In this document: one piece after another, positions 1-38,093 of the stretch
Position numbering within the stretch: position 1 is the first letter of the stretch
How the letters are laid out: each line of letters begins with the position of its first letter
Assembly: GCA_016872355.1 (NCBI GenBank)
Contig: VGZY01000025.1
Location: 1 to 38,093, forward strand
Direction: 5' to 3'
Length of the DNA stretch: 38,093 nt
DNA from: SAR202 cluster bacterium
GTDB taxonomy: Bacteria; Chloroflexota; Dehalococcoidia; Lucifugimonadales; VGZY01
The notes under the pieces: model-generated
The model's input: the letters and a program-made list of their open reading frames with translations, nothing else
The model's database searches: none
What the model was told of the DNA's origin: nothing
Translations under genes and position numbers: made by a program

Positions 1-152
1 GGCTTCGAAACATGCCTGACGGCGGATGCCGGGGCTAAAAATTCGCCCGAACATGACATCAATTTGAAGAGGCTCGTCCAAAATCCTCTCCTCCCGAGGT
101 AACGCAAAGGTCTCCTCGGGGAGAGGAGGAAGGCGCCCTGCCACCGCCCCGG

Positions 153-191
153 TCACCCTCTCTGTCAGCCAGAGCGCTGACATCTCCCCCT
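153..191. repeat. Palindromic repeat element, copy A
   Basis: The stretch contains a 7-bp stem TGTCAGC / GCTGACA (163-169 with 176-182) inside a conserved frame that reads ACCCTCTC before it and TCTCCCCC after it. A second copy with the same flanks lies at 27479-27514, inside a hydrogenase-related gene. There the stem reads TGTCGGC / GCCGACA, so both sides of one base pair changed together. The element touches the stop codon of the PHP gene at 190. Bases 1-152 hold only another imperfect hairpin (about 82-131) and no credible gene. Confidence 0.6.
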
Positions 192-972
192 ACCCTCTTC
201 CCAGCTTCCACCACTTCTTTTTGGGCTCAACGGCCTCGCTGGGCGAGGGCACTTTGACGATCTCGTTGCGCAGGACAGCGCGGGGGGTGTCCACCACCAT
301 CGCGCGGGCGCGCTCTTCGCCGACGATGAGGGCCGCGGCGTCACGTCCGGGCGGCAGCTTGGGCGAGCGCGGGCCGTGAGGGAAGTGCGTGTCCGATGAG
401 AGGATGTGCACGAGGCCGCACCGCAGCATGTTGTTCGTGATTTTCTTGACCTTCTCCCCGAAGTGCCCAACCACGCTTCCTGCCGTCACCTGGCTCAGCA
501 TGCCGCTTTCGACGAACTTCGCCAGGAGGTCCGGCTCCTGCTGGAAGCATTCCAGCCGCTCCGGGTGCGCGAGCACCGGCGTAATCCCCTGTAGCTGAAT
601 CTTGAAAAGCGTATCCTCAATGAAGTTGGCCTTGCCGAAGAAGGGCAGCTCCACCAGCGCATAACGGGAGCCGTTGATCCGCAGGGCACGGCCCGCGGTG
701 AACTCGGCAGGCAGATCGATGTCGAGGTGATTCTCCATGCCCACCAGAAATTTGAGCCCGATATTCTGCGCCTGCAGCTCACGGTTCATCTTCTCGACAA
801 GCTCCTGGACATAGGCGACCGAGAAGTTCTCCGTGATGTCCTTCCGGTGCGGGGTGCAGAGCATCTCCAGCGTGCCGTTCTCGGCCGCTACCCGCGCCAT
901 CGCGATGGTGTCTTCAACCGTCTTTGCGCCGTCATCGACGCCGGGGAGTATGTGTGCGTGAAGGTCGTACAT
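190..972 (-). CDS. PHP-domain protein-tyrosine phosphatase, CpsB/YwqE-like
   Basis: A 260-residue protein of the polymerase-and-histidinol-phosphatase fold. The metal-binding motifs appear in order: HAHILPGVDDGA at the N-terminus (His5, His7, Asp13), CTPH (His42), GMEN (Glu80), AHPER (His136) and SDTH (Asp194, His196). Family members are manganese-dependent tyrosine phosphatases that regulate capsule or exopolysaccharide export kinases, and the length is typical. The last 15 residues are basic and tryptophan-rich, outside the catalytic fold. The next gene upstream is a glycosyltransferase, which fits a surface-polysaccharide role, but no polymerase or kinase gene is in view, so the substrate is inferred. 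Confidence 0.85.
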   Translation of the reverse strand: MYDLHAHILPGVDDGAKTVEDTIAMARVAAENGTLEMLCTPHRKDITENFSVAYVQELVEKMNRELQAQNIGLKFLVGMENHLDIDLPAEFTAGRALRINGSRYALVELPFFGKANFIEDTLFKIQLQGITPVLAHPERLECFQQEPDLLAKFVESGMLSQVTAGSVVGHFGEKVKKITNNMLRCGLVHILSSDTHFPHGPRSPKLPPGRDAAALIVGEERARAMVVDTPRAVLRNEIVKVPSPSEAVEPKKKWWKLGRG

Positions 973-1006
973 TGGGCCGGTGTTAGGTGTTAGGTAGGAA
1001 TAATAA

Positions 1007-1037
1007 GGGGTCTGGGGGCTGGGGTCTAGGGGTTGGG
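1007..1037 (+). repeat. G-rich tract with G-quadruplex motif
   Basis: Five runs of three to five G separated by 2-4 bases lie between the GT4 gene and the PHP gene, just after a short tandem of GTGTTAG units (980-996). This satisfies the usual G3-N1-7 four-run quadruplex pattern. A related tract follows glyA at 8046-8069. Function is unknown. Confidence 0.55.
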
Positions 1038-1046
1038 AGACGCCGG

Positions 1047-2267
1047 CTAGACTGCGGCCTTGTCTTTGGCGGCAGTGAGACGGCTGTAGAGGTCCAGCAT
1101 CCTGGCTGCGGAGCCGTCCCAGCCCATCGTGCGCGCCTTTGCGGCGGCGGACTTGCCCATGCTGGCGCGCAGGTGGCCGTTGGAGAGCACCATGTCCAGC
1201 CGCTGGGCGAACGGCTCAGGGCAGTGCCACGGGATTATGTAGCCCGTTTCGCCGTTCTTCACGAATGTCCTGGGACCGCCGACGCGTGTGGACACGATCG
1301 GCGTGCCGCATGCCATCGCCTCCAGCGCCACCAGCCCGAAGCTCTCGTAGTACGAAGGCATGACGAAAACGTCCGCAGCGTTGTAGTAGGTCGGCAGGTC
1401 CTGCTGCGGCACCGTGCCGGTGAAGGTAACAACGTCGTCGAAGCCCATCACGCGCGCCATGTTGCGAAGGCGATCGACTTCCCTATCGTGCTGCAGCTTC
1501 CCGCCCACGATGAGGAGGCGCATGTCCTTGACGCTCTCCATGTATCCCAGCGCGCCGATAAGGATGTCCAGCCCCTTGAGCGGCTCGATGCGGCCAACGG
1601 AGAGGACGATCTTCTCTCCATCGGCTATTCCCAGCCTGCGTCGCGCTTCGGCCTTGTCCGTCGGGTAGAAACGCTCGAGGTCAACACCGGCGGAAATGAT
1701 CCGCACCATCTTCGGCGATACTTGGTAGAGGCGGACGATGTCTTCCTTCTCCTGCTCGGTGGAGACGACGACGGCGTCCACGTTCCTGATGATCTCGGTC
1801 TCCGCGGTCTCCCGCAGCTGGGGCTCGGTCTCGCCGATGCGGGCGAACATTTTGGTGCGTGCGAGGGTGTGGAATGTGGTGACGTGCGGGACGGCCCACC
1901 GCTTGCTCAGGTCTATGGCGGCCACGCCGGAGAGCCAGTAGTGGGAGTGGATGAGATAGTAGGACAGGCCCTCCGACCTGCGGAAGGCCTCGACGCCGTC
2001 TGCGAAATCGCCGACGAAGTGGTGCAAGGCCTCCTTCGTCTCGTCTACAGCACCGGCGTCGATGTGAATGACGCGCGCGTTCTCGCCAAGCCGGACGATC
2101 CGCGGCTCGTTAACATCATGGACTCTTGTGAAGACGTCGACGTGCTTGCCCAGCTTGCCAAGCTCCCGGGCAACCTGAAGCACGTACACGTTCATGCCGC
2201 CGGTGTCCTTTTCGCCTAGCCTGGCGTTAGGACAGCCGTGCATGCTCAATAATGCCAAACGATGCAA
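1047..2267 (-). CDS. Family 4 glycosyltransferase, MshA/sucrose-synthase-like
   Basis: A 406-residue GT-B retaining glycosyltransferase. The N-terminal acceptor-side motif DTGGMNVYV (21-29) is typical of the MshA, sucrose synthase and sucrose-phosphate synthase branch. The C-terminal domain has VGRIEPLKG (224-232), the E-x7-E nucleotide-sugar motif (Glu308, Glu316) and GGPRTFVKNG after it. It probably transfers a sugar from a nucleotide donor to a small cytosolic acceptor; MshA activity is possible but no other mycothiol gene is visible. The start is TTG at 2267, chosen because a G-rich ribosome site (CGGGGG) sits six bases upstream; TTG at 2258 and ATG at 2243 are alternatives. Confidence 0.85.
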   Translation of the reverse strand: MHRLALLSMHGCPNARLGEKDTGGMNVYVLQVARELGKLGKHVDVFTRVHDVNEPRIVRLGENARVIHIDAGAVDETKEALHHFVGDFADGVEAFRRSEGLSYYLIHSHYWLSGVAAIDLSKRWAVPHVTTFHTLARTKMFARIGETEPQLRETAETEIIRNVDAVVVSTEQEKEDIVRLYQVSPKMVRIISAGVDLERFYPTDKAEARRRLGIADGEKIVLSVGRIEPLKGLDILIGALGYMESVKDMRLLIVGGKLQHDREVDRLRNMARVMGFDDVVTFTGTVPQQDLPTYYNAADVFVMPSYYESFGLVALEAMACGTPIVSTRVGGPRTFVKNGETGYIIPWHCPEPFAQRLDMVLSNGHLRASMGKSAAAKARTMGWDGSAARMLDLYSRLTAAKDKAAV

Positions 2268-2338
2268 TTCGTTCCCCCGAACACTGTTAACTCTAATGTA
2301 CCACTACTTACGATGCTGCAAAAGGCAGGAACGTTGCG

Positions 2339-3319
2339 CTAGCGCCGCACTACAAGCTGGTAGACGGATTTGTCCTGCGCGCCCAGATCGTACTTGTACC
2401 GCTCGGTGCCGCGAAGGAAGTCAAATGTCTTCTTGCCGTTCTCTATCGCTTCCTTGATCGTCAGCGCCGTGTTCAGGAGCCCGACGCTCAGGTTGGCGTA
2501 CTCGGTGTCGTAGCCGCTGTTGTACAGCAGGTAGGAGTCGCCGTAATCGAAGTTGATGCACGCCGCAACTCGCTTGCCGCCGATCTCCATGACGCTGAGG
2601 CGGAACTGCCCCCGGGACGCAAGGTCCTTCGCCATTTCCAGGAAGTACTGCTCGCGAGCGGGGTTCATGAACCTGTTCTTGTTGGGGCTGCTGGCCTTGT
2701 GAAGGCGGAAGAAGTCCGGCATAAGGCCGGCAACCTCGTCGGGCGTGGTGCAGGTGTACTCTTTGCGGTCCGGCGCGGCCTCGGCCAGCCTGCGCTGCTT
2801 GCGCCGCAGCTCGTGCCTGTCCTTTTTCGGCAGTGCTGCCACATAGTCGTCGAACGTGGCCGGCAGGGGCATGAACGGGGCCTTGTCCTCCTCCTTAAGC
2901 TCGGTAGAGTACCCGGCCGCCTCGGCGAGCGATTTCATTCGCTCCGCAGTCGGGGACGATTGCAGCACCGACCGCAGGTCCATAGTGGTCCATTCCAGCG
3001 TCTTGAGGTGTGCGAAAAGGGCCGGGTAGAAGGCGTCCTCGTTGCCGTGGGGGACCAGGAAGTCGTGGTAGTCGAAAAGGTCCTTGCCGCCGAGGAAGCT
3101 CAGCACGCCGTCCCTGACCATCATCGGCGCCAGCCCCACGAGCCTGTCCCCCTCCCGCACCGAGAATACTCGCAGCTCCGGCGCCTTGCCGAAGTGGTTC
3201 ACCCACATCGTCTGTACCCACGGAGTCAGGAAAATCGTATCCGTGATGCATGAAGGCAGCAGCTTCGTCCATTCCGCCTGAACAAGGTGAAAGTCCTCCA
3301 GCCTGACCTGAGGGGTCAT
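2339..3319 (-). CDS. GNAT-superfamily acyltransferase, CelD/BcsL (FemAB-like) type
   Basis: A 326-residue protein resembling the double-GNAT Acetyltransf_6 family. It has the early FLTPWVQTMWVNHFG and APMMVRDGVLSFLGG segments, a basic helix near KKDRHELRRKQRRL, and a C-terminal GNAT core with the order RFMNPAREQYF, INFDYGDSYLLYNSGYD, and a terminal FDFLRGTERYKYDLG block. Relatives move acyl or aminoacyl groups in polysaccharide or cell-wall synthesis; the substrate here is unknown. The frame is open further upstream, but ATG 3319 overlaps the folE stop as ATGA, so I take it as the translationally coupled start. It ends 71 bases before the GT4 gene and is probably in the same operon. Confidence 0.75.
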   Translation of the reverse strand: MTPQVRLEDFHLVQAEWTKLLPSCITDTIFLTPWVQTMWVNHFGKAPELRVFSVREGDRLVGLAPMMVRDGVLSFLGGKDLFDYHDFLVPHGNEDAFYPALFAHLKTLEWTTMDLRSVLQSSPTAERMKSLAEAAGYSTELKEEDKAPFMPLPATFDDYVAALPKKDRHELRRKQRRLAEAAPDRKEYTCTTPDEVAGLMPDFFRLHKASSPNKNRFMNPAREQYFLEMAKDLASRGQFRLSVMEIGGKRVAACINFDYGDSYLLYNSGYDTEYANLSVGLLNTALTIKEAIENGKKTFDFLRGTERYKYDLGAQDKSVYQLVVRR

Positions 3320-3879
3320 TCCACCCTCCCCGCGAGGGCGTGGAACTGGCGAACGACGGCGGGGTCGGTCTGGAAGCTGCCCCTCATTGCGGCGGTCACA
3401 ATCTTGCTGCCGGGCTTCTTCACGCCGCGGATTGTCATGCACATGTGCTCTGCTTCGATTATCACGCCCACCCCGGAGGGCTGGGCCGTTGTGAATACTG
3501 CGTCTGCTAGCTGGGCGGTGAGCCGCTCCTGGAGCTGCGGCCGGCGGCCCAGGATATCCAGCGCGCGGCCGAGCTTGCTGGCGCCCACGACACGCCCGTT
3601 GGGAATGTAGCCCACGTGCGCGTGGCCGTAGAAAGGAAGGAAATGGTGCTCGCAGATAGCGTGGAACTGCATGTCCTTGAGGACCACCATCTCCTTATGC
3701 CCCTCATCGAAGCCCGTCTCCAGCACCCTGGCAGGGTCCTCCTCTATTCCGGAGAACAGCTCTGCGTACATCTCTGCCACCCGCCGGGGCGTTTCCAGAA
3801 GCCCCTCACGCCGAGGGTCCTCGCCTATGGCCTCAAGTATGGAGGCCACCGCCGCCCGTATCTTGTCCTGGTCAATCAA
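3316..3879 (-). CDS. folE: GTP cyclohydrolase I
   Basis: A 187-residue protein of normal family length. GTP cyclohydrolase I converts GTP to 7,8-dihydroneopterin triphosphate and formate, the first step of tetrahydrofolate synthesis. The zinc ligands are visible as ICEHHF (Cys76, His79) and EAEHMCMTIRG (Cys147), and the signature GVGVIIEAEHMCM is intact. Translation starts at TTG 3879 with GAGG upstream; no better start lies nearby. The stop overlaps the start of the downstream GNAT gene by four bases. The nearby glyA uses tetrahydrofolate, but on the other strand. Confidence 0.93.
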   Translation of the reverse strand: MIDQDKIRAAVASILEAIGEDPRREGLLETPRRVAEMYAELFSGIEEDPARVLETGFDEGHKEMVVLKDMQFHAICEHHFLPFYGHAHVGYIPNGRVVGASKLGRALDILGRRPQLQERLTAQLADAVFTTAQPSGVGVIIEAEHMCMTIRGVKKPGSKIVTAAMRGSFQTDPAVVRQFHALAGRVE

Positions 3880-4038
3880 ACTATACCTCGAGCCAGACGG
3901 CTCACATGCTTAAAACTTGGTCAAACTATCATAGCTCAGTTAAAGCTTCAATAGTCGGGAAACAGGAACTAATGGCGTCTCGAAGCCCAGATTCTCAAAA
4001 TGCACACTCAAATGGACTAATCAACCCCTTGTATCAGC

Positions 4039-4070
4039 ACGTACTACGTACTATATCGCCCGTAGTACGT
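4039..4070. promoter_or_regulatory. 10-bp perfect inverted repeat upstream of the DGQHR cassette
   Basis: ACGTACTACG (4039-4048) and CGTAGTACGT (4061-4070) are exact reverse complements with a 12-base AT-rich spacer. The element lies in the 300-base gap between the divergent folE and DGQHR genes. An operator for a dimeric regulator is the simplest reading; no regulator gene is adjacent. The rest of 3880-4186 shows no gene, is AT-richer than its surroundings, and I see no convincing promoter in it. Confidence 0.5.
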
Positions 4071-4186
4071 CCTGTCTTGCAAGTCAGACGTGTCAATAAG
4101 GACATAGAAAGGGGGCATTCCATCACAGTTTCGCAGTTTTACTAACGTTGGATGGGGTCGCAAAGTGAAAGGAGAGTGTCGCAGAA

Positions 4187-5431
4187 ATGGAAATTTAGAC
4201 CAGAGAATTCAGTACCTTGCAGGAAGCCTTCAACGCAGCGGCTGAAGCAGCAATGGTTAGTTTCGGACGGCCGGTATCGGGCATCCTGTATTCGCAGGCA
4301 GCCCGCCGCTTCATTTCGACCAGCCTTCCTGTCAAGTTGCTGCTAACTATTGCCAAGCGTGACAGCACAGGCAAGAAAGATGACCCAACAAAGCACCGGA
4401 ACAGGCCACTTGATCAGAGTCACGTGCGTGAGATCGCCCATTACCTGACGAGTGAAGAGAAGTACCTCGTCCCTCCGGTGATGCTGAATGCAGCACAACC
4501 GCTTCAAGTCTTCGCTTACCAGTCAACTGGCGCTACGAGACCCTGTGTATTCGTGCTCCCTCCCGACGAATACCTTTTCGTGACTGATGGACAGCACAGA
4601 CTGGAAGCTCTTCGAGAAGCCATCTCCGTCAAGCCCGAATTGGAGAAGGATGCGGTCGGGGTTACGATCATTGAGGAAGCCAATCTAGACAAGGTCCATC
4701 AGGACTTCTTCGATGCCGCACAGGTAATGCCGCTTGCAAAGGCGCTCCTTGTTGAATACGACGGGAAGGCACCCGTGAACTGGCTCACCCGCGAGGTCGC
4801 GAAAACCGTGCCGATTTTCCAAGGGCGCGTAGAGCGTATCGGGCACATGGGCAAGAATTCGCTCATGCTATTCACGACGAACCAGGTGAAGCAAGGTGTG
4901 CTTCAACTCGTTGTCGGCGATTGGGCGCTCTACGGCGATGCCATGCAAAAGCAGGCCGAGTAGGCCCTCAACCCTGCTAAGGACCTGTGGAAGGAAAGGA
5001 CTATCGAGTTCTTCAAGGAATTCACTGATTCGAACGACCAGTGGCATGAGGTTGCTACTAGGCCCCTCGAAACAGGACTGTCGACAGACATTCCAGGGAA
5101 ACGGGCCGATTACCTTCACCTCACGGGAGCCGGATTGCTGGTCCTATGCGGCGTTGGCCATTCCATTCTCCAACTGGCCGTTAGGCCGGACGGCACCCTA
5201 ACCGCCGAGCAAGCGGACAAGATACGCCAGCTTGCAGCGCTCGACTGGTCCCGGAAAGGTTCGCTTTGGAAGGACTATCTTGTTGGGAGCCATGGCAACG
5301 TGACTCCACATAAGAATCACATCGTTCTCGCCGTCGCCCGGGTGAAACAGGCATTAGGACTCCCGATTGCCCCAAAGGAAGCCGGCATCCTGCAAAAGGT
5401 TTCAGAATCGATGACCGGCTTGACTGTGTAG
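4187..5431 (+). pseudogene. DGQHR-domain (DndB-like) protein with in-frame amber codons
   Basis: One continuous reading frame, broken only by TAG codons. A good ribosome site (AAAGGAGAG, 4166-4174 region) precedes ATG 4187, whose frame reads Met-Glu-Ile then TAG (4196), then stays open to a second TAG at 4961 and a terminal TAG at 5429. If translation begins at TTG 4217 instead, only the 4961 codon interrupts it. The signature FVTDGQHRLEAL (DGQHR at 4586-4600) identifies the DGQHR family, which includes DndB of DNA phosphorothioation and other phage-defence proteins. The part after 4963 (AKDLWKERTIEFFKEF, LHLTGAGLLVLCGVG) looks like the missing C-terminal half; full length would be about 404-414 residues. 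It is followed by a methyltransferase gene in the same orientation. Nonsense decay is the default reading. Confidence 0.75.
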
Positions 5432-5514
5432 AGAGTCGTCATAGTGGAGATTCAGGGGTCGGTGGTCTATAATTCAGGCTGCCGACCCCAACTCTTTGTT
5501 CCTGTGAGCGCCTA

Positions 5515-6627
5515 ATGCCACCCCAAACGCACCGGCTCCACGCTCTTTGTCCGTATTTCGAGATGTTTCCGCCGAGTTTCGTTAGGCATCACCTGCGGGC
5601 AATAAGTCGACCCGGCGACGTAGTGCTCGATCCGTTTAGCGGAAGGGGTACGACATTGCTGGAGTCACTGCTCCACGATCGAATTGCCATTGCCCTTGAT
5701 GTAAATCCAGTCGCCGCATGTGTTTCAGGGGCGAAAGCGAATGTGCCGCGTTTTGAAGCGGTAACTGCTCGGCTGGTTGAACTGCGTGAGGAGTTACTCC
5801 GGGCCGATCTTGAAAGCATTGAGGAATAGAGAGTCGCGCTGCCAAGCTTCTTTCGAGCGGCATTCCACTACAGGACTTTGCGCGAAATCCTCTTCTTGCG
5901 CCGACATGTAAAATGGCGCGAGGATGCTGTCGACTGCTTCGTCGCAGCATTGGCGCTAGGTTCGTTGCACGGAGAGATGGACAAGTCAAATTCGTACTTC
6001 AGCAACCAGATGCCGCGTACCATTAGCATGAAGCCGAATTACTCCATGAAGTATTGGCGAGAGCGTCAGCTTCGTCCAAGACGGCGGCACGTCTTTCACC
6101 TTCTGCATGAAAGGGCTGTCCTGAGGTACAAAGATGGAATGCCAACTAGGCGCGGTGTGGTGGCTATGGCCGATTCCCGGCGTGCTTCGGGAACCCTCCC
6201 CACATGGCAGTCAAAGGTGAGCACAGTCACAACTTCTCCACCATATATCGACACGACAAGCTTCGAAGAGGACCAATGGCTGCGGCTATGGTTCCTGGGT
6301 GGCCCCCCACACCCTACTTATAACACCGTGTCCAAAGATGACCGCCATAGCGGCTCTTCCACTTACTGGAGGTTCCTATCGGAAGTTTGGCGCGGTATCG
6401 CGGCACTTTTGGCCCCCGAAGCGCGAATCGTTTGTCGAATCGGGGGAAAAGGCCAAACAGTCCAGTCTCTTGGCAACGGCCTTACACTCACGATCAGGTC
6501 AGCGTTTCCGAATGCCCGCCTAGTGTCGGCCCCGTTCGTATCCGCGCCAACGCAACGGCAAACGGACAACTTTAGACCAGGCACGACTGGCCATCGATTC
6601 GAGGCTGACTTTATTTTCGAGATCTGA
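5515..6627 (+). pseudogene. DNA methyltransferase (N4/N6-type) with one in-frame amber codon
   Basis: A 371-codon frame broken once, by TAG at 5827 (codon 105). The first part has the AdoMet motif LDPFSGRGTT (about residues 38-47) and the acidic LDVNP strand; the second part has TSPPYIDTTSFEEDQWLRLWFLGG (catalytic TSPPY near 240-244) and RIVCRIGGKG. Motif I precedes the catalytic motif by about 200 residues. The sequence on both sides of the TAG (LRADLESIEE, then RVALPSFFRAAF) reads as one uninterrupted domain, with no frameshift. The ATG overlaps the TAA that ends the extended DGQHR frame. No restriction nuclease is nearby. Downstream, 6628-6801 carries no gene I can support on the plus strand. 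Confidence 0.78.
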
Positions 6628-6801
6628 TATTGGCCATGCAGCAAATACTCGTCTGTAGTTGACCAGCAAGGCCCTCATTGCGTTGCGAGTGTGACCTTTC
6701 TAACAAACATCGTATGGCCCCCCGCCGCAGACCGTAACAAAAAGACCAAGGGAATCGATAGCAAGACGACCAGACTGAAGAAGTATCCCAGGAGGAAGTT
6801 G

Positions 6802-8046
6802 ATGACCTCGATCATGGAGCAGGACCCGGAGCTTGGACGCGCCATCCAGCAGGAGATAGAGCGCCAGAAGCGCAACATTATCCTGATCGCGTCCGAGAAC
6901 TACCCCAGCAAGGCTGTGCTGGAGGCGCAGGGGTCCGTTCTCACGAACAAGTACGCCGAAGGCTACCCGGGAAAGCGGTACTACGGCGGGTGCGAATACG
7001 TCGATATCGCTGAGAACCTTGCGATCGACCGCGCGAAGAAGATCTTCGGGATGGACCACGCCAACGTGCAGCCCCACAGCGGCGCGCAGGCCAACATGGC
7101 GGCCTACTTCGCCACCCTGCAGCCGGGCGACACCGTTATGGGCATGCGCCTGGACCAGGGCGGACACCTGACGCACGGCAGCCCGGTCAACTTCTCCGCC
7201 AAGCTGTACAACTTCGTCTCCTACGGCGTGGAGCGCGAGACCGAGCTGATCGACTACTACCAGGCGGAGCAGCTTGCGAAGGAGCACCGGCCGAAGCTGA
7301 TCGTCGCCGGCGCGACGGCCTACCCGCGAGTGATCGACTTCGTGAGAATGCGCAAAATCGCTGACGAGGTTGGCGCGCGCCTGATGGTTGACATGGCCCA
7401 TATCGCCGGTCTGATAGCGGGCGGCGTGCACCCTTCCCCCGCGGGCAAGGCGCAGATCGTGACCTCCACCACGCACAAGACGCTCCGCGGCCCGCGAGGC
7501 GGCATGATCCTGTGCAACTCGGACATCGCCACGGACGTGGACAAGGGTGTCTTCCCTGTCATGCAGGGCGGCCCGCTCATGCACATTGTAGCCGCCAAGG
7601 CCGTGGCCTTCGGCGAGGCGATGCGCCCTGACTTCTCGGCCTACGCCAGGCAGGTGGTCGCCAACGCCAAGGCGATGGCGGACGAGCTTGCGGCCGGCGG
7701 CCTGCGGCTGGTCTCCGGCGGGACGGACAACCATATGGTGCTCGTGGACCTCACGCCGCTGCAGCTCACGGGCTCCAAGGCGGAGACGGCGCTCGGCAAG
7801 GTCTACATCACGACCAACAAGAACAACATCCCCAACGACCCCAAGCCGCCTCGCGTGACGAGCGGCCTTCGCCTGGGCACGCCGTCGGTCACCAGCCGCG
7901 GCATGGGCACCGCGGAGATGAAGACGATCGCAAAGCTCGTCCTCAAGACGCTGCACAATGTGGGCGATGAGAATATCGAGAAGCAGGTGCAGGACGAGGT
8001 GCGCCAGCTTACGTCGCGCTTCCCCGTGCCGGGGATAGACAAGTAG
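6802..8046 (+). CDS. glyA: Serine hydroxymethyltransferase
   Basis: A 414-residue PLP enzyme converting serine and tetrahydrofolate to glycine and methylene-tetrahydrofolate. The N-terminus [17 protein letters not shown] and the cofactor region [15 protein letters not shown] (Schiff-base lysine about residue 226) are intact. The frame is open to 6691, but ATG 6802 has a textbook AGGAGG six bases upstream and gives the usual family length, so the longer version is rejected. It ends in TAG, showing that amber is an ordinary stop codon in this genome. A HAD hydrolase follows after a G-rich spacer. Confidence 0.95.
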
Positions 8047-8069
8047 GGGGTTGGGTGTTAGGGGTTGGG
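8046..8069 (+). repeat. G-rich tandem tract with G-quadruplex motif
   Basis: Directly after the glyA stop, runs of five, three, four and three G are separated by TT, TGTTA and TT, forming a near-tandem GGGTTGGGTGTTAGG unit. It resembles the 1007-1037 tract. It may fold as a quadruplex in the transcript, since it lies on the sense strand. Confidence 0.55.
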
Positions 8070-8112
8070 TGTTGGTTAACAGCCGGGGAAGATAAGACAT
8101 AGGAATTAGACC

Positions 8113-8784
8113 GTGACAATTCGCGCTGTGCTCATCGATGTTGACAATACAATGCTTGACCGGGCGGCGAGCGTGGCGAAGTTCGTTCCCATATTCCGGT
8201 CGGAATTCGCGCCGAGGCTCGGCGATGTGTCCGACAAGGCGATTGCGGAAGTCATAGGGAATATTGACGAGAGCGGCGCGCTGCCACGCGCGACCTTCCT
8301 CTCGCCGCTGATCAGCGACCTGCCCTGGCGGTCGAAGCCGACCCTTGGCGAGCTCATCCCCTTCTGGACGGCGGTCTACCCGGAGTGCGCTATGCCGATG
8401 CCCGGCCTGCGCAAGACGCTGGACGCGATCAAAGCGATGGGGCTGCCGATCGGCGCGATCACCAACGGCTGGGGCGACGTGCAGTACAAGAAGATCGGGA
8501 TGCTCGGAGTGCGCAGCTACATGAAGTCGATCACATGCGCCGAGCAGGCGGGCGCGCGCAAGCCGGACGTCCGTATCTTCCGCAAGGCGCTCGCCTCCCT
8601 GGGCGCGAAGCCGGAGGAGGCCGTGCACATCGGGGATAACCCGGACGCCGATATCGCGGGCGCGACGGGCGCTGGCATGACGGCGATCTGGCTGTCCGGG
8701 ACGTGCGAATGGCCGAAGGGCGCCGCGCCGGCCAAGCACACCATCAACCGCCTGGAAGACGCGCTGGGGATAATCAAGATGTAG
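8113..8784 (+). CDS. HAD-superfamily phosphohydrolase
   Basis: A 223-residue haloacid-dehalogenase-like hydrolase. Motif I is DVDNT (Asp9 nucleophile, Asp11), motif II is the Thr of ITNGWG, motif III is the Lys in GARKPD, and motif IV is GDNPDADIAGATGAGM. The helical insert between motifs I and II makes it a C1-capped, YjjG/PGP-like phosphatase; the substrate cannot be told from sequence. It starts at GTG 8113 with AGGA upstream. It is transcribed toward rnc, and the gap holds two strong palindromes. Confidence 0.85.
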   Translation: MTIRAVLIDVDNTMLDRAASVAKFVPIFRSEFAPRLGDVSDKAIAEVIGNIDESGALPRATFLSPLISDLPWRSKPTLGELIPFWTAVYPECAMPMPGLRKTLDAIKAMGLPIGAITNGWGDVQYKKIGMLGVRSYMKSITCAEQAGARKPDVRIFRKALASLGAKPEEAVHIGDNPDADIAGATGAGMTAIWLSGTCEWPKGAAPAKHTINRLEDALGIIKM

Positions 8785-8800
8785 GGTCGGGATATCGTAG

Positions 8801-8824
8801 GGGCGTCCGCCGCGGCGGACGCCC
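8801..8824. terminator. Perfect 24-bp palindrome between convergent genes
   Basis: The sequence from 8801 to 8824 equals its own reverse complement (GGGCGTCCGCCG and its mirror). With the next hairpin it sits between the convergent HAD and rnc genes. It lacks a clear U-tract, so termination is inferred from position. Confidence 0.45.
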
Positions 8825-8860
8825 TCACGTGGTGACAGCAATCGTAATCGTAGGCCAGAT

Positions 8861-8884
8861 ACGGGCGCACTGCTGTGCGCCCGT
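8861..8884. terminator. 10-bp hairpin between convergent genes
   Basis: ACGGGCGCAC and GTGCGCCCGT pair perfectly around a TGCT loop, 20 bases before the rnc stop. A short A-run follows on the plus strand. Bidirectional transcription stop or intergenic repeat copy; function inferred. Confidence 0.45.
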
Positions 8885-8904
8885 ACGAAAACCGCCGCCC
8901 CGGT

Positions 8905-9642
8905 CTATTGCTCCAGCGACTTCAGCGCCTCGGTGGCGGCGGCCTGCTCCGCGATTGCCTTCTTGGGGCCTTTGCCGCGGCCCATTACCTTGCCGTCCAC
9001 GTAGACTTCCGCTGTCCACTCGCGGTTCGGGTCCTTGCCCGTCACTGAAACGATAGAGTACGTAGGCGTGGACTTGCCGCCCTTTTGCATCGCCTCTTGC
9101 AGCACCGACTTGGGGTTCTTGACCGCCAGGCGCGAGCCAATCGTCGAGAGCTCATGGCCCATGACCTTGAGGACGAGCTTCTGCGCCGTCTCGAATCCCT
9201 GGTCAAGGAACAGCGCGCCCACCAGCGCCTCGAATGCACCCGCCCTGTTTGACGCCCTGCTTCGCCCGCCGCCAGCCTCCTCTCCCTTCCCCATGGTCAG
9301 ATGCCTGCCCATCTCCAGCCTGTCCGCCACAATCGCGAGCGTGTCGTCGCGGACAAGCAGCGATCGGGCCTGCGTGAGGTGGCCTTCCGTCCACGCTGGA
9401 TATCTGTTGAAAAACTCGTCGCCTATTACCATTCCTAGCACGGCATCGCCAAGGAATTCCAGGCGCTCGTTGTCCTCCGCGTCCGCGCCGGGGTTCTCGT
9501 TCAGGTACGAGCCGTGAGTCAAGGCGACGTTCAGGAGCTCTTTGTCCTTGAACTTGACGCCCAGCGCCTGCTCGAGAGGGTGTTTCTTGGCCACAACAGT
9601 CCGTCCGGGAGGGATTGCCGATAAGGATTCTACGGTTGGCAT
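8905..9642 (-). CDS. rnc: Ribonuclease III
   Basis: A 245-residue double-strand-specific endoribonuclease for rRNA and mRNA processing. The signature NERLEFLGDAVL (58-69) holds the catalytic Glu62 and Asp66, and FEALVGALFLDQG carries the second acidic pair. The dsRNA-binding domain occupies about 173-245 (NPKSVLQEAMQKGG to AEQAAATEALKSL). The N-terminal 20 residues extend beyond the family core. ATG at 9642 is the only reasonable start. Confidence 0.95.
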   Translation of the reverse strand: MPTVESLSAIPPGRTVVAKKHPLEQALGVKFKDKELLNVALTHGSYLNENPGADAEDNERLEFLGDAVLGMVIGDEFFNRYPAWTEGHLTQARSLLVRDDTLAIVADRLEMGRHLTMGKGEEAGGGRSRASNRAGAFEALVGALFLDQGFETAQKLVLKVMGHELSTIGSRLAVKNPKSVLQEAMQKGGKSTPTYSIVSVTGKDPNREWTAEVYVDGKVMGRGKGPKKAIAEQAAATEALKSLEQ

Positions 9643-9776
9643 TTTCCAAAGTCAAAACGCGGGCCGTGTAACAAAGATTTAACATCTTCGCAACATGCGC
9701 GTAACACCGGAGAAAGAGAATAAGGCTATCAGATCGACAACACCGGCGCCGCCGAGGCGACCGGGGGGAAGCAACG

Positions 9777-9869
9777 ATGGGTCTGGAAGCAGTAATGGGA
9801 ACGCTTGCTTTCGCGGTATTCGTGGGCGCGTGGGTCATCCTTCCGACCAGGCAGCGCAAGGACAGCTAG
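9777..9869 (+). CDS. Predicted 30-residue single-span membrane peptide
   Basis: A small open frame: ATG 9777, 30 codons, TAG 9867. GGGGGGAAG lies eight bases upstream as a ribosome site. The product begins MGLEAVMGTLAFAVF and continues with a hydrophobic segment to VILP, then ends in the basic tail TRQRKDS, as in a single transmembrane peptide with the positive end inside. A strong intrinsic terminator follows 22 bases later, so the unit looks like a self-contained gene. I recognise no family. Coding potential is inferred from start signal, hydrophobic pattern and terminator. Confidence 0.5.
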   Translation: MGLEAVMGTLAFAVFVGAWVILPTRQRKDS

Positions 9870-9891
9870 GATAGTCCCCAACGCACTTTAG

Positions 9892-9936
9892 AAGCGTCGC
9901 CTGAGCCTCATGCGCAGCATGAGCGGCGACGCTTTT
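9892..9936 (+). terminator. Intrinsic terminator after the small membrane peptide
   Basis: AAGCGTCGCC (9892-9901) pairs with GGCGACGCTT (9925-9934); inside it CTCATGC and GCATGAG pair around GCA. TTTT follows at the 3' base. This is a strong intrinsic terminator for plus-strand transcription and insulates glnA. Confidence 0.8.
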
Positions 9937-9975
9937 CCCGTCTCAGGGAGCGCTTCAAGAGCGGCCCCGCTTTGT

Positions 9976-10004
9976 TTGACACAAATTTCACAAATTGCTA
10001 TATT
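9976..10004 (+). promoter_or_regulatory. Sigma-70-type promoter of glnA
   Basis: TTGACA at 9976-9981, a 17-base spacer and TATATT at 9999-10004 give a near-consensus housekeeping promoter. Transcription would begin near 10011, leaving a leader of about 110 bases before glnA. An imperfect inverted repeat TTTGT...ACAAA surrounds the -35 box and could be an operator. Confidence 0.8.
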
Positions 10005-10023
10005 GTGGCATCTTTTTCGAACC

Positions 10024-10066
10024 TGTGGCGGATTCCCTTCCCCCAAGGGACTAATACGACGCCACA
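10024..10066 (+). promoter_or_regulatory. Leader stem-loop of glnA
   Basis: TGTGGCG (10024-10030) pairs with CGCCACA (10060-10066), and inside it TCCCTT pairs with AAGGGA around a CCCCC loop (10034-10050). The hairpin lies in the predicted 5' leader. No U-tract follows, so it is not an obvious terminator; it may affect stability or bind a regulator. It matches no riboswitch I recognise. Confidence 0.5.
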
Positions 10067-10121
10067 AATCCAAGATTCTGTTTAATCGATGGCCTAACTA
10101 TTTCCTTTTTGAAGGCACCGA

Positions 10122-11480
10122 ATGGCAGACAGGGACCCGGAGGGGATCGATTACGTCCTTCATAAGGCCAGTGAGAATGACGTCAAGTTCGTCAGGCTCT
10201 GGTTTACGGATATTCTGGGCAACCTGAAGGGCGTCGCGATAACGGTAGAGGAACTTGAAGGCGCCCTCACCCGCGGCATGAGCTTCGACGGGTCCTCCAT
10301 CGAGGGCTGGGCGCGCTCCAACGAGAGCGACATGTACGCCCTTCCCGATCCCACCACGTTCAGCATCCTCCCATGGCGCCCCCGCACCAACGCTGTCGCC
10401 AGGATGTTCTGCGATATCATCTCCCCCGGCGGCGAGCCGTTCGAGGGCGACCCCCGCGCCGTCCTGCGCCGCAACATCAACCGCGCCGCGGACATGGGCT
10501 TCACCTACTACGTCGCGCCGGAGATCGAGTACTTCTACTTCAAGGACTCCGAGGGCACAATGCCCCTGGACGAAGGCGGCTACTTCGACCAGGACCCTCT
10601 CGACCTGGCGACCGACCTTCGCCGCGAGACCGTACTTACACTTGAAGAGCTCGGCATACCGGTCGAGTTCAGCCACCACGAGGTCGCCCCCAGCCAGCAC
10701 GAGATCGACCTCCGCCACACCGACGCGCTCACGATGGCCGATACGGTCATGACCTACCGCATCGTCGTCAAAGAGATCGCGATGAAGCACGGGTACTACG
10801 CAACGTTCATGCCCAAGCCTGTCTTCGGCATCAACGGCAGCGGCATGCACATCCACCAGTCGCTCTTCCGCGGGGACGAGAACGCCTTCTACGACGCCAA
10901 CGACCCGGACAAGTTGTCCGACGTCGCAAAGTGGTTCATGGCAGGCCTGCTCAAGCACGCGCGGGAGATCACCTCTGTCACCAACCAGTGGGTGAACTCC
11001 TACAAGCGCCTTGTGGAGAGCGAGGGCGGCGAGCCTCTTGGCTACGAGGCGCCGGTGTACGTCACCTGGGCGAACGTGAACCGATCAGACCTTGCGCGCG
11101 TCCCTTCGTACAAGCCTGGACGGGAGGCTTCCCGCCGCATCGAGTACCGCGCGCCGGACCCGGCGTGCAACCCGTACCTGGCCTTCAGCGTGATGCTGGC
11201 GGCGGGGCTGGAAGGCATTGAAAAGCAGTACAAGCTACCTCCCGTGGCCGAGCGCAACGTCTTTGCGCTTACGGCGGGGGAGCGCGAGGCGATGGGCATT
11301 GAGATGCTGCCGCGCAGCCTCGGCGAGGCGATCCTCCTTACGGAGAAGAGCGAGCTCGTTCGCAAGGCCCTGGGGCCGAGGGTGTTCGACAGCTTCATAC
11401 GCAACAAGAAGATAGAGTGGGACCGGTACCGACGACACGTTACCGACTACGAGATCAAGCGGTACCTTCCAATACTCTAG
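10122..11480 (+). CDS. glnA: Glutamine synthetase, type I
   Basis: A 452-residue ATP-dependent ligase making glutamine from glutamate and ammonium. GSI motifs are visible: MSFDGSSIEGW near the N-terminus, the metal-binding APEIEYFYF, HHEVAPSQHEID, the ATP-binding NGSGMHIHQSLF, and RIEYRAPDPACNPYLAFSVML. The adenylylation-loop tyrosine motif of the beta subtype is not seen, so control by adenylylation is unlikely; feedback or transcriptional control is more likely. It has a near-consensus promoter and is followed directly by gltB, forming the GS-GOGAT assimilation unit. Confidence 0.96.
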   Translation: MADRDPEGIDYVLHKASENDVKFVRLWFTDILGNLKGVAITVEELEGALTRGMSFDGSSIEGWARSNESDMYALPDPTTFSILPWRPRTNAVARMFCDIISPGGEPFEGDPRAVLRRNINRAADMGFTYYVAPEIEYFYFKDSEGTMPLDEGGYFDQDPLDLATDLRRETVLTLEELGIPVEFSHHEVAPSQHEIDLRHTDALTMADTVMTYRIVVKEIAMKHGYYATFMPKPVFGINGSGMHIHQSLFRGDENAFYDANDPDKLSDVAKWFMAGLLKHAREITSVTNQWVNSYKRLVESEGGEPLGYEAPVYVTWANVNRSDLARVPSYKPGREASRRIEYRAPDPACNPYLAFSVMLAAGLEGIEKQYKLPPVAERNVFALTAGEREAMGIEMLPRSLGEAILLTEKSELVRKALGPRVFDSFIRNKKIEWDRYRRHVTDYEIKRYLPIL

Positions 11481-11492
11481 GAGCAGTCAGCA

Positions 11493-16097
<4,605 letters not shown>

Positions 16098-16106
16098 AGA
16101 GATTTA

Positions 16107-17564
16107 ATGGGAAAGCCTACCGGTTTCATTGAGCTTAAGAAGGTGCCTCTGCCGAAGCGCCCGGTAAAAGAGCGCGTCGGCGACTACAAAGAGTTCCTCA
16201 AGGACTGGGACGAGAAGACCGCCAGAGAGCAGGGCGCGCGGTGCATGAACTGCTCCGTCCCCTTCTGCCACAAGGGCTGCCCGCTTGGCAACCTCATTCC
16301 GGACTGGAACGACCTGGTATACCGCGGCCGGTGGGAGCAGGCGCTCACAGCCCTTCACGCCACGAACAACTTCCCGGAGTTCACAGGCCGCGTCTGCCCC
16401 GCGCCGTGCGAGGCATCCTGCGTGCTGGCGATCAACCAGGACCCGGTGACGATCGAGTACATCGAGAAGAGCATCGCCGACCGCGGGTGGAAGGAAGGCT
16501 GGATCAAGCCCGAGCCGCCGACGTCGCGCACCGGCAAGAAGGTAGCCGTCGTCGGCTCCGGCCCTGCGGGCCTCGCTGCCGCGCAGCAGATCAACCGCGC
16601 CGGCCATTCGGTGACGGTGTTCGAGCGGGCGGACTACATCGGCGGCCTGCTTCGCCTCGGCATACCGGACTTCAAGCTGGAGAAGCAGGTAGTCCAGCGC
16701 CGGGTGGACCAGATGGAGGCGGAGGGCGTCACATTCCAGACCGGCGTGGAGGTCGGCAAGACCTTCCCGGCTGAGAAGCTCCTCAATGAGTACGATGGGG
16801 TCGTCCTTACCGGAGGCTCCACGAAGCCGCGCGACCTCCAGGCGCCCGGCCGCGATCTGAAGGGCGTGCACTTCGCAATGGAGTACCTTACCCAGCAAAA
16901 CCTCATCAACGCCGGCGAAAAGGTCCCGGCGAAGAGCCGGATTTCCGCCGAGGGCAAGCGCGTCATCATCCTCGGCGGCGGCGACACAGGCTCAGACTGC
17001 CTGGGCACGGCGCACCGGCAGGGCGCTGAGGTAGTCTACCAGTTTGAGATCATGCCGGAGCCGCCCGCGTCCCGCCGGCCGGACAACCCATGGCCGCAAT
17101 GGCCCACCATTCTGCGCTCTTCCTCGTCGCACGACGAGGGCGGCGTGCGGGACTACAGCATCCTCACCAAGCGCTTCTCCGGCGCCAACGGCAAGCTTGA
17201 GAAGATTCACGCTGTGAAGGTGGAGTGGGGCGCGCCCGACGCTTCCGGCCGCCCGACGATGCACGAGATCGACGGCAGCGAGTTCGAGATGGAGACCGAC
17301 CTTGTCCTCCTCGCGATGGGCTTCCTCTACCCCGAGCCGGACGGCATGCTCGCCCAGCTTGGCGTCCAGCTCGACCGGCGCGGCAACGTGGTCACCACCG
17401 CGGACAAGATGACCAGTGTGCCCGGCATCTTCGCCGCGGGGGACATGGCGCGCGGGCAGTCACTGGTGGTGTGGGCGCTTGCCGAGGGCAGGGAGGCCGC
17501 GCGCGGCGTGGACAAGTACCTCATGGGGAAGACCAGCCTCCGGCCGGTGCTCTCCACGAGATAG
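16107..17564 (+). CDS. gltD: Glutamate synthase, small (beta) subunit
   Basis: A 485-residue NADPH-dependent flavoprotein that feeds electrons to GltB. The N-terminal 4Fe-4S region has cysteines 46, 49, 54 and 58, and then 97, 101 and 105. The FAD site is VGSGPAGLAAAQQ, the NADPH site is ILGGGDTGSDC, and the C-terminal FAD segment is PGIFAAGDMARGQSLVVWA. The start lies nine bases after the gltB stop, so the two are co-translated. Length and motifs are standard. Confidence 0.96.
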   Translation: MGKPTGFIELKKVPLPKRPVKERVGDYKEFLKDWDEKTAREQGARCMNCSVPFCHKGCPLGNLIPDWNDLVYRGRWEQALTALHATNNFPEFTGRVCPAPCEASCVLAINQDPVTIEYIEKSIADRGWKEGWIKPEPPTSRTGKKVAVVGSGPAGLAAAQQINRAGHSVTVFERADYIGGLLRLGIPDFKLEKQVVQRRVDQMEAEGVTFQTGVEVGKTFPAEKLLNEYDGVVLTGGSTKPRDLQAPGRDLKGVHFAMEYLTQQNLINAGEKVPAKSRISAEGKRVIILGGGDTGSDCLGTAHRQGAEVVYQFEIMPEPPASRRPDNPWPQWPTILRSSSSHDEGGVRDYSILTKRFSGANGKLEKIHAVKVEWGAPDASGRPTMHEIDGSEFEMETDLVLLAMGFLYPEPDGMLAQLGVQLDRRGNVVTTADKMTSVPGIFAAGDMARGQSLVVWALAEGREAARGVDKYLMGKTSLRPVLSTR

Positions 17565-17571
17565 AACAGCC

Positions 17572-17729
17572 AAACAGCCGAAGACCCCCTCTCTGTATCT
17601 CTCCCCCGGTGGGGGAGAGGAAAACCAAGAGCGTCCCTGCGGGAGGCTCCGAGAAGCAGCCCTGAAGGGGCACTTTCTCTCTTCCCCCTCCGGGGGAAGA
17701 ATACAAGAAGGGGGTCTTTGGCTGTTCGG
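17572..17729. repeat. Long imperfect inverted repeat, MITE-like
   Basis: The arms 17572-17619 and 17677-17729 are near-complementary: AAACAGCCGAAGACCCCCTC against the reverse complement of the right end, continuing through TGTAT and a CTCCCCC/GGGGGAG mini-hairpin present in each arm. The 57-base centre has smaller hairpins. The unit lies just after gltD and may end its transcript. No transposase is encoded. The CTCCCCC...GGGGGAG module also occurs in the element at 27465-27514. The rest of the gap to 17950 holds a possible promoter (TTGACT at 17823) and a CGTAAC/GTTACG hairpin near 17890-17906. Confidence 0.6.
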
Positions 17730-17949
17730 CCTTCAGTCTGTTCCTCTGTTTACCTATCCCAATCCCCGCCCCAATACTCCTTGGCAAAAACATCGTTACC
17801 CCTTTAGAGTATCGAAGTTTGGTTGACTTACGTGGTATAACCGATATAGGTGGGCGTCTTATCGTTAGCCTGCTTGACACCATTTCGGCCCGTAACCTGC
17901 GTTACGAAGACCCCTTACCCCCACACACGCTTACGGGAGCGCAAGTACT

Positions 17950-18216
17950 ATGAACAAAGAAGAGCGAATACAACAAATCGCATACGAACTATGGGAAAAG
18001 GACGGCCGACCCCATGGAAAGGCAGCTGAGCACTATTACCGCGCCGAACGGATCTGGATGGCTGAGACACAGCAGAACGGTGATAACGGCGGCTCCCCTG
18101 CCTCATCGATTGCTCCGGTCATGACGGGCACGCCGGCGACGCCGTCTGCACGACGCGCGGCGCCAACCAAAAAGCCGACCAAAAATAGGCACGATTCCGC
18201 ACTTCAACGTTCGTGA
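17950..18216 (+). CDS. DUF2934-domain protein
   Basis: An 88-residue protein. Residues 5-38 (RIQQIAYELWEKDGRPHGKA, then EHYYRAERIW) match the small DUF2934 motif: an alpha-helical segment with an invariant W-x-x-x-G-R-P-x-G core and a terminal AE-x-x-W. The remaining 50 residues are low-complexity Ser/Pro/Thr then basic (RRAAPTKKPTKNRH). Function of the family is unknown; the basic tail suggests nucleic-acid contact. It has its own upstream region and runs toward gap. Confidence 0.7.
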   Translation: MNKEERIQQIAYELWEKDGRPHGKAAEHYYRAERIWMAETQQNGDNGGSPASSIAPVMTGTPATPSARRAAPTKKPTKNRHDSALQRS

Positions 18217-18228
18217 TTAGAGGCCCGA

Positions 18229-19242
18229 CTATACGCCCTTCGCCGCGATAAATGCCGCCAGGTCTGCCGTACGGCAGCTATAGCCCCACTCGTTGTCGTA
18301 CCAGCCGACGACTTTCACCAGGTTCCCGCCCATAGACATCGTCGACAGGCCGTCGATGATGCTGCTGTTGGGGTTCCTGATAATGTCGCTGCTGACGATC
18401 GGCTCCTCGGTGTACTCGACGATGCCCTTAAGCGCGCCCGCCGCTGCGTCCTTATAGGCCTGGTTGATCTCCACAGGCGAAGCGTTCTTCTTGAGGTTGA
18501 CGACCAGGTCCGTCACGGAGCCGGTGGGCGTGGGCACGCGGAAGGCCATGCCGTGGATCTTGCCGTTGAGGTCCGGCAGCACCAGGCCCACAGCCTTGGC
18601 CGCGCCGGTCGTTGTGGGGATGATGTTCACCGCGGCCGCGCGGGCGCGGCGCATGTCCTCGTGCACCTGGTCCAGGATCTTCTGGTCGTTCGTGTACGAA
18701 TGAATAGTCGTCATGAGGCCGCGCTCGATGACGAAGTTGTCGTGCAGGACCTTGGCCATGGTCGCGACGCAGTTGGTTGTGCAGGATGCGTTCGAGATGA
18801 TGTTGTGCTTCTTCGGGTCGTAGCTCTTCTCGTTGACGCCCAGCACAAGAGTCGCGTCCTCGCCCTTCGCCGGGGCGGAGATGATGACCTTTTTGGCGCC
18901 GCCCTCACGGTGACCGCCCGCCTTGGCAGCATCGGTAAACCGGCCAGTGGACTCTACGACGATGTCCACGCCGTAGTCTCGCCAGGCCAGCTTCGCCGGG
19001 TCCGTCCCCTGCATAACCTTGACGGAGTGCCCGTCGATGACAAGCTCCTTCTCTTTGGCCTCTACTTTGCCGGCGTATACGCCGTAGTTAGAGTCGTATT
19101 TGAACAGGTGGGCGTTCGTCTTCGTGTCCGCGAGGTCGTTGACGGCCACAACCTCGAGCTTGCCGGGGTGGCGCTCCATCATGGCGCGCAGCACCTGCCG
19201 GCCGATGCGCCCAAACCCGTTGATACCGACGCGAGTTGCCAT
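18229..19242 (-). CDS. gap: Glyceraldehyde-3-phosphate dehydrogenase, type I
   Basis: A 337-residue NAD(P)-dependent glycolytic enzyme. It has the Rossmann start [12 protein letters not shown], Asp36 after the second strand (favouring NAD), the catalytic NASCTTNC (Cys154), His180 in TTIHSYTND, and the C-terminal [11 protein letters not shown]. One local oddity is [15 protein letters not shown], where most relatives have a shorter AxxHLxAGAKKV segment. ATG 19242 is preceded by GAGGTG with seven bases spacing. Its promoter lies at 19310-19337. Confidence 0.95.
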
Positions 19243-19309
19243 TACTTACACCTCGTTGTGAATCATTCCGGAGCGGTTCATCTCTGGGCATAAACCTCGA
19301 ACATCACCC

Positions 19310-19337
19310 ATTATAAGCTCAATTCGGCTTATCACAA
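19310..19337 (-). promoter_or_regulatory. Promoter of gap with internal inverted repeat
   Basis: Read on the minus strand: TTGTGA (19337-19332), 16-base spacer, perfect TATAAT (19315-19310). The spacer region contains ATAAGC and GCTTAT as an inverted repeat with 8 bases between, overlapping the -10 box, a plausible operator. Transcription would start about 60 bases upstream of the gap start codon. Confidence 0.7.
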
Positions 19338-19344
19338 GGCAGGT

Positions 19345-19361
19345 GTGACGCGTAGCGTCAC
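19345..19361. terminator. 7-bp hairpin at the end of the HEPN gene
   Basis: GTGACGC and GCGTCAC pair around GTA. It overlaps the restored stop codon of the HEPN gene (TGA at 19360-19358) and lies upstream of the gap promoter, so it probably ends the minus-strand eno operon transcript. No U-tract is present. Confidence 0.45.
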
Positions 19362-19766
19362 GGGCCCATAAGGCTCTTCACCGTCTTTAGTAGCTCCTCC
19401 GCGCCCTTCAGCGCCTCACGCGCTTCGTCTGGGTCATCATAGACTTGAAAGGGCACTCCCCCCTGGAAGCGCATCGGGATAGCGTGTCGGCGAATAGTAT
19501 TTATCCAGTCGGTTTGCCAGATTTACAAAAGCCTCGAGAGGCGGAAAGGAACTTTTCAGATCGGCGACGAGCTCCACCAGAGAGTGCCCTCGAGCCGTCC
19601 TGTCGCCACGGTGATATGCCAGCGCCTTCAAACATTTCTCCGCCGTTTGATGGGAGACAAACAGGACATGTGAGTGAAACCCGCCGCTCAGAGAATGCTT
19701 GGCGATCGCTAACTCGTGTTCCGCCTGAAGGAACCATCGGCGTGCCTCACCCGGGCTATTCTTCAT
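19358..19766 (-). pseudogene. HEPN-domain toxin-like protein, frameshifted
   Basis: The open part (19766 to 19437) encodes 109 residues beginning ARRWFLQAEHELAIAKHSL, with the HEPN feature VLFVSHQTAEKCLKALAYH. It stops early after YPDALPGGSALSSL. Dropping one G from the six-G run (plus-strand C-run 19458-19463) restores GVPFQVYDDPDEAREALKGA and a normal helical end, giving about 135 residues and a stop at 19358. HEPN proteins paired with MNT nucleotidyltransferases act as RNases that the partner silences by nucleotidylation. It overlaps the MNT gene by 11 bases. The frameshift may be real or a homopolymer error. Confidence 0.75.
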
Positions 19767-20103
19767 ATATCACGACGCCTTGCTGGACAGCGTCCTCAAG
19801 AAATGCTCTACCTTCGGCAAGCATGGTGTCAAACTCTTGCGGAGTGTAGATAAGAACATCCATCGCTCTGGGCCACGCTTGAATAAGGCCTTCGAATAGC
19901 TCGTATCTCCTGGTCCACTTCAAATCGGTATCCACGACGATGATCAAATCGATGTCGCTGTACCTGTCCGCTATCCCATTTGCGTATGACCCGAAAAGAA
20001 TGGCTTTAATTGCGCCGCCGCGCCTGAGGATTGGCGCGAACGCCTCCTTGATCTCGTCTATAGTCGGAATCCCCGTGAGCACCTTCGTGGGATTTGTCTG
20101 CAT
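19756..20103 (-). CDS. MNT-type nucleotidyltransferase (antitoxin of MNT/HEPN pair)
   Basis: A 115-residue minimal nucleotidyltransferase. The pol-beta-fold motif is ILFGSYANG followed by the metal-binding SDIDLIIVV (two aspartates) and a later Asp in MDVLIY. Such proteins transfer AMP to a tyrosine of the adjacent HEPN protein. The gene starts 11 bases after the enolase stop and overlaps the HEPN gene, so this pair sits at the end of the eno operon. Confidence 0.85.
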   Translation of the reverse strand: MQTNPTKVLTGIPTIDEIKEAFAPILRRGGAIKAILFGSYANGIADRYSDIDLIIVVDTDLKWTRRYELFEGLIQAWPRAMDVLIYTPQEFDTMLAEGRAFLEDAVQQGVVIYEE

Positions 20104-20114
20104 ACAGGACCTAC

Positions 20115-21422
<1,308 letters not shown>

Positions 21423-21430
21423 TTATGGTC

Positions 21431-21934
21431 TCAGTACCGCCTCGCGGCCTTTGCGGGCCTCTCCACAGCCAGCGCCAGAGCCTTTTCGACGGCCTCCGCA
21501 GGGGTGGCGGCCGTCACAATGCCCGGGTCAGGCTCGCCGCCTCGCCTCAGCTCCCAGCTTCCCAGGCCGATCACCGGGATTCCGGTGTCCAGCGCCAGCG
21601 CGATCTCCGACAGGGTGCCGTAGAACCCTCCGACGGCGATAACCGCCCGGCCCGACTTGACAACGACAACGTTCCTGCCGTTTCCGAGGCCGGTGCAGAT
21701 GGGGTAGTCCACCCATGGGTTGGCGTCGGTGGGGTCGTTGCCGGGAAGAATTCCGATCGTACAGCCGCTGGCGGACTTCGCGCCTTTGCAGGCAGCCGCC
21801 ATCACCCCGGGGCCGCCCCCGCAGACGAGCGTGATCCCGCGGCGGCCGAGCTCGGCGCCTACCTGCTCGGCGAGCGCCTCTATCTCCGGCGTGGGCCTCC
21901 CTGCGCCGACAACCGATATCATCACGGGTGACAC
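21431..21934 (-). CDS. LOG-like Rossmann protein, TIGR00725 type
   Basis: A 167-residue protein with the lysine-decarboxylase-like (LOG) Rossmann fold. It has VVGAGRPTPEIEALAEQVG, the phosphate loop CGGGPGVMAAACKGAK, and GGFYGTLSEIALAL in place of the classic PGGxGTxxE, so the catalytic arginine/PGG block is altered. Close relatives bind nucleotides and have no assigned reaction. Start is GTG 21934; ATG at 21922 is possible. It is first in the eno operon. Its upstream region has a GACAGGC/GCCTGTC hairpin (21961-21977) and two similar GCGGATGTNTACA boxes (about 21947 and 21999). Confidence 0.75.
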   Translation of the reverse strand: MSPVMISVVGAGRPTPEIEALAEQVGAELGRRGITLVCGGGPGVMAAACKGAKSASGCTIGILPGNDPTDANPWVDYPICTGLGNGRNVVVVKSGRAVIAVGGFYGTLSEIALALDTGIPVIGLGSWELRRGGEPDPGIVTAATPAEAVEKALALAVERPAKAARRY

Positions 21935-22123
21935 CCCGTCGCGGCGGATGTATACATATCGACAGGCCGCGCCTGTCCCATTGTTACACCGGAAATAGCG
22001 GATGTCTACACAGCTTTACGGGTGTGAGTGGCCGCGCACCTGGCTAGGTGCCGGTAGAAATGCTTTATTGAATACCTGCGAAGTAGCCACAATTAATTCA
22101 TCGGCAATTGCGCGCATTTTCAC

Positions 22124-22154
22124 AAAACAAAAGCGTTCCGATTTCGCGGAACGC
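22124..22154 (-). terminator. Intrinsic terminator of the structured RNA
   Basis: On the minus strand GCGTTCCG (22154-22147) pairs with CGGAACGC (22140-22133) around CGAAAT, followed by TTTTGTTTT. This is a classic intrinsic terminator with no coding gene immediately upstream of it. Confidence 0.8.
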
Positions 22155-22443
22155 CTCTCGAATTATCTATTCAATTGTAGTCCATCGGCCCTGCAATTTC
22201 AGTATTCACTACTGAAGGACCGCGCCCGTGAAGGGCATTTGCGGTGTGTCCCTATCGTTACGCAGGGCTCCCGGTTTCGCAAACCCTTACCGGCTGTATC
22301 ACCCTGTTCCTGTACTATCCTGCCACGCCGGTAAGGGAATGAGAAGGAAACTTCCAGCACTGATGCGTCGCCATTAGTTGTCTAGCCAACTCATCCCTCC
22401 CTTCGGCTTGATCTTTCTTGAAGAAGCTCATCGCTTCTTCAAG
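22124..22443 (-). ncRNA. Predicted structured noncoding RNA, about 320 nt
   Basis: A gene-free stretch on the minus strand between the homocysteine methyltransferase and the LOG-like gene. It holds many perfect stems: CTTGAAGAAGC/GCTTCTTCAAG (22443-22417), CCCTTACCGGC/GCCGGTAAGGG (22337-22327 with 22294-22284), GCCCTGC/GCAGGGC (22268-22262 with 22194-22188) enclosing CCGC-GCCC/GGGC-GCGG (22244-22220) and TTCAGTA/TACTGAA (22216-22198). It has a promoter upstream and an intrinsic terminator. It lacks the hallmark sequences of tmRNA, RNase P RNA and SRP RNA. An upstream AAGGGAGGGATGAG could also pair with CTCATTCCCTT, competing with the second stem. Confidence 0.6.
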
Positions 22444-22446
22444 TTC

Positions 22447-22474
22447 ATACTACTACCAGACCCGCTTTTGTCAA
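22447..22474 (-). promoter_or_regulatory. Promoter of the structured RNA
   Basis: On the minus strand TTGACA (22474-22469), 16-base spacer, TAGTAT (22452-22447). The predicted start is near 22440, at the foot of the first hairpin. The -10 box is only partly consensus, so the exact start is uncertain. Confidence 0.55.
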
Positions 22475-22561
22475 CGTTAATGCGCCGCATATTTTGAAAT
22501 GTGACGCTCAAAGCTGCACGATTCATCGACGAATTCCGCAACACCAAATGTGTGAATTCCG

Positions 22562-23446
22562 TCACAGACACTGCGCCACTGCCGCCACGTGCGCCGGAGT
22601 GGTGCCGCAGCACCCTCCTACTACCCGCGCGCCCATGGCCCGCCACTTCTCCGCGTACGCCGCATGCACCTCCGGCGTGAATTCAGAATCCCCGACCACG
22701 TTGGGATACGCTCCGAAAGCCACGTCGAACTCCTCGATGAGCTTCGGCAGCGCAGCGGAGATCGCGTCCGGCCTGCTGCACATCGCCAGGACCGCCGATA
22801 CGCCGGTCCCTGCCAGCGACTCAGCAAGCCGGCCGAAGGACTCCCCGCTCGCCATCAGTCCGCCCTCGGTCACGTTGCACACACCAAGGAGCACTGGAAC
22901 GCCGAGGCCGGAGACCGACCGCACAGCCAGCACGCATTCCGCGACGCTGCTGTGGTACTCAAGCAGCAGAGCATCCACGCCCGCGCCCGCAAGAATCCGC
23001 GCCTGTTCGATATAGTCACGCGCCGCCCTTTCAGGCGCTATCGGCGCGCCCCGTGGTTTGGGCGGCGATATGCTGCCGGCGACATACGCCCCGGGCTTCA
23101 CCGAGTCACGCGCACGCACCGCTATCTCCACGGCGCGGACGTTGATCTCCTCCAGGCGGCCGGCCATCTCCGGGATCCCGCGAAAGTCGAACTTCGCCCT
23201 GTTGGTGTTGAAGGTGTTGGTGGTGATGATGTCCGCGCCCGCTCGCAGGTAGTCCTCGTGCAGCGACTGGAGCTCTGCCGGCGCGTCCAGTACAGCGGTG
23301 GCCGATCGCGACGCTATGCCCTTCCTTACCGTGCCGTCGGACTCGCGCGAGTCGATGACGCCGCGCCTCTTGAGCTCGGTAGAGATCGCCCCGTCCAGCA
23401 CCATAGCGCCGGCGGCGAGCCTGGTGACAAGGTCCGGTCGTGACAT
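22562..23446 (-). CDS. Homocysteine S-methyltransferase family protein
   Basis: A 294-residue TIM-barrel protein. It starts with LDGAISTELKRRG and carries TNTFNTNRAKF, and the three zinc cysteines are present: Cys223 (AMCSRPD) and Cys279-Cys280 (VGGCCGTTP). Relatives transfer a methyl group from S-methylmethionine, betaine or other donors to homocysteine to make methionine; the donor here is unknown. It lies 30 bases after the deacetylase-like gene and is probably co-transcribed with it. An MmuM role is possible but not proven. Confidence 0.83.
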   Translation of the reverse strand: MSRPDLVTRLAAGAMVLDGAISTELKRRGVIDSRESDGTVRKGIASRSATAVLDAPAELQSLHEDYLRAGADIITTNTFNTNRAKFDFRGIPEMAGRLEEINVRAVEIAVRARDSVKPGAYVAGSISPPKPRGAPIAPERAARDYIEQARILAGAGVDALLLEYHSSVAECVLAVRSVSGLGVPVLLGVCNVTEGGLMASGESFGRLAESLAGTGVSAVLAMCSRPDAISAALPKLIEEFDVAFGAYPNVVGDSEFTPEVHAAYAEKWRAMGARVVGGCCGTTPAHVAAVAQCL

Positions 23447-23476
23447 CGCCGAACACCTCCCGGTCTGAATTTACCG

Positions 23477-24505
23477 TCAGGCTCCCCCCATGCCCTCCCA
23501 CAGCCCTTCGAAGAAGCTGCGCGCGTTCACCCCCAGCGTCCGCAAGTGGTATCCGCCCTCCTGCACGACCAGCGTCGGCAGGCGAAACGCGCCTATCGCT
23601 TGCCCGTTGCGCCTGAAGTCCTCCGCCCGGAGCAGCCACGTCCCGGCAGGGTCATTGCGCGCCGTATCCAGCCCGAGAGCGACGACAATGCAGGCCGGAC
23701 CGAATTCCTCCGCGCGCCGGACAAGCCTGTCCAGCGCGCGTCGGTACGCGTCGCCGTCTACCCCCTCCATCAGCGGTACGTTGAGATTGAACCCTTCACC
23801 CGCGCCGGTGCCGGTCTCATCTTCAAAACCGCTGAAGTACGGGAACGCCACGCTCGGATGGCCGTGGATGGACATCGTCAGCACGTCATTGCGCCGGTAG
23901 AAGATCTCCTGCTGGCCGTTACCGTGATGGTAGTCCAGGTCAAAGACCGCCACCTTGCCGCGACGGCTCAGGTAGTTGGCCGCCACAGCGAGGGAGTTGA
24001 AGTAGCAGTACCCCCCAAAGTACCGGTGCTCCGCGTGGTGTCCCGGTGGCCGAATCAGGGCATACGCCGCCCGCGCCCCGTCCAGCATCGCCTCTGCCGC
24101 CGTCAATGCGCAGTCGACAGACTTCCTCGCCGTCACGTATCCGTTGCGCGTTATAGGCGTGAAGGTATCCAGGGAGTAGTAGGGCGCCTGCAACGTCAGG
24201 TCCGCAGGCAGCCTGTCCCTGTTCCTGATGGGCACTATGGAAGGCAGCAGCTCTTCGCCAGGCTCCAGGCAATTGATTACGTCCCCCATGAACCGGAAGA
24301 AGGCGGAGTCGTGGACAGCCAGGATGGGGTCTTCTCCGAATTGCCGGAGGGGCAGCCTGTCCCAGATCGGCATCGCTTCGACGCCGGCCAAAAGCGCGCG
24401 CAGCCGCTGCGGCGTCTCCTTGTAATCACGGTCACGCACGCGATGGACTTCGTGGCCGTCGCTGACGACCAGTCCGAAAAGCCGCGAGTCCACTGCGTTA
24501 GCCAT
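23477..24505 (-). CDS. Histone deacetylase-like amidohydrolase (acetylpolyamine amidohydrolase type)
   Basis: A 342-residue arginase-deacetylase fold enzyme. The active site reads RPPGHHAEHRYFGGYCYFN (His156-His157), VFDLDYHHGNGQQ (zinc ligands Asp191 and His193), and ALGLDTARNDPAG with the second zinc aspartate. The order and the long N-terminal loop resemble bacterial acetylpolyamine amidohydrolases, which remove acetyl groups from polyamines. The tyrosine-equivalent region is VVQEGGYHLRTLG. No polyamine gene is adjacent. Start ATG 24505. Confidence 0.85.
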   Translation of the reverse strand: MANAVDSRLFGLVVSDGHEVHRVRDRDYKETPQRLRALLAGVEAMPIWDRLPLRQFGEDPILAVHDSAFFRFMGDVINCLEPGEELLPSIVPIRNRDRLPADLTLQAPYYSLDTFTPITRNGYVTARKSVDCALTAAEAMLDGARAAYALIRPPGHHAEHRYFGGYCYFNSLAVAANYLSRRGKVAVFDLDYHHGNGQQEIFYRRNDVLTMSIHGHPSVAFPYFSGFEDETGTGAGEGFNLNVPLMEGVDGDAYRRALDRLVRRAEEFGPACIVVALGLDTARNDPAGTWLLRAEDFRRNGQAIGAFRLPTLVVQEGGYHLRTLGVNARSFFEGLWEGMGGA

Positions 24506-24574
24506 TCGCGTTTACCTCTCCCCATCCGTCACGCCTCATCTAACCACACGGGCAGCGGGCTTTCAATGAACAAT

Positions 24575-24604
24575 ACTAGGCCGCGGCGAGTGCCACGGCC
24601 TAGT
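24575..24604. terminator. Strong hairpin between two minus-strand genes
   Basis: ACTAGGCCG (24575-24583) pairs with CGGCCTAGT (24596-24604), with an inner GGC/GCC. It lies after the Hcp-like gene and before the deacetylase gene on the minus strand, and likely separates their transcripts. No clear U-tract is visible. Confidence 0.5.
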
Positions 24605-24646
24605 TGCCATCAGCGTGTATTCTGGGCGCCCCGGTGAATGCCGCCC

Positions 24647-25330
24647 TTATCGGTCCTTCTTCTTTTTCGACTCCACCGTATTCGAGAAGGTGTCCGTATC
24701 CGCGACCGTGCCATTTTCGTTGTAGCTGGTCACTGTCAGGTTCACCTTATCAAAGCTCAGCGCTAACCTCTTCCCATGGTCGCGGTACTTGTCGATCTGA
24801 ACGTTCTCAAACTCGTAGGCTATCCGCACCACGGTCCCATCTTTCAGGGTCGAATCGATGTTCAGGTTCACGGTATCGAACATCGTACCGTCATCAGCCG
24901 CCGCAGCCAGGGCCGGGTCCGAAGAGTCCGGGACTTTGATTAGCTGGGCAATCCTGAGCTTGCTGAGCATCTTCTCTATCCGGTTCTTATTGCCTTTTCC
25001 GGGCTTTGGCTCAGCGATCTTCTCGAGCTTCTTCTGTACCTTCTCGACGTCACTCCAGTCGATATAACCTGGGTCTGTCGAGTCACCGTCCACTCCGTCG
25101 AACTTCACGTGAATCCCCGGGTCCGGAAGCGTTCCGCCGCCGCCCGGCAAGGTGCCGCCACCGCCAGGAAGTGTCCCGCCTCCACCGGGCAAGGTGCCGC
25201 CGTCCCCAGGGAGCGTACCGTCCGCAAACACCGGGCTCCGGCCCAGGCCGGAAAATACAACTAACCCCATAACCGCTACCGCTAGAAACGCCGCGAGCAA
25301 ATAACCTCTGCCTATCCCAATTGCCTTCAT
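24647..25330 (-). CDS. Secreted Hcp-like protein with glycine-rich repeat linker
   Basis: A 227-residue protein. ATG 25330 is chosen because GGAGG lies six bases upstream. A signal peptide spans residues 1 to about 36 (hydrophobic core LLAAFLAVAVMGLVVF, cleavage near VFADG). Then come five GTLPGGGG-type repeats. The folded part begins VKFDGVDGDSTDPGYIDWSDV and includes IKVPDSSDPALAAAADDGTMF, then YEFENVQIDKY and ALSFDKVNLTVTSYNENG. These match the order of conserved segments in the Hcp1 family of type VI secretion tube proteins. No other type VI gene is near. The tail is KKKKDR. Family assignment rests on pattern, not a search. Confidence 0.6.
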   Translation of the reverse strand: MKAIGIGRGYLLAAFLAVAVMGLVVFSGLGRSPVFADGTLPGDGGTLPGGGGTLPGGGGTLPGGGGTLPDPGIHVKFDGVDGDSTDPGYIDWSDVEKVQKKLEKIAEPKPGKGNKNRIEKMLSKLRIAQLIKVPDSSDPALAAAADDGTMFDTVNLNIDSTLKDGTVVRIAYEFENVQIDKYRDHGKRLALSFDKVNLTVTSYNENGTVADTDTFSNTVESKKKKDR

Positions 25331-25479
25331 TCTCAACCTCCACACCAGTTTTCCGCATCAGGCAATGGCCGTTCACCGGGGATCTCACCCCACGCCGGTC
25401 ACACCCAAATCAGATGGCTTGGCACCATTTCTATCGCGGGATGGGAACTATATCAATCCCTGACTAAAACGTGCGCTCA

Positions 25480-25512
25480 CTTACGTGGTTTTCCAGGAGG
25501 GCGCTTACGTGG
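25480..25512. promoter_or_regulatory. Direct repeats CTTACGTGG, period 24
   Basis: CTTACGTGG occurs at 25480-25488 and 25504-25512, exactly 24 bases apart, upstream of the minus-strand Hcp-like gene. A third copy lies at 17827-17835 upstream of the DUF2934 gene. A binding site for a common regulator is possible. The rest of 25331-25561 holds nothing else I can name. Confidence 0.35.
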
Positions 25513-25561
25513 AAACGCGGTGTCCATGGGCGGGAGAGGCCATACGGTGTCTACGTGTTGA

Positions 25562-26347
25562 TTACCGCTTACCGTCTTCGATCCGGCCCAGCAGTCTAAG
25601 TAGTCCGTCCAGGATGGTAAGGGGATGAGGGGGGCAACCGGGGATGTACAGGTCTACAGGAATAACGGAGTCCGCCCCGTTGTTGACCTGGGGGTTATTC
25701 CGGAAAGGGCCTCCGGATATGGCGCAGCCGCCCACGGCGATGACGAGCTTCGGAGCGGGCGTGGCCGCGTAGGTCTTCTCAAGCGCCAGCCTCATGTTCC
25801 CTGTGACAGGCCCCGTGATGATGAGCCCGTCTGCGTGGCGCGGCGAGGCAACGACCTGGATGCCGAAGCGGCCGAGGTCGAACACTACCGTCCCAAGCAC
25901 GTTGATCTCCGCCTCGCACGCATTGCAGCCGCCCGCGCTGACCTGCCGCAGCTTGAGAGAGCGGCCGAAGAGTGCTTTGGACTTCCTGTCCAGCTCCTCC
26001 GCCAGCTTGATGCCGCGCTCGTCGACCACGAGGTCTTCGCGGCGGCGCACGGCAAGGCGGAAGTCACCGGTGTATTTGATCGCTCCTTCGGGGCACGCCT
26101 CAACGCACTCCGTGCAGAACAGGCACTTTCCCATGTCTATGCTCGGGCCGTGATCGCCGATGCTCACCGCCTCGGTGAGACACGCCTCGACGCACTCCGC
26201 GCAACCGGCAGGGCACTTCGAAGTGTCGATCTTCGGCAGGCCGCGGTAGCGCTCGGGCAGCGCAGGCGCCGACTTCGGGAAGTCGATCGTGCGGTGCTTC
26301 TGGTGCAGGCGCGTGCGCCACTGGTTGATCAAAGGTCGAATCCGCAA
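25562..26347 (-). CDS. Hydrogenase-related complex, ferredoxin-small subunit fusion
   Basis: A 261-residue fusion. Residues 41-90 form a two-cluster ferredoxin (Cys45, 49, 52, 56 and Cys75, 78, 81, 85). The C-terminal half is a NuoB/group 4 hydrogenase small subunit with GGCNACEAEINVLG, VGGCAISGG and IPGCPPHPLTILDGLLRLLG, giving four likely ligands for the proximal 4Fe-4S cluster. Group 4 hydrogenases and their energy-converting hydrogenase-related (Ehr) cousins couple electron transfer to ion pumping at the membrane. It overlaps the large-subunit gene by 19 bases. No membrane subunit gene is present in the window. Confidence 0.82.
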   Translation of the reverse strand: MRIRPLINQWRTRLHQKHRTIDFPKSAPALPERYRGLPKIDTSKCPAGCAECVEACLTEAVSIGDHGPSIDMGKCLFCTECVEACPEGAIKYTGDFRLAVRRREDLVVDERGIKLAEELDRKSKALFGRSLKLRQVSAGGCNACEAEINVLGTVVFDLGRFGIQVVASPRHADGLIITGPVTGNMRLALEKTYAATPAPKLVIAVGGCAISGGPFRNNPQVNNGADSVIPVDLYIPGCPPHPLTILDGLLRLLGRIEDGKR

Positions 26348-27868
26348 TAGGACAGGTTGAAGCTCTTGTTGCAGAGCGGGAAGTCAGATATCTGCTGGCC
26401 GCGCAGCGCAAGCGTAAGCGCCATCCAGTTGTGGAAGGACGGGTCAGTGATCTTGTACCTGGCAAACTTGCCCTGCTCGTCCGTTATCGCAACGTGCGCC
26501 ACCTCTCCCCTCCACCCTTCCGTAAGCGCCACGGCGAGCATGTTCGGACGCGGCGGCGGGCACTCCGCCTTCACGGACCCAGCGGGCAGCGCGTCCAGGT
26601 TGTGCCTGATGTACCTGATCGACTCTGCGATCTCCAGCCGCCGCACGAGCGCCCGCGAGAAAACGTCGCCGCCGGACGCGACGGCCGCCTGCGCCGGGGA
26701 CTCGCACCACCAGCCTACCGGGTGGTCCTTCCGAACGTCCATCGCGATGCCGGCGGAGCGGGCGGCCATACCCACGAACCCCAGGTCCTGTGCAGCCTTC
26801 TGGGAGACCGTGCCCGTCCCCTTCAGCCTGTCCAGGACGGACCCATTAGAGAAGAAGTCGTGCAGCGCCTCGGTAACGTCCCGTTCCGCCCTGTCCAGCC
26901 TGCCATGCAGGTCGGCCAGCATATCGCGCTCCGAAACGTCGAACGCCACGCCCCCCCGGCCGCACCATCCCCCGGCCGAGCCTGCTCCCGCATATCACGG
27001 AGCTCATGTTGAGGAAATCGCCGCGCAGCCGCCCGCAGAAAGAGGTGGTTGGGAGGAAGCCCACGTCGTTCGCAAGCGCGCCCATATCGCCGGTGTGGTT
27101 CGCTAACCGCTCAAGCTCCAGCGCGATAGCCCGGAGGGCCTGCGCCCTTATTGGCGCAGCCACGCCGCCGAGCGACTCCATGACCATGGAGTAGGCAGTC
27201 CCGTGGCCGATCGTCGTGTCCCCGGCGACCGTCTCCATTTCAAACATCGTCCGCCGGTGCGGGCCGCAGACGAGCGCCTCTTCAACGCCACGGTGCTGGT
27301 ATCCCAGGTGTATCTCCAGGTGGTGCACGATCTCCCCAGTGCACTGGAACCTGAAATGCCCCGGCTCGATCACCCCAGCGTGCACCGGGCCCACCGCAAC
27401 CTCGTGCACCTCCTCTCCCGCCATCGAAAAGTACGGATACGCCCGCGCCATGTGCGGGGGTCCTTCTCCCCCCTTGATGGGGGAGATGTCGGCGCTCCGG
27501 CCGACAGAGAGGGTGTTGTGTCCCCTCACCGGCTTCAGCCACGGGTGCCCCTCCGGCATCACGCCCACCTGCTCACAGATCTCTCTCTCAAACAGGTGCG
27601 CCTGCGGGCAGTCCGGGGTAATCGATTCGAAGCTCTCCGCCACGTACGTTGCCACCACGGTGAGCGAGTGGGCCGCATCGTTTGCGAGCACTGCATAGAG
27701 CCGCGCCCCGGCGTCCCCTGTCCTGCGCCCGAACAGGGAGACAACCCGCGCTCCGGCGCCCGTCGCGGTAATAATTGCCGTCCTGAACGCACCCGTCTCC
27801 AGTACAGGCACCGAGCCGGCATCCACGGCCTGCCCGTTTTGAAGCTGGACCCCGGCCGCCACACTCAT
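26329..27868 (-). pseudogene. Hydrogenase-related large subunit (NuoC-NuoD/HyfG-like), frameshifted
   Basis: Two overlapping frames form one protein of about 512 residues if one G is removed from the seven-G run at 26951-26957. The frame then reads RPGGVAFDVSERDML instead of RPGGRGVRRFG. The N-terminal third is NuoC-like, the rest NuoD/HyfG-like (HLGYQHRGVEEAL). Where NiFe hydrogenases have a first CxxC, this protein has VAGDTTIGHGTAY, and the C-terminus reads DFPLCNKSFNLSYCGFDL rather than DPCxxC. It therefore lacks the NiFe ligands, as in Ehr complexes. A palindromic element is inserted in frame at 27465-27514. It faces a truncated helicase. Confidence 0.75.
27465..27514. repeat. Palindromic repeat element, copy B, in frame inside a gene
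   Basis: Two adjacent hairpins: TCTCCCCC/GGGGGAGA (27465-27472, 27479-27486) and TGTCGGC/GCCGACA (27487-27493, 27500-27506), followed by GAGAGGGTG. The second hairpin and its flanks match copy A at 153-191 with a compensated base pair. Read on the minus strand it encodes roughly NTLSVGRSADISPIKGGEGP in the linker between the NuoC-like and NuoD-like domains. Confidence 0.65.
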
Positions 27869-27899
27869 TGGCCACCCCCCACGAGCGCGGCCGCGTCCC

Positions 27900-28104
27900 C
27901 GATGGCGGCGTCGGCATCGCTGAGCGCGGGTACGAGATCATCGAAGACCTCTGGCGCGCCACGCTGGAGGTAATCTCAAACTGCCCCTGCGAGAAGGGGT
28001 GCCCGAGCTGCATCCACTCCCCCAAGTGCGGCAACAACAACCACCCGCTCGATAAGGACGTAGCGAAGCTGGTGCTTAGGGAGATTCTCAATTCACAATT
28101 CTGA
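27900..28104 (+). pseudogene. C-terminal remnant of a DEAD/DEAH-box helicase (DUF1998/MrfA-like)
   Basis: About 68 residues matching only the end of a large helicase: DGGVGIAERGYEIIEDLW, then the four-cysteine cluster CPCEKGCPSC...PKCGNNN and HPLDKDVAKLVLREIL, ending in TGA. The helicase motor is absent. Upstream sequence is the oppositely oriented hydrogenase-related gene, so the 5' part was lost at a junction near 27870-27900. I take it as a non-functional fragment. Confidence 0.75.
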
Positions 28105-28130
28105 GTAGCTATGCTATTCTTTATCTGCGT

Positions 28131-28207
28131 CGGGGTATAGCGCAGCTTGGTAGCGCGCTTGCATGGGGTGCAAGAAGTCCTGGGTTCAAATCCCAGTACC
28201 CCGACCA
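28131..28207 (+). tRNA. tRNA-Pro (anticodon GGG)
   Basis: A complete cloverleaf with encoded CCA. Acceptor arms CGGGGTA and TACCCCG, D stem GCGC/GCGC, anticodon stem CTTGC/GCAAG with loop ATGGGGT (anticodon GGG), and T arm CTGGG-TTCAAAT-CCCAG. The discriminator is A. It lies between the helicase remnant and the lipoprotein gene; tRNA genes are common rearrangement sites. Confidence 0.96.
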
Positions 28208-28271
28208 TTTTCACAACCCCATGTGGCATTTCCAGCGAATTTCGGCACAATCTCTCCTCGAGGCGTCGCCA

Positions 28272-29075
28272 ATGATCGCTCGCCGCAACCGCCTGCCGGG
28301 TCTCCTCCATCTGTTCCTGCTGTTCTCGATTTTGATCGTGACGCTGGCATGCGCTCCCGAGGACGACCCTTTCAACGTGGGCGACCGCGCCCGCATCTCC
28401 GCCGAGGCCACGGCCGCCGCCGCGCAGGGCCAGTCCTCTACGCCCACCCTGTCCACAGAAGGCAACAGGTCCGTCCTTCAGAACGAAGGCAAGGGCACTG
28501 TGCGCTTCGCCGACTGGAGCGACAACGAGATAGCGCTGCTCAACAACATTGCGGGCTACATCCTGGTGTGGGGGTACGACTACAAGGCGGAGCTTGTTGA
28601 TGTGAACGAGGGCGGCTACCAGGCCGCTGCGACGGACGGCAAGGTGGACGTGGTTATGGGCGTGCCAAAGGCAACGGCCTCAGACTGGCTGAAGCAACAG
28701 GCGGACTCCGGCAAGCTGGTGGACGCAAGCTCACCCTACGGAGCCGACGGCGAGATACGTATCGCACACACTACCGCCCTCAAGTCCGGCTCCGCCGAGG
28801 TGGCCGACTTCCTTCAGAAGATCAGCGTGGACCACCAGCTGATCACGAACCAGGCCGCCCAGATCAGCGGCGGCAGGACCGGCATACGGCCCATCGTGGC
28901 GGCGCTCACGTTCCTCAAGAACAACGAGCCGGTCTGGACAGCGTGGCTCCCGGTGCCCATCGCTGAGAACGTTAAGACCTCCATCGCCGCCGGCAAGACC
29001 AGCCTGGTCAAGCGTGACTGCATCCCCACGGGCGGTTCCCGCTCCCCCGGCAACCCCAACGAGGAGAACTGCTAG
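28272..29075 (+). CDS. Lipoprotein, OpuAC-like periplasmic binding protein
   Basis: A 267-residue secreted lipoprotein. ATG 28272 has GAGG eight bases upstream. The signal peptide ends in the lipobox LACA (Cys27). After a Ser/Thr/Ala-rich linker the domain begins with TVRFADWSDNEIALLNNIAGYILVWGYDYKAELVDV and VDVVMGVPKATASDWLKQQ. This resembles glycine-betaine/choline ABC binding proteins, but it is shorter, and no permease or ATPase gene is adjacent. Ligand unknown. The 3' end overlaps the convergent UPF0175 gene by four bases. Confidence 0.7.
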   Translation: MIARRNRLPGLLHLFLLFSILIVTLACAPEDDPFNVGDRARISAEATAAAAQGQSSTPTLSTEGNRSVLQNEGKGTVRFADWSDNEIALLNNIAGYILVWGYDYKAELVDVNEGGYQAAATDGKVDVVMGVPKATASDWLKQQADSGKLVDASSPYGADGEIRIAHTTALKSGSAEVADFLQKISVDHQLITNQAAQISGGRTGIRPIVAALTFLKNNEPVWTAWLPVPIAENVKTSIAAGKTSLVKRDCIPTGGSRSPGNPNEENC

Positions 29076-29404
29076 GAAGTAGTCCCTTTTGATACCTCGC
29101 CCTCGAGCTGTGCCAGATCGTGGTCCAGGGCGGCCATATCGTATTGTGAGGTGATCTTCTTCAGCCTGAGGTACTCCATCATCTCCCAAACCGTCACGCC
29201 TGCTTCCCTGGCAGCCCTTGCCGTAGAGACCTTTCCGTCTCCATACTGCCGGGCGAAGTAGTCCAGCTTCCAGCTCGCAATGGCCTTCGCCAACAGCTTT
29301 CGCACCGTCGTCGCACGGTCTGATTGCTCAAGCCGTTCTATGGTCTCCAGGTCGCGCACCATCTCTTCAGGAAGCCGCGATCCAACCATCTGCTCTTTCT
29401 TCAT
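29072..29404 (-). CDS. UPF0175-family antitoxin-like protein
   Basis: A 110-residue protein. The central part DYFARQYGDGKVSTARAAREAGVTVWEMMEYLRLKKI is the helix-turn-helix core of UPF0175, which pairs with PIN-like toxins. The N-terminus (VGSRLPEEMVRDLETIERLEQSDRATTVRKLL) looks like a ribbon-helix-helix segment. The start ATG overlaps the stop of the upstream DUF3368 gene as ATGA, so translation is coupled and the toxin-like gene comes first. Confidence 0.8.
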   Translation of the reverse strand: MKKEQMVGSRLPEEMVRDLETIERLEQSDRATTVRKLLAKAIASWKLDYFARQYGDGKVSTARAAREAGVTVWEMMEYLRLKKITSQYDMAALDHDLAQLEGEVSKGTTS

Positions 29405-29973
29405 CGATTCTTCCTTTTCGCCCTTCGGAGAACTTCCGCTATTACCTCCGGCGATACCCAGAGCACTTTAGCGACCTCCACCACATACTTCTCAAACTCT
29501 TCGTCTGAGATATGCCCTCCGAGGTGCATTTCGAGAAGCACACCTATCGTACCCGCATGCTCCAATTGCATGGACGCGGCTATGGACCTTGCTTCCCTAT
29601 CGTCCACTATTAGCTTGAACCGGCGCGCCTGCACAATGGATATGGATTCGGCCTCACCCCTGTCCAAGCCCGAAACGTCAACAAGGGTGGAGGCAATTTC
29701 TGCTTCGCGGTCCGACATCTCCGCTATAGAAATCCACCCTTCCCGTATGGCCAGCTGGACCCGAGCGACTTCTGTTGCACCTTTACGAATGCCCCCCGTC
29801 ACCACTTCTTCCAGCACTGTGGGGGCAATGACGACATAGCTGAAGCGCTCTTTCAACAGACGCAAACAGCCGACCTTGGCGAGAGAGATTAGGACAGTAG
29901 AATCAGCAATAACCAAGGTAAAGCCCCTGAATCCGCCTAAATCGATGATATCAAATGTATCACCTGATTTCAA
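29401..29973 (-). CDS. DUF3368 PIN-like toxin candidate
   Basis: Up to 190 residues. The PIN-like core is VIADSTVLISLAKVGCLRLL, a central GLDRGEAESISIVQ and LIVDDREARSIA, so the acidic residues expected for a metal-dependent RNase are present. The C-terminus contains GTIGVLLEMHLGGHISDEEFEKY. The upstream start is TTG 29973, but family members begin close to the VIADS strand, so TTG near 29916 may be the true start. It is co-translated with the UPF0175 gene. Confidence 0.75.
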   Translation of the reverse strand: MKSGDTFDIIDLGGFRGFTLVIADSTVLISLAKVGCLRLLKERFSYVVIAPTVLEEVVTGGIRKGATEVARVQLAIREGWISIAEMSDREAEIASTLVDVSGLDRGEAESISIVQARRFKLIVDDREARSIAASMQLEHAGTIGVLLEMHLGGHISDEEFEKYVVEVAKVLWVSPEVIAEVLRRAKRKNR

Positions 29974-30082
29974 TCGCGGTATTGTCTGGTCGTTCCCTCC
30001 CTGTTACCCTGAACTCTGGATTCGCGTTTCTTCCCGCGTGTATGGGCGACATGAAGACCGGAGAGTTGCTCCCGGAGGCACC

Positions 30083-31330
30083 ATGGAAACCGACTTACTG
30101 GTCATTGGCGGCGGTGTCATTGGCGTATCCTCGGCGTACTACCTGCAAAAGGCCGGTCGGCGCGTCACGTTGATGGAGCAGGGGCCGGACCTTTGCAGCG
30201 GCAGCTCCTGGGGCAACGCCGGCTGGATCTCCCCGCGCCACAGCGTACCGCTCGCCTCGCCCGGGGCCGTCGGCAAGGCGCTGCGATGGATGTTCAGGCC
30301 TGCCAGCCCGTTCTACGTGAAGCCGCGCCTCGATCCCGCCCTGATTTCCTGGCTCATGCGATTCCGCTCCGCCACCAACGGTCGCGCCGTCCGACGCACT
30401 ACCGCAATCGCGTGGGAGTTCGCGGAGGCAAGCCTGGCCCTTTATGACGAGACAGTCCGGCAGGAGAGGCTTGAGTGCGAATTCAACCGCAAGGGCCTCC
30501 TCCACGTCTACCGCACGCAACACGAGTACCGCGAGGCGCTGGTGGAGATGCACCTGCTGCGGCAGGTCGGAATCGCGTGCGAGGTCCTGGAGGGTGACAG
30601 GGCGCTGGAGCTGGAGCCAGCGCTGAAGCCGGGCCTTGCCGGGGCGGTCTTCCACCCGAGCGACGCGCACGTGCAGCCGTACGACTTCGTCAATGGGCTT
30701 GCGGCGCGTATCGAAGCCATGGGCGGAGAGGTGCGCCTGAATACCGCAGTCACGGGCTTCGAGCTGTCCGGCAAGACGGTCGCCAGGGTGAAGACGAGCA
30801 ACGGGGACTTTACGGCAAATCAGGTGGTGCTCGCCGCCGGAGCGTGGTCGACGCCCCTCGTCCGGGACCTGCGGCTAAAGCTCCCAATTCAGCCCGCCAA
30901 GGGCTACAGCATCACCTTCGAGAACGTCAAGAATGCGCCATCCAGGCCGGTGATGCAGAGCGAGGCGCACGTCGGCGTCACGCCGTTCGGCAACGGCCTC
31001 CGCCTGGCGGGCACACTGGAGCTCTCCGGCATCAACGACCGCATCCTCCCCCGTCGCGTGCAGGCGCTGCGCAACGCCGCCCGCGAGTACCTCCAGGCAG
31101 AGCTGCCGCCGAACGGCGGCCGCGTGTGGTGCGGCCTGCGCCCCATGACCCCGGACAACCTCCCCGTCATTGGCGCGCCGGCCCACCTGCAAAACCTGAT
31201 AGTCGCCGCCGGCCACTCCATGACCGGCGTAACCCTGGGCCCGGCCACCGGCAAGCTGGTGGCGCAGATCGCCATGGGCGAGAAGCCCTACCTGAGTCCT
31301 GAGCCGTTCAGCCCCGCGCGGTTCCAGTGA
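30083..31330 (+). CDS. FAD-dependent D-amino acid dehydrogenase-like oxidoreductase
   Basis: A 415-residue DAO-family flavoprotein. The dinucleotide-binding start is VIGGGVIGVSSAYYLQKAG, with the acidic strand end LMEQG. The C-terminus has GLRPMTPDNLPVIGAPAHLQNLIVAAGHSMTGVTLGPATG, typical of DadA. DadA oxidises D-amino acids to oxo-acids and passes electrons to the respiratory chain. The frame is open to 29876, but ATG 30083 with GGAGG just upstream gives the family start. The substrate is inferred. It is followed one base later by the DUF4160 gene. Confidence 0.82.
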   Translation: METDLLVIGGGVIGVSSAYYLQKAGRRVTLMEQGPDLCSGSSWGNAGWISPRHSVPLASPGAVGKALRWMFRPASPFYVKPRLDPALISWLMRFRSATNGRAVRRTTAIAWEFAEASLALYDETVRQERLECEFNRKGLLHVYRTQHEYREALVEMHLLRQVGIACEVLEGDRALELEPALKPGLAGAVFHPSDAHVQPYDFVNGLAARIEAMGGEVRLNTAVTGFELSGKTVARVKTSNGDFTANQVVLAAGAWSTPLVRDLRLKLPIQPAKGYSITFENVKNAPSRPVMQSEAHVGVTPFGNGLRLAGTLELSGINDRILPRRVQALRNAAREYLQAELPPNGGRVWCGLRPMTPDNLPVIGAPAHLQNLIVAAGHSMTGVTLGPATGKLVAQIAMGEKPYLSPEPFSPARFQ

Positions 31331-31331
31331 C

Positions 31332-31592
31332 ATGCCGAAGATCTGCGAGTTCTACGGGGTCACAATCGCAATGTTTTATAATGATCATGAACCTGCTCAT
31401 TTCCATGCGACATACGGAGGCGATCTGGCCGTGATCGGTGTTGACCCGGTCGTCGTTTTGAAAGGCGGATTGCCACGCCGTGCTTTGGGCCTGGTCTTTG
31501 AATGGGCCAGGAGCCACCAGCCGGAGTTGCAGGAAAACTGGGCAAGGGCAAGGGCCCACCGGCCCTTATCTCGCATAGAGCCACTGGAGTAA
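31332..31592 (+). CDS. DUF4160 protein
   Basis: An 86-residue protein beginning MPKICEFYGVTIAMFYNDHEPAHFHATYGG, the diagnostic N-terminal block of DUF4160 with its HEPAHFHA motif. It is followed nine bases later by DUF2442; the two families occur together widely and are suspected toxin-antitoxin or stress modules. Function is not established. Confidence 0.85.
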   Translation: MPKICEFYGVTIAMFYNDHEPAHFHATYGGDLAVIGVDPVVVLKGGLPRRALGLVFEWARSHQPELQENWARARAHRPLSRIEPLE

Positions 31593-31601
31593 TCGGACCT
31601 T

Positions 31602-31850
31602 ATGGAAATCGTCACAAAGGTGCGCGTGCTGCGACCCTACATACTCCGGGTGACATTCTCGGACGGTACCGTGCGCGACGTGGACGTCGAAAGCGAGCTC
31701 TACGGAGAGGTGTTTGAGCCGTTGAAAGACCCGCGGGTCTTCGCGAAGGCCAGGGTGGACAAGACATTACGGACGGTTATTTGGCCGAATGGCGCCGACT
31801 TCAGCCCCGAATTCCTCTACCGCGGCGCGAAAAGCGCGGCTGCTGTGTAA
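31602..31850 (+). CDS. DUF2442 protein
   Basis: An 82-residue protein with the family core LRVTFSDGTVRDVDVESEL, FEPLKDPRVFAKARVD and TVIWPNGADFSPEFLY. It partners the DUF4160 gene in one unit. Its 3' end overlaps the open frame of the next gene, which suggests that gene really starts later. Confidence 0.85.
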   Translation: MEIVTKVRVLRPYILRVTFSDGTVRDVDVESELYGEVFEPLKDPRVFAKARVDKTLRTVIWPNGADFSPEFLYRGAKSAAAV

Positions 31851-32909
31851 ACTCCGCCCCCAATGCCTGCACGATACCCGCGCCCGCCGAGCCCGATCCC
31901 TTACCCGTCGCCCTGCGCAAGGCGGAGGTGGAGGACCGTTTCGCTCCCCTGCTGGACGGCAAGACGCTTCCGCAGTTCCTGGAAGACACCGAGACGCAGG
32001 CGTTTATCGTTCTCCAGGACGGCGAGATCGTATACGAGAAGTACTTCAACGGCTCTGGCCGCGACTCCATTGTCACATCGTTCTCCGCCGCGAAGTCGTA
32101 TGTCTCCGCCCTCCTGGGTATCGCCGTCATGGAAGGCCACATCGAGAGCATCGACGACCCGATCACGAAGTACATCCCGGAGCTGCTGGACCGCGACCCC
32201 GATTTCGGGCGCATCACCGTCCGGCACCTGGTCGCCATGACCAGCGGCCTCAGCTACGAGGAGACGGGCCTCCCCGGCGGCGACGACGCGCTCACGTACT
32301 ACTACCCGGACCTGCGCGACCTGGCCATCAACCGCACGACGATCAACAACCCGCCCGGCGGGAAGTTCCTGCACAACAACTACAACCCCCTGCTCTCAGG
32401 CGTTGTGCTGGAGCGCGCGACCGGCATGCCCGTCGCCACGTACATGCAGGAGAAGCTCTGGAAGCCCATGGGCGCGGAGTTCGACGCATCGTGGAGCCTG
32501 GATAGCGAGAAGACGGCATTCGAGAAGATGGAGAGCGGCATCAACACCCGCGCGATCGACTCGCTCCGCCTCGGTCGGCTCTTCCTCAACGGCGGCCAGT
32601 GGGACGGCGCGCAGCTCATACCAGCCGATTGGGTGGAGGAGTCCACGCAGCCATACCCTGCCGGCCACGACCCGGCGTTCTACCCGGAGCGCGACTTCTA
32701 CCGCACCGGCGGCGGGTACTACAAATACAGCTGGTGGGGCAAGCGCCGCGAGGGCGGCCTCTCCGACTTCAGCGCGGAGGGCAACTTCGGCCAGTTCATA
32801 TTCGTCTCGCCCCAGTACAACCTCGTCATCGTCCGCCACGGCGCCGCCTGGGGCCTCCCCGGCCACCAGTGGCTGGACCTGCTGTGGCGGTACGCGGGGG
32901 GCGGAGTAA
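31781..32909 (+). CDS. Beta-lactamase-family serine hydrolase, 3' frame slipped
   Basis: A class C beta-lactamase-like (DUF/PBP4-type) hydrolase. The S-x-x-K nucleophile motif is SFSAAKSYVSALLG, the Y-x-N motif is NNYNPLLSGVVLER, and the order and spacing (VRHLVAMTSGLSYEE, WKPMGAEFDASWSLD) are typical. The N-terminal anchor seen in relatives is missing, and the first 25 codons overlap DUF2442, so the start is uncertain. As given, the frame runs past conserved sequence to 33409; removing one G from the six-G run at 32896-32901 gives an immediate TAA at 32907-32909. The extra 3' tail would overlap the convergent protease gene and is not credible. Confidence 0.7.
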
Positions 32910-33079
32910 GAAACCTGAGCGCCATGGGAGTGATGCTGGGGCACAGGCACCGGGCGAATAGATTCGCGACGGTGGGCGCGTGGATGAGGGAGAGGGCGAT
33001 GGGCGCCCGGCCGTGGTCGAATGAATTCGCCTGTTTTCGTTCTTTTCGGACGGTCCGTGCGGACTCTACGTTTGTCGTT

Positions 33080-33099
33080 GGCGGTGAGGGCTCACCGCC
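33080..33099. terminator. Hairpin at the convergent hydrolase-protease junction
   Basis: GGCGGTGAG (33080-33088) and CTCACCGCC (33091-33099) pair around GG; the stop codon of the protease gene lies inside. The stretch 32910-33079 has no gene; it carries GAATAGATTCGC and GAATGAATTCGC repeats and a GGGCGCCC palindrome, like other intergenic repeats here. Confidence 0.45.
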
Positions 33100-34894
33100 C
33101 CTCCAGCCACCGCACGGCCGACTCCAGCGTCGCCGCCTCCACAACTTCGATAGGCCAGCCCGTCCACTCCTCCGCCGCGCGCGCCGCCGCGCAGTCCTCC
33201 GGCGGGCACAGGAACACGTCCGCGCCGGCGTAGGACGCCGAGAACACCTTCTGCCACACTCCGCCTATCGGCCCGATGCTGCCGTCCAGCCCGATGGTGC
33301 CTGTGCCGGCGATAGTATCGCGGCTGGTCAGGTCGCCCACCGTCACCATGTCGTATACCCTCAGCGCCAGCATCAGCCCGCCCGACGGCCCTATCACGCC
33401 GTTGTCTGAGACCTCCACCGTGAACGGCAGGTCCGTGCGCACGCCCACCGAGCGCACGCGCAGACCGATGTAAGCGGAAGTGTCCCCATCCGCCGGGACC
33501 ACCGCCGTCACCACCTCCTGCTCCACGCCGTCGCGCCGGATGCGCAGCCTGGCCTCCGCCGCACCGCTCAGGTCCAGCAGGCCGCTCTCCGCGTCCGTCG
33601 TCGGCGCGCCGTTCACCTCGAGTATCTCGTCGACCACCTGGAGGACTCCGTCCGCCGGGCTCCCGGGCACAACCTCCGTCACCGCCAGCGCGACCCTAGT
33701 AATCGTCACCTCGAAGCCCGCCAGCCGGAGCGCCGCCACTGTCGCGGCGTCCGCGCTCAAATGGAATTCCTCTCGCCCCTCCTCAACCGACTCCCCGTGG
33801 TCCACGCCCTCCGGGTACACCCACTCCGCCGGTATCAGGTCCAGCGCCGGGTCGCGCTTCGCCCGCACCCACGCGCCCACGTCCACCGGCGCGCGGTCGT
33901 ACACCGTCGTCATCAAGAACGCCCCGCGCGACCTGCCCGGGGGGTCCGCCAAGTGCGCTTCGTCAACGTTGACAAACTCGCCCACGTCCAGCACGCCGCC
34001 CGGCAACACTAGCCCGTCGTTCACCGGGACCCGGAACAGCGGCGGCACAAAGAGCGCCGCGATAATGACGGCCGAGGCCAAAAGCCCGAGGATGCCGCCA
34101 GACTTCGCCGCCGGCAACGCCGCCTGCGCCGGCCGGTGCGATAGCAGCGCGATGAGCATCACCGCCGCCACCGCGAGCGCCGTGAGCGATGTCTGCTCGC
34201 TGAACCGCGCCTGCTGGGCGAAAAGGACCGCCGACCACACCGCCAGGCCGGCGGCGGAGGAGATGCCGAGCGCCCACGGGACCTTCAAAGCCCAATCCGG
34301 CCAGCCCGCCACCTCCCTGATAACCAGGCGCGCGATCCTGCCGCCGTCGAACGGGTACGCCGGTGTGAGGTTGATGACCAGGAGGAGCACATTCGCGCGC
34401 GTTGCGGAGTAGACCGCGTAGGCGATGGGGTCCGGCACGTCCAGCCGCCAGATGAGCCCGAACACGAAAACCAGGACAACGTGCATACCCGGCCCGGCCA
34501 GCGCCCCGAAGAGCTCCTTCGACGGGGCAGCCGCAGGCCACGCCTGCGGTGCATCGCCGAACGGGTACAGCGGCACTGTGACCTTCGAGGCCTCCTCATC
34601 GCCCGCCACAAACCGGTGCGCGCCCACGTGCGCAATGAGCGAGAACACGACGAACGCCACAGTCAGAGCCGCCGTCACCCACCTGTCACCCGGCGCGACG
34701 TAAGACGCCCACTCCGGCATGTACCACGCCGCCAGCACCCACACGGCGAGGGCGGCCAGCGCTGCCCACGCCAGGGACACGCGCACGCGCAGACCCATCA
34801 CCGGCACGGTGACCGCCGACGCGGACCATCCCCGCCTTTCACCCTTCGCTGGATGTTCTTCGCTCGTACGCGCCTTCCATGCGAAATGGGCCAA
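33092..34894 (-). CDS. Membrane protease: degenerate M50 domain, PDZ and Lon-type serine protease
   Basis: A 600-residue fusion. The N-terminal half is a multi-span site-2-protease-like domain: HVGAH (89-93) stands where HExxH is expected, with Val90 in place of glutamate, and NLTPAYPFDGGR (175-186) keeps the Asp of the third site. A PDZ domain follows (VVPGSPADGVLQVVDEILEVNG), then a YlbL/SdrC-type Lon domain with catalytic Ser504 (GPSGGLML) and Lys549 (GGVWQK). So the zinc protease part is probably dead or repurposed and the Lon part looks active. TTG 34894 is supported by GGGGAG six bases upstream. Confidence 0.8.
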   Translation of the reverse strand: MAHFAWKARTSEEHPAKGERRGWSASAVTVPVMGLRVRVSLAWAALAALAVWVLAAWYMPEWASYVAPGDRWVTAALTVAFVVFSLIAHVGAHRFVAGDEEASKVTVPLYPFGDAPQAWPAAAPSKELFGALAGPGMHVVLVFVFGLIWRLDVPDPIAYAVYSATRANVLLLVINLTPAYPFDGGRIARLVIREVAGWPDWALKVPWALGISSAAGLAVWSAVLFAQQARFSEQTSLTALAVAAVMLIALLSHRPAQAALPAAKSGGILGLLASAVIIAALFVPPLFRVPVNDGLVLPGGVLDVGEFVNVDEAHLADPPGRSRGAFLMTTVYDRAPVDVGAWVRAKRDPALDLIPAEWVYPEGVDHGESVEEGREEFHLSADAATVAALRLAGFEVTITRVALAVTEVVPGSPADGVLQVVDEILEVNGAPTTDAESGLLDLSGAAEARLRIRRDGVEQEVVTAVVPADGDTSAYIGLRVRSVGVRTDLPFTVEVSDNGVIGPSGGLMLALRVYDMVTVGDLTSRDTIAGTGTIGLDGSIGPIGGVWQKVFSASYAGADVFLCPPEDCAAARAAEEWTGWPIEVVEAATLESAVRWLEGR

Positions 34895-34994
34895 ATTCTA
34901 CTCCCCGCAAAGCAGCGCCACAACCCGCGCGTTTGCCGATTTACCGTGACGGACCCGTCGAACAAGTCGGACTCGTTTAGCTTGTCCAAACAAA

Positions 34995-35019
34995 AAGGCC
35001 CCGAAATTCTCGGGGCCTT
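34995..35019 (-). terminator. Intrinsic terminator of the small basic protein gene
   Basis: AAGGCCCCGA pairs with TCGGGGCCTT around a five-base loop; on the minus strand it is followed by TTTTTG. It ends the transcript of the 35049-35177 gene. Confidence 0.75.
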
Positions 35020-35048
35020 CCATATGCGTAGGTGGTCTGCTCGCCGGA

Positions 35049-35177
35049 TTACCGCTTGCGACGGTTTATCGAGGAGATCCCCGCCGTGCCGTTCCGCTTG
35101 GTGCTCTTGCTGTTGATCCTCGCGGCGAACTCCGCCAGCGTTTCCGACTTCTTCACCTGGGCCTTCTTCTCTGCCAT
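35049..35177 (-). CDS. Small basic protein, 42 residues
   Basis: The frame is open to 35279, but a perfect TATAAT at 35283-35278 would place the transcript start near 35271, downstream of that codon. ATG 35177 has GGAAGGA nine bases upstream and gives MAEKKAQVKKSETLAEFAAR followed by an Arg/Lys-rich tail ending NRRKR. It has its own promoter and terminator. No family recognised; a nucleic-acid-binding role is possible from charge alone. Confidence 0.5.
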   Translation of the reverse strand: MAEKKAQVKKSETLAEFAARINSKSTKRNGTAGISSINRRKR

Positions 35178-35277
35178 CTTGCTCTGTCCTTCCGCCTCTC
35201 GGGCATTAGTCTGTTCTATTCGTCCGAGCTCATCACCAGTCACGCCGAGGGTGGAGGGCCGGACACTCGTCGCAACC

Positions 35278-35283
35278 ATTATA
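35278..35283 (-). promoter_or_regulatory. Minus-strand -10 box (TATAAT)
   Basis: A perfect TATAAT reads on the minus strand at 35283-35278 upstream of the small basic protein gene. No strong -35 box is seen; GATTGC at 17 bases spacing is the best candidate. Confidence 0.5.
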
Positions 35284-35397
35284 CGCTATCCGGCGCCAAA
35301 GCAATCGCGGAGCGCAATTTCCGGCTAGTCCACGCCGCGGGGAGGTACTCGTTAAAATTAATTCTTCCGGCCCCCGAATTTATTTGCTATCCTCCCC

Positions 35398-35480
35398 ACA
35401 GGCAAACGATCGGCAAACAGCGCCGGTTGACCGGGAAGCCGGATGTAAGGCGGCTCCGCGGTAGGCCAAATCTGTGATGG
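35398..35480 (+). promoter_or_regulatory. Candidate structured 5' leader of the transglycosylase gene
   Basis: CACAG near 35398 and CTGTG near 35472 can close a domain containing two GGCAAAC boxes, CCGG-TTGA-CCGG and AGCCG/CGGCT hairpins, and CCGCGG. It looks like a riboswitch-type leader ahead of a secreted cell-wall enzyme, but I cannot assign it to a known class. A weak TATCCT -10 box lies at about 35391. Stems are short, so this is tentative. Confidence 0.35.
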
Positions 35481-35487
35481 GTGGTGT

Positions 35488-36678
35488 GTGTTGAACCTTA
35501 CGAATCGGTCGATTAGACGTGTCGCTATATCATTAGTCCTCTTGGCCTTCGCCTCTATATCTCTGCCCCTTATTTCCCAACAGTCCGCCGAGGCCGCTAC
35601 AACTGAATACTCTATCTACGGCGACTCTCTTTCCTGGGACAACTGGAGCTGGTCCACTACGGTTAACACAGGCGACTCTTCTCCCGTCCTCCATGGCTCG
35701 CGGTCCATGGCCGTGACCTACACCCGGGCGTGGGCCGGCCTCGCGCTTCGTTCGGGCCCAGGGGTCCATACCGGCCCCTACTCCAGCCTGCAGTTCTCTG
35801 TGAACAGCAACGGCAACGGCCTGCCGGATATCGATGTCTCGATGTACGGTTCTGGAGGCATGCTGAAGCAGGTGTCAACCCAGTCCTACGCCAGGTCGGC
35901 GAGCGGCGGCTGGTACAACGTTTCCATCCCCCTATCCGCGCTCAACGCAGTGGACAGGCAGATATACCGCGTGCAGCTGCAGGAGGGCGAGGGCCGCCCC
36001 CAGTCCACAATCAACATCGACAGGCTGGTTTTCTCCGGCGAGTCGACTTCCACCAGCGGCGGCTCAACGGGCGGCACGAGCACGCCCACGACGAGCTACA
36101 AGGTTTGCACCGGCGGTTTCAAGCCCTCGCAGGCGTCCACGGCAGTAAACAATGTGATCCGGCAGGCGGCCGCCAAATACAACATGCCGCGGTGGTTCTA
36201 CTACACCATTGCCCAGCGCGAGTCCAGCTTCGATCCGTACGCTGACAACGGCCGCGACAAGGGCCTGTTCCAGATCGTCGGCGACTACTACACCGGGAAG
36301 CCATACCCCAACTGGCTGTCCACGCCGAACGATCACCAGCAGCAGTACGGCTGGAACATGAACTTCGCGAAGTACGGCATGTGGATTCGAATGACAAAGG
36401 TTACGCCTATGACGAACTGGTATGACCCCAAGCAGAACATCGACAGGTTCAGCACGGGTTACGCCGTTCCCGCGTTTCTGCTCTTCAAAAAGCTGTATGG
36501 AGAGAGCGATGCCGCCACTCTCCGGAGGGTCGCCTTCCACTGGAACAAGGGTGTCTACAAGACCTATGACCGGAACAACACAGACTACCTTGGCCTGTAC
36601 GACAAGTACGTGGGCCAGTTCAAGCCGGCCGTAGAAAAGGATGACGGAGTCTGGAACGGGAAACCTTACATCCCGTAA
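35488..36678 (+). CDS. Secreted lytic transglycosylase-like protein with N-terminal beta-sandwich domain
   Basis: A 396-residue exported protein. A signal peptide spans 1 to about 37 (hydrophobic core VAISLVLLAFASISLPL, cleavage near AEAA). Residues 38-185 form a carbohydrate-binding-like beta-sandwich, followed by a Ser/Thr/Gly linker. The C-terminal part is an SLT-like domain with catalytic Glu245 in IAQRESSFDPYADNGRDKGLFQI. It probably cuts peptidoglycan or another wall glycan. Start is GTG 35488; the next codon TTG is an alternative. Confidence 0.8.
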   Translation: MLNLTNRSIRRVAISLVLLAFASISLPLISQQSAEAATTEYSIYGDSLSWDNWSWSTTVNTGDSSPVLHGSRSMAVTYTRAWAGLALRSGPGVHTGPYSSLQFSVNSNGNGLPDIDVSMYGSGGMLKQVSTQSYARSASGGWYNVSIPLSALNAVDRQIYRVQLQEGEGRPQSTINIDRLVFSGESTSTSGGSTGGTSTPTTSYKVCTGGFKPSQASTAVNNVIRQAAAKYNMPRWFYYTIAQRESSFDPYADNGRDKGLFQIVGDYYTGKPYPNWLSTPNDHQQQYGWNMNFAKYGMWIRMTKVTPMTNWYDPKQNIDRFSTGYAVPAFLLFKKLYGESDAATLRRVAFHWNKGVYKTYDRNNTDYLGLYDKYVGQFKPAVEKDDGVWNGKPYIP

Positions 36679-36693
36679 ACAGCCCATAATCAC

Positions 36694-36722
36694 AGCAGGC
36701 CCCGCAAATTGCGGGGCCTGCT
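36694..36722. terminator. Strong bidirectional hairpin terminator
   Basis: AGCAGGCCCCGCAA and TTGCGGGGCCTGCT pair with almost no loop, between the convergent transglycosylase and LOG-family genes. It probably stops transcription in both directions. Confidence 0.65.
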
Positions 36723-36747
36723 CCTTATCTGGCCGACTGCCGACTGC

Positions 36748-37827
36748 TCACTGCTCACTGCCGTACCTGTTCACCGCCGCAACAAGCTCGTTCAGCCTTC
36801 CCGCGCTGCGGCGGGTGTACTGGAACGCTATGCGCGGCTTCACCATCAGGTCGGGCTCGTCCGCCTCCTGGGGGAGCGGTGCAGTCCGGGTTATCTCCCC
36901 GGCCTTGATAATGTCCCGGAACTCCTCAGACAGCCTGCGGATGTGGTCGTCATTGAGCTCTCGCTCCAGCCGTATGACAAGGGTGTCGTAGACCTGCCGC
37001 ATCGAGTGGTAAGTAGAGTAGTGGTGTTTTATCCAGTCCGCAGCTTCCCTGGCCGAGTGCGAGATCTTGTAGAGATTGAGGTCCTCCGGCGAAATGTACC
37101 CCCGCGCCAGCATCTGCTCCCGCACGAACGCGTCCCAGGCCTCCCAGTACCGTTCACCCGGCAGCTCGCAGAACACCAGAGGCGCCAGCGGCGTTTTCCC
37201 GGTCTGCATGAGCGTCAGCACCTCGAAGGCCTCGTCGTGCGTCCCGAAGCCCCCGGGAAAGAGCGCGAACGCGTCTGCCTCCATGACGAAGAATATCTTC
37301 CGCGTGAAGAAGTACCGGAACGTGATCAGCTTCGGGTCGTCCTGGATCGACTGGTACGGCACCGACTCGAACAGCAGGTGGATATTCACGCCGAAGCTCT
37401 TCGCCGCGCCCGCCCCCTCGATTCCCGCGCCCATGATCCCCTGCGCAGCGCCGGTAATCACAATGTATCCCATCTCCGTCAGCATCCGGCTGAACTCCAC
37501 GGCCATGAGGTAATACGGGTCGTCGGGCGGCGTGCGCGCCGAGCCGAATATGGATACGTTCCTCACGTTCCTGTAGGGCTTGAACACCCGCGCCGCGTAA
37601 CGGAACTCCGCCATCGACAGGTTAAGCACCTTGAGGTCAAGCACGTCAAGCTGGTCCTGGCCCGCCTTGAGTGCGTTCAGCAGGATGTCCCGGTAAAGAA
37701 ACGACCGCAAAGTCTTGTCGCCTGATGCAAGCAGGTCCCTGACCTGCTGCACAGTCGACTCGATCTTCGCCTCGTCTAAATCCCTGTTCAACATTTTCGC
37801 CATTCCCGGGTGGTCTATCTCCAACAT
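36748..37827 (-). CDS. LOG-family protein
   Basis: A 359-residue protein with a central LOG Rossmann domain: VSIFGSARTPPDDPYY, VITGAAQGIMGAGIEGA, and the signature FPGGFGTHDEAFEVLTLMQTGK. LOG proteins with this PGGxGTxxE motif cleave nucleoside monophosphates to base and ribose 5-phosphate. The helical extensions at both ends (about 95 and 100 residues) make it longer than simple LOG enzymes. Start ATG or TTG near 37827 is adopted. No cytokinin pathway is implied. Confidence 0.82.
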   Translation of the reverse strand: MLEIDHPGMAKMLNRDLDEAKIESTVQQVRDLLASGDKTLRSFLYRDILLNALKAGQDQLDVLDLKVLNLSMAEFRYAARVFKPYRNVRNVSIFGSARTPPDDPYYLMAVEFSRMLTEMGYIVITGAAQGIMGAGIEGAGAAKSFGVNIHLLFESVPYQSIQDDPKLITFRYFFTRKIFFVMEADAFALFPGGFGTHDEAFEVLTLMQTGKTPLAPLVFCELPGERYWEAWDAFVREQMLARGYISPEDLNLYKISHSAREAADWIKHHYSTYHSMRQVYDTLVIRLERELNDDHIRRLSEEFRDIIKAGEITRTAPLPQEADEPDLMVKPRIAFQYTRRSAGRLNELVAAVNRYGSEQ

Positions 37828-37877
37828 ACAACGGAATCGAGCGGAATCAACCTTGCGCAGATACGCGGCGCACCCTG

Positions 37878-38093
37878 TGTCAAGGGGCAGTGAATCTGTC
37901 AGTGTTTAGGGTGCAGTGATTTTGTCAGTACGGTTCGTCTCCATGGGTGGTCTGCAGCCGGCTTATGGGCGGTGGACTTAGCCGGATAGGGACTGAGTCC
38001 TCTCGCCCGAGGTTTCGGTTGAATTCCGGTGGGAGACTCCTGCGCTTCGGGTTTTGGCTGCTCACCGAGTGAAGATTGGGGATGAGAAAGGTC
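37878..38093 (+). mobile_element. Left end of a probable insertion sequence, partial
   Basis: From TGTCAAGGGG at 37878 two 17-base near-identical direct repeats follow, GCAGTGAATCTGTCAGT (37887-37903) and GCAGTGATTTTGTCAGT (37913-37929), 26 bases apart. Such subterminal repeats are typical transposase-binding sites of IS481/IS3-like elements. A GGGG-preceded ATG at 38082 (MRKV...) runs off the window and may be the transposase start. The right end is outside, so the class is not proven. Confidence 0.5.

Follow-up and report, generated by a model that had tools for sequence, protein, structure and literature searches.

The window, a 38,093-nucleotide stretch that is contig 25 of a draft genome assembly (3.07 Mb in 133 contigs, 97.6% complete), contains, between folE (on the minus strand) and glyA, a 2.7-kb stretch of foreign base composition: its GC content is 0.49-0.57, against 0.62-0.67 around it (0.55 for the cassette, against 0.63-0.65 for the flanking genes). 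Within it lie two adjacent genes, a DndB-family DGQHR gene and an N6/N4-type DNA methyltransferase gene, each crossed by at least one in-frame TAG (Table 1). The coordinates and stops that a sequence-only reading had assigned to both genes are correct on direct reading, and neither gene contains an internal TAA, TGA or frameshift, as had also been claimed.

Table 1. Features of the DGQHR-methyltransferase cassette and its upstream region (positions in the window)
Feature	Position	Strand	Remarks
Promoter-like element TTGTAT-N17-TATATC	4029..4057	+	Upstream of DGQHR gene; weak by consensus alone
Inverted repeat CAGCACGTACTACG-12-CGTAGTACGTCCTG with TACG-N12-CGTA	4035..4074	.	14-nt arms, 93% complementary; probable DndB-type operator
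DGQHR / DndB-family gene	4187..5431	+	PF14072, 208.5 bits; intact relatives L103 and L104; broken by TAG at 4961
TAG, codon 4 after ATG 4187	4196..4198	+	N-terminus unconserved there
Internal TAG	4961..4963	+	Replaces conserved Gln: CAG in L103 and L104; Gln also in L197 and L198
TAG, normal end of DGQHR gene	5429..5431	+	L103 and L104 proteins stop within ~1 residue of same place
N6/N4-type DNA methyltransferase gene	5515..6627	+	PF01555, E=1.6e-14; PADLOC MTase_II, 3.8e-26; broken by TAG at 5827
Internal TAG	5827..5829	+	Replaces Glu: GAG in both L103 and L104

The genes and their in-frame stops

Membership of the first gene in the DGQHR family is secured by a PF14072 score far above the cut-off of 29.1 bits and by an intact DGQHR motif. 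The narrower DndB equivalog model TIGR03233 gives it 91.3 bits against a cut-off of 328, and dndC, dndD and dndE are absent from the open reading frames around it. For the window, the remark that it shows no other part of a phosphorothioation or restriction system is correct; its cassette contains no nuclease gene. An Rfam scan of the cassette region returned one sub-threshold chance match and nothing else. The methyltransferase has both of its signature motifs, DPFSGRGTT (FxGxG-type) and TSPPY (S/D/NPPY); these and the PF01555 score are present if the TAG at 5827 is read through, but the chain as encoded is split at that codon, which lies between the two motifs.

Three TAG codons are in frame with the ATG at 4187, and a single internal stop is in frame with the ATG at 5515, ahead of the TGA terminator at 6625. 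Of these four TAGs, those at 4961 and 5827 stand as internal stops. The TAG at 5429 is an ordinary terminator, because the proteins of the nearest relatives, L103 and L104, end there too, and the 27 sense codons that follow it, up to a TAA (5513-5515) overlapping the methyltransferase ATG, are a leader. The TAG at 4196 is a lesion if ATG 4187 is the start codon, and only then; the AAGGAG that precedes this ATG makes such a start plausible. The cassette thus has two internal stops that are certain and a third that is possible, rather than three or four.

Intact relatives

The closest relatives of the cassette come from groundwater Chloroflexi metagenome-assembled genomes; the nearest genomes available for comparison with the source genome itself belong to the same order. 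L103 (JACQUI010000214.1) and L104 (JACQUA010000350.1) are intact pairs whose DGQHR and methyltransferase proteins are 71% and 63% (L103) and 64% and 57% (L104) identical to those of the window. They have the same two genes in the same order on the same strand, at unrelated chromosomal sites in two other genomes, and, unlike the window cassette, they have no internal stops. As the sequence-only reading maintained, conserved sequence resumes after each TAG: alignments to the relatives continue straight through the stops. The homologue alignment that it proposed as a check identifies the residues as Gln (CAG) at 4961 and Glu (GAG) at 5827, and both window stops are a single substitution away from the relatives' codon. 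Of the proposed C-to-T decay of CAG codons, decay stands, as does CAG to TAG at 4961; the change at 5827 is GAG to TAG, a G-to-T substitution.

DGQHR relatives are also found on two viral contigs, L197 and L198, and a search of phage records returned no close relatives. On both contigs (L197, 6249-8080; L198, 4932-8185) a gene of ~200 codons comes after the DGQHR gene, and a methyltransferase gene after that. The middle gene has what appears by eye to be a nuclease-like motif, without a family match, and the row is possibly a restriction-modification-type module with a DndB-like regulator. A second arrangement, a three-gene cassette of a ParB-like gene, an unassigned gene and a methyltransferase gene, occurs in L023 (2874-6143) and L199 (4784-8089) (Mesorhizobium plasmid); its methyltransferase is ~50% identical to the window family, and the L023 ParB-like gene matches PADLOC PD-Lambda-5_A. 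From the viral contigs and these cassettes it follows that the family sits in restriction-modification-like settings. On a Rhizobium plasmid (L244, 361-2737), a DGQHR gene and a protein with a SAM-methyltransferase domain lie directly upstream of dndBCD.

Promoter and candidate operator

The promoter-like element upstream of the DGQHR gene was not reported by a stricter promoter scan. Overlapping it is an inverted repeat of a quality expected by chance only 0.02 times in the window, with TACG-N12-CGTA itself at 4045-4064. In Salmonella, DndB regulates transcription and binds to a TACG-N10-CGTA site within the promoter of its own gene (PMC4507180); the cassette has the same kind of inverted repeat in its promoter region, at a spacing of 12 rather than the published 10. 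Among nine DndB-family upstream regions, three contain exact TACG-N12-CGTA, in four copies (one in the window, one in L197 and two in L243, a Priestia plasmid), a level reached in none of 1000 shuffles; other spacings from 8 to 14 do not occur in these nine regions. TACG/CGTA repeats lie in or beside promoters in L103 (5760-5810), L104 (478-540), L197 (4870-4950), L198 (4862-4925) and L243 (2820-2905), the promoters of the two viral-contig relatives being good ones. The half-site CGTACGACG, related to the window's CGTACTACG, lies in the spacer of a similar promoter element in L103; in L104 it directly follows a near-perfect promoter. Such an operator is not universal, since the more distant DGQHR genes L006-L008 show no TACG/CGTA enrichment upstream and the dndB genes L242 and L244 have no N12 site. 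These motifs suggest that the DGQHR protein probably acted as a DndB-like autorepressor, controlling the operon that it formed with the methyltransferase gene.

Can TAG be read as sense?

The judgment that genome-wide recoding was unlikely is borne out. TAG is the commonest terminator among 136 long non-overlapping open reading frames sampled (TAG 65, TGA 42, TAA 29), release factor 1 is present (491 bits), and the two proposed genomic checks came back negative: among 46 tRNAs typed in the 97.6%-complete assembly none has a CUA anticodon, and no PylS scores above cut-off. Stop usage, release factor 1 and the tRNAs together rule out recoding of the whole genome.

The same facts weigh on the suggestion that the module is switched by conditional readthrough of amber codons. 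The conserved Gln at 4961 and the sense sequence directly following each stop are what such a switch would show; against it are the failure to find a UAG-reading tRNA, the presence of release factor 1, the use of TAG as the leading stop, and intact relatives that have no TAG at these positions. Nor do the TAG sites share a residue: those of the cassette correspond to Gln and Glu, those of a GHL10-like gene on contig 14 to Trp/Phe and Tyr/Gln. Residues that vary in this way, mostly one step from TAG, are expected of decay but not of recoding. A readthrough switch is accordingly very improbable, and it is just as hard to credit that the 2-3% of the genome missing from the assembly encodes a suppressor tRNA that provides low or conditional readthrough, yielding full-length regulator and methyltransferase in some condition.

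Acquisition from a donor that reads TAG as Gln, such as a phage, was the other route proposed. Phages of this kind are known (PMC9523058), DGQHR relatives do occur on viral contigs, and position 4961 is a Gln; position 5827, however, is a Glu, and the viral and Chloroflexi relatives are single open frames in the ordinary code. A TAG-as-Gln donor is also unlikely because it would not have left 30 Gln codons of the ordinary kind in place, nor a DGQHR gene that naturally ends in TAG. Of all the explanations weighed here this one has the least to recommend it.

Is a TAG-only pattern surprising?

Lesions confined to TAG had been presented as non-random. Quantitatively this does not hold up: TAG accounts for 46-48% of the one-step nonsense changes possible in these codons and is their likeliest outcome, so a TAG-only pattern is unremarkable. 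Given this mutational share, the probability that two of two stops are TAG is ~0.22, and that three of three are, ~0.10.

Other in-gene stops in the genome were sought by family searches and in a 600-kb sample of genome stretches; a codon-statistics scan returned mostly neighboring same-frame genes and served only for the choice of candidates. A second DGQHR gene (L105, contig 35, 2211-3533) has a TAA at 2904 and a TAG at 3300, and its relatives in the order are intact; the adjoining PAPS-reductase-like gene (3536-4447, minus strand) has a TAG at 4004, and the relative of this gene in G172 (L209) also stops close to that point. The GHL10-like gene (L218, contig 14, 16624-18321), one of several paralogues in the genome, has two internal TAGs. 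An aldo/keto reductase gene (L226, contig 26, 2379-3359) has one TGA, at 2946, and an ABC transporter ATPase gene (L239, contig 104, 2000-3800) is in two halves in different frames, through a frameshift or an assembly error.

The broken accessory genes of this genome thus show mixed lesions, TAG, TAA, TGA and frameshift. With the two window stops included, the tally is seven TAG, one TAA and one TGA; the probability of at least seven TAG among nine is ~0.06 on the mutational expectation, for stops gathered in an unsystematic search. The lean to TAG is not significant.

Probable recent decay of the cassette

What the intact orthologues, the one-step premature stops and signs of relaxed constraint point to is the recent inactivation of a horizontally acquired regulator-methyltransferase operon, which we consider the probable history of the locus. 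A two-gene operon, encoding a DndB-like DGQHR autorepressor and then a DNA methyltransferase, would have entered by horizontal transfer and would since have suffered two or more independent nonsense substitutions of a single base: the regulator gene changed from CAG to TAG, the methyltransferase gene from GAG to TAG. Translation should end at each of these TAGs, so that the regulator lacks its C-terminal third and the methyltransferase is reduced to a fragment of 104 residues lacking TSPPY; because both products would be truncated in this way, the cassette is very probably non-functional. The stops would then be real in the living strain and recent, and repressor-controlled DNA methylation would have been the ancestral job.

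Truncated products might instead still be useful: the DGQHR core of 254 residues could serve as a shortened regulator, and the methyltransferase could work in two fragments; the DGQHR motif, both methyltransferase motifs and the operator-like repeat are, after all, intact. But neither stop is shortly followed by an ATG or GTG start, the next in-frame starts (TTG 5135 and TTG 5878) lie far past conserved sequence, and all intact relatives are unsplit, which makes useful fragments improbable.

The case for relaxed constraint comes from residues that changed in the window copy. At columns invariant in four other relatives, 18 changes are private to the window against 5 private to L103 (p=0.011), and in a three-way comparison 83 residues are private to the window against 58 (p=0.043). 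Some 20 missense changes per nonsense change are expected under neutrality; the excess of ~25 in the window would fit a recent loss of constraint, in a modest test with synonymous sites saturated. Branch-specific omega in a codon model does not rise significantly on the window branch (p=0.62), a comparison that saturation of synonymous sites makes uninformative. There is no indel in the 2.3 kb of cassette. With no indel and no significant rise in omega, decay, if that is what it is, must be recent.

The main rival to decay is that the stops arose through errors of sequencing or assembly, or are bases of a minority strain in a metagenome assembly, and that the cassette is in reality unbroken. 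False internal stops are known to result from assembly errors (PMC11017572), strong purifying selection (omega far below 1) is seen both before and after the stops, and isolated stops occur in several other genes of the assembly. On the other hand, 55 ABC-ATPase domain matches are without an internal stop, though one such gene looks frameshifted; the broken genes that were found are accessory; and random error at the stops alone would not produce the excess of changes at conserved residues. Error is much the less likely account, though a stronger contender than any of the other alternatives.

Implications and relation to known systems

The claim of recoding fails for this cassette, and the reasons (how the genome uses its stops, codons one step away, residues that differ between sites, lesions in other genes) should be useful in judging similar hits from scans. 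The ancestral module may matter more: different Chloroflexi chromosomes have DGQHR-methyltransferase cassettes, and have them in unrelated places. Because their promoters have TACG/CGTA repeats like the known DndB operator, comparison of these sequences suggests that DndB-type autorepressors may control DNA methylation modules outside phosphorothioation.

The resemblance to code-15 phages (TAG=Gln) is limited to in-frame TAGs, one of them at a Gln position. Unlike such phages, the cassette has TAG at only one of ~31 Gln positions, has its other internal TAG at a Glu, and also uses TAG as a terminator. With orphan and type II N6/N4 methyltransferases (PF01555; PADLOC MTase_II) the second gene shares catalytic and cofactor motifs and family score; it differs in being preceded by a DGQHR gene, in having no adjoining restriction enzyme gene, and in being split by a stop. 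The DndB proteins of phosphorothioation clusters (PF14072/TIGR03233) have dndC, dndD and dndE beside them, whereas the window gene, at 91 against 328 bits on the equivalog model, has a methyltransferase partner and is broken. It nevertheless matches their Pfam family along almost the whole of its length, its DGQHR motif is intact, and the TACG/CGTA repeat upstream resembles, at a different spacing, the operator of Salmonella DndB (PMC4507180).

Follow-up and report, generated by a model that had tools for sequence, protein, structure and literature searches.

We describe here a family of RNAs of about 300 bases, apparently undescribed, that occurs across the Dehalococcoidia, including SAR202 bacteria, and whose members each combine a conserved fold with a tiny peptide gene. 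Our reference member lies in the window, that is, the whole 38,093-nucleotide stretch of SAR202 cluster bacterium DNA that was analysed. The original prediction had proposed a new class of structured RNA gene in a gene-free stretch and left its strand unstated; the unit proved to be encoded on the minus strand, from about 22440 to 22124. The proposal held in that the RNA is independent, structured, outside Rfam and built on conserved covarying stems. However, the stretch is not gene-free, as it contains a Shine-Dalgarno (SD) site at 22401-22395 and a short ORF at 22389-22315, both on the minus strand. Nor is the RNA simply noncoding, because this conserved micro-ORF takes up some of the 5' half, and a main helix has one of its strands overlapping the codons. 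Judging from sequence comparisons, our tentative reading, to which we give slightly less than an even chance, is that of a stand-alone dual RNA whose nascent peptide, helix P3 or both would pause the ribosome at a proline codon and so gate RNA folding. The features of the unit are as follows.

22447 to 22474, minus strand: promoter, TTGACA (22474-22469) and TAGTAT (22452-22447) with a 16-base spacer, 10/12 in a consensus scan.
22124 to 22440, minus strand: RNA gene, transcript of about 317 bases, with ends inferred from the promoter and terminator and the family assigned by covariance model.
22418 to 22443, minus strand: P1, a 5' hairpin (CTTGAAGAAGC/GCTTCTTCAAG), from folding and a stem scan.
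22395 to 22401, minus strand: Shine-Dalgarno site GGGAGGG, from the sequence.
22315 to 22389, minus strand: micro-ORF of 24 codons from a TTG start to TAG, reading MARQLMATHQCWKFPSHSLTGVAG, supported by coding tests on sets unselected for the ORF (z 4.5 to 6.7).
22345 to 22356, minus strand: W-K-F-P codons, the core of the peptide motif [H/C]-x-W-x-[F/Y]-P.
22284 to 22337, minus strand: helix P3 and its loop, with a 5' arm (22337-22327) inside the ORF and a 3' arm (22294-22284), from covariation and fixed distance.
22188 to 22267, minus strand: three-way junction closed by P4 (22267-22261 with 22194-22188, GCCCTGC/GCAGGGC), from covariation.
22219 to 22245, minus strand: P5, a hairpin inside the junction (ACCGC...GCGGT, inner GCCC/GGGC), from folding.
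22198 to 22216, minus strand: P6, hairpin TTCAGTA-GTGAA-TACTGAA, from covariation.
22129 to 22158, minus strand: intrinsic terminator, a stem of 12 pairs with a T-rich tail, from a consensus scan.

The promoter and the intrinsic terminator had both been predicted, and consensus scans recovered both on the minus strand. Similar signals recur in the family: an upstream promoter scoring at least 9/12 was found in 30 of 54 members (5% in shuffles), and 38 of 55 members (2% in shuffles) have a terminator that ends 224-314 bases past the start codon. The minimum free energy (MFE) of the 317-base transcript is -114.6 kcal/mol, compared to -93.5 +/- 5.1 for shuffled sequences (z -4.1). Because the plus-strand complement likewise beats its shuffles (z -5.1), folding energy alone gives no strand, and the minus strand is settled by the promoter, the terminator, the ORF and the relatives. 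Several relatives also have 5' hairpins, different in sequence from P1.

DNA similarity searches among 98 relatives returned nothing above chance, because the genome is the sole member of its family in the collection. A covariance model based on the single sequence (R1) returned one relative from 250 genomes of the order, with an E value of 0.002 per genome (L019/L023); this relative has its own terminator and sits between other genes. The three other R1 matches (L020-L022) were not accepted as relatives. A two-sequence model (R2) then gave seven more relatives, with E values of 1e-9 to 2e-4 per genome, and a 17-sequence model (R3) detected the RNA in at least 76 of the 250 genomes and 44 of the 97 genera of the order, counts that are lower bounds since scans of more than 40 genomes use stricter filters. 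According to R3, about a dozen genomes carry at least two good copies, and several hold two or three. Tandem pairs of RNA genes, about 570-630 bases apart, were observed in L090 (3086 and 3652) and L099 (3022 and 3653). Further, weaker members were found by R3 outside the order but within the class, in a sample of 393 class genomes; outside the class, the scores from 340 genomes of the phylum were all weak, which we read as chance. A DNA pattern describing only the ORF was also searched in about 85,000 species. It gave 20 matches, all titled Chloroflexi, Chloroflexota, Dehalococcoidia or SAR202, and 14 of these also score with the RNA model R2.

Covariance-model searches with the 4227 families of Rfam 15 gave no match for this RNA at the gathering threshold, only tRNA being found elsewhere in the window, and at E values up to 10 the RNA obtained only chance microRNA scores. 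The initial view had been that hallmarks of tmRNA, RNase P RNA, 6S-type hairpins and SRP RNA are not seen. Two candidates were rejected individually: tmRNA (RF00023) and RNase P RNA (RF00010) have no match here, and their true genes lie elsewhere in the assembly (G000:C87:196-547 and G000:C73:286-732, respectively). 6S RNA (RF00013) was found neither here nor in the rest of the genome, with a model that is insensitive in distant phyla and detected it in only 5 of 14 control genomes. A diverged known class (6S or SRP RNA), a mobile element or a toxin-antitoxin RNA would fit the size of the RNA, its single copy in many genomes, the tandem copies in a few and the failure to find 6S RNA in this genome. 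Nevertheless, we consider such an origin highly improbable, given the Rfam results, the presence of tmRNA and RNase P RNA elsewhere and a conserved ORF that is alien to 6S and SRP RNA; moreover, no viral contig matches the ORF pattern exactly, and the peptide is unlike type I toxins, which are hydrophobic. Full-text searches, whose partial coverage leaves room for an earlier report, found no published description of the RNA. A survey of 50 genomes including Dehalococcoides reports the rdhA motif there, not this RNA (PMC11109978). Another survey, of 104 motifs, records Chloroflexi-1 and pan for the Chloroflexi (PMC2864571); each has an Rfam number, and neither is matched by this RNA.

An SD site and an ORF were present upstream of the modelled part in all eight relatives detected by R1 and R2, that is, by the RNA model alone, and these eight ORFs read MVxxFxxxHxWxFP or near it. 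Members from outside the order have L-C-x-W-x-F-P in the same frame (for example MKLALLCRWNFPSRGSLSA). Family peptides are 14-50 residues long and share the motif His/Cys-x-Trp-x-Phe-Pro. In 62 members, the residue two positions before Trp is H in 51, C in 9, and Q and R in one each, the start codon is ATG (41), GTG (16) or TTG (5), and GGAGG stands 5-6 bases upstream of the start codon in 43. Because the motif served to place the ORF, the counts for W, F/Y and P depend on it, and the exception L087 (W-K-C-P) was missed. Between 8 and 12 codons precede Trp.

Coding selection was tested by comparing in-frame amino-acid similarity to column permutations, in sets unselected by ORF. The eight R1/R2 members gave z 5.4 for codons 2-10 and z 6.7 for codons 2-14; 18 R3 members gave z 4.5 for codons 2-8, which lie outside the model; and nine members from outside the order gave z 6.6. 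In these sets the frame contains no stop, and the other frames contain several. The coding signal peaks up to position Trp+3 (z 7.8), falls to 2.4-3.1 and is absent past about +11, and two of the peptides terminate directly after FPS or YPC. By comparison, then, the micro-ORF is under coding selection in the sequences studied, its conserved part covering about the first 14-15 residues and ending in [H/C]-x-W-x-[F/Y]-P-[C/S]. A Pro-Ala-Gly that follows the core is partly conserved, which could have a cause at the peptide as well as the RNA level. The peptide has no Pfam match. Programmed frameshifting was considered by eye, and no conserved slippery heptamer and no subsequent long ORF were seen.

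A few copies depart from this pattern. L089 (1193-1365, a second copy in G096) and L094 (2981-3151) have an SD site and HxWxYP codons and lack an in-frame ATG, GTG or TTG after the SD site, pointing either to an unusual start codon or to a decayed ORF. A second copy in L141, a few hundred bases past the first, retains the promoter, SD site, P3, P4 and terminator, and its ORF reads MHDILALLCRWDEDSKGSSLVNGGDE, in which LLCRW is kept and F-P is lost. Since the first two lack a usual start and the third lacks F-P, the peptide may be dispensable in some copies; these cases may reflect decay or an RNA able to work without the peptide.

Covariation was counted on MAFFT alignments built without structure. 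In P3, P4 and P6 together, 20 of 26 pairs show double (compensatory) changes and 88-90% of cells are paired; in 500 shuffles the covariation score was never as high. The predicted GCCCTGC/GCAGGGC-closed three-way junction was thus borne out, being present in the MFE structure and covarying in the relatives. In the two-sequence MAFFT alignment, P3 is one base out of register in L042, and counts were taken from larger alignments. P5 varies in size and is present in L042 with changed pairs. Eight members found by the ORF pattern only had 15 double-change pairs versus 7.7 +/- 1.8. Moreover, pairing in P3 is preserved across amino-acid changes, with RLISS in L050, RLADW in L046 and VPVNS in L043. 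The comparison shows that P3 and the P4/P5/P6 junction are under selection for base pairing. Coding and structural selection were each demonstrated on sequences unselected for that property. The unit would thus qualify as a dual-function RNA on two counts, a conserved ORF with coding selection in sets unselected for the ORF, and RNA structure beyond coding need in P3, P4 and P6.

These two signals bear on readings in which only one product matters. The RNA could mainly serve as mRNA for a free micropeptide whose target in trans would be a protein, a metal or a membrane, and its helices would contribute to stability, translation control and termination. Clear coding selection and a strong SD site speak for this, and the conserved His/Cys and aromatic residues could make a binding motif. 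Still, we regard it as unlikely, though it deserves serious attention: a covarying P4/P6 junction of about 100 bases past the stop codon exceeds the needs of an mRNA tail, the conserved core can be merely 14-15 residues without Pfam match, and P3 is held at a set distance from the Pro codon. Conversely, the junction could be the active part of a trans-acting small RNA, with an ORF whose main role is to load a ribosome or which some lineages are losing. The covarying junction would agree with this, as would the L141 second copy, which retains the fold without F-P, and L089 and L094, which lack the usual start; the coding selection seen class-wide argues against it and leaves it a clearly smaller share of probability than the free micropeptide.

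The stand-alone dual RNA that we favour draws on the geometry of P3. Its 5' strand overlaps the codons that follow Pro. In 40 of the 55 members, which include the greater part of those found outside the order, this strand begins 9-11 bases past the Pro codon's first base, although the codons preceding Trp can number anything from 8 to 12; in the window it starts at 10 bases. If Pro occupied the P site, P3 would have its foot at the mRNA entrance of the ribosome, a position that follows from established ribosome geometry and is applied here by inference. Together with the conservation of W, F and P, this distance fits the pattern of a ribosome arrest peptide with Pro as the candidate stall codon.

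The original prediction had also seen a switch in two alternative AAGGG partners for one CCCTT segment. Predicted pairing makes it plausible in this RNA, but it is not conserved base for base. When the 5' part is folded alone, the SD site is predicted to pair with the P3 5' arm (mean probability 0.77); in the full transcript this pairing is not predicted, because the arm pairs with its 3' partner. The alternative pairing between the SD site and the P3 arm is predicted in only some relatives. Predictions run without a control put the SD site in a helix in 85% of members and generally pair the start codon as well, in part with the F-P codons. What the family does conserve is where helix P3 lies with respect to the Pro codon.

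The surroundings of the RNA differ from locus to locus. In crude ORF calls, downstream genes vary in kind and strand; therefore, the RNA is not the leader of one gene. A convergent mobA-like gene lies directly past the terminator in 12 loci and an XdhC/CoxI-like gene downstream in 11 (among them L034, L035, L039, L040, L042, L045, L106 and L113). In the window, TIGR00725 follows about 195 bases past the terminator, then eno, on the same strand. A leader peptide or attenuator for the next gene would account for this arrangement and for the classical order of micro-ORF, helix and terminator, yet the lack of a consistent same-strand downstream gene and the 12 convergent mobA-like genes leave it little credit. 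Elsewhere on the minus strand of the window, an MntA-like nucleotidyltransferase ORF (19756-20103, weak match) is followed by a small ORF (19437-19766), and this pair after eno (19437-20103) is possibly a type VII toxin-antitoxin; an ORF at 24647-25345 has at least four GGGGTLPG-type repeats and no NCBIfam match.

For the dual RNA, we propose the following sequence of events. One promoter and one terminator would yield a transcript of about 300 bases. Ribosomes would load at the SD site and pause with Pro in or beside the P site, held by a short nascent chain whose H/C, W, F and P would all lie near the peptidyl-transferase centre, by the P3 foot at the mRNA entrance or by both. While the ribosome sits at Pro, P3 would be unable to form fully; upon its departure, P3 and the junction would fold and the SD site would tend to be buried. 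Because no gene is consistently downstream, the output would be in trans, through the P4-P6 junction, which may bind a protein, the ribosome or other RNAs.

Parts of this arrangement have parallels. RNAIII, SgrS and SR1 are regulatory RNAs that also encode a small protein; they are unrelated in sequence to this RNA, and none of them is known to have a helix fixed at a set distance from a peptide codon. tmRNA is also a stand-alone structured RNA with a small internal ORF, but here the ORF has its own SD site and start codon, no tRNA-like ends are seen and the genome has a true tmRNA. rnTrpL of Sinorhizobium, an attenuator of the trp operon, is similarly a short RNA in which hairpins and a terminator come after a leader-type ORF, and both RNA and peptide have roles outside the usual leader role. 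Its leader peptide, peTrpL, was shown to act in trans (PMC7298713). In contrast, no operon follows here, Trp codons do not occur in a run, and both the sequence and the fold are different. Arrest peptides such as TnaC and ErmCL (e.g. PMC8429421) likewise have a very short nascent chain, in which conserved Trp and Pro or aromatic residues lie near the stall codon, here a candidate, and an RNA hairpin comes next. Those peptides control a downstream gene; the motif here differs from theirs, and stalling is a prediction. The cyanobacterial yfr6, described as an RNA with a short ORF, and Downstream-peptide RNAs resemble our family: they measure about 250 bases and carry a conserved short ORF but no large gene. 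Their conserved structure is the 5' UTR, whereas here it lies within and after the ORF (PMC2864571).

Extended to the whole class, the Dehalococcoidia may possess a device that stops the ribosome through two elements acting together, a nascent peptide some 14 residues long ([H/C]xWx[F/Y]P) and a hairpin placed 10 bases past Pro; it would control no gene of its own, taking ribosome occupancy as its input and giving its output through a trans-acting RNA junction. This broader proposal is speculative, and we would sooner bet against it than for it. With this family, SAR202 and their relatives, which are mostly uncultured bacteria, gain a conserved gene for RNA plus peptide; annotation skips such short ORFs in these organisms, and few described RNAs were found for them. 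The peptide motif and the alignment ease the search for the family in existing metatranscriptomes, and the fixed distance between the conserved Pro codon and a covarying helix formed in part by codons offers a testable indication that the ribosome and the RNA fold are coupled outside any operon.
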